NCBI GenBank assembly: GCA_947371955.1
Contig: CANBRQ010000021.1
Span: 1-37,054 of the forward strand
Reading direction: 5' to 3'
DNA length: 37,054 nt
Source of the DNA: Paracoccaceae bacterium
Lineage (GTDB): Bacteria; Pseudomonadota; Alphaproteobacteria; Rhodobacterales; Rhodobacteraceae
The translations under genes were made by a program, and so were the position numbers. Positions 1 to 37,054 of the stretch are shown here, in pieces. The notes under the pieces are model-generated. The model saw only the letters and a program-made list of their open reading frames with translations, did no database searches and was not told where the DNA came from. The stretch's first letter is position 1. Every line of letters starts with the position of its first letter.

Positions 1-288
1 ATAAGCACCCTCGAACGGTTGCGCAGCGCCGGGCTTGGATTTCAGGAAACAGGAATTCTTCTGGGTATTGAAGGTGATCGCTTCGCATTTCTTGTTGGTC
101 AGGCAGGCCGTCTCGCAGGCGTTAAGCGTCGAGTCGAAGATCGACGACAGATCACCGCCCGGCAGGTCGGTATTATCCGCCAGACTGAGCCGCTTGGACG
201 GAACAAGATCATCGGCGGCAGCCGAGACCCCCGACAAGAACAGACCCAGCAAGACGACAGCCACGGACCGCAACGCAAAGCCACGCAT
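1..288 (-). CDS. Exported PAN/Apple-domain protein, N-terminal fragment
   Basis: Partial gene running off the left edge; 96 residues are visible from an ATG at 288, preceded by a GGGGGAA ribosome-binding site. Residues 1-25 form a typical signal peptide (basic start, hydrophobic core, Ala-rich cleavage region). Residues 35-90 look like a small PAN/Apple module: four cysteines (58, 62, 68, 80), a DLPGGDL stretch and an AITFN motif. In Rhodobacteraceae a PAN module of this kind is often the front of a very long periplasmic alpha-2-macroglobulin-family protein, so that is my best guess for the full product. This is family knowledge, not visible here, because the rest of the gene is outside the window. 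It is transcribed divergently from the kinase at 444. Confidence 0.6.
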   Translation of the reverse strand, partial: MRGFALRSVAVVLLGLFLSGVSAAADDLVPSKRLSLADNTDLPGGDLSSIFDSTLNACETACLTNKKCEAITFNTQKNSCFLKSKPGAAQPFEGAY

Positions 289-443
289 CGAAATTCCCCC
301 GCCCAAAGATGAAGCAGTCATGCCATGACCCGCCCCGGTTCGGCAAGGAATTAACCCTACATCGTTAAGGGCGCGTTCACATCGATGCGGCAAGTTGTCT
401 GCAGCCAAGGATGTGAATCAGGGATCGGGCGGACCGGACAGGA

Positions 444-2999
444 ATGGAAATCGTGGAACGTCTGGCCAGAGAACGGCGCGCAAGACTGGCTGCCGAGCGT
501 TTGCTGGAGCAGAAAAGCCGGGAACTCTTTGCGGCGAATGAGAAGTTGGGGATGCATGCGCGTTCCCTGTCGGATCAGATCGTCGAACAGCGTGTCGTGG
601 CCCGCAATGCGGTGTCCGAAGCGCAGATGCTCAAGGGTCAGCAGTCCCGTTTCATCGAGGATCTGGACCGCGCCCATACCCATGCCGTCATGGCGGAACG
701 CCGTCTGTGGGATTCGATCAACACCATCAACGATGGGTTTGCCGTCTATGATTCGGACCTGAAGCTGGTCGCCGCCAACAGCGCCTTCCTGCGCCCGCTG
801 GAAGGCCTGCCCGTGGCCCCCGGCATCGGATACGCCGACATCATGCGCCTTCTGGCCGAAGGGGGCCGGACCGAACTTTCAGGCCTTTCGGCTGAGGATT
901 TCGTGTCCGACATGGTGGCGCGGCTAGATGCCGATCCGATCGAGCCTGTGACGTTGCAAATGACCAACGGGCTGTGGATCAAGCTTGTGAACCGCCGGGC
1001 CCGCGATGGCGATCTTGTCTCGCTGGCCGTCAACATCACCGAACAAATGCGCATCTGGGCGGCCATTGAGGCTATCCCCGATGGCTTCGTACTTTTTGAC
1101 AGGGAGGATCGGCTTTTGACCTGCAACCAACGGTATCGCGACATCTATGCCGTGTCGGCCCCCGCCATGAAACCCGGGGCGAAGTTCGAAGACATCCTGC
1201 GCTTTGGGCTGGACCGCGGCCAGCACACCGACGCTGTGGGCCGCGAGGAGGCCTGGCTGGCCGAACGCATGGCCCAGCACCGCCGCGCCGATGGCGTCGC
1301 CGAACAGCAGTTGTCGGACGGACGCTGGATCAGGTCGCAGGACCATGCCACACCGGATGGCGGTAGGGTCGGTCTGCGCATCGACATCACCGAACAGAAG
1401 GAATCCGAGGCCGCCCTGCTCGCGGCACGCGAGGCGGCAGAGGCGGCGAACCGGGCGAAATCGGCTTTCCTCGCCAACATGTCCCATGAAATCCGCACGC
1501 CGATGAATGGTGTGGTGGGGATGGCGGAACTGCTGTGTGACACGTCCCTGTCGCCCGAACAGCGCCTGTTTGCCGAAACCATCAAATCCTCAGGCGAAGC
1601 TTTGCTGGTCATCATCAACGACATTCTGGATTATTCCAAGATCGAGGCGGAAAGGCTGACGCTGTATCCCGAACCCTTCGATCTGGAGCGCACGATCCAC
1701 GAGGTGGCCATGCTGTTGCAGCCCAAGGCGCGCGCCAAGGGGCTGGATCTGATGATCGACTTCGACATGTTCCTGCCCACCCGATTTGTCGGCGATCCTG
1801 GTCGCCTCAGGCAGGTGCTGACCAACCTTGTCGGCAACGCAGTCAAGTTCACCGACAAGGGGCATGTGCTGATCCGCGTCGTCGGTCTTGAAACCGAACC
1901 GGGCGAACAGCAGTTGCACGTCACCGTCGAAGACACCGGCATCGGCATCGCGCCCGAACACCTTGATCACATCTTTGGCGAATTCAATCAGGTCGAAACC
2001 GAATCGAACCGCAAGTTCGAGGGCACCGGTTTGGGTCTGGCGATCACCCAGCGCCTGATCGACAGGATGGAGGGTGCCGTATGGGTCGACAGCGAACCAG
2101 GTAAAGGCTCCTGCTTCGGCTTCCGTGTCACGCTGCCGGTGGCCGAAGATGCCATCGTCCCTGACCTGCCGATCTCGCTGCACCGGGTTCTGGTCGTCGA
2201 TGACCTCTTCATCAACCGCACCATTCTGGAGCGCCAGTTGCAGCCCTGCGGGGTTCAGGTGACGCTCTGCCGCTCTGGCGCCGAAGCGCTGGAGGTTCTG
2301 GGACGCGACGCTGCCTTTGACGCCATCCTGACCGACCACTGCATGCCCGAGATGGACGGGCTGACACTCGCCTCCCGCATCCGGGCGCTGGCTCTGGCGA
2401 TGCCGATCGTACTGTTGTCCTCCAATCCCGCGCAGGCGCGCGGGTTTGAGGGATCAGAGCATCTGACGGCCATCCTGCAAAAGCCGATCCTCCGATCCGA
2501 TCTTTACCGCCGCCTGAAGGAGATCGGCGATATTCCCGAAGCGCAAGAGGTATCAATCCCCCCGCCGCTTGAAATTAGCCGCACAATGCGCATCCTGACG
2601 GCCGAGGACAACAGGACCAATCAACTGGTGTTTCAAAAGATGGTCAAGGACGCAGACATCGACCTCGTCTTTGCCAACAATGGGCGTGAGGCCGTGGAGA
2701 TGTTCCAAAGCTACAAGCCCGACCTGATCTTCATGGACATCTCGATGCCGGAAATGGACGGCCGCGACGCTGCCCGCGCCATTCGCGCGCTGGAGGCGGG
2801 AAAATCCCATCTGCCCATCGTCGCCCTGACCGCCCATGCCATGGATGGCGACGCCGATGATATCCTCGCGGCCGGGATCGACCGCTACATGACCAAACCC
2901 TTGCGCAAGGCAGCCATATTCTCGGTCATCGCCGAATTCTGCCCGGCCGAAGCCCGCCCCATCTCGGTTGCGGAGCCACAGGTGATGACGGGCACCTGA
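444..2999 (+). CDS. Soluble hybrid histidine kinase with two receiver domains
   Basis: An 851-residue hybrid sensor kinase. Residues 1-85 are highly charged and helical (coiled coil), with no membrane segment, so it should be cytoplasmic. Two PAS-like sensor domains follow (about 85-200 and 205-315), each ending in an ITEQ segment. The HisKA domain carries the phosphorylated His348 in the motif FLANMSHEIRTPMNG. The HATPase domain has the N box (LTNLVGNAVKF) and G boxes (DTGIGI, GTGLGL). Two receiver domains follow, with phospho-acceptors Asp631 (TDHCMPEMDG) and Asp765 (MDISMPEMDG); each has a KP motif near its end. The start at 444 follows a GGACAGGA ribosome-binding site. No output domain or response regulator lies beside it, so the signal probably leaves through a separate phosphotransfer protein. 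The ligand is unknown. Confidence 0.93.
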   Translation: MEIVERLARERRARLAAERLLEQKSRELFAANEKLGMHARSLSDQIVEQRVVARNAVSEAQMLKGQQSRFIEDLDRAHTHAVMAERRLWDSINTINDGFAVYDSDLKLVAANSAFLRPLEGLPVAPGIGYADIMRLLAEGGRTELSGLSAEDFVSDMVARLDADPIEPVTLQMTNGLWIKLVNRRARDGDLVSLAVNITEQMRIWAAIEAIPDGFVLFDREDRLLTCNQRYRDIYAVSAPAMKPGAKFEDILRFGLDRGQHTDAVGREEAWLAERMAQHRRADGVAEQQLSDGRWIRSQDHATPDGGRVGLRIDITEQKESEAALLAAREAAEAANRAKSAFLANMSHEIRTPMNGVVGMAELLCDTSLSPEQRLFAETIKSSGEALLVIINDILDYSKIEAERLTLYPEPFDLERTIHEVAMLLQPKARAKGLDLMIDFDMFLPTRFVGDPGRLRQVLTNLVGNAVKFTDKGHVLIRVVGLETEPGEQQLHVTVEDTGIGIAPEHLDHIFGEFNQVETESNRKFEGTGLGLAITQRLIDRMEGAVWVDSEPGKGSCFGFRVTLPVAEDAIVPDLPISLHRVLVVDDLFINRTILERQLQPCGVQVTLCRSGAEALEVLGRDAAFDAILTDHCMPEMDGLTLASRIRALALAMPIVLLSSNPAQARGFEGSEHLTAILQKPILRSDLYRRLKEIGDIPEAQEVSIPPPLEISRTMRILTAEDNRTNQLVFQKMVKDADIDLVFANNGREAVEMFQSYKPDLIFMDISMPEMDGRDAARAIRALEAGKSHLPIVALTAHAMDGDADDILAAGIDRYMTKPLRKAAIFSVIAEFCPAEARPISVAEPQVMTGT

Positions 3000-3005
3000 C
3001 GCGCC

Positions 3006-3033
3006 GTAGGATGGGCAATATTGCCCATCCTAC
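3006..3033. repeat. Perfect 28-bp palindrome between convergent genes
   Basis: Two 14-base arms (GTAGGATGGGCAAT and its exact complement) meet with no spacer. It lies 6 bases after the kinase stop and 24 bases before the recQ stop, so it could form a cruciform or a bidirectional RNA hairpin ending both transcripts. A degenerate copy of the same left arm occurs at 31352-31373, which suggests a dispersed intergenic repeat family rather than a unique terminator. There is no T-run on either side. Confidence 0.8.
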
Positions 3034-3057
3034 CTGAGACTGCCGCCGGCACCCCTC

Positions 3058-5109
3058 TCAGGCGTCGCGAAGAACGGCCAGGAAGGCCGAGCCGAAGCGT
3101 TCCACCTTCTGCTCGCCCATGCCCTGCACATCCGCCATTTCCGAAAGGCTGGCAGGCCGACGTTCGGCCAGTTGCCGCAGGGTCGAATGGGTGCAGGATA
3201 GATACTTGCCGGTGCCATCTTCGCCCCGGGCCAAGGCGAGTTGCGCCTCGGCCAGACGGTCGAAGATCGGTCCCGCGTCGGTGCCCGACAGCTTGCGTCG
3301 TGCCGGATGCACGGTTTCTGCCGAATGGCCCAGAATGACCTCCAGAAACGCCTTGCCATAGCTTTCCAGCTTGCGCGCGCCGATGCCGTTGATGCCGATC
3401 ATCTCATCCAGCGTCGTGGGCCGCTTTTCCGCCATCTCGATCAGGGTCTTGTCGGGGAAGACGACATAGGCCGGCACGCCCTGCGCCTCGGCCAGATTGC
3501 GGCGCTTCGCCTTCAGCGCGGTCAGCAGCGCCACATCCTCTTCATCCACCTGCACGCGGGCGGTGTTGCGTTCGGACTTGTCCGCCTTGTCGATGGTATC
3601 GGCCCGCAGGGTGATGCTTTCCTCACCCTTCAGGATCGGCACCGCCGCATCGGTGATCCGCAAGGCGCCAAAACGCTCTGGATCAGGCCGCACCAGATCA
3701 CGCCCCATCATCTGGCGAAACACCGCAGCCCAAGCCGGTTTGGACAAGTCCCGGCCCACGGCGAAGGTCGGCAACTTGTCATGCCCGCGCTCCAGCACCT
3801 TGGGCGTCGCCGTTCCAGTCAGGATATCAATCAGATGGCCTGCGCCGAAATACTCTCCGGTCCGCAGCACTGCCGACAGCGCCTTGCGCACCGCCTCGGT
3901 CGCGTCAAACAGCTTGGCGGGGCGCTGGCAGAGGTCGCAATTGCCGCAGGGCTCCGAGCTTTCGCCGAAATAGGTCAGCAAGACCTGACGGCGGCACAGC
4001 ATTGCCTCTGCCAGCCCCAACAAGGCGTTCAACCGCCCATGATCGGCCTGCTTGCGTTCTCCGGGGGCAGCACCCTCGTCGATCTGGCTACGACGCAGGC
4101 GGATGTCATCGGGGCCATACAGCGTCAGTGTATCTGCGGGCGCCCCATCGCGGCCCGCGCGTCCGATTTCCTGATAATAACCCTCGATCGACTTCGGCAG
4201 ATCGGCGTGGGCGACCCAGCGGATGTCTGGCTTGTCGATCCCCATGCCAAAGGCCACCGTCGCCACCACGATCAGCCCATCCTCCTGCTGAAAGCGCAAT
4301 TCCGCCTGACGCCGCTGCTCGGCCTCCATGCCGGCGTGATAGTGCAGCACCAAATGCCCCGCCTCACGCAAGGCCTGCGCCAGAACCTCGGTTTTGGCGC
4401 GACTTCCGCAATAGATGATCCCGGACTGCCCCTTCCGCGCTGCCGCATAGCGCAGGATTTGCTCGCGGGGAGAGTCCTTGACAGCAAAAGCCAGCCGGAT
4501 GTTCGGCCTGTCAAACCCGCGCAGGAACGACACAGGCGGCACGCCGTCGAACAGCCGTGTGACGATTTCCGCCCTAGTTTCAGCGTCTGCCGTGGCGGTA
4601 AAGGCGGCCAAAGGCACGCCCAAAGACTGCCGCAGCGCACCAATCCGCAGGTAGTCGGGGCGGAAATCGTGGCCCCACTGGCTGACGCAATGCGCCTCGT
4701 CCACCGCGATCAGGGACACGCCGATCCGCCGGAGCATCGGCACCGTCGCCGCAGCAGCCAACCGCTCGGGGGCCAGATACAACAGCTTCAGCCGCCCCTC
4801 ATCCAGCGCCTGAAACACGCCTTCCGTCTCTTCCTCGGTATTGCCAGAGGTCAGCGCCCCCGCCTCGACCCCCGCTGCCTTCAGCGCCCTGACCTGATCG
4901 CGCATCAGCGCGATCAGCGGGGAAATCACCACCGTCACCCCGTCACGACAGAGCGCAGGCAGTTGAAAGCACAGCGACTTGCCGCCCCCCGTCGGCATGA
5001 TGGCCAAGGTGTTCTTGCCCGCGATCACCGCCTGGACAATCTCTTCCTGACCCGGACGGAATCCGGCGAAACCCCACACCTGGTGAAGCAGAACCTCTGG
5101 CGAGCTCAT
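3058..5109 (-). CDS. recQ: ATP-dependent DNA helicase RecQ
   Basis: A 683-residue 3'-5' DNA helicase of recombination and fork repair. Helicase motifs are clear: Walker A MPTGGGKSLCFQLP (Lys44), DEAH box at residues 137-140 (VDEAHCVSQWGHDFR), and motif VI QEIGRAGRDG. A zinc-binding RQC segment has four cysteines ending CGNCDLC. Two HRDC domains follow in tandem at the C-terminus, one with GINGIGARKLESYG and one with VQGMGEQKVERFG; E. coli RecQ has one, so this is a longer form. The open frame continues upstream to 5472, but that part overlaps yggT in another frame. I place the start at the ATG at 5109; a GTG at 5127 is an alternative. Neither has a strong ribosome-binding site. Confidence 0.95.
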   Translation of the reverse strand: MSSPEVLLHQVWGFAGFRPGQEEIVQAVIAGKNTLAIMPTGGGKSLCFQLPALCRDGVTVVISPLIALMRDQVRALKAAGVEAGALTSGNTEEETEGVFQALDEGRLKLLYLAPERLAAAATVPMLRRIGVSLIAVDEAHCVSQWGHDFRPDYLRIGALRQSLGVPLAAFTATADAETRAEIVTRLFDGVPPVSFLRGFDRPNIRLAFAVKDSPREQILRYAAARKGQSGIIYCGSRAKTEVLAQALREAGHLVLHYHAGMEAEQRRQAELRFQQEDGLIVVATVAFGMGIDKPDIRWVAHADLPKSIEGYYQEIGRAGRDGAPADTLTLYGPDDIRLRRSQIDEGAAPGERKQADHGRLNALLGLAEAMLCRRQVLLTYFGESSEPCGNCDLCQRPAKLFDATEAVRKALSAVLRTGEYFGAGHLIDILTGTATPKVLERGHDKLPTFAVGRDLSKPAWAAVFRQMMGRDLVRPDPERFGALRITDAAVPILKGEESITLRADTIDKADKSERNTARVQVDEEDVALLTALKAKRRNLAEAQGVPAYVVFPDKTLIEMAEKRPTTLDEMIGINGIGARKLESYGKAFLEVILGHSAETVHPARRKLSGTDAGPIFDRLAEAQLALARGEDGTGKYLSCTHSTLRQLAERRPASLSEMADVQGMGEQKVERFGSAFLAVLRDA

Positions 5110-5162
5110 AGGATCAATGCTGTACACATCGGCAGTCTGCCGCCTTTGTGGTAAACGAAAAG

Positions 5163-5447
5163 TTAAAACGCGTACATGTTGTTGCGGATCACGACTTCCA
5201 GCGCATAGACCGCGAACAGCAGCACCAGCGGTGCAAAGTCGATGCCGCTTGTCGCGGGAATCACCTTGCGAATACGGGAATAGATCGGCTCCAGCGTGCG
5301 GTTCAGCGCGTACCAGATCTGGCCCACCAGGGGCTGCCGCAGGTTCAGGACCTGAAAGTTGATCAGCCAGGACATGATGACCTGAACAAGCACGATCCAG
5401 CGGATGATCTGGACAGCGAAAAGGATGATTTGCAGAAGCGAGGTCAT
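5163..5447 (-). CDS. YggT family membrane protein
   Basis: A 94-residue membrane protein matching the YggT family. There are two hydrophobic segments, residues 4-28 and 68-90, separated by the family signature region (RQPLVGQIWYALNRTLEPIY, then IRKVIP and GIDFAPLV). The family's role is poorly defined; it has been linked to osmotic tolerance and to cell-envelope or division functions. It reads in the same direction as recQ, 53 bases upstream of it, so the two may be co-transcribed. The start is the ATG at 5447, preceded by an AAAGGCTGG ribosome-binding site. Confidence 0.9.
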   Translation of the reverse strand: MTSLLQIILFAVQIIRWIVLVQVIMSWLINFQVLNLRQPLVGQIWYALNRTLEPIYSRIRKVIPATSGIDFAPLVLLFAVYALEVVIRNNMYAF

Positions 5448-5566
5448 GGGCCAGCCTTTCGATTGCGCACATCAGGTAGCGTGCATGGGGCCCAAGTGCA
5501 ATCTATCCTGTGGCGCTTGCTTAATTCCGCCGACTGAGGCTTGATCGCGGAAAAACGGGGGCAGGC

Positions 5567-6922
5567 ATGGCAAGCAAACGCATATGGGGCTGGTATTTCT
5601 TTGATTGGGCCAGCCAACCCTACTCGACCCTGCTGCTGACCTTCACCTTCGGCCCCTACTTTTCCGAGGTCGCCAGTGCCAAATTCTTGGGCGCCGGAAT
5701 GGACCAGACCGCCGCCAACGCCGCAGCGCAGGCCTATTGGACGACGGGGCAGACCCTGTCCGGCATCCTGATCGCCTGCCTTGCGCCAATCCTTGGCGCC
5801 ATCGCAGACGGGTCGGGCCGCCGGATGCCATGGATCTGGGGGTTTTCGGCGCTTTACGTGATCGGTTCCACCGCCCTCTGGACGCTGACCCCGGTGCAGC
5901 CCGACCTCTTCATGGCGATGGTCTGGTTTGGCCTTGGCCTGATCGGGATGGAGTTTGCCACCATCTTCACCAATTCCCTGATGCCAGACCTGACGGGCGA
6001 CGCGGATATGGGAAAGGTCTCCGGCTCCGGCTCGGCTTGGGGATACCTCGGCGGGATCGTGTCGCTGATCCTGATGCTGTTGTTCTTCAACGAGAACAGC
6101 GCCACCGGCCACACCCTGATCGGCATCCCACCGATCTTCGGCCTTGATGCGGCTGCGCGAGAGGGCACCCGTTTTGTTGGCCCCTTCACCGCGATCTGGT
6201 ATGTGGTGTTCATGGTGCCGTTCTTCCTGTGGGTGCATGAAAGCGGCCGCAAAGTCCCGGTGAAACTCGGCCAGTCGCTGAAAAGCCTCTGGGACCTGAT
6301 CAAATCCCTGAAAAAGCGCCAAAGCCTTGGCGCGCATCTCCTTTCCTCGATGCTGTACCGCGACGCCTTGAACGCGCTGTACGGGATCGGCGGCATCTAT
6401 GCCTCGGGCGTCTTGGGGTGGAGCATCACGCAGATCGGCATCTTCGGCATCATCGCAGCGATTTCAGCGGCGGTGTTCACCTGGGCGGGCGGGCTGATGG
6501 ACTCGGCCAAGGGGCCAAAGCCGGTGATCGTGCTGTCGATGTGGGTGCTGATCCTTGTCTGTCTGGTGGTGGCCGGCATGTCGCGCGACAGCTTCTTCGG
6601 TGTTCCGTTGGCCCAAGGCTCCAGCCTGCCCGACATCATCTTCTACATCTGCGGCTGCGGCATCGGTGCTGCGGGTGGCTCCCTTCAGGCGGCCAGTCGC
6701 ACCATGATGGTCTTCCACACCACGCCTGACCGCGCCACCGAGTCCTTCGGGCTTTACGCCCTGTCCGGCAAGGCCACGACCTATCTTGGCACGATGGGCA
6801 TCGCGGTCTTCACCTATGCCACCGCGTCGTCCCGGCTTGGGATCGCGATACCGTTGATTGCGCTGTTCATCTTGGGAATGATAACTCTGCGCTGGGTCAA
6901 ACCGATGGGAGAACGTGAATGA
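5567..6922 (+). CDS. MFS transporter, UMF1 (Atg22-like) family
   Basis: A 451-residue multi-spanning transporter. The opening RIWGWYFFDWASQPYSTLLLTF is the hallmark of the UMF1 branch of the major facilitator superfamily, which resembles the yeast vacuolar amino-acid effluxer Atg22. About 11-12 hydrophobic segments are visible, with a loop (GADGSGRRMPW-type) after the second, corresponding to the MFS signature loop, and a central basic loop at about 225-250. The substrate is unknown; efflux of amino acids or peptides is only an analogy. The ATG at 5567 follows a GGGGGCAGG ribosome-binding site. Its stop overlaps the mepA start by 4 bases (ATGA), indicating translational coupling. Confidence 0.9.
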   Translation: MASKRIWGWYFFDWASQPYSTLLLTFTFGPYFSEVASAKFLGAGMDQTAANAAAQAYWTTGQTLSGILIACLAPILGAIADGSGRRMPWIWGFSALYVIGSTALWTLTPVQPDLFMAMVWFGLGLIGMEFATIFTNSLMPDLTGDADMGKVSGSGSAWGYLGGIVSLILMLLFFNENSATGHTLIGIPPIFGLDAAAREGTRFVGPFTAIWYVVFMVPFFLWVHESGRKVPVKLGQSLKSLWDLIKSLKKRQSLGAHLLSSMLYRDALNALYGIGGIYASGVLGWSITQIGIFGIIAAISAAVFTWAGGLMDSAKGPKPVIVLSMWVLILVCLVVAGMSRDSFFGVPLAQGSSLPDIIFYICGCGIGAAGGSLQAASRTMMVFHTTPDRATESFGLYALSGKATTYLGTMGIAVFTYATASSRLGIAIPLIALFILGMITLRWVKPMGERE

Positions 6923-7803
6923 AGCGTCTGTTGCTTGTGCTTTTGCTGGCCCTGACCCCTCCCGCCCATGCCGAGCAACTTGCGGCCAAGCTGTTCGCCA
7001 GCAAGACTCAGCCCACCACCGGCCAAGCCAGCCCAATCGGGACCTATGCGCGCGGCTGTGCTGCGGGCAATGTCGAACTGCCGGAAACCGGGCCGACTTG
7101 GCAAGCCATGCGCCTGTCGCGCGACCGCAACTGGGGCAACCCGGTGCTGGTCAGCTATCTGGAAGACCTCTCGCAGCAGGTCACGGCCTTCGGCTGGAAG
7201 GGCCTCTACATCGGCGATATGGGCAACCCGCGCGGTGGCCCGATGATCTCGGGCCATGCCAGCCATCAGATGGGGCTGGACGCCGATGTCTGGTTCCTGC
7301 CGCCCGCCCGCCTGGACCTGACGGTCAAGCAGCGTGAGAAGATCTCCTCCATCGCCATCCGCACCCCCGACCAGCTTTCGGTGAACGAAAACTACAACGA
7401 CAGCTACCGCGAGGTTTTGAAGGCAGCCGCCTCGGACCCGCGCGTCGACCGCATCTTCGTCGCCGCCGCCATCAAGCTGGAGTTCTGCAAGACCGCGACC
7501 GCCGCCGATGCCAAATGGCTGCAACACATCCGCCCCGAAGCCAACCACGAGGACCATTTCCACGTCCGCCTGAAATGCCCGCTCGGCTCGCCGCTGTGCC
7601 AGACGCAGAAGCCAACCGTCTCAGACCTGTCAAAAGGCGGCAGCGGATGTGACGAGACTCTGGCCTATTGGGTGTCAGACGCATATTTGCATCCCAAGCC
7701 GGTCAAGAACCCCGGTCCGAAACCGCCACACAAGAAGGGGCCGCGGGAATTCACCATGGCCGATCTGCCCGCACAATGCTCCGCCGTACTCTCAGCAGAC
7801 TGA
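6919..7803 (+). CDS. mepA: Penicillin-insensitive murein endopeptidase
   Basis: A 294-residue LAS-type (M74) metallopeptidase that cleaves D-Ala-meso-DAP cross-links of peptidoglycan in the periplasm. Residues 1-18 form a signal peptide. The zinc site is recognisable: SGHASHQMGLDADVW gives His116 and Asp123 (H-x6-D spacing), and NHEDHFHVRL gives the C-terminal HxH. Several cysteines (47, about 190, 215, 223, 234) fit the disulfide-rich periplasmic fold of MepA. It overlaps the MFS gene by 4 bases and the next gene by 28, so the three are probably one transcript. This suggests that wall-peptide release and transport may be linked, which is inference. Confidence 0.95.
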   Translation: MKRLLLVLLLALTPPAHAEQLAAKLFASKTQPTTGQASPIGTYARGCAAGNVELPETGPTWQAMRLSRDRNWGNPVLVSYLEDLSQQVTAFGWKGLYIGDMGNPRGGPMISGHASHQMGLDADVWFLPPARLDLTVKQREKISSIAIRTPDQLSVNENYNDSYREVLKAAASDPRVDRIFVAAAIKLEFCKTATAADAKWLQHIRPEANHEDHFHVRLKCPLGSPLCQTQKPTVSDLSKGGSGCDETLAYWVSDAYLHPKPVKNPGPKPPHKKGPREFTMADLPAQCSAVLSAD

Positions 7804-8666
7804 CCCTTCTGCTGGTATTGGCCGGATTGCGCAGCACGGCCGGGCCGGTGCCCGCGACCGGCTTTCTGCAGGACATCCCCTTCACCGGCCACGGCCGCCT
7901 GTTCGGCGGCTTTTCCGCCCTGCACCTGTCACCAGATGGCCTGAGCTTCGTCGCAGTTTCCGACCACGGCGCTTTCGTCACGGGCACATTCGAACGCGAT
8001 GCCTCAGGCCGGATCATGTCGATCTCCACCGGTGAGGTAACACCGCTGCTGAGCCGCGATGGCAAACCTTTGCGCCCCGGCCGGACTGACTCCGAGGGGC
8101 TGGCGATCGCACCGGACGGCACGACCTATATCTCCTTCGAAGGTCCGGCGCGGGTGCTGCAATATCAAGTCTTGGGTGGCGCTGCAAAAGCCCTGCCGTC
8201 GCACAACGACTTTGCCGAAATGGAGCCCAACACCTCGCTCGAATCCCTCGCAATCGACGCAGGTGGCACGCTTTACACCTTGCCCGAGACATCGGGCCTG
8301 ACCAATCGGCCCTTTCCCGTCTACCGGTTTGCCCATGGCGCATGGACCCAGCCATTCACCATCCCCCGGCGCGGATCCTTTCTGGTGTCTGACGCCGCCA
8401 TCGGCCCCGACGGCCGCTTCTACATTCTGGAGCGGGATTTTCTGGGCTTTGCTGGCTTTGCCACCCGCCTGCGCCGGTTCGAACTGACGGCAAAGGGTGC
8501 CACAAATGAAGCCACCCTGCTGCAGACGGAACCGGGCACCTTCGACAACCTGGAAGGCCTGTCGGTCTGGCGCGACGCCAAGGGCCTGCGCGCCACCATG
8601 TTGACCGATGACAACTACTTTCCGTTCCTGCGCAGCCAGATCGTCGAGTACCGTCTGCCCAATTGA
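7776..8666 (+). CDS. Esterase-like activity of phytase family protein, exported
   Basis: A 296-residue exported protein. The open frame reaches back to 7668 inside mepA, but the ATG at 7776 starts a good signal peptide (RRTLSRLTLLLVLAGL), so I choose it. The gene overlaps mepA by 28 bases. The body is a beta-propeller-like repeat of short blades with motifs such as GGFSALHLSPDG, DSEGLAIAPDG, SLESLAIDAGG and DNLEGLSV. These are characteristic of the 'esterase-like activity of phytase' (phytase-like) family, common in alphaproteobacteria. Actual substrate and activity are uncertain. It is likely periplasmic and co-expressed with mepA. Confidence 0.85.
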   Translation: MLRRTLSRLTLLLVLAGLRSTAGPVPATGFLQDIPFTGHGRLFGGFSALHLSPDGLSFVAVSDHGAFVTGTFERDASGRIMSISTGEVTPLLSRDGKPLRPGRTDSEGLAIAPDGTTYISFEGPARVLQYQVLGGAAKALPSHNDFAEMEPNTSLESLAIDAGGTLYTLPETSGLTNRPFPVYRFAHGAWTQPFTIPRRGSFLVSDAAIGPDGRFYILERDFLGFAGFATRLRRFELTAKGATNEATLLQTEPGTFDNLEGLSVWRDAKGLRATMLTDDNYFPFLRSQIVEYRLPN

Positions 8667-8678
8667 CAGGCAGTTCGC

Positions 8679-8722
8679 ACGGGGCTACACGCCCCCGTCC
8701 TCATGGGGAGGGCCAAGTCTCC
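8679..8722 (+). promoter_or_regulatory. Mutually exclusive hairpins upstream of the queuosine transporter
   Basis: Three short stems can form in this 83-base gap. A is ACGGGG/CCCCGT (8679-8684 with 8693-8698). B is CCCC/GGGG (8693-8696 with 8705-8708). C is GGAG/CTCC (8707-8710 with 8719-8722). A and C can coexist; B excludes both. An A-rich tail (GTAAAAAACGG) and a weak ribosome-binding site precede the ATG. Such overlap is seen in RNA switches, but the sequence does not match the preQ1-I consensus I know, so this may be only a GC-rich spacer. Confidence 0.25.
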
Positions 8723-8749
8723 GCGACCTTGTAAAAAACGGAACGCAAA

Positions 8750-9370
8750 ATGAAAAACCTTCTTCCGGGCATCCTTGCCATGGCGGTCATCGTCGTGGCC
8801 TCCAACATCCTCGTCCAGCATCCGATGGGCGCTTACCTGACCTATGGCGCGCTGACCTATCCGCTCAGCTTTCTGGTCAATGACATAACCAACCGCCTGT
8901 CAGGCGTGCGCGCGGCCCGCACCGTGGTGCTGGCAGGCTTTGTCGCGGGCCTGATCTGCTCGGTCATCGGCACACAAATCTACAATGATTTCGGGCCCTT
9001 GGTAACCCTGCGCGTGGCTCTGGGCTCTGCCACAGCCTTCCTCGTCGGCCAGTTGCTGGACGTCACAATCTTCGACCGCCTGCGCCGGGCCGAATGGTGG
9101 CGTGCCCCCCTGATCTCTACCCTCATGGGCTCCACCATCGACAGCGTGATCTTCTTCACCATCGCTTTTGCAGCATCCCTGACCTTCCTTGAGCCCTGGA
9201 ATGACGTCTCCTGGGCCGCCGCCCCCGGCCCGCTTCTGGGCCTTGGACCGCAGGTTCCGTTCTGGATTTCGCTGGCCCTCGCCGACTGGTGCGTAAAATT
9301 TGGGATCGCTTTGTTCGGCCTGCTGCCGTTCCGTTTGATTATTGCAAGAATGACCACACGGGTAGCGTAA
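8750..9370 (+). CDS. Queuosine precursor transporter (YhhQ/VUT family)
   Basis: A 206-residue integral membrane protein of the VUT/YhhQ family, which imports queuosine precursors (preQ0/preQ1) for modification of tRNA wobble position 34. The family signature is clear: a first segment AMAVIVVASNILVQ, then GALTYPLSFLVNDITNR, and later STIDSVIFFTIAF and LGPQVPFWISLALADWCVKF. About six membrane segments are visible and the length is normal for the family. The leader upstream may be structured. A separate leader element and arfB follow on the same strand. Confidence 0.92.
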   Translation: MKNLLPGILAMAVIVVASNILVQHPMGAYLTYGALTYPLSFLVNDITNRLSGVRAARTVVLAGFVAGLICSVIGTQIYNDFGPLVTLRVALGSATAFLVGQLLDVTIFDRLRRAEWWRAPLISTLMGSTIDSVIFFTIAFAASLTFLEPWNDVSWAAAPGPLLGLGPQVPFWISLALADWCVKFGIALFGLLPFRLIIARMTTRVA

Positions 9371-9376
9371 AAGGTT

Positions 9377-9406
9377 TTGACAAACACAAAATCTGTGGCA
9401 CCCTCT
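9377..9406 (+). promoter_or_regulatory. Possible promoter of the arfB leader transcript
   Basis: A perfect TTGACA (-35 type) lies at 9377-9382, seven bases after the transporter stop. At 17-18 bases downstream the sequence is ACCCTCT, a poor sigma-70 -10 box but loosely like the C-rich -10 of heat-shock sigma promoters. The assignment is tentative. Confidence 0.3.
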
Positions 9407-9425
9407 CCTTATCGGCAACAATTTC

Positions 9426-9442
9426 GAAAGGAGGTGATCCAG
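9426..9442 (+). promoter_or_regulatory. Extreme Shine-Dalgarno, 17 bases complementary to the 16S 3' end
   Basis: GAAAGGAGGTGATCCAG is the exact complement of the 3' end of 16S rRNA as known in this group (CTGGATCACCTCCTTTC). The core GGAGG lies 7 bases before a GTG start, the ideal spacing. Ordinary ribosome-binding sites in this window match only 4-6 bases. Confidence 0.8.
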
Positions 9443-9498
9443 TGTCTAGAGTGATATTGGAGAGTGGTGTCGGGACAGCTGGAGGGCTCGTTTTCTAG
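9442..9498 (+). CDS. 18-codon leader peptide upstream of arfB
   Basis: A short ORF, GTG to TAG, encoding MSRVILESGVGTAGGLVF. I do not recognise the peptide. Support for translation is the exceptional ribosome-binding site directly in front and the fact that its stop codon coincides with the base of a stem-loop (9497-9510). A longer frame open from 9289 includes it, but the upstream part overlaps the transporter gene and has no good start. It is probably a leader or uORF whose translation, rather than product, matters for the RNA folding downstream and for arfB. Whether the peptide itself has a role cannot be told. Confidence 0.55.
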   Translation: MSRVILESGVGTAGGLVF

Positions 9499-9560
9499 GG
9501 GCAACCCCCTTAAAGACGGCCAAAGGTTGGATGGATGCCCTAACTGGCCCATCTCCTTGG
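9497..9560 (+). ncRNA. Structured leader RNA between the leader ORF and arfB
   Basis: Two stem-loops lie between the leader stop codon and the terminator. The first is AGGGG-caac-CCCCT (9497-9510). The second is a longer interrupted stem, CCAA(A)GG...ATGG paired with CCAT...CCTTGG (9520-9560). The AG of the leader stop codon TAG forms the base of the first stem, so a terminating ribosome would melt it. Together with the terminator they make an attenuator-like arrangement. Confidence 0.5.
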
Positions 9561-9568
9561 AACTCGGG

Positions 9569-9601
9569 AAGGGTCGCTGGCGAAGCGGCCCTTTCTCATT
9601 T
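9569..9601 (+). terminator. Rho-independent terminator directly before arfB
   Basis: A 10-bp stem (AAGGGTCGCT with AGCGGCCCTT, one T-G pair), loop GGCGA, then TCTCATTT. It ends about 11 bases before the arfB ATG, so arfB is expressed only by read-through or from a promoter hidden inside the hairpin. Confidence 0.75.
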
Positions 9602-9612
9602 AAATCAACAGC

Positions 9613-10035
9613 ATGCTGCACATCACCGACGCCATCCAAATCGCTGACTGGGAACTGTCAGAGCAATTCGTCCGCGCCTCTGGCCCGGGCGGGCAGAACG
9701 TCAACAAAGTCTCCACAGCCGTCGAACTGCGGTTTGAGGCGGAGCGGTCGCCCAACCTGACCCCTTCCGTCAAAGCACGCCTGAAACGCCTCGCCGGGCG
9801 GCGCTGGACGAACGAGGGCGCCATTGTGATACAGGCCGAGGAAACCCGCAGTCAGGCGCAAAACCGCGAACTCGCCCGCGAAAGGCTGGTCGCGATGATC
9901 CGCGAGGCGCTGATCCCGCCGAAGCGCCGGTTGGCGACCAAGCCGACCTACGGCAGCATCAAGCGGCGGCTGGTGGCCAAGAAGGTCCGCAGCGATGTGA
10001 AATCAAACCGCCAGACGCCCGAGGACGAGGATTAG
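9613..10035 (+). CDS. arfB: Ribosome-rescue peptidyl-tRNA hydrolase ArfB (YaeJ)
   Basis: A 140-residue codon-independent release factor that frees ribosomes stalled at the end of broken mRNAs. The catalytic GGQ motif is at residues 26-28 (RASGPGGQNVNKVSTAVELRF). The basic C-terminal tail (KPTYGSIKRRL, KKVRSDVKSNRQ) is the part that enters the empty mRNA channel. Length is normal for the family. There is no recognisable ribosome-binding site before the ATG, and a terminator sits immediately upstream, in sharp contrast to the strong site of the leader ORF. This suggests low, regulated expression. Its stop overlaps that of pncB on the other strand by two bases. Confidence 0.95.
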   Translation: MLHITDAIQIADWELSEQFVRASGPGGQNVNKVSTAVELRFEAERSPNLTPSVKARLKRLAGRRWTNEGAIVIQAEETRSQAQNRELARERLVAMIREALIPPKRRLATKPTYGSIKRRLVAKKVRSDVKSNRQTPEDED

Positions 10036-11324
10036 ACCACCAGATCCATCGGCTGCTGCACGCCGACGCCGAACACCCGCTTGTAGCGTTCAATCTGATC
10101 CGCCGGCCCCAAAGCCTTGTTCGGATTGTCGGAAAGCTTCACCGTCGGATGCCCATCCGCCGACACCGCCTTGCAGACCAGCGAGAACGGCGCCAGCGCA
10201 TCACCGGCCACCAAACCACTGAAATCATTGGTCAGCATCGTGCCCCAGCCAAACGAGACCTTGACCCGTCCGAAGAACTGCCTGTGCAACTCCTCGATCT
10301 TGGCCACATCCAGCCCGTCCGAGAAAATCACCAGTTTCTGCCGAGGGTCCTCGCCCCGGTCCTGCCACCAGCGGATCGCCACCTCCGCCGCATGGGCCGG
10401 ATCGCCGCTGTCGACCCGGATGCCGGTCCACGAGGCCAACCAGTCCGGCGCCTTCTTCAGGAAGCCTTCGGTGCCGTAGGTATCCGGCAGGATGATCCGC
10501 AGGTTGCCGTCGTGCTCCTCCTGCCAATCGGCCAGCACTTGATAAGGCGAGCGCGCCAGTTCCGCATCCGTCCGCGCCAGTGCGGCGTAAACCATCGGCA
10601 GTTCATGCGCATTGGTGCCGATCGCCTCGATATCCCGCCGTTGGGCGATCAGACAGTTCGAGGTGCCGATAAAGCTCTTCTCCAGCCCCTCCATCATCGC
10701 CTGCACGGACCAGTCCTGCCACAGGAAGGAATGCCGCCGCCGCGTGCCGAAATCGGCGATCTTCAGGCCTTCGATCGTCTTCAGCCGGGTGATCTTTTCC
10801 CACAGCTTGGTCATCGCGCGGGCGTAAAGCACCTCAAGCTCAAACCGCCCCAAACGCTGCAAAACCGCCCGGCCCCGCAGTTCCATCAGCACGGCCAGCG
10901 CGGGAATCTCCCATAGCATCACCTCATGCCAGCGGCCCTCGAAGGTCAGTTCATACTGGCCGTCGCGCTTTTCCAGATGATAGGGCGGCAAGCGCATGCC
11001 CTCGAACCACTCCATGAAATCGGGGCGGAACATCTGGCGTTTACCGTAGAACATGTTGCCGCGCAGCCAGGTGCTTTCACCCCGGCTCAGCGACAAGGAC
11101 CGGACATGATCCAGCTGTTCGCGCAGCTCACCCTCATCGACCAGATCGGCCAGCCGGATATGATGACTGCGGTTCAGCAGGCTGAATTCGACATGGGTGT
11201 CCGGCCTGTTTCGGAAAATTGACTGGCACATCAAAAGCTTGTAAAAGTCGGTGTCGATCAGCGACCGCACGATCGGGTCGATTTTCCAGCGGTGATTCCA
11301 CACCCGTGTCGCAAGATCAACCAT
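10032..11324 (-). CDS. pncB: Nicotinate phosphoribosyltransferase
   Basis: A 430-residue enzyme joining nicotinate to PRPP to give nicotinate mononucleotide in the NAD salvage (Preiss-Handler) pathway. Family marks include SLIDTDFYKLLMCQSIF near the start, the FGTRRRHSF segment, GTSNCLIAQ, GTNAHELPMVYAAL, and the phosphate-binding regions IRVDSGDPAHAA and IFSDGLDV. Length matches E. coli PncB (about 400) with a slightly longer tail. It is the last gene of a minus-strand cluster with pncA and a hybrid kinase, 48 bases after the kinase gene. Its stop codon overlaps the arfB stop on the opposite strand. Confidence 0.96.
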   Translation of the reverse strand: MVDLATRVWNHRWKIDPIVRSLIDTDFYKLLMCQSIFRNRPDTHVEFSLLNRSHHIRLADLVDEGELREQLDHVRSLSLSRGESTWLRGNMFYGKRQMFRPDFMEWFEGMRLPPYHLEKRDGQYELTFEGRWHEVMLWEIPALAVLMELRGRAVLQRLGRFELEVLYARAMTKLWEKITRLKTIEGLKIADFGTRRRHSFLWQDWSVQAMMEGLEKSFIGTSNCLIAQRRDIEAIGTNAHELPMVYAALARTDAELARSPYQVLADWQEEHDGNLRIILPDTYGTEGFLKKAPDWLASWTGIRVDSGDPAHAAEVAIRWWQDRGEDPRQKLVIFSDGLDVAKIEELHRQFFGRVKVSFGWGTMLTNDFSGLVAGDALAPFSLVCKAVSADGHPTVKLSDNPNKALGPADQIERYKRVFGVGVQQPMDLVV

Positions 11325-11372
11325 GATGAGGCTCCTTCCGGGGGCGACTATGGCAGCAAGCCGGGCGGAAGG

Positions 11373-13613
11373 TCAAAGGCCCATCGCACGCTTCAGCCCG
11401 GTATCCGGCGGAAAATACGCCTCTATTTCCGCCAGAAGGTCGCGGCGCGACAGGGGTTTGACCATAAAACCGTCCAGGCCAGCCGCGCGACAGGCCGCCC
11501 TGTCCTCGCCAAAGGCATTGGCCGTCAGCGCGACAATCGGGCAGCGCGGCCATCCACGCGCTTCTTCAAACGCCCGGATGTCACGCGTGGCCTGCAAGCC
11601 ATCTTTGACCGGCATCGAGACATCCATCAGCACCATGTCTGGCGGATGCCCCTGATACATCTGAAACGCCTCCTCGCCATTTTCCGCCTCGACCAATTCC
11701 GCGACGTGGCTGCCCAGCATCTTGCGCAGGATCATCATGTTGGTCCGGTTGTCCTCGGCCACCATGATGCGCAGGCCGGGGCGCAGCGTGGCCAGCGGGC
11801 GCACCCGGGGCACATCCGCCGCCGCCCGTGCCTGCGGCATGACAACCTTCAGCTCAAAGACCGAGCCGTGGCCAACCTCGGATCGCACCGAAATCCCGCC
11901 GCCCATCTGTTCGGCCAGCATCGAGCAGATCGTCAGCCCCAGCCCTGTACCGCCAAACTGCCGGGCAATCCCGTTGTCGGCCTGGCTGAAGCTGTCGAAA
12001 ATCCGGCTGATCCGGTCGGGCGCTATGCCAATGCCGGTGTCGGCCACGTCAATCTCCAGCACATCGCCGCGCAAAGGCCGCACCGTCACCATCACCGACC
12101 CTTCCCGCGTGAATTTCACCGCGTTGCCGACAAGGTTCAGCAGGATCTGCCGCAACTTGCCCTCATCCCCCAGAACGGACACCTCCGGGGGCAGGACAAG
12201 CCGCAACTCCAGCCCCTTTTTTGCCGCAACAGGCTCCAGAATGCGCATGACGCCTTCCACCGAACCGGTCAGCGAGAAGACCCGTGCCTCCAGAGTGGAC
12301 TTGCCCGATTGCAGCTTGGCCAGATCAAGGATATCATTGATGATGTCCAACAGCAGCCGACCGGAATCCAGTATCGTCTCGACATAGTCGCGCTGCACCT
12401 TCGACAGCCGGGTTTCCGAGAGCAGTTCCGCCACCCCGATCACCCCATTCATCGGGGTCCGGATTTCATGGCTCATGTTGGCCAGAAAGCGCGATTTCGA
12501 CTGGCCCGCCTCCTCGGCCGCAGCACGGGCGCGGGCGAGTTCCGCCTCGCGCTGTTTCGCTTCGCCAATCTCGCGCTCTACCGCGATCCAAAGCTGCAAC
12601 TGGCCCGCGTCATCCATGATCGGCGTGATCGAGGTTTCCATCCAGAACGCCCGCCCACCTTTGCCAAGGTTCAGCACCTCTGCCCGCACCGGGCGCTTGC
12701 CCTCACGCGCAGCGGCCAGCCGGGCGATCGTCTCGGGATCCGTCCCGGGGGCGTTCAGGATATCGGCCGGATAGCGCCCTACGGCTTCCTGGAAAGCATA
12801 ACCGGTGATCCGCGAAAACGCCTCGTTCACCCATTCGATCCGGCCATCGGGGGCCGAGATGATGATGCTGTCCTTGGCATATTTCGCAACCAGAGCAAGG
12901 CGTTGGCTGTCGCGGGCAGACCTTGCCAACTCCCCCTGCGCCAGTTCCTGTTCGTGCTGGTGCTTGAGCAAGGCATACTCGTTGCGGCGGCGGTGCAGAT
13001 GGTTCCGCTCCACCATGTCGATGAACAGGATCGAGATATAGGCCAGAAGCCCGAAGGCCGCCGCAAAGAACCCGTACTCCGGCGAGGTGGCAAGTTCCAC
13101 GCGCTGCAGGTCCTGCGCCATCATGGCAAAACCGGTCAGGGCAAAGATCGCCAGCCGCAGATCGGCCACCGGGCGCAGATGCGGGCGTGCAAGACCGGCG
13201 TTGATGACCGCCGAAATCAGGAAGGCCGCCGCGAAGAACCGAACCTCATGCAGTTCAATCCCGCGCCAGCAGAGCGTCACGCATCCTGCAATCGTCGCCG
13301 CCTGCACTCCGGCCGAGATCAGCGCGATGCGGCGTGGCCAAGGCCCGGCCTCTCCGGCTTCCAGCCGGTGGATGACGGATTTCAGGCAGGCGATATCGAC
13401 AGCCTCCCCCGTCAGGGCCAGAACAGCCAGCAACAGCCCCAACCGGCCCGAGTCCAGAAGCGCAACCGTCGCAGACCCGAACAGAGTCAGCTTCTGGCGC
13501 AGCCAGAAGCTGCGGATGCGGCCCCTGGCATAGTGCAAAAGCTGGCCAGTCGGGCTGATCCGCTCTTCAAAATGCGCGAGGTCGATCAGCGCAACCGTTC
13601 GCGTTTCGGCCAT
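11373..13613 (-). CDS. Membrane hybrid histidine kinase inside the NAD-salvage cluster
   Basis: A 746-residue sensor kinase. Residues 25-215 contain about five or six hydrophobic segments, a membrane sensor region of no family I can name. A short coiled coil and a PAS domain follow (about 245-355, SIIISAPDGRIEWVNEAFSRITGY), then HisKA with His382 (FLANMSHEIRTPMNG) and HATPase (LLNLVGNAVKF, DTGIGIAP, GTGLGL). One receiver domain has Asp664 (VLMDVSMPVKDG). I choose the ATG at 13613 because GGAAAG lies just before it; the frame opens at 13640. It sits 60 bases after pncA and 48 before pncB on the same strand, so it is probably co-transcribed with both NAD-salvage enzymes. No response regulator gene is nearby. 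Confidence 0.92.
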   Translation of the reverse strand: MAETRTVALIDLAHFEERISPTGQLLHYARGRIRSFWLRQKLTLFGSATVALLDSGRLGLLLAVLALTGEAVDIACLKSVIHRLEAGEAGPWPRRIALISAGVQAATIAGCVTLCWRGIELHEVRFFAAAFLISAVINAGLARPHLRPVADLRLAIFALTGFAMMAQDLQRVELATSPEYGFFAAAFGLLAYISILFIDMVERNHLHRRRNEYALLKHQHEQELAQGELARSARDSQRLALVAKYAKDSIIISAPDGRIEWVNEAFSRITGYAFQEAVGRYPADILNAPGTDPETIARLAAAREGKRPVRAEVLNLGKGGRAFWMETSITPIMDDAGQLQLWIAVEREIGEAKQREAELARARAAAEEAGQSKSRFLANMSHEIRTPMNGVIGVAELLSETRLSKVQRDYVETILDSGRLLLDIINDILDLAKLQSGKSTLEARVFSLTGSVEGVMRILEPVAAKKGLELRLVLPPEVSVLGDEGKLRQILLNLVGNAVKFTREGSVMVTVRPLRGDVLEIDVADTGIGIAPDRISRIFDSFSQADNGIARQFGGTGLGLTICSMLAEQMGGGISVRSEVGHGSVFELKVVMPQARAAADVPRVRPLATLRPGLRIMVAEDNRTNMMILRKMLGSHVAELVEAENGEEAFQMYQGHPPDMVLMDVSMPVKDGLQATRDIRAFEEARGWPRCPIVALTANAFGEDRAACRAAGLDGFMVKPLSRRDLLAEIEAYFPPDTGLKRAMGL

Positions 13614-13673
13614 GGCTTTCCTTTCCCGATCCTTGGGCAAAGCCTAGGACCTCAAGGTTAAGGAAGGCTGAAT

Positions 13674-14279
13674 TCAATCCTGCAAATGAACGCCCGCCGC
13701 CTGCATCGCCGCCTGCTGCGCCGCCAGCGATCCGTCCAGATCAATCGCCCGGCAAGCGCCCTGCAAAACGGTCACGTCAAAGCCTTTTGCGGAATCCAGC
13801 GCCGAAAAGGCCACGCAATAATCCGTGGCCAACCCGACAAGCGTCAGCTTGGAGATCCCGCGCGCCCGCAGATAGCCCTCCAGTCCTGTTGGCGTGACGC
13901 GGTCATTTTCGAACAGGGCAGAATAGCTGTCGATCGCCGCCCGAAACCCCTTGCGGATCACCAGATGCGCCGGATCGGTGCGCAGATCGGCGTGAAATTC
14001 CGCCCCTTTGGTGCCCTGCACGCAATGCACCGGCCACAGGGTTTGCGGGCCATAGGGCATCTGCATCGTTGAAAACGCCTGCGCCCCGGGATGGTTGGCG
14101 GCAAACGAAGAGTGATCCGCCGGGTGCCAATCCTGCGTCAGCACGACGGTCTGAAACTCCTTCATCAACGCGTTGATGCGGGGGATGATCAGATCCCCCT
14201 CCGCCACAGCCAGAGCACCACCGGGGCAGAAGTCATTCTGCACGTCGATCACGATCAGGGCTTCATCTGATGGCCGCAT
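13674..14279 (-). CDS. pncA: Nicotinamidase / pyrazinamidase
   Basis: A 201-residue cysteine hydrolase converting nicotinamide to nicotinate, the first NAD-salvage step. The catalytic triad is visible: Asp12 (LIVIDVQNDFCPGG), Lys110 (VIRKGF) and Cys155 (GLATDYCVAFSALD). Metal ligands come from the TQDWHPADHSSF segment (Asp50, His52, His56) and a nearby histidine. Length is standard. It is the first gene of the minus-strand cluster; a 91-base gap separates it from the divergent trhO, and promoters for both must lie there. Its product feeds directly into the PncB reaction two genes downstream. Confidence 0.96.
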   Translation of the reverse strand: MRPSDEALIVIDVQNDFCPGGALAVAEGDLIIPRINALMKEFQTVVLTQDWHPADHSSFAANHPGAQAFSTMQMPYGPQTLWPVHCVQGTKGAEFHADLRTDPAHLVIRKGFRAAIDSYSALFENDRVTPTGLEGYLRARGISKLTLVGLATDYCVAFSALDSAKGFDVTVLQGACRAIDLDGSLAAQQAAMQAAGVHLQD

Positions 14280-14370
14280 GGCTTCCTCACTTTTGTCGAA
14301 GGCTAGGCACAGCGTCGCAGTCGGTCAAGCGGGGCTTGAGTTCAAGGCCCGATGCGCCTAATTCCGCGCC

Positions 14371-15177
14371 ATGTTCACCGTCGCCGCCCTGTACCACTTC
14401 ACCCCCTTCGCGGACCCGCAAGGCCTGCGTGGCCCGCTGTTTGACCTTTGCGAAGCACAATCCATCAAGGGCACGCTTCTGCTTGCAGGCGAGGGCATCA
14501 ACGGCACGGTCGCAGGCCCTGCCGAGGGGATTGCTGCACTGCTGTCCTATATCCGCGCCCTTCCCGGCTGTGACAGCCTCGTCTGGAAGGAAAGCCACGC
14601 CGAAACCATGCCCTTCGTCCGCCTGAAGGTCCGCGTCAAACGCGAGATCGTCACGCTGGGGGTGGAGGGTATCGACCCGCTCGCCCGCGTCGGCCGCCAC
14701 GTGCCGCCGCAGGACTGGAACGCGCTGATCTCTTCCCCCGATGTGGCGGTCATCGACACGCGCAATGCCTATGAAATCTCGATTGGCACGTTTCGGGGCG
14801 CGATCGACCCCGGCACCTCGACCTTCCGGGAATTTCCGGCATGGTGGCAGTCCAACCGCGACAAATTCGAAGGCAAACGCATCGCCATGTTCTGCACCGG
14901 TGGCATCAGGTGCGAGAAATCCACCAACTACCTCCTCGGCCAGGGCGTGCCAGAGGTGTTTCACCTGCAAGGCGGCGTGTTGAAGTATCTGGAAGACGTC
15001 GCCGAAGACAAAAGCCTGTGGCAGGGCGAGTGTTTCGTCTTCGACCACCGCGTTGCCGTGGGGCATGGGCTGAAGCAAGGCACCTCGCAGATGTGCCGGG
15101 CCTGCGGTCATCCGCACGCGGAAGGAATGGAGTGCCCCGAATGCGGGCCGCATCAGATTTTAGCCATCACAAATTAG
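14371..15177 (+). CDS. trhO: tRNA uridine-34 hydroxylase TrhO (YceA), rhodanese fold
   Basis: A 268-residue rhodanese-related protein. TrhO uses oxygen to hydroxylate uridine 34 of some tRNAs, the first step to 5-(carboxy)methoxyuridine. Residues 1-95 form the family-specific N-terminal domain (GTLLLAGEGINGTVAG), and 115-220 the rhodanese domain with active-loop Cys175 (FCTGGIRCEK). The C-terminus has a CxxC...CxxC pair (MCRACGHPHAEGMECPECG), probably a metal site. Length is shorter than E. coli YceA (350) but usual in alphaproteobacteria. The start is the ATG at 14371; no clear ribosome-binding site is visible. Confidence 0.93.
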   Translation: MFTVAALYHFTPFADPQGLRGPLFDLCEAQSIKGTLLLAGEGINGTVAGPAEGIAALLSYIRALPGCDSLVWKESHAETMPFVRLKVRVKREIVTLGVEGIDPLARVGRHVPPQDWNALISSPDVAVIDTRNAYEISIGTFRGAIDPGTSTFREFPAWWQSNRDKFEGKRIAMFCTGGIRCEKSTNYLLGQGVPEVFHLQGGVLKYLEDVAEDKSLWQGECFVFDHRVAVGHGLKQGTSQMCRACGHPHAEGMECPECGPHQILAITN

Positions 15178-15234
15178 CATTTGACCCTGCCGCAGGTTAG
15201 GGCGATTTTGCCCGCCTTCCCTGGCAGGTGCGCG

Positions 15235-16470
15235 ATGACAAAACCCTCCGTTTTCACTCCGGTTCTCATCGCGGGCGGCGCGGTGCTGATGCTGTCCTTC
15301 GCCCTGCGCGCCAGCTTCGGCGTGTTCCAAATCCCGATCGCGTCAGAGTTCGGCTGGCCAAGGTCGGATTTTTCGATGGCCATCGCCATCCAGAACCTCG
15401 CTTGGGGTATCGGCCAGCCCGTGTTCGGCGCCATGGCCGAACGCTTCGGTGACCGCAAGGCGATCATCCTCGGCGCGTTGCTTTATGCGCTGGGGCTGCT
15501 GCTGTCAGGCTTTGCCAGCACACCCGGCACCATGCAGCTTCTGGAAATCCTCGTGGGTTTTGGCATTGCCGGAACCGGCTTCGGCGTGATCCTTGCCATC
15601 GTCGGCCGCGCAACCAGCCCGGAAAACCGCTCGCTGTCCCTCGGAATCGCCACTGCGGCAGGCTCGGCCGGGCAGGTCATCGGCGCCCCTGCCGCTGAAC
15701 TGTTGCTGCAGCACTACCACTGGCAGACCGTCTTCGGCATCTTCGCAGTGGCGATCCTGTTCACGCTGTTCGCCCTGCCCTTCCTGAAAGCGCAGCCGAT
15801 GGCCACGAAGGCCGAGTTGAAGGAAAGCCTTGGCACCGTCCTGCTGCGCGCCTTCAAAGACCCGTCCTATGCGATGATCTTCATGGGCTTCTTTTCCTGC
15901 GGCTACCAGCTGGCCTTCATCACCGCCCACTTCCCCGCCTTCGTGACCGAACGGTGCGGAGCGATCGACCCATCCGGCATGCTGGCCGGGATCGGCATCA
16001 CCACGACCTCGGCTTTGGGCGCCATCGCCATCTCGGTGATCGGCCTCTTCAACATCGGAGGCTCCTTGCTGGCGGGCTATCTCGGCAAGCGGTACTCCAA
16101 GAAATACCTTCTGGCCGGGATCTACACCGGACGCACGCTTGCTTCGATCGCCTTCATCATGATGCCGATGACGCCGACGACGGTGCTGGTCTTCTCCGCC
16201 GTCATGGGCTCGATGTGGCTGGCGACTGTGCCGCTGACCTCGGGCCTTGTCGCGCACCTGTACGGCATCCGCTACATGGGCACGCTCTACGGCTTTGTCT
16301 TCCTCAGCCACCAGTTGGGATCGTTCATGGGCGTCTGGCTGGGTGGCACGATGTATGACCTGACCGGAGATTACACCACCGTCTGGTGGATCGGCATCGC
16401 CGTCGGTGCCTTCTCGGCCCTGATCCACCTGCCGATCCGCGAACGGCCGATGGCCCTGCAACCCGTGTAA
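15235..16470 (+). CDS. MFS transporter, 12 membrane segments
   Basis: A 411-residue major facilitator with about twelve hydrophobic segments. The signature loop between segments 2 and 3 is GAMAERFGDRKAII. The opening ASFGVFQIPIASEFGWPRSDFS resembles the oxalate/monocarboxylate branch of the superfamily, but the substrate cannot be told. The frame is open from 15181 (TTG); I choose the ATG at 15235 because it follows GGCAGGTG and begins a normal cytoplasmic N-terminus. It stands alone, 57 bases after trhO and 55 before the next gene. Confidence 0.88.
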   Translation: MTKPSVFTPVLIAGGAVLMLSFALRASFGVFQIPIASEFGWPRSDFSMAIAIQNLAWGIGQPVFGAMAERFGDRKAIILGALLYALGLLLSGFASTPGTMQLLEILVGFGIAGTGFGVILAIVGRATSPENRSLSLGIATAAGSAGQVIGAPAAELLLQHYHWQTVFGIFAVAILFTLFALPFLKAQPMATKAELKESLGTVLLRAFKDPSYAMIFMGFFSCGYQLAFITAHFPAFVTERCGAIDPSGMLAGIGITTTSALGAIAISVIGLFNIGGSLLAGYLGKRYSKKYLLAGIYTGRTLASIAFIMMPMTPTTVLVFSAVMGSMWLATVPLTSGLVAHLYGIRYMGTLYGFVFLSHQLGSFMGVWLGGTMYDLTGDYTTVWWIGIAVGAFSALIHLPIRERPMALQPV

Positions 16471-16525
16471 TGCTTCCCAAGCCGGGGTTCCTGCGCTAAC
16501 CAACGGAGAAATACCGAAGGTCCGC

Positions 16526-17539
16526 ATGTCCCAACCCTTAGCCCCCCGCGTCATCGTGATGAACGACACTTCAAGGCGCAGCCACCACGGCTGTTCCCGG
16601 GTGATGCGGCTCTTGAACCTTGGGCTGGCGCGGCATGGCGTGCAGGTCATCCACCACAGCATGGCCCGATCTGACTGGACCCGCGAAAAGGGCTTTGCCG
16701 AGGCGCTTGGACAGGCCGACCTCATCGTGATCAACGGCGAAGGCACCCTGCACCATGGGCGCGAAGCCGGGCGGACCTTGCTGAACGTCATCCCGGCTGC
16801 AAAGGCCAAAGGCGTCCCGGTCGCCCTGATCAACGCGCTTTGGCAGGACAACCCGCCCGATTGGCTGGACCTTCTCTCCGGTGCCGCCCTGATCGCCACC
16901 CGCGATCACCGCAGCGCGGCAGAACTGTCCAAGCTCGACAACGTGCGCAGCCTGCCAGACCTGTCCTTGTCTGCCGGGACAGAACCGCAACTCGGCCCCC
17001 GCGACCGCCTGTACTTCGGCGATTCGGTCCGCTGGTCCACCCGTCGTGCTTTGGCGCTGGCAGCCAAGCGCCTGAAGGCCGACGCCCTGCTGCCCACCAA
17101 AACCCGCGCCTCATCCCTCTGGACCGGCAAACCCTTCGGCCCTTGGCTCTCTGCCGCCTACCACGGTGCTGCCCCCTTCGGCCTGCCCCCCCTGCAACTG
17201 GCGGCAACCGAGACGGATTACCTCCGCTTCCTCGGTCGCGCCCGGATGCACGTCACCGGTCGCTTCCACGGCATCTGCCTGTCCTTGGTCACGGGCACGC
17301 CGTTCCTCACCACCGGCTCCAATTCCTGGAAGATCGAGGCGCTTCTGGCTGACGCGGGCCTGCCGAAGTCCCGCGCCATAGCCGAGGAAGACCTGGCAAC
17401 CCTCACCCAGTCCGACCTGAACCGCCCCTTCTCGCCGCAGGAAACCAAGGGCATCGCCGCCTTTCTGGCCGAAGCCCAACGCGAAAGCGAAATCCTCTTC
17501 AAAGACCTCGCCGCCCTCGCATGGCGAGGCCGGCCATGA
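16526..17539 (+). CDS. Polysaccharide pyruvyl transferase family protein
   Basis: A 337-residue protein of the polysaccharide pyruvyl transferase superfamily (CsaB/WcaK-like, GT-B-like fold). This family adds a pyruvyl ketal from PEP to sugars of surface polymers. Diagnostic segments are MNDTSRRSHHGCSRVM at the N-terminus, ADLIVINGEGTLHHG (residues 64-78), and GRFHGICLSLVTGTPFLTTGSNSWKIEALL (about 245-275), the conserved HG-x-cation region. No signal peptide, so cytoplasmic. It overlaps the following GT29-like gene by 4 bases (ATGA), so the two probably act on the same glycan. No polymerase or export genes are nearby. Confidence 0.87.
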   Translation: MSQPLAPRVIVMNDTSRRSHHGCSRVMRLLNLGLARHGVQVIHHSMARSDWTREKGFAEALGQADLIVINGEGTLHHGREAGRTLLNVIPAAKAKGVPVALINALWQDNPPDWLDLLSGAALIATRDHRSAAELSKLDNVRSLPDLSLSAGTEPQLGPRDRLYFGDSVRWSTRRALALAAKRLKADALLPTKTRASSLWTGKPFGPWLSAAYHGAAPFGLPPLQLAATETDYLRFLGRARMHVTGRFHGICLSLVTGTPFLTTGSNSWKIEALLADAGLPKSRAIAEEDLATLTQSDLNRPFSPQETKGIAAFLAEAQRESEILFKDLAALAWRGRP

Positions 17540-18168
17540 TGCTAAGCTTCCTCTGGGCCAAGCTGACCGGCAACGAGACGGCCCTAGAACGCCTGTCCCT
17601 GCCACCTGAGGCGCTGATGGCCGACCTGAAAGGCAGAACCATCGCCCTGATCGGCAACGCCAAAAGCCTGTCGCACGGCCATTTCGGCCCTCAGATCGAC
17701 GCTGCCGACATCGTCATCCGCCTGAACGCGGCGCCGATTCCCTCAGCCACATCCCACGGCACGAAAACCGACTGGATCGCCCTCTCCACCCCGATCCCAT
17801 CTGACATTCTGCAAGTCCGCAACCCTGCCCGCATCCTCTGGATGACCCGCAAGCGCAAACGGCTGCCCTATAAGCTCGCCACAAGACCCGGCTTCTACCT
17901 CAACCGCCGCTCTGACGTGATGGCACTACGAGCGAAGATCGACGGCCCGCCCACCACCGGGCTGATGATGATCGACATTCTCTCCCGCTCCGACGCCAAA
18001 AAGGTAACTCTATACGGCTTTGACTTCTTCGCCTCGCTCTCCCTCTCCGGCAGCCGCACCGCCGCGCAGGTCCCGCATGATTTCAACGCCGAGCGCAGCT
18101 TCGTAATGGCGGTTCTCGCCCACGACCCCCGGTTTTCCCTGCAAAACCCCTCCGCTTTAGCGGAATAA
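17536..18168 (+). CDS. Glycosyltransferase family 29 (sialyltransferase-like) protein
   Basis: A 210-residue protein resembling the GT29 sialyltransferase fold. The L-type motif is IALIGNAKSLSHG followed by ADIVIRLNAAP, and the S-type region is PTTGLMMIDIL with YGFDFF after it. A histidine follows in VPHDFNAERSF, as in the family's third motif. The frame is open from 17521, but the ATG at 17536 has GAGG at good spacing and overlaps the pyruvyl transferase stop by 4 bases, typical of coupling. Bacterial members of this family are usually of unknown acceptor and may transfer Kdo or another acidic sugar rather than sialic acid. Confidence 0.8.
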   Translation: MMLSFLWAKLTGNETALERLSLPPEALMADLKGRTIALIGNAKSLSHGHFGPQIDAADIVIRLNAAPIPSATSHGTKTDWIALSTPIPSDILQVRNPARILWMTRKRKRLPYKLATRPGFYLNRRSDVMALRAKIDGPPTTGLMMIDILSRSDAKKVTLYGFDFFASLSLSGSRTAAQVPHDFNAERSFVMAVLAHDPRFSLQNPSALAE

Positions 18169-18288
18169 ACCGCATATCGGCGGAGAGTCAGGCCCATCGC
18201 CCATTCGCCCCTTCCCCCCTTCGCCGTCATGCGCTAAGGCCCCCCAGTCTTGGAAGGGTCCGAGGCTTTGACGTAAAGGAGAACCCCG

Positions 18289-19311
18289 ATGGGCTATAAG
18301 GTCGTCGTCGCGGGTGCCACGGGTAACGTGGGCCGCGAAATGCTGAACATCCTCGCCGAGCGCGAGTTCCCGGTGGACGAGATTGCCGCACTCGCGTCGC
18401 GCAAATCTCTGGGCACTGAAATCAGCTTTGGCGAGAAGACCGTCAGGACCAAGGACCTCGAAACCTTCGACTTCACCGGCTGGGACATCGCGCTGTTCGC
18501 CGTGGGGTCCGAGGCGACCAAGATCTACGCCCCCCGCGCTGCGGCAGCGGGCTGCGTCGTGATCGACAACTCCTCGCTCTATCGCTACGACCCGCAAATC
18601 CCGCTGATCGTGCCGGAAGTGAACGCAGATCAGATCTTCATGGTGAAGAACAAGAACATCATCGCCAACCCCAACTGCTCCACCGCGCAGATGGTCGTGG
18701 CCTTGAAGCCCCTGCACGACCGCGCCCGCATCAAGCGCGTTGTGGTGTCGACCTACCAATCCGTCTCCGGTGCCGGCAAGGAAGGCATTGACGAGCTCTG
18801 GAACCAGACCAAGGGCATCTATGTCCCCGGTCAGGAAGTGGCGCCCAAGAAGTTCACCAAGCAGATCGCCTTCAACGTGATCCCGCAGATCGACGTCTTC
18901 CTTGACGATGGTTCAACCAAGGAAGAATGGAAGATGGTGGCCGAGACCAAGAAGATCCTCGACCCGAAAATCAAGGTCGTGGCCACCTGCGTCCGCGTCC
19001 CAGTCTTCGTCGGCCACTCCGAATCCATCAACATCGAGTTCGATGAGCCGCTGGACTGGCAGGAAGCCCAAGATATCCTGCGCGAGGCTCCCGGCGTCCT
19101 ACTGATCGACAAGCGAGAGCCCGGCGGCTACATCACACCCATCGAATGTGTGGGCGAATACGCCACCTACGTCAGCCGCGTCCGTCAGGACAGCACCATT
19201 GAAAACGGTATTTCGCTCTGGTGCGTCTCGGACAACTTGCGCAAGGGTGCAGCTCTCAACGCGGTGCAAATCGCCGAAGTGTTGGGCAACCGCGTCCTGA
19301 AGAAGGGCTAG
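18289..19311 (+). CDS. asd: Aspartate-semialdehyde dehydrogenase
   Basis: A 340-residue NADPH enzyme making aspartate semialdehyde from aspartyl phosphate, on the way to diaminopimelate, lysine, threonine and methionine. Nucleotide-binding motif VVVAGATGNVGREML at the N-terminus; catalytic Cys130 in ANPNCSTAQMV; later VSTYQSVSGAGKEG and the histidine-bearing RVPVFVGHSESINIEF. Full length. The ATG at 18289 has an AAAGGAG ribosome-binding site. It is monocistronic, with a good terminator about 70 bases downstream. Confidence 0.97.
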   Translation: MGYKVVVAGATGNVGREMLNILAEREFPVDEIAALASRKSLGTEISFGEKTVRTKDLETFDFTGWDIALFAVGSEATKIYAPRAAAAGCVVIDNSSLYRYDPQIPLIVPEVNADQIFMVKNKNIIANPNCSTAQMVVALKPLHDRARIKRVVVSTYQSVSGAGKEGIDELWNQTKGIYVPGQEVAPKKFTKQIAFNVIPQIDVFLDDGSTKEEWKMVAETKKILDPKIKVVATCVRVPVFVGHSESINIEFDEPLDWQEAQDILREAPGVLLIDKREPGGYITPIECVGEYATYVSRVRQDSTIENGISLWCVSDNLRKGAALNAVQIAEVLGNRVLKKG

Positions 19312-19380
19312 GCGGGAACCGGCAGCGCTTCTCAACGAAGAACCGCCGCGCTCAGCGCGAACCCGCTACACTATTTCAAC

Positions 19381-19410
19381 GGCCCCTCCCTCAAAGGCGG
19401 GGCCTTTTCT
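19381..19410 (+). terminator. Rho-independent terminator of asd
   Basis: Stem GGCCCC/GGGGCC (19381-19386 with 19399-19404), followed by TTTTCTT. It lies 70 bases after the asd stop. Confidence 0.8.
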
Positions 19411-19494
19411 TACTTCATTCGATTCAAATTCGCCAAATCCGATTTCCGCCACCGCGCCCCCCATTTGCTCCTTTCGAAATACTCCGGAGGGGCT

Positions 19495-19514
19495 CGGGGA
19501 GGCTGGCCTCCCCG
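19495..19514. repeat. 8-bp inverted repeat between convergent genes
   Basis: CGGGGAGG-ctgg-CCTCCCCG, preceded by TTTCGAAATACTCCGGAGG, a string type I associate with short intergenic repeats in Rhodobacteraceae. It lies 22 bases before the stop of the ATP-grasp gene and could terminate that minus-strand transcript. No T-run is present. Confidence 0.5.
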
Positions 19515-19535
19515 CCGTTGGCATGGAACGACCCT

Positions 19536-20729
19536 TTAGTCTTTGAGCACCGCGACGAAGGCCCCGAACAGCTTCTTCATCGCCGGCTTCTTGTAGGGAA
19601 ACAGGCTTTCGCTATCCATGTCATGGACGATCATCGCGACATCCAGTTCAAAGACCAACAGCCGCCCGTCCGACAGTTCTGCGCAATCCAACCCGAAGTA
19701 ATCAAGGCCCAGGCGGTCAGCGATGGCCTGCAGTGCCGAACCGTGACGCTTGGCAAAGCCCGTGTCGAAGGCCTCCATCCAGGCGGCTTCCATCGCGCGG
19801 CAGTTGGCGTTCGTCTCCATCCCGGCGTTCAGGTAATGCACCATCCAATGTGGAGAGCAGGCCATGTGGCTGGCGAAGGGCTGGCCCTTGATCAGCACCA
19901 CCCTCGCCTTGGCGTGCAACCCGTCAAGCCCGCGATAGTCGACAAAAGGCGCGCAGTAGAAGTCATCCTCGGGGCTGATGGCCAGAAAGGCGGTCAGGTC
20001 GGCAGACGTCTCCACCTTGACCAGCCCCTTGCCAGCATGAGAGCCAACCGGGCGCAGAACGGAAGGGAAGTCAAAGAACCGCCCCGTCCGCGCCGACGCC
20101 ATCAGCATCTGCCGCCCGATCCGGCGTGTGGCCGGGCAAAGCACGCCGGGGATATCCGCCAGCATCTCGCTGACCCGGTCGCGCGACAGCCGCGCGATCA
20201 GGCCCGGCGCGTTGTTCAGCACCCGGCCCGGATGGTCCTTCAACAAGCGCGACAGATTGCGCAGCACCCCGGCATTCTCCGGCCCCTCGCCCACCGCCAT
20301 AAAGACCACGTCATGTGGCGGCAGGTTGTCCAGACTTTCCGTCTCTTCATCGACGAAATGCTGGATCAGCACCGCATCCGAGCCTGACAGCAGAAAATCA
20401 ATCGGCGTGTTGGCCATGAAATCCCCCGGCGTGACCAAAGCCAGTACCCGGGGCCCGGTGCCCGCGCCATGCACCACCTCAAAGCTTTGCTGCGCCTGCG
20501 AGGCCGCGCGCTGCATCACGCGCCCCTCTTCCGCCCAAAGACCGCCCTGCGCCAGCAGCAGCGTCGACAGATCCAGCGCCGCGCCCGGATCAGCAACCCC
20601 GGCGCGACTGATCAGCCGCGCGGCCAGCGGCCCAAGATCGGCCTGTTCATAAACCTGCCGCAGGATCGCCGCCTGTCCAAGGCTTGATACGACCTGAGGT
20701 TTGAACTCCTGCGGGGATGCGTGCTGCAT
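19536..20729 (-). CDS. ATP-grasp domain protein of unknown substrate
   Basis: A 397-residue protein. The N-terminal 95 residues are alanine/leucine-rich and helical, and may be a degenerate TPR-like region. From about 95 to 190 there is a pre-ATP-grasp fold (ALVTPGDFMANTPIDFLL, VLNNAPGLIARLSRDRV). The ATP-grasp part covers about 205-385, with a glycine-containing nucleotide loop (RPVGSHAGKGLVKV), a central segment VDYRGLDGLHAKARVVLIKGQPF, and the acidic metal-binding end DYFGLDCAELSDGRLLVFELD. Asp/Glu residues there fit Mg-ATP binding. The family makes amide or ester bonds through an acyl phosphate; the substrate is unknown. It stands alone, divergent from the exported protein at 20897. Confidence 0.72.
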   Translation of the reverse strand: MQHASPQEFKPQVVSSLGQAAILRQVYEQADLGPLAARLISRAGVADPGAALDLSTLLLAQGGLWAEEGRVMQRAASQAQQSFEVVHGAGTGPRVLALVTPGDFMANTPIDFLLSGSDAVLIQHFVDEETESLDNLPPHDVVFMAVGEGPENAGVLRNLSRLLKDHPGRVLNNAPGLIARLSRDRVSEMLADIPGVLCPATRRIGRQMLMASARTGRFFDFPSVLRPVGSHAGKGLVKVETSADLTAFLAISPEDDFYCAPFVDYRGLDGLHAKARVVLIKGQPFASHMACSPHWMVHYLNAGMETNANCRAMEAAWMEAFDTGFAKRHGSALQAIADRLGLDYFGLDCAELSDGRLLVFELDVAMIVHDMDSESLFPYKKPAMKKLFGAFVAVLKD

Positions 20730-20896
20730 GGGCGCTCCTTCTGACTGCGTCCTGCAACGACTACCCCGGCAAAACTGAACGATTGGTTAGGGCCCGCATC
20801 GACACTGCCAAAAGTAGGCGTCTCTACCGACAGATGTAGATCAATTGAGCAGCATCCCGTTTAGGATGCGGCCGCGAACAGAACAAGGACGCCCCC

Positions 20897-21514
20897 GTGC
20901 TGAAACAAATCCTGTTGGCGATCGCTTTGATCGCCGCCCCCGTTGCCGCCTTCTCGGCATGGGAACATTGGTTCAACCCAAGCCCCACCCAAGCCGAGGT
21001 GCCCAATGCCCTTGGCGACATGACGGTCTTCAAGACCATCGTGACGGACGTGCAGGCCATCGCCGCCAAAGGCGACCTGCCCGGTGCGGCGACCCGCATC
21101 ACCGATCTGGAAACTGCCTGGGATGACGGCGAAGACAAACTCCGCCCGCTGGACGAGGCGCAATGGGGCGGCGTGGATGGCAAGATCGACGCCGCGCTGA
21201 AAGCCCTGCGCGCCGCCACTCCAGATGCCGTCAAGGTGACGGGCACCCTCGCCGCTCTGCAAACCGCGCTCGACAATCCCGGCGCAGCCGTGGGCACGGG
21301 TGGCCTGCAAGTCGTCTCTGGCATCGCCGTGACCGATGCAGGCGGCCATCCGATCTCATGCGAGGTGATGCTGAAGGAACTCGCCAGCCAACTGACGCTC
21401 AAGCCCAGTGCCGAGGCCGTGGCCCTGCAGGCCAAGGCGACCGAGCGGTGCAATGCCGATGATGACCAGCACGCTGACGCCTTCTCGGCTCAGGCGCTGG
21501 CCTTGCTGCGATAG
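20897..21514 (+). CDS. Exported protein of unknown function, paired with COG4705 gene
   Basis: A 205-residue protein I do not recognise. Residues 1-20 form a signal peptide or single anchor (KQILLAIALIAAPVAAFSAW). The mature part is mostly helical and acidic, with two halves: 35-110 (a short helical bundle around DLETAWDDGEDKLRPL) and 130-205, which has two cysteines (about 152 and 187) that could form a disulfide. The start is an ATG-equivalent GTG at 20897 (CCCCCGTGCTGAAA), with AAGGA 8 bases before it. It lies 8 bases before the COG4705 membrane gene, so the two are almost certainly co-expressed and may work together at the inner membrane. Confidence 0.75.
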   Translation: MLKQILLAIALIAAPVAAFSAWEHWFNPSPTQAEVPNALGDMTVFKTIVTDVQAIAAKGDLPGAATRITDLETAWDDGEDKLRPLDEAQWGGVDGKIDAALKALRAATPDAVKVTGTLAALQTALDNPGAAVGTGGLQVVSGIAVTDAGGHPISCEVMLKELASQLTLKPSAEAVALQAKATERCNADDDQHADAFSAQALALLR

Positions 21515-21522
21515 GACTGACA

Positions 21523-22269
21523 ATGACCTATAACCGCGTCCCCAAAGTCACCGCCGACTTCTGGATCATCAAACTGCTCGCCGTCACGATGGGCGAAACC
21601 GCCGCCGACTATCTGGCGGTCAACATGGGCTTGGGCCTGACCGCAACCTCTTTGCTGATGACCGGAGTGCTTGTGGTGGCCCTTGTCCTGCAATTCGCCC
21701 AGAAGCGTTATGCGCCCTGGGCCTATTGGCTGGCCGTGGTGTTGATCTCGGTCGTGGGCACGCTTGTGACCGATAACCTCGTCGACACCTTCGGCGTCAA
21801 GCTGGTCACCTCGACTTGGATCTTCGCTCTGGCTCTCGCCGTGACCTTCGCCCTCTGGTTCGCCTCGGAACGCACCCTGTCGATCCACGCGATCTTCACC
21901 ACCAAGCGCGAGGCCTTCTACTGGCTGGCCATCCTGTTCACCTTCGCCCTTGGCACGGCGGCGGGCGACCTTGTGTCCGAACAGTTCGGCCTGGGCTACC
22001 TTGCAACCGGAGTCCTCTTCGGCCTGATCATCGCCAGCCTGTGCTTCGGCTATGCGTTCCTGAAGCTGGACCCCATCCTTGGCTTCTGGCTGTCCTATAT
22101 CTTCACAAGGCCGCTGGGCGCTTCGGTCGGTGACTTCCTGTCACAGCCGGGCGAGTATGGCGGACTGGGCCTTGGCACCATCGTGACCTCGGCCCTGTTC
22201 CTTGGCACCATCGTGCTTGTGGTGGCGTATCAAAGCCTGACCCGTAACGGGTTGGAGACCGTGGACTAG
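21523..22269 (+). CDS. COG4705 membrane protein with fourfold internal repeat
   Basis: A 248-residue membrane protein of the COG4705 type (uncharacterised). About eight hydrophobic segments are visible. Four related units each begin with a G-x4-D element: MGETAADYLAVNMGLG (24-39), VGTLVTDNLVDTFGVK (about 82-97), LGTAAGDLVSEQFGLG (about 144-159) and LGASVGDFLSQPGEYGG (about 200-216). Each is followed by a Thr/Ser-rich start of a new membrane segment. Membrane-embedded G and D repeated four times suggests a pore or ion-binding fold built by duplication. The function is not known. It follows the exported protein by 8 bases. Confidence 0.85.
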   Translation: MTYNRVPKVTADFWIIKLLAVTMGETAADYLAVNMGLGLTATSLLMTGVLVVALVLQFAQKRYAPWAYWLAVVLISVVGTLVTDNLVDTFGVKLVTSTWIFALALAVTFALWFASERTLSIHAIFTTKREAFYWLAILFTFALGTAAGDLVSEQFGLGYLATGVLFGLIIASLCFGYAFLKLDPILGFWLSYIFTRPLGASVGDFLSQPGEYGGLGLGTIVTSALFLGTIVLVVAYQSLTRNGLETVD

Positions 22270-22275
22270 GGGGCC

Positions 22276-22731
22276 TCAGGCCCCCACTGCCTTCAGTGCC
22301 TTTTCCAGATCTTCGGCTTGCTCGCAGGTGCCGCACAGGCCCTGCAGCTTGACCAGATTGGCCTTGGCAAGATCGATCTTGCCGGTCGTGATGAACAACT
22401 CGCCCTGATATTCCAAGGCGCCCAGATGGTTCGGGTTGATCGCCAGCACTTTCAGATAGGCGGCGTCGCTGTCATCCAGCTGGCCCAGCTTGCGATAGGT
22501 GAAGCCCAGCAGGTTCCAGGCGTCGGCATCCTTGGCATTATCCTTGACCAGCATTTGCAGCATCGGCAGGGCCTCAGCGAACTTGCCAGCATCAACTGCC
22601 GCCTTGGCATCGGGATAGGTGGCTTCGGCGCTGCTGCTGCCGTCACTGGTGCCAGCCGCAAAGACCGGAAGCGCGTGCAGTGCAGACACGACCAAAAGGC
22701 CCGCAAGAAATTTGTTGAAAACATGAGACAT
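22276..22731 (-). CDS. Small exported TPR-repeat protein
   Basis: A 151-residue periplasmic protein. The signal peptide covers residues 1-25 (FLAGLLVVSALHALPVFAAG). Two to three tetratricopeptide helices pairs follow (about 40-125: AWNLLGFTYRKLGQLDDSDAAYLKVLAINPNHLGALEYQGEL is two consecutive repeats, given here as its core positions 70-110). Two cysteines (about 133 and 136, LCGTCEQ) lie near the end. The open frame extends to 22938, but the ATG at 22731 starts the signal peptide and follows GAGCGG. It converges on the COG4705 gene, only 6 bases from its stop; it is upstream of nothing else on its strand. Likely a scaffold protein; partner unknown. Confidence 0.8.
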   Translation of the reverse strand: MSHVFNKFLAGLLVVSALHALPVFAAGTSDGSSSAEATYPDAKAAVDAGKFAEALPMLQMLVKDNAKDADAWNLLGFTYRKLGQLDDSDAAYLKVLAINPNHLGALEYQGELFITTGKIDLAKANLVKLQGLCGTCEQAEDLEKALKAVGA

Positions 22732-22804
22732 GATACCGCTCCAGATGTGAGGGATGCATCGTAACCCCGCAGCGCAGATTCCCCGCTTCAAGCCTGCGTG
22801 ATCC

Positions 22805-24145
22805 TTAAGCCAGACCTTCTGCCCGCAGCACCTGCCTGATTGAGGTGGCGCATTTGCCCACGATCTCCTCCAGCTCCGCGTCCGTGCAGTTGTAGGGTGG
22901 AGCCAGAATGACGATATCCCCCCGCACACCATCCACATTGCCGCCGACCGGATAGCAGATCAGCCCATTCTCCATGGCCTGCGCTCGCACCTTCAAAAAC
23001 AGCTTGCGCGAGGCCTCAAACGGCTCCTTCGTCCCCCGGTCCACGACAAGTTCTGCGCAGATGAAATGCCCCCGCCCGCGAATGTCGCCCACGGCATCGA
23101 CGCCGGACAATGCGCCCGAGAGCCAGCCCTTGATCCGCGCCTCATTGCCCGCCACCCGCGCCAGCAAGCCATCCCGAGCAATAATCCTCTGCACTGCAAC
23201 CCCCGCAGCACAGGCCGCCGTATGTCCGGTGAAGGTATGCCCAGTGCCGAACGCGCCATCCTTGGCCCGGATCACCTCCCACACCGCTGTCGTGCAAATA
23301 GCTGCCCCCAAAGGCACGTAGCCAGCCGCGAGGCCCTTGGCGACAGACATGAGATCCGGCTCCACCCCGTCCCGCTCCAGCGCGCGCCAAGTGCCGGTGC
23401 GCCCGGCACCGCACATCACCTCATCGGCGATCATAAGCACACCATAGCGATCACAAATCTCGCGCACCCGCCGCGCATATCCTTCCGGAGCAGGCACGCA
23501 TCCCCCTGCCGCCCCCACCACCGGCTCAAACACAAAGGCCGCGATCGTCTCCGGCCCCGCCGCCAGAATCGCGGCCTCCAGTTCCGCTGCACAAGCCTCT
23601 CCGGCCGTCTCGGCCGTAGCCCCCGCCACCGGACGATAGACATTCGCCGGTGACAGCTTGATCGAGGGGATAAACGCCCCCTCATAGGCCGCCGTCCGCT
23701 CGGCAAAGCCAGATATCCCCAGCGCCCCCAGCGTATTCCCATGCCACGACCGCTGCCGCGAAATGAACCGCCGCCGCGATTTCTGGCCATTGGCGGTATG
23801 ATACTGCAGCGCGATCTTCAGACAGCTTTCCACCGCCTCAGACCCACTGGTCACATAGACCATCTCCCGCAATGTCCCACCGCAGAGCCCCCGGATGATC
23901 TCAGTCAACTCCTCCAGTGCGTCGGTGGTGAAGTTATAGCGGTAGGCGTGGGCAATATCCCCCATCTGCGCCATCACCGCCCGGTTCACCTCGTCATTGG
24001 CATGGCCCAGACAATAGACCGCAGGCCCGCCCGACCCGTCTATGTACTGCTTGCCCGCCGTATCCCACAGATAACTGCCCTTGGCCCGCGCCACTTTGGG
24101 CAGGTGATCGGTGGCTTTCAGCGCTTCCGGGGCTTTGGCAGACAT
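22805..24145 (-). CDS. Class III pyridoxal-phosphate aminotransferase
   Basis: A 446-residue fold-type I aminotransferase of class III (annotated usually as aspartate aminotransferase family or omega-aminotransferase). The PLP-binding lysine is Lys270 (LMSVAKGLAAGYVPLG), with Asp241-Glu242 (LMIADEVMCGAGRTG) holding the pyridine ring. The phosphate-binding region VTSGSEAVESCLKIA (98-112) and SWHGNTLGALGISG (133-146) are also clear. The frame opens at 24190; the ATG at 24145 has AGAGGAG before it. The substrate cannot be told: class III enzymes act on gamma-aminobutyrate, beta-alanine, polyamines, amines and others. No linked catabolic genes are seen. Confidence 0.92.
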   Translation of the reverse strand: MSAKAPEALKATDHLPKVARAKGSYLWDTAGKQYIDGSGGPAVYCLGHANDEVNRAVMAQMGDIAHAYRYNFTTDALEELTEIIRGLCGGTLREMVYVTSGSEAVESCLKIALQYHTANGQKSRRRFISRQRSWHGNTLGALGISGFAERTAAYEGAFIPSIKLSPANVYRPVAGATAETAGEACAAELEAAILAAGPETIAAFVFEPVVGAAGGCVPAPEGYARRVREICDRYGVLMIADEVMCGAGRTGTWRALERDGVEPDLMSVAKGLAAGYVPLGAAICTTAVWEVIRAKDGAFGTGHTFTGHTAACAAGVAVQRIIARDGLLARVAGNEARIKGWLSGALSGVDAVGDIRGRGHFICAELVVDRGTKEPFEASRKLFLKVRAQAMENGLICYPVGGNVDGVRGDIVILAPPYNCTDAELEEIVGKCATSIRQVLRAEGLA

Positions 24146-24253
24146 GGCGAACTCCTCTTTGCGCGCACCTTCGCAGCACCGCCTATCCACGGCAAGAGCC
24201 TTGCCCGAAGCAGCGCCCCGGCCTAGGATTTCGCCCAGTCAGCGGAGATTTTC

Positions 24254-25867
24254 ATGCGCAACCTTAGCCTTCTGGCCCTTCTCGCCCTATTGCCCCTGCC
24301 CGCGTTGGCCGACACGATCCAGGCCACCAGCCACATCACCGCCATCACGATCTACCCCCAAGGCGCGCAGGTGACCCGTGAGGTGACCTTCGCGGCCCCC
24401 CCGGGCCCCCATGACCTGCTGATCACCGACCTGCCTGCCGACATCGAGCCTGACCTGATCCGCCTCGCCTCGCCCGATGCGACCCTTGGCGCCTTCGCGC
24501 TGCGCACCGACCGCCTGCCGCCGCGCGCCGAACCTTCCTCCCCGGCGATCGAAGCCGCCAAGGCCAATATGAAAACAACCGAGGCCGCGCTGGTCGAAGC
24601 GCAAAGGGCCATCGACGCCATTAATGCGCAGGTGGAGGCGCAGCAGGCCCAGATCGGCTTCCTGACGGGGCTGAAACTGGAAAGCGCCGGGGCAACGGCG
24701 GAAAGCCTGACCGCCATAGCCGACATGATCCAGACCAAGGTGCTGGCAGCCCGTCAGGCGGCACAGACGGCACAGATCGGTCTGCCCGCCGCCAGGGACG
24801 GCGTCACCAAGGCGCAGGAGGCTTTGACTCAGGCGCAGGCCGCACTGGAGGCGCTGTCCCGACCCGATGCGGAGTATACCGCCCTTTCGGTGGCCGTCAC
24901 CACCACCTCCGACACGGGCCACCTGACCGTCACCCACTACACCGCAGATGCCTCCTGGGCGCCGGTCTATGACATGGCTTTGGACCGCAAGGCGCCCAAG
25001 CTGACCGTCGACCGGGGCGTTCTGGTCAGCCAGTCGACGGGTGAAGACTGGACGGGCGTCGACCTGACGCTGTCCACCGCGCAACCCTCCAGCCAATCCA
25101 CACCCTCATTGCTTTATCCCGACCTCAAAAGCCTCACCGACCCGCAGCCGATGGCCTCCGCAGACGCCGTCTCGGATGGCATGACAGAGCCGGTGATGGC
25201 TGCGGCCCCTGTGGTCGAGGCAAGGTCGGTCGCCGCGTCGACGGCCTATCAGGGTGATACGGTGGTCTACCACTATCCCAGCGCCGTGGACGTCGCGACA
25301 GGTGTCGAAAACCTCCGCCTCGCCCTCGACAGCCTGACCTTCACCCCCGAGGTTCAGGCCCGCGCCGTGCCGCGCTATGACCGCACGGCCTTCCTCGTCG
25401 CCAAACTGACCAACACCGAAAAGGAAATCCTCCTCCCCGGCACCGCCTACCTGACCCGCGATGGCGCGCTGGTGGGGTCCACCGACCTGCCCAGCCTCGC
25501 CCCCGGAGCCGACACCACCCTTGGCTTCGGCGCGATCGAAGGCCTGAAACTCACCCGCGACATGCCGCAAAAGGCAACGGGCGACCGGGGCATCTTCACC
25601 ACCTCCACCCAGATCGAGGAGAAGGCGGTGCTGAAGGTAGAAAACCTGACCGACGAAAGCTGGCCGATCCACCTGATGGATCAGGTGCCCTATTCCGAGC
25701 AAGAGGACCTGCAGATCACCTTCACCGCCGATCCGGCCCCCTCGGCGCAGGATGTCCAAGGCCAACGCGGTATTCTGGCGTGGGATTTCGACATCGCGCC
25801 GAAGGAGACGAAAGAGATCAAGCTCGACAGCGTGATGTCCTGGCCACAGGGCAAGGTGCTGCAGTAG
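24254..25867 (+). CDS. Mucoidy inhibitor MuiA family protein (DUF4139), exported
   Basis: A 537-residue exported protein. Residues 1-19 are a signal peptide. Residues 25-100 match the DUF4140 N-terminal domain (ITAITIYPQGAQVTREVTF), residues 100-210 form an Ala/Gln-rich coiled coil, and the rest matches DUF4139 (LTVTHYTADASWAPVYDMALD, SQSTGEDWTGVDLTLSTAQPS, and a C-terminal IAPKETKEIKL). This is the architecture of the MuiA family, whose function is poorly known (named from exopolysaccharide mucoidy inhibition). Start ATG at 24254; a GGAG ribosome-binding site lies about 8 bases before it. It stands alone between the aminotransferase and the restriction-modification genes. Confidence 0.88.
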   Translation: MRNLSLLALLALLPLPALADTIQATSHITAITIYPQGAQVTREVTFAAPPGPHDLLITDLPADIEPDLIRLASPDATLGAFALRTDRLPPRAEPSSPAIEAAKANMKTTEAALVEAQRAIDAINAQVEAQQAQIGFLTGLKLESAGATAESLTAIADMIQTKVLAARQAAQTAQIGLPAARDGVTKAQEALTQAQAALEALSRPDAEYTALSVAVTTTSDTGHLTVTHYTADASWAPVYDMALDRKAPKLTVDRGVLVSQSTGEDWTGVDLTLSTAQPSSQSTPSLLYPDLKSLTDPQPMASADAVSDGMTEPVMAAAPVVEARSVAASTAYQGDTVVYHYPSAVDVATGVENLRLALDSLTFTPEVQARAVPRYDRTAFLVAKLTNTEKEILLPGTAYLTRDGALVGSTDLPSLAPGADTTLGFGAIEGLKLTRDMPQKATGDRGIFTTSTQIEEKAVLKVENLTDESWPIHLMDQVPYSEQEDLQITFTADPAPSAQDVQGQRGILAWDFDIAPKETKEIKLDSVMSWPQGKVLQ

Positions 25868-25930
25868 ATTTGATCTTCTTGCTTCCGGTGGCCGGTCTAC
25901 CTATGCCGATTCGTGAACCGGAGCTACAAT

Positions 25931-26524
25931 ATGTTGAAGTCCCGCCTGCCGCCCTTCATCGCACACTCCTATGAATGTTACGAATGGAAGCACGCCAGCG
26001 CGATCCTGTCGCAGGATTTCCCGTCCGAATGGCAGGACCTGCTGGACCTGCTGACCGACTTTCGCCTGCAAAAGTCATGGATCACAACGGGCGGCGGCAA
26101 CAAGTCGCGTCTTTCCGCCCATATCGATGGCTTTCTGACCGGGCGCGGCTGGGTTGAAAAGCAGTTCCAGACGGCATTCGAGGTGGACGGTGCAAAGCTC
26201 GACTCGCCCACGCACAAGATCGACTGCTTCAAGAACGGCGTGGCGCTGGAGATTGAATGGAACAACAAAGACCCCTTCTTTGACCGCGATCTGAACAACT
26301 TCCGCCTGCTGTTTGACCTGCGCGCAGTCAGTGTCGGCATCATCATCACCCGCGCCGACGAACTTCAGGACATTTTTAACGATTTGGGGAGAGGCTCGTC
26401 TTACGGGAACTCGACCACCCACATGTCAAAACTTCTGCCCCGGATCGAGGGGGGTGGCGGTGCGGGGTGTCCCTTGCTGGTGTTTGGCATTACAAAGGCG
26501 CTCTATCTGGAGGATGACGTGTGA
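25931..26524 (+). CDS. BglII/BstYI-family type II restriction endonuclease
   Basis: A 197-residue nuclease resembling BglII/BstYI. The catalytic PD-(D/E)XK-like core is KIDCFKNGVALEIEWNNKD: Asp98 and Glu107 are nine residues apart, as are Asp84 and Glu93 in BglII, and the third position is Glu109 where BglII has Gln95. The preceding helix segment GWVEKQFQTAFEVDG and the following FDRDLNNFRLLFDLRAVSVGIIITR fit the family. I choose the ATG at 25931, seven bases after GGAG; a GTG at 25913 is also in frame. It overlaps the methyltransferase by 4 bases (GTGA). BglII-like enzymes cut AGATCT or RGATCY; the site here is not determined. Confidence 0.8.
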   Translation: MLKSRLPPFIAHSYECYEWKHASAILSQDFPSEWQDLLDLLTDFRLQKSWITTGGGNKSRLSAHIDGFLTGRGWVEKQFQTAFEVDGAKLDSPTHKIDCFKNGVALEIEWNNKDPFFDRDLNNFRLLFDLRAVSVGIIITRADELQDIFNDLGRGSSYGNSTTHMSKLLPRIEGGGGAGCPLLVFGITKALYLEDDV

Positions 26525-27168
26525 TCAGTGCGGCGGACGACCTTCTGGCGAAAGCCGGCACGACCAAGTTCGGTACCGTTCTGGCCGATCCGCCTTGGCA
26601 GTTTCAGAACCGCACGGGCAAGATGGCCCCAGAACACAAGCGGCTGTCACGCTATGCCACCATGACCCTGCCCGAGATTTGTGCTCTTCCGGTGGCCAGC
26701 GTCGCGGCTGGTACCGCGCACCTTTACCTGTGGGTGCCAAACGCCCTGTTGCCAGAGGGGCTCAAGGTCATGGAAAGTTGGGGCTTTTCCTACAAAAGCA
26801 ACATCATCTGGTATAAAATCCGCAAGGATGGCGGCCCTGACCGGCGCGGCGTCGGGTTCTATTTCCGCAATGTGACTGAGATCCTTTTGTTCGGTGTGCG
26901 CGGCAAGAACGCCCGAACCCTCCAACAGGGCCGCACGCAAGAAAACATCATCTCGACCAAGAAGCGCGAACATAGCCGCAAGCCGGATGAACAGTATCCG
27001 CTGATCGAAGGGTGCAGCACCGGTCCCCGGCTAGAAATGTTCGCACGCGGCCCGCGACCGGGATGGACTGTCTGGGGAAATCAGGCCGACGATTATACGC
27101 CGACCTGGGATACCTATTCCAACCACTCGCAGTCGGGCGTGATCCCGCTGCTTGTCGCGCCAAAGTAA
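26521..27168 (+). CDS. MT-A70 family adenine-N6 DNA methyltransferase
   Basis: A 215-residue methyltransferase with the catalytic DPPW at residues 23-26 (TVLADPPWQFQNR), the MT-A70 hallmark. Other family segments are LYLWVPNALLPEGLKVMESWGF, IIWYKIRK, VTEILLFGVRG, and the C-terminal EGCSTGPRLEMFARGPRPGWTVWGNQ. It should methylate adenine at N6. The GTG start at 26521 overlaps the nuclease stop by 4 bases, so it is the protective methylase of a two-gene restriction-modification module. Endonuclease first and methylase second is unusual for safe establishment; translational coupling may keep them in step. Confidence 0.9.
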   Translation: MISAADDLLAKAGTTKFGTVLADPPWQFQNRTGKMAPEHKRLSRYATMTLPEICALPVASVAAGTAHLYLWVPNALLPEGLKVMESWGFSYKSNIIWYKIRKDGGPDRRGVGFYFRNVTEILLFGVRGKNARTLQQGRTQENIISTKKREHSRKPDEQYPLIEGCSTGPRLEMFARGPRPGWTVWGNQADDYTPTWDTYSNHSQSGVIPLLVAPK

Positions 27169-27257
27169 GACGCTGGACCGGTTCCGCTGTGCAAAGGGTC
27201 CTAATAAAACCCTAAGAGAATTCGTGAGATCGTTCTATATCAAAAGCTTGCAAGTCA

Positions 27258-27271
27258 TTGCACGCGTGCAA
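27258..27271. repeat. 14-bp perfect palindrome between the methylase and carbonic anhydrase
   Basis: TTGCACG and its exact complement CGTGCAA with no spacer, followed by TCGCCCTTATTT. It is 90 bases after the methylase stop and 12 before the carbonic anhydrase stop. It may serve as a terminator for the convergent genes or a protein-binding site. A second short palindrome (CTTGCAAG) lies just upstream. Confidence 0.4.
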
Positions 27272-27282
27272 TCGCCCTTATT

Positions 27283-27930
27283 TCACACCGGCACAAAGCC
27301 CGCCTTGGAGGGATCATACTGTTCCAACCCACCCTCACCGGTATTGTTCCAAAGCCCGTGCAGAGTCAGCATGTCGTCCTCAACCGCCTCCTTCACGAAG
27401 GGGAAGGTCATCAGGTTTTCCAGACTGACCAGCACCGCCTGCTTCTCCAGCGCGCCGATCCGCTCCTCCGCTGGCAGGCCCACGACCCGCTCATATCCCG
27501 GCCGCAGAATATCCATCCATCGGCCCACGAAGGACGACTTCTCCTCCAGCTGTGGCGCCAGACCCGAGCACATGTCATGGCACCCCCGAACCCCGCCGCA
27601 GTTCGAATGCCCGAGCACGACGATATGGGCCACCTTCAACGAGGTCACCGCATATTCCACCGCCGCCGAGGTGCCGTGATACTGCCCATCCGGATTGAAC
27701 GGAGGCACCAGATTGGCCACATTGCGGTGGATGAAGAACTCTCCCTCATCCGCGCCGAAGATCGAGGTCACATGGACCCGGCTGTCACAGCACGAGATTA
27801 CCATCGCCCGCGGATGCTGCCCGCTTTCCGCCAGCCGCCGATACCAGGCGCGGTTGTCCTGATAGCTCGTGGCGCGCCAGCCGTGAAAGCGGCTCACCAG
27901 ATAAGACGGCAGGGGGCGGGCTTGATCCAT
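27283..27930 (-). CDS. Beta-carbonic anhydrase
   Basis: A 215-residue zinc enzyme interconverting CO2 and bicarbonate. Zinc ligands are in ISCCDSRV (Cys47, with Asp49 and Arg51 of the CxDxR motif) and VVLGHSNCGGVRG (His and Cys of the HxxC motif). No signal peptide, so cytoplasmic. The frame continues upstream to 28053; I take the ATG at 27930 because AAGGAG lies 8 bases before it and because the family begins there (PLPSYLVSRFHGW). Supplies bicarbonate for carboxylases. Convergent to the restriction-modification module and divergent from 28086. Confidence 0.93.
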   Translation of the reverse strand: MDQARPLPSYLVSRFHGWRATSYQDNRAWYRRLAESGQHPRAMVISCCDSRVHVTSIFGADEGEFFIHRNVANLVPPFNPDGQYHGTSAAVEYAVTSLKVAHIVVLGHSNCGGVRGCHDMCSGLAPQLEEKSSFVGRWMDILRPGYERVVGLPAEERIGALEKQAVLVSLENLMTFPFVKEAVEDDMLTLHGLWNNTGEGGLEQYDPSKAGFVPV

Positions 27931-28085
27931 GCGAGGCTCCTTCTCAGTCGGACGACCATAGTTTGCAATCGCAGCAAATTCGAGGGGATTCGTAGCCATT
28001 AAGCCCGCGCCGTGCCACCCCGGGGCAACCATTTCTTCAGCAAGGCAAGGCAAAGTGGGCCTCGGGTGAGTTAGGAGTGTGGGTT

Positions 28086-28475
28086 ATGTCTGACGACAAC
28101 GTGGTGGCCTTGCGCCCCAATGATCGGCTGCGGCAGGATGCCGAGCCGATTGCAACGATTTATCGCAACCTTGGCACGGCCTCGGCCGAGCAGGTGGTGA
28201 CGCGCGCCTTGACTGAGCTTGCGCTGACCATGTCAGGACTTGCAGCCCAAGTGCAGGCGCACGACCTCGCCGACATGGCCCGCCAACTGCGCCGGCTGCA
28301 AAGGATGAGCGAGAATCTAGGTTTGGTGAGCCTCGGCCTGATCGCCGCCGACGTCCGCAGCTGTCTGGAACGCAGCGACGTCACCGCCTTCTCTGCCGTC
28401 TGGGCAAGGCTCTTGCGGGTGGCCGAACGCTCTCTTGCGGCTGACCGCAGCCTTCTGGGTCTGACGCAAGGCTGA
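28086..28475 (+). CDS. Small helical protein of unknown function
   Basis: A 129-residue protein I do not recognise. After a polar N-terminus (SDDNVVALRPNDRLR) it is entirely helical: 35-60 (EQVVTRALTELALTMSGLAAQV), 65-85 (ADMARQLRRLQRMSENLG), 88-105 and 110-128, with the look of a four-helix bundle. No membrane segment or catalytic motif. It has the size and helix layout of a phosphotransfer (HPt) protein but lacks the conserved histidine motif. The ATG at 28086 follows GGAG; a GTG at 28077 is also in frame. It is 65 bases before the M17 aminopeptidase on the same strand and may be in its operon. Confidence 0.7.
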   Translation: MSDDNVVALRPNDRLRQDAEPIATIYRNLGTASAEQVVTRALTELALTMSGLAAQVQAHDLADMARQLRRLQRMSENLGLVSLGLIAADVRSCLERSDVTAFSAVWARLLRVAERSLAADRSLLGLTQG

Positions 28476-28540
28476 GAGGCCGGACTGGGGCCTTGCGGCC
28501 AAACGCGGAACGGCTAGGGTCACGGCATCAGGAGAATGCC

Positions 28541-29917
28541 ATGACCCAGCCCCGCTTTGCCGATGCCTCTGCCCCCTATCGTAGCTTGACCGTGGTAACG
28601 TCAGAGGATTGGCACGCCCTGCGCGACGCCCATCCCGCCAAAGACTGGCTGACCGCAACCGGATTCGAGGCGGCCTTGGGTGACATGCGGCTGATCCCCG
28701 GTGCGGACGGCGTGGCTTCAGCCATCGCCGGTCTGGGCAATGCCAAGGCCCGTGCCCGGCTGCGCTTCGGGCTGGCCAAGGCAATTGCAGGACTGCCCGC
28801 CGGGAACTGGGCGCTGGAGGGCAACCTGACGCCCGCTCAGAAGGATGAGGCAACTTTGGCTTGGCTGCTGCAATGCTATCGTTTTGGCCGCTACCATTCC
28901 GCCAAGCCCGCCGAGGCCTCTCTTCGTCTGCCCGAGGAGGTGGATGGGGCAAGGATGCTCGCCATGGCAGAGGGCGAGTTCCTGACGCGCGATCTGGTGA
29001 ACACGCCCGCCTCTGACATGGGGCCGGAGGAGTTGGAGGGCGCCTTTGTGGCCCTCGCGCAGCGCTTCGGCGCGGCCTCAACTGTCATTCGCGGCGACGA
29101 TCTTCTGACCCAGAATTTCCCGATGGTCCATGCCGTCGGACGCGCCTCAACCCGCGCACCGCGCATAATGGAGATGCGCTGGGGCTCGGCTGGCCCGAAG
29201 CTGACGCTCGTTGGCAAGGGCGTGTGCTTTGACACCGGCGGGCTGAACATCAAGCCATCCTCTGGCATGAACCTGATGAAGAAAGACATGGGCGGGGCCG
29301 CGACTGTGTTGGGGCTGGCGCATATGATCATGGCCTTGAACCTGCCTGTCCAGTTGCGGGTGATCGTGCCTGCCGTCGAAAACGCCATCTCTGGCAACGC
29401 GCTGCGGCCGAAGGACATCCTGAAGTCTCGCAAAGGCCTGACCGTCGAGGTGAACGACACCGATGCGGAGGGCCGTCTGGTTCTGGGCGATGCGCTGGCA
29501 TGGGCCGAGGAGGAGCCGTCAGACTTCATCCTGTCGATGGCCACTCTGACAGGTGCTGCGCGTGTGGCGGTGGGCCCGGACCTTGCGCCCTATTACTGCA
29601 ATGACACGGGTGTGGTCGCAGCCTTGGAGGCGGCGGCGGTCGCGGGCTTCGACCCGGTCTGGCGCCTGCCCTTCCATGACCCCTATGAGGTGATCATCGA
29701 GCCGGGAATCGCCGACCTCGACAACGCGCCCGGCTGGGGTTTCGCCGGGTCTGCCACGGCGGCCCTGTTCCTGCGCCGCTTCGTCGACAATCCGAAATAT
29801 CTGCATTTCGACATTTACGCCCATACACCATCCGACCAGCCTGCCCGCCCGAAAGGGGCTGTCGGCCAAGGTGCTCGGGCGGTTCTGGGCGCCCTGCCGG
29901 CCATTCTGGGTCTATAG
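28541..29917 (+). CDS. Leucyl aminopeptidase family protein (M17)
   Basis: A 458-residue zinc/manganese aminopeptidase. The M17 core is clear: LVGKGVCFDTGGLNIKPSSGM with the metal-binding Lys and Asp, KDMGGAATVLG, and the active-site VNDTDAEGRLVLGDAL, which carries the catalytic Arg and two acidic metal ligands. The N-terminal domain is divergent from PepA (residues 1-160), as in the shorter alphaproteobacterial branch. The frame opens at 28493; the ATG at 28541 follows GGAGAA. Its stop codon is directly followed by the ATG of the C40 peptidase, so the pair is tightly coupled. Together they could break down peptidoglycan-derived peptides. Confidence 0.93.
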   Translation: MTQPRFADASAPYRSLTVVTSEDWHALRDAHPAKDWLTATGFEAALGDMRLIPGADGVASAIAGLGNAKARARLRFGLAKAIAGLPAGNWALEGNLTPAQKDEATLAWLLQCYRFGRYHSAKPAEASLRLPEEVDGARMLAMAEGEFLTRDLVNTPASDMGPEELEGAFVALAQRFGAASTVIRGDDLLTQNFPMVHAVGRASTRAPRIMEMRWGSAGPKLTLVGKGVCFDTGGLNIKPSSGMNLMKKDMGGAATVLGLAHMIMALNLPVQLRVIVPAVENAISGNALRPKDILKSRKGLTVEVNDTDAEGRLVLGDALAWAEEEPSDFILSMATLTGAARVAVGPDLAPYYCNDTGVVAALEAAAVAGFDPVWRLPFHDPYEVIIEPGIADLDNAPGWGFAGSATAALFLRRFVDNPKYLHFDIYAHTPSDQPARPKGAVGQGARAVLGALPAILGL

Positions 29918-30730
29918 ATGGACCGCCGCCTAACCCCAGCCACGGCCCGCGTGGCACATGTCTCGTTGCGCGGGCGACAGGATGCGCCAGCCTATACCGA
30001 GGGTCAACGCTTACAGGTCTCGGCACCTTTATCAGACCTGCTGCGCACCCCGAATGGCGCGCGGGAACGGCAGTTGTGGCTGGGTGAGGGTTTCGTCGTC
30101 ATTGACCGCGAACAGGGCCATGCCTTCGGCTTCGCCGAGAAGGACGGCTATTGTGGCTGGCTTCCTGAAACAGCGCTTGAGGAGGGTCCCGCAGCAACAC
30201 ATTGGGTCGCTTCACCCGGCACGCATCTTTATCCAGAGCCGAAGGCCTCGTCCAAGGAACTTGCCGCCCTGCCGATGGGTGCAAGGCTGGCGGTGCTGGG
30301 TCAGGTTGGCAAATATGCCGAGACGGCGCAGGGCTATGTGCCCGCCAGCCATCTTCTGCCGCTGAGCCAGCATCTGGCCGACCCGGTCACCGTGGCGGAG
30401 TTTTTCCTGCACACGCCCTACCTTTGGGGCGGCAACTCCCGGGCCGGTCTGGATTGTTCGGGCCTGTGCCAGATTGCCCACCATGCCTGCGGCATATCGG
30501 TGCCCGGGGATGCCGATCTGCAAGAGGCGGCAGGCACGGTCGTACAGGGCGAATTCCGGCGCGGTGATCTGCTGTTCTGGAAAGGGCATGTTGCACTCGC
30601 TGTCGATGCCCAACGCCTGATCCACGCCAATGGCCACACCATGTCAGTCGCCTACGAAGGCATCCAAGATGCCATCGCCCGCATCGAAGCTGCCGAGGGC
30701 CTTCCCTTGCGCAGCCATCGCCGACTGTAG
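29918..30730 (+). CDS. NlpC/P60 (C40) family peptidase with SH3-like domains
   Basis: A 270-residue cysteine peptidase acting on gamma-D-Glu-DAP bonds of peptidoglycan peptides. Residues 15-140 contain two bacterial SH3-type segments (LRGRQDAPAYTEGQRLQV; THLYPEPKASSKELAALPMGARLAV). The catalytic domain occupies about 155-265: Cys in SRAGLDCSGLCQIAHHA, His in LFWKGHVALAVD, and a third polar residue in LIHANGHTMSV. No signal peptide, consistent with recycling in the cytoplasm. The ATG at 29918 is immediately after the aminopeptidase TAG, a layout common in this bacterial group. Confidence 0.92.
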   Translation: MDRRLTPATARVAHVSLRGRQDAPAYTEGQRLQVSAPLSDLLRTPNGARERQLWLGEGFVVIDREQGHAFGFAEKDGYCGWLPETALEEGPAATHWVASPGTHLYPEPKASSKELAALPMGARLAVLGQVGKYAETAQGYVPASHLLPLSQHLADPVTVAEFFLHTPYLWGGNSRAGLDCSGLCQIAHHACGISVPGDADLQEAAGTVVQGEFRRGDLLFWKGHVALAVDAQRLIHANGHTMSVAYEGIQDAIARIEAAEGLPLRSHRRL

Positions 30731-31078
30731 CTACTCGACCACCCGCACCGACTTCGCTTCCAGCACGCGCAGCACCTGCGTCAGGTCATGGCCCCGCCTC
30801 AGGATCCGCCCGTCCATGGCGACAACCGAATACATCCCCTGCTTGGTCCGCAGCGAGGGGCGCTTTTCCACACGGTACAAGGGCATCTCTGCCGTCCGGC
30901 GAAAAATGGAAAACACCGCCAGATCGCGCAGCGTCGACAGGCCGTAGTCGCGCCACTCTCCCGCCGCAACCATCTTGCCATAGACCGAGAAGATCACCCC
31001 GAATTCACGCCGGTCGAAACAGACCTGCTCCGGCGGGCGCTCGTTCAGCGGGAAAGGTGTGGGCGTGAGGGCGGTCAT
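30731..31078 (-). CDS. DUF2794 protein
   Basis: A 115-residue protein of the DUF2794 family, restricted largely to alphaproteobacteria and of unknown role. Family segments: VCFDRREFGVIFSVYGKMVAAGEWRDYGL at about 19-47, then LRDLAVFSIFRRTAEMPLYRVEK and RTKQGMYSVVAMDGRILRRGHDL. It is basic, without membrane segments or cysteine motif. The stop lies directly against the C40 peptidase stop from the other strand (adjacent, non-overlapping). The start at 31078 has no strong ribosome-binding site; a GATAAT box lies about 9 bases before it, so the mRNA may be nearly leaderless. Confidence 0.88.
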   Translation of the reverse strand: MTALTPTPFPLNERPPEQVCFDRREFGVIFSVYGKMVAAGEWRDYGLSTLRDLAVFSIFRRTAEMPLYRVEKRPSLRTKQGMYSVVAMDGRILRRGHDLTQVLRVLEAKSVRVVE

Positions 31079-31303
31079 GTCACAAGATTATCGCGTTGGT
31101 GTTACAAATCAAGAGCGGCCTGCCAGCTTCATCTTGGCCCAAATACTCACCTTCGCCTTTCCGCCACGCAATGACCCAGAATAGGCCACGCCACGGCCCA
31201 AGGCCTGCCACGAATCCCCGTCATACCAACCTCACAGAACGCAGCGGCCGATGGAACGTGTTATAGCCCCCACCAAGCACGCCCCAAAGGTTTCTGCCCC
31301 TAA

Positions 31304-31341
31304 GAAGGCCCTCGCCAGTACGGTGGGGGCCTTCGCATTTT
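31304..31341 (+). terminator. Terminator-like hairpin in the spacer, plus strand
   Basis: Stem GAAGGCCC/GGGCCTTC (31304-31311 with 31327-31334), followed by GCATTTT. A competing 9-bp pairing, GCCCCCACC (31266-31274) with GGTGGGGGC (31322-31330), uses the same 3' arm, the arrangement of a terminator and anti-terminator. Confidence 0.55.
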
Positions 31342-31351
31342 GGGGTCACAG

Positions 31352-31373
31352 GTAGGATGGGCCATTGGCCCAT
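31352..31373. repeat. Degenerate copy of the 3006 palindrome
   Basis: Begins GTAGGATGGGC like the left arm at 3006, then forms ATGGGCCA-T-TGGCCCAT (31357-31373); the outer right arm is lost. It lies 7 bases after the asparaginase stop, the same gene-end position as the first copy. Confidence 0.6.
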
Positions 31374-31379
31374 GCCGGC

Positions 31380-32387
31380 TTACAAAAAGCCTTCCGCCAG
31401 CTGCAAAATCCCGGTCTCCTTGCCGCGCCAGTTCTTCTGGACCGCATTCAGGCGCTTCCTCGCATAGGGATGTTCCGCCTCCAGCGCCCCCAGACGGACC
31501 AGCAAAGCCGTGATCACCGCGTCCGAGGCGCGGTAGCCGCCATCGACGATCTTCACAACAATGCCGCGCTTCAGCTCTGGCAGGATGGCGATGTGCACGG
31601 CCTCCGCTCCGCCCTTCAGCGTCACCTTGCCATCCATCGCGCGCATCAGTTCCGTGTCGGTCGAAGTATCGCCAGCCACCAGCTCCGGATACTTCGCCAT
31701 CGCCCAACCCAGCCGGAACATCGCCCGGTCGCGCGCGTCGCCCTCACCCGTTGCCCCGGAGAAGCGCCCCATGGCCCGGGCAAGCCCATGCACCGATGTC
31801 GCGAAGTTCGGCGCTGAACAGCCGTCGATGCCCCAGCCGGGGCTGGTCTCGCCCGTGGCCTCCTCAAAGGCCTGTTTGACCATCACCTGCAGTGGATGGT
31901 CATGTTCCACATACTCCGACCCGCCCTTGATGTGCTGGTTCAGCGTCAGAAATCCGGAATGCTTGCCGGAACAGTTGTTATGATATTGGCAAGGGCTTTC
32001 ATTGGCCCGGATCAGCCGATCCCGCTCGATCTTGTCGGAAGGTTCATGTGAACCGCAGCGCAGATCGGCCTCTGACATTCCCAAGCCTTCCAGCCAGCTT
32101 GAGGCCATCTTCACATGCAAGGCCTGCCCATGGTGGCTGGCACAGGCGAAGGCCAGCTGCGCCTCGGTCAAGCCAACCGCATCCGCCGCGCCGCTTTCCA
32201 CCAACGGCAAGGCCTGAAGCATCTTGCAGGACGAACGCGGGAAGATCACCGCATCCGGGTTGCCCCAGGCCTCGATGATTTCGCCCTTTTCGTCACAGAT
32301 CACCGCATGACCCGCGTGAAAGCTTTCCAAAAGCCCGCCGCGCCAGGTTTCCACCATCCGTTGCGGCTGCCGGTTCGTCGTTACCAT
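31380..32387 (-). CDS. L-asparaginase, Rhizobium etli type (class 3)
   Basis: A 335-residue asparaginase of the R. etli family, unrelated in fold to the E. coli enzymes; it hydrolyses asparagine to aspartate and ammonia. The Ser-x-x-Lys pair is Ser52-Lys55 (FPRSSCKML), and the metal and active-site segment is NNCSGKHSGFL (Cys139, Lys142), with another cysteine in IDGCSAPNFA. Later DGGYRASDAV is also typical. The frame opens at 32423, but the ATG at 32387 follows GAGGG and begins at the usual place (VETWRGG soon after). Cytoplasmic. Stands alone; divergent from the IalB-like gene. Confidence 0.9.
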   Translation of the reverse strand: MVTTNRQPQRMVETWRGGLLESFHAGHAVICDEKGEIIEAWGNPDAVIFPRSSCKMLQALPLVESGAADAVGLTEAQLAFACASHHGQALHVKMASSWLEGLGMSEADLRCGSHEPSDKIERDRLIRANESPCQYHNNCSGKHSGFLTLNQHIKGGSEYVEHDHPLQVMVKQAFEEATGETSPGWGIDGCSAPNFATSVHGLARAMGRFSGATGEGDARDRAMFRLGWAMAKYPELVAGDTSTDTELMRAMDGKVTLKGGAEAVHIAILPELKRGIVVKIVDGGYRASDAVITALLVRLGALEAEHPYARKRLNAVQKNWRGKETGILQLAEGFL

Positions 32388-32547
32388 GCCATTTCCCTCA
32401 CGTTTCAGCGAAAACCTGCCCATGGGGCTTTCGCAAAAGTGTCAATCTCGGTTAGATATGGGATATCGAGTGAATATGGTCCGCGCCACAGGAAAAACCC
32501 CGTGTCAAAGGGTTCCGGGCGGACACAGGCTTCTGGAGGCTTAAGGT

Positions 32548-33072
32548 ATGACAAGCTGGATGACGCGCGCCCTTTTCGGCGCTGCTCTGGTTCTGACGGC
32601 AGGTGCGGGGGGTGCGCAGACCACTTCCGACAATCTGGTGGCCACCAAAACCGCGTGGAGTGTCTTTGCCGACACCAACCCCAAGGAATGCTGGGGCGTC
32701 TCCAAGCCCAAGGAAAGCGTCAACACCCGCGACGGCAAGCCGGTCAGCGTCAAGCGCAGCGACGTGCTACTCTTCGTGACCTTCCGGCCCGGTCAGCCGG
32801 GCGGCGAGACATCCTTCACCGGTGGCTATGCCTTTGCCGACAAATCCAATGTGGATGTCACCATCGACGGCAAGACCTTCGAGATGACCACCAAGGGCGA
32901 ATGGGCTTGGGTCGCCACCGCCGAGGATGACGCCAAACTGATGGCCGCCCTGCAAAAAGGCTCAGAGGCCACGTTGACTGCTCATTCCGGCAAGGGCACC
33001 CAGACCAAAGACACCTTCAGCCTTTCCGGCTTCACCGCCGCCATGGCCGAGGCTGCAAGCCGCTGCAAGTAA
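32548..33072 (+). CDS. Invasion-associated locus B (IalB) family protein
   Basis: A 174-residue exported protein. Residues 1-23 are a signal peptide. The mature part has the IalB-like pattern: WSVFADTNPKECWGVSKPK near the start, VLLFVTFRPGQ, then FADKSNVDVTIDGKTFEMTTKGEWAWVA with alternating strands, and a C-terminal FSLSGFTAAMAEAASRCK. Two cysteines (about 48 and 173) can form the disulfide seen in the family. The name comes from Bartonella; in free-living relatives the role is unknown. ATG at 32548; GGAGG lies about 8 bases upstream. Convergent to the RTX gene, 42 bases away. Confidence 0.88.
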   Translation: MTSWMTRALFGAALVLTAGAGGAQTTSDNLVATKTAWSVFADTNPKECWGVSKPKESVNTRDGKPVSVKRSDVLLFVTFRPGQPGGETSFTGGYAFADKSNVDVTIDGKTFEMTTKGEWAWVATAEDDAKLMAALQKGSEATLTAHSGKGTQTKDTFSLSGFTAAMAEAASRCK

Positions 33073-33114
33073 GCATGGCACTGTTCTAACAGTAGCGCCG
33101 TCGCAATCCCGTTG

Positions 33115-34967
33115 TCAGTAGAGGTTGCTGGAGAAGATGCTGTCCGCGGCAAGCGCTGCATGATTGTCCAAAGTGGCGATCAACAGGCTTGCCGACGCGC
33201 CATTGCCGTCGCTGTCGAAATAGAGATTGCCATTGGTCGTATCATAAATGACGCGCTGGCTGCTGTTCGTGGCCGACGACACCCCTGCACCCGTAAGGAA
33301 CTGACCGGCGGGAACCGGACCATATTGCAGGTCCGACGCCCAATGGAAGAACAAGGCGATCCTGTCAGTGCCAACCTGAAAATCGATGATGCGGTCAATG
33401 CCATTGGCCCCGGCCACCGTATCGCCGAATTGAAACACATCTTGGCCAGCCCCTCCATAAAGCACATCATTGCCGGCATCACCCCAGAGCGTGTCGGCCT
33501 TTGATCCGCCAAACAGGCTGTCACTGCCCTTGCCGCCGAACAGCTTGTCATTTCCCGCCGCACCCTGCAGCGTATCATCGCCGTCTTCGCCCGCGATGAT
33601 GTTGGAGTGCAGATCGCCGGTCAGGCTGTCGCCAAAGATGCTGCCTTCAAGGTCTTCGAAGCCGGTCGCGGTTTCCCGATTGCCGTAACCGTCGTCCAGA
33701 ACCTGCCCTCGGCGGAGCCCGAGATTGACGGTCGCCCCGTGACCCATGCCTGGGTTCACCCACAAGGAAAGCCCATCAATTCCGGCACCGCCATTCATCT
33801 GATCCTTGCCGCTTCCACCGCCGAGGAAATCGTTCCCATCACCTCCCAACAGCGTGTCTCGACCACTATTCCCATAGAGTTCGTCATTGCCGCCTGCGCC
33901 GGTGAGGCTGTCATTGCCATCGTTTCCCCAGAAGATGTTGTCCCCGGCACTTCCGAAGAATGTGTCGTTGAACATGGTTCCGGCGAGCCGACCGCCGTCC
34001 TCGGGCACTTCGGAGTAGCCGAACTTGACAGTTTCGATGTTGCCGAACCCGTCATCAAGGATCTGCGACGTCGCCAGGGACAGATCCGCAACCGCTGCAT
34101 GCCCACCTTCGTCAGCTGACCAGAAAGCCAGGGTTCCCTTGAAGCCGACGACAATAGTGTCCACACCGGCGCCGCCATCGATGAGACCGGCTTGATAAAT
34201 GGCGTCGTTCCCCTCGCCACCGTAAATGGAGTCGATGGCGGTTCCGATCGACCGATCATCCCCTCCACGAAGCCAGATTTCCAGCCGGTTTGATGAGGCC
34301 AATTGTTCAGAAGTATTTCGTCGCCATATTTTGCATCATCGGTGGCTTCGATCCTCTCGATACTGCGAAGTACCCCATCGCTATCGGCTAACCCGTCGTC
34401 ATGTATCAGCAATTCGGCTTCTTCGTACCACATGGGTACGCTGGCCCAGATGATGACGCCTTGTCCGTCGAAAGAGACGCCATCAATCCCTTTTCCGCCA
34501 TAGTAGCTGTCATTGCCGTAGCCTCCATAGAACCAGTCGTTGGCACTGCCGCCATGGAATATGTCGTTGCCACCGTAGCCAAACAGATTTCGATCAGTGT
34601 CAGAGTTGTAGATATGGTCATTGCCCGATCGCAATTTCATCTGAAGCGCCTCGGCGTCGGGCGCCAGAACCGTGCCGGCCTTGGCGAGAAGACCAAGCGC
34701 CAGTTTGGCAAAACTGGCGGCCGAAATACGCAGAGACGAGTTGTCGGCATACTCTGCGATGCCGTTCCAAACGGTCATCGACGTGACTGTTCCTGTCAGC
34801 GGGGTTCCAGCAGCATTGTAGGTGAAGCCGGTTCCCTGAACCTTTACCGCCAGGCCGGCAGTCGAGGTATAGCTGAAGGAGGTGCTGGTGGTATCCGTCG
34901 GCGTGCCCCCAACTATATCGTCGAAGCTGTCGAATGGCTCTGTGGTCAAAATCCGGAAAGTACCCAT
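33115..34967 (-). pseudogene. RTX calcium-binding protein gene with a -1 frameshift
   Basis: Two overlapping frames make one gene. The first (from ATG 34967) reads an N-terminal domain of no known family (residues 1-110) and RTX nonapeptides (GYGGNDIFHGGSANDWFYGGYGND), then loses sense after DEILLNNW. The second frame resumes as ASSNRLEIWLRGGDD and continues with many GGxGxDxxx repeats (GGEGND, GNDGND, GGDGND, GGAGQD) to a C-terminal secretion-type tail (DFQVGTDRI, IFSSNLY). The switch is at about 34300-34305: adding one T to AATTGG joins the two without loss. The total, 1853 plus 1 bases, gives exactly 618 codons. Repeats of this type bind calcium after type I secretion; no secretion genes are nearby. 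Confidence 0.82.
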
Positions 34968-35098
34968 CTCAATGCCCTTCGCTCTGCTGACCTCAGTCTA
35001 GGCATCTTTGCCGTTACACGCCAAACATCAGTGCAAACGTCGCCTGTTTTCTTTTTCCCACGCTTCGCCTATACGCACCGCTTCAGGAGCCCGCACCC

Positions 35099-36412
35099 AT
35101 GACACTTGCCACTTCCCCCATCACGCAAGACGTGCTGACCCTGCCGCGCAAGCTGGCCGAGGGTGGCAAGACGAACATCATCGGCCTGACCCGCGACCAG
35201 CTGCGTGAGGCGCTGATTGCAGCGGGCACGCCTGAGAAACAGGCCAAGATGCGGGTGGGGCAGGTCTGGCAGTGGGTCTACTACTGGGGCCTGCGCGATT
35301 TCATGGCGATGAGCAACCTCGCCAAGGATTTCCGCGTGATGCTGACTGAGATGTTCTGCATCGAACTGCCCGAGGTGGTGACCCGCCAAGTCTCCATGGA
35401 CGGAACGCGCAAGTATCTGGTGCGCATCGCGGGCGGTCATGAGGTTGAGGTTGTCTATATCCCCGAAACCGACCGAGGTACGCTCTGCATCTCGTCCCAA
35501 GTCGGCTGCACGCTGACCTGCAGCTTCTGCCACACCGGCACGCAAAAGCTGGTGCGCAATCTGACGGCCGGAGAGATCGTCGGGCAGGTCATGCTCGCCC
35601 GTGACGACCTGAATGAATGGCCCGTGAAGGGCGAACCCAAGCCCGAGGTGCGGCTGGTGTCGAATGTAGTGCTGATGGGCATGGGAGAGCCGCTGTATAA
35701 CTTCGAAAACGTCCGCGATGCGATGAAGATCGTGATGGATGACGAAGGCATCGGGCTGGGGCGTCGGCGGATCACGCTGTCCACCTCGGGCGTCGTGCCG
35801 GAGATTGCCCGGACGGCAACAGAGATCGGCTGCCTGCTGGCGGTGTCGTTCCATGCCACCACGGACGAAGTGCGCGACAAGCTGGTTCCGATCAACAAGA
35901 AATGGAACATCGCCGCCCTGCTGGACGCGCTGCGCGCCTATCCAGGCCTGTCGAACTCCGAGCGGATTACCTTTGAATATGTGATGCTGGATGGGGTCAA
36001 TGACACCAAGGAAGACGCCTGGCGTCTGGTCAAGCTGCTGGAGGGTATTCCCGCGAAGGTGAACCTGATCCCCTTCAACGAATGGCCGGGCGCGCCTTAC
36101 AAACGGTCTTCCGGCAACCGCATCCATGCCTTTGCTGACATCATCCACAACGCCGGCTATGCCTCGCCAATCCGCACCCCGCGCGGTGAGGATATCATGG
36201 CGGCCTGCGGACAGCTAAAATCCGCGACAGAAAAGCAGCGCAAATCCGCCCTGAAGGCGGGCACCGGCAGCCGAATAGACTTTCACGGGACCGGCAAAGG
36301 GTCCACAATGGTACCGCACCCGGGCGAAGTCCCGGCCCCTCAGAGCGAAAGCGTATCCTTGCGTCCTGCCTTTGCTCTGCGCCTCTCAGATAGGCCCCTG
36401 AATGACCATTGA
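35099..36412 (+). CDS. rlmN: 23S/tRNA adenine-C2 methyltransferase RlmN, aberrant C-terminus
   Basis: Radical-SAM enzyme that methylates C2 of A2503 in 23S rRNA and A37 of some tRNAs. The cluster motif CTLTCSFC (C-x3-C-x2-C) is at about residues 137-144; further marks are [46 protein letters not shown], and the C-terminal cysteine near [11 protein letters not shown] 35099 follows AGGAG. The frame as given is 437 residues; after [19 protein letters not shown] about 50 residues look non-native. Removing one G from GGCGGGCACC (about 36257) gives ...ALKAAPAAE and a TAG at 36276-36278, 392 residues, the usual size. The tail also overlaps the next gene by 11 bases. Confidence 0.93.
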
Positions 36413-37054
36413 CACTAACGTCGCGCAGTCGCGGCAGGAACGCGCCCGGCAATGGGTTGTGAAGCTTGCGCGCTACCGCGAACCTTCGACCTTCCGCAGC
36501 CTGTTTGAGCTTTTGGTGACGCTGGTGCCCTTCCTGCTGCTGTGGGTTCTGGCATGGGCCGCGCTGGAGGTGTCGCCTTGGCTCTCGTTGGCCCTGGCCA
36601 TGCTGAACGGCGGATTTCTGGTGCGGATCTTCATCATCCAGCATGATCTGGGCCATGCCTCCTATTTCGCCAACCGAACAGCGTCGGATTGGCTGGGGCG
36701 GGCGCTGGGCGTGATCACGCTGACGCCCTACGACGTCTGGAAGCGCACCCATGCGATCCACCATTCGCACCACGGCAATCTGGATCACCGGGGCATCGGC
36801 GATGTGCTGACGCTGACGGTCGAGGAATACCGCGCCCGCAGCCGGTTTGGCCGTCTGATGTACAGGCTTTACCGCCACCCACTGGTCCTGTTCGTGCTGG
36901 GGCCAAGCTATCTGTTCATCCTGCAGAATCGCCTGCCCTTCGGGTTGATGCGGTCGGGCTGGCGGTTCTGGATTTCGGCGATGGGGACCAATGCGTTCAT
37001 TGCGATTGTGGTGGGCCTGATCGTCTGGCTGGGCGGGTTGATGCCGCTCTTGCT
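36402..37054 (+). CDS. Fatty acid desaturase, N-terminal part
   Basis: Partial gene running off the right edge; 217 codons are visible. It is a membrane di-iron desaturase of the omega/acyl-lipid type. Two histidine boxes are present: HDLGH (HDxxH, about residue 83) and HHSHH (HxxHH, about 119-123), and the third lies beyond the edge. Four hydrophobic segments (about 32-52, 55-75, 160-180, 190-215) flank them. The ATG at 36402 has only a weak TAGG upstream. It follows rlmN by 123 bases if rlmN ends at its expected stop. It would introduce double bonds in membrane lipid acyl chains. Confidence 0.9.

Follow-up and report, generated by a model that had tools for sequence, protein, structure and literature searches.

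The window, by which we mean the whole stretch of 37,054 nucleotides analyzed here (contig CANBRQ010000021.1 of the Paracoccaceae bacterium assembly GCA_947371955.1), carries a small RNA element between two protein-coding genes, with all features described below on the forward strand. Upstream lies the gene for a VUT-family transporter (8750-9370; Vut_1, E 3.7e-27), which is the more constant neighbor of the element, while downstream lies arfB (9613-10035 with the ATG at 9613; RF-1 domain, E 1.6e-22), a neighbor only. The intervening region contains a conserved upstream block, an extended Shine-Dalgarno (SD) sequence, an 18-codon ORF, a segment resembling the 3' tail of 16S rRNA and a terminator-like hairpin.

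Architecture and predicted fold of the element

The upstream block at 9378-9400 (TTGACA...TGTGGCA) was recognized by eye in genus-level relatives, where it reads TTGACA...TGTGNCA and in some cases forms an imperfect inverted repeat, and is a candidate promoter or operator. Since a scan of 9300-9660 with the sigma-70 promoter consensus returned no match, the block could represent an operator or else a divergent promoter. The 5' end of the RNA probably falls within 9416-9425 (CAACAATTTC); the alignment to the Rfam model CC2171 discussed below starts at 9416.

The extended SD, GAAAGGAGGTGATCCAG, occupies 9426-9442. Measured against the 16S rRNA 3' ends of same-family genomes, which served as reference because the window's own assembly lacks or withholds this end, all 17 positions are complementary, in agreement with the first-pass annotation. 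The complementarity is exactly 17 nt, because the match to the antisense 16S sequence of these genomes covers 17 of 17 positions and breaks off at the flanking base on either side. Read in antisense, most of the 17 fetched same-family 16S genes contain TTAGAAAGGAGGTGATCCAGCCGCAGG (in longer form TTAGAAAGGAGGTGATCCAGCC), and base 17 of the complementary stretch doubles as the G with which the GTG start codon begins. AAAGGAGGTGATCC occurs a single time in the window's own assembly, at 9427, and the reversed pattern, a control for chance, gave no matches in the listed genomes of the own-assembly, order and phylum searches. Six relatives (L006, L008, L009, L020, L021 and L023) exhibited one-base changes or a one-base deletion within this stretch, with variants such as GGTGACCC, GGTGGTCC and GGTGGCC; all six have an 18-codon ORF, including L023 with its one-base deletion.

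The SD leads into an ORF at 9442-9498 that starts with GTG, consists of 18 codons plus TAG and encodes the rreR-type peptide MSRVILESGVGTAGGLVF. Both its length and the overlap of its stop codon with a stem-loop had already been claimed from the letters and were confirmed, with the stop hairpin (9497-9510) beginning within the stop codon.

The predicted minimum free energy of the window element is -84.4 kcal/mol compared with -63.1 for shuffled sequences (z -4.8; none of 200 shuffles as low). In this fold the 3' half of the SD and the start codon form a start hairpin (9438-9461, pairing 9438-9446 with 9453-9461), in which the spacer and start codon are predicted to pair with codons 5-7. Codons 12-14 pair with a segment past the stop hairpin in an ORF-end helix (9476-9529, pairing 9476-9480 with 9525-9529 in the window), and a 16S-tail mimic at 9542-9558 (AACTGGCCCATCTCCTT) pairs through 9550-9558 with SD positions 9428-9436. 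The last structure is a terminator-like hairpin at 9566-9596 (9566-9578 with 9584-9596). The earlier claim of a 10-bp rho-independent terminator at this site stood in part: a hairpin does precede arfB, but its stem has 13 bp and its T-tract, TTTCTC only, is weak and partly pairs into the stem. As to a separate short transcript, the terminator-like hairpin is conserved, yet a consensus terminator scan of 9300-9660 returned no match.

Covariation was scored on alignment A1, built from 43 elements of group A (the Rhodobacterales type defined below, with 49 members; L003, L007, L012, L059, L133 and L143 were left out, the latter two because the terminator end was not found in either). In a 36-pair structure 95.4% of the cells were paired, and two-sided changes were present in 16 of the 36 pairs compared with a mean of 7.4 in shuffled alignments, none of 500 reaching as high, although the shuffles ignore relatedness. 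Sliding the partners lowered pairing to 42.9-55.8%, a comparison that favors the 36-pair structure in that it was derived from A1 itself. Two-sided changes affected nine of the 12 scored pairs of the terminator-like stem, all three of the stop hairpin and four of six in the ORF-end helix (scored columns 9477-9482 with 9523-9528; 84.1% of cells paired). The start-codon hairpin and the SD-mimic helix, paired in 98.8% and 98.0% of cells, respectively, exhibited none, because the SD is invariant in A1. Since the pairing between SD and mimic thus lacks two-sided covariation in A1, the mimic could be conserved for some other reason. The mimic variants CAUCUCC, CACCUCC and CGCCUCC all keep the pairing via G-U/G-C or U-A/U-G exchange. 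Outside A1, one anecdotal compensation was noted in L039, where the SD is changed to AAAGGAGGTGCTTC and the 3' segment GCACCTCCTT restores pairing.

Outside the Rhodobacterales type, a closing helix joins codons 3-5 to a segment ahead of the terminator-like stem in groups B and C. Among the 80 of 90 elements of these groups in which a terminator-like hairpin was found, the element's own partner paired better than swapped partners did on average in 51 of 60 (group B) and 16 of 20 (group C). A common alifold of group C gave nearly no structure.

Distribution and identity

With the window DNA as query, matches at E <=0.001 were obtained in 38 of 61 genomes, its own included. Of 196 genomes belonging to the order, 140 contained GGAGGTGATCCRRTG, counted as places that were not each confirmed as elements, while AAAGGAGGTGATCCARTG was present in 25 of 86 alphaproteobacterial genomes and absent from all 213 non-alphaproteobacterial genomes of the phylum. 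A census with GAAAGGAGGTGATCC (113 of 196) was discarded in favor of the GGAGGTGATCCRRTG census because this sequence also matches antisense 16S genes: of 20 matches fetched, 17 were 16S and three were elements.

Elements were assigned to groups A to D according to the length of the ORF and the pattern of the peptide, with 14 duplicate or near-duplicate loci left out and loci without GGAGGTGATC[CG][AG][AG]TG remaining ungrouped. As all members of group A have 18 codons by construction, their ORF length is not evidence, and we relied instead on 33 same-family loci gathered by DNA similarity and not by ORF. Among these, 31 have an ORF of 18 codons (29 loci together with L023, which has the one-base SD deletion, and L030, whose start is displaced by a shortened SD), the exceptions being L026 with 23 and L037 with 26. 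TAG, TAA and TGA are all in use as stop codons, and the position at which the ORF ends is nearly fixed in the family. The wider pattern search (at least 120 stretches) underlies a table of 134 ORFs. Among the matches listed there, GTG is the start codon in 110 and ATG in 24, a restriction to these two that follows from the RTG required by the pattern, and 130 have ORFs of 14-33 codons.

The four length exceptions among the matches listed (L092, L116, L125 and L163) have 57-104 codons. Three of them, from Azospirillum (L092, L116 and L125), combine the same extended SD and an MSH start with a different, longer ORF of 57-59 codons whose beginning, by eye, resembles a secreted or lipoprotein-type sequence. 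L163, in a record titled as an Acidobacteriaceae MAG, has the 21-base motif followed by a 104-codon ORF with hydrophobic stretches and may represent a mis-binned contig on which an extended SD precedes an ordinary gene.

We take the window element to be what Hahn et al. 2017 named rreR, and regard this identity as very probable. rreR is said to encode 18 aa in the Rhodobacter/Roseobacter lineage and rreB 14 aa in Bradyrhizobiaceae; the rreB RNA reportedly binds 30S subunits, co-sediments with them and is weakly translated. The 17-nt SD, the GTG start and ORFs of 18 aa in Rhodobacter/Roseobacter and 14 aa in Bradyrhizobium are common to the RNAs of Hahn et al. 2017 and those described here, where both forms were found. 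Where rreR reportedly has SD complementarity of at least 16 nt to the 16S 3' end and an 18-aa ORF in this lineage, the window has 17 of 17 and the same-family loci have 18 codons with the two exceptions given above. This is a small RNA already described and widespread.

A paper that cites the work of Hahn et al. describes, in the parts covered here, unstructured small proteins of 18 aa from Dinoroseobacter shibae and 14 aa from Bradyrhizobium japonicum (PMC7217052). From length, genus and mass we infer that the 18-aa protein is the rreR product: the 18-aa ORF of L063, a Dinoroseobacter record, has a computed mass of 1.96 kDa, and 1.9 kDa is listed in those parts of PMC7217052.

A more distant relationship emerged with the Caulobacter sRNA CC2171 (Rfam RF01867). 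The window aligned significantly over the whole model (1-159), with E values of 2.2e-5 (291-base search), 8.7e-5 (whole genome) and 0.0042 (56-kb search), although its 32.2 bits fall short of the gathering score, 75. Other loci close this gap, the relative L031 reaching 81.7 bits. Of 289 genomes in the class, 61 contained matches to the model, nine of them above the cut-off; among 14 control genomes, Caulobacter vibrioides alone did. The 5' block, ORF start and 3' hairpin are common to CC2171 and the window element, while the closing helix and ORF length vary by lineage. No Rfam family, riboswitches included, reached its gathering score in the window, and neither a tRNA nor a tmRNA was found there. 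CC2171 was also predicted in Mesorhizobium huakuii as MH_s33, according to the portion of PMC5596092 covered. Judged by sequence, the element appears to be one lineage form of a kind of alphaproteobacterial RNA that includes Bradyrhizobium rreB and, distantly, CC2171. The rre and CC2171 names are joined here; the literature covered, in the parts available, does not link them. A comparable RNA of Sinorhizobium meliloti, rnTrpL/peTrpL, is also small, has a 14-codon ORF and arises by early termination, but is leaderless and derives from trpE(G) attenuation (PMC7298713, parts covered), whereas the window element has an extended SD and is without a constant downstream gene.

Genomic neighborhood and arfB

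The first-pass annotation had proposed a leader that sets read-through into arfB, and had named a lack of conservation ahead of arfB in relatives as grounds for giving this up. When 900 nt or more of downstream sequence was required, a same-strand arfB followed the element within 600 nt in 33 of 42 cases in group A, 0 of 57 in group B, 1 of 24 in group C, 0 of 9 in group D and 1 of 6 unsorted elements, so that frequent linkage in group A stands against a single case among 90 in groups B to D. The lack of conservation thus largely holds, and in many alphaproteobacterial lineages the element stands beside other genes. In four of the nine group A exceptions arfB is farther off (740-1135 nt from the SD). 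Group B has no comparable partner, the best neighbor cluster among the 60 clusters listed being common to 9 of 65 loci at most. The VUT gene, in turn, lies upstream of 48 of the 49 Rhodobacterales-type elements and is a more faithful neighbor than arfB, which suggests inherited gene order; the VUT/arfB arrangement looks like a lineage habit.

arfB was also found without the element. Within 600 nt ahead of the conserved ArfB motif, seven of ten arfB loci (L044, L045 and L048-L052) had no SD-like site at up to three mismatches and no AGGAGGTG. Six of these seven belong to genomes in which the element is located elsewhere (G025, G031, G019, G023, G040 and G048). Assigning the orientation of the downstream gene by longest ORF gave a mixed result for group A (24 same strand, 21 opposite, four none) and was dropped because arfB is mostly on the same strand in this group. 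In the window, ATTTAAAT (9598-9605) directly precedes the arfB ATG, where it could act as the -10 element of a leaderless arfB transcript; the handful of relatives compared by eye did not share it.

A cis attenuator of arfB, in which 30S availability would set read-through of the 9566-9596 hairpin, draws on the window and 37 other Rhodobacterales-type elements with a same-strand arfB 180-317 nt past the SD, and on a terminator-like stem that ends 16 nt from an arfB ATG without an obvious SD. This short distance makes some dependence of arfB on read-through possible in this lineage. The constant linkage to arfB that an attenuator calls for was, however, not found: the gene is not within 600 nt downstream of 89 of 90 elements of other types and of nine of 42 of this type, and stands without the element in the six genomes that carry it elsewhere. 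We consider this explanation highly unlikely and set arfB attenuation aside as the purpose of the element on the linkage evidence. Judging from gene order, the element is not an arfB leader by design. As an alternative, the same annotation had offered an independent small RNA binding 16S tails, which agrees with the distribution, the anatomy and earlier reports.

Selection on the small ORF

The maintenance of the ORF, with the same stop position in nearly all same-family loci (31 of 33), would be expected if the element were a gene for a functional 18-aa peptide. The variation, however, has no third-position excess: mean entropies in A1 at codon positions 1, 2 and 3 were flat (0.73, 0.74 and 0.79), giving no sign of amino-acid selection above base selection. 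The well conserved codons 6-7 sit in a helix, codons 16-18 are free to vary, and among the matches listed the peptides of different lineages are unlike in sequence and length. The 14-aa and 18-aa peptides were, moreover, unstructured in solution according to the parts of PMC7217052 covered. Codon 19 in A1 is TAG in 20, TAA in 12, TGA in 11 and TGG in no sequences, but the Fisher p of 0.0003 for the missing TGG carries no weight because the selection of A1 for 18 codons makes TGG impossible. A peptide function therefore strikes us as improbable. Taken together, the retained stop position and the flat codon-position variation suggest that what is under selection is probably the architecture of the RNA and the end point of translation more than the peptide.

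Predicted pairing between the SD and an internal copy of the 16S tail

For 71 of the 158 elements, no more than three of 60 shuffles reached the best duplex between the SD and the rest of the RNA, where about eight such elements were expected, an excess that is not a probability because the elements are related; in the other 87 the duplex was not unusual compared with shuffles. Unusual duplexes were found in 28 of 49 group A, 30 of 65 group B, 8 of 25 group C, 3 of 10 group D and 2 of 9 other elements. The mimic lies mostly ahead of the terminator-like stem in group A, and within the ORF in group D and many members of group B. Its place differs between lineages, being ahead of the 3' hairpin in Rhodobacterales and within the ORF in Bradyrhizobium and many others.

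Calculated for naked RNA, with helix 45 and the ribosomal context ignored, opening the 17 nt in the window RNA costs 14.6 kcal/mol, and the duplex with 16S rRNA yields -32.2 kcal/mol for the full SD versus -10.1 for the 7-nt AAGGAGG. The mean opening costs, likewise for naked RNA, are 12.1 kcal/mol in group A (48 of 49 elements), 6.4 in group B, 6.1 in group C and 12.1 in group D. By this calculation the costs in groups B and C could be paid by an ordinary SD, which counts against a contest over the clamp. In two same-family elements, L026 and L030, the SD is shortened to AAAGGAGGTG (duplex -14.9), the extension is otherwise lost and the ATG has moved closer, the displaced start of L030 still opening an ORF of 18 codons. 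As both retain CACCTCC, the stop hairpin and the terminator-like stem, and therefore the hairpins and the core of the clamp, capture through 17 nt is not indispensable.

A proposed model of a self-clamped RNA gated by 30S subunits

We favor, with moderate confidence, the identification as rreR combined with the following mechanism, modeled on sequence and predicted folds. The element would be an independent small mRNA/sRNA, roughly 180 nt long, that clamps itself and is gated by 30S subunits. In the free RNA the ribosome-binding site would be clamped too tightly for an ordinary SD to open it, and predicted helices further tie the end of the ORF and the stop codon to the 3' half. The extended SD would allow a free 30S subunit to win the contest against the clamp. 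With the SD-16S duplex reaching into the start codon, initiation would be slowed, and the balance between short rounds of translation ending in the stop hairpin and the clamped fold may determine how stable the RNA is and how far its 3' CUCC is exposed.

That exposure could also be the point of the RNA: as a trans-acting regulator, it would upon 30S capture or translation free its 3' CUCC/CCUCC for the SDs of other mRNAs and thereby report free 30S subunits. One and the same segment is both clamp and anti-SD-like sequence, and it varies mostly in ways that preserve pairing to GGAGGUG (98.0% of cells); furthermore, an anti-SD motif common to the Caulobacter sRNAs SisA-D is likely used against targets (PMC12559287, parts covered). 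Other lineages, however, have their best SD complement within the ORF or have no unusual one, and we regard a trans-acting regulator as unlikely. A bolder form of this reading, in which rre RNAs are sensors of 30S availability at large, would have the RNA's own copy of the 16S tail compete with the ribosome for the SD, such that only a free 30S subunit opens the clamp via the extended duplex and the freed anti-SD segment acts on other mRNAs, with a mimic whose differing places look as if it had evolved repeatedly; we hold it to be distinctly less probable still.

Beside the published account, the covarying fold, the 16S-tail mimic, the flat codon variation, the short-SD variants and the test of arfB linkage are added here, and none was encountered in the parts of the literature covered. 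These results indicate that a striking 17-nt SD beside arfB belongs to a known alphaproteobacterial small RNA and not to a dedicated arfB switch. With the self-clamped, 30S-gated RNA proposed here, the length of this SD, so far without explanation, would become a matter that can be tested, as a contest in which the ribosome faces the RNA's own copy of the ribosome tail.
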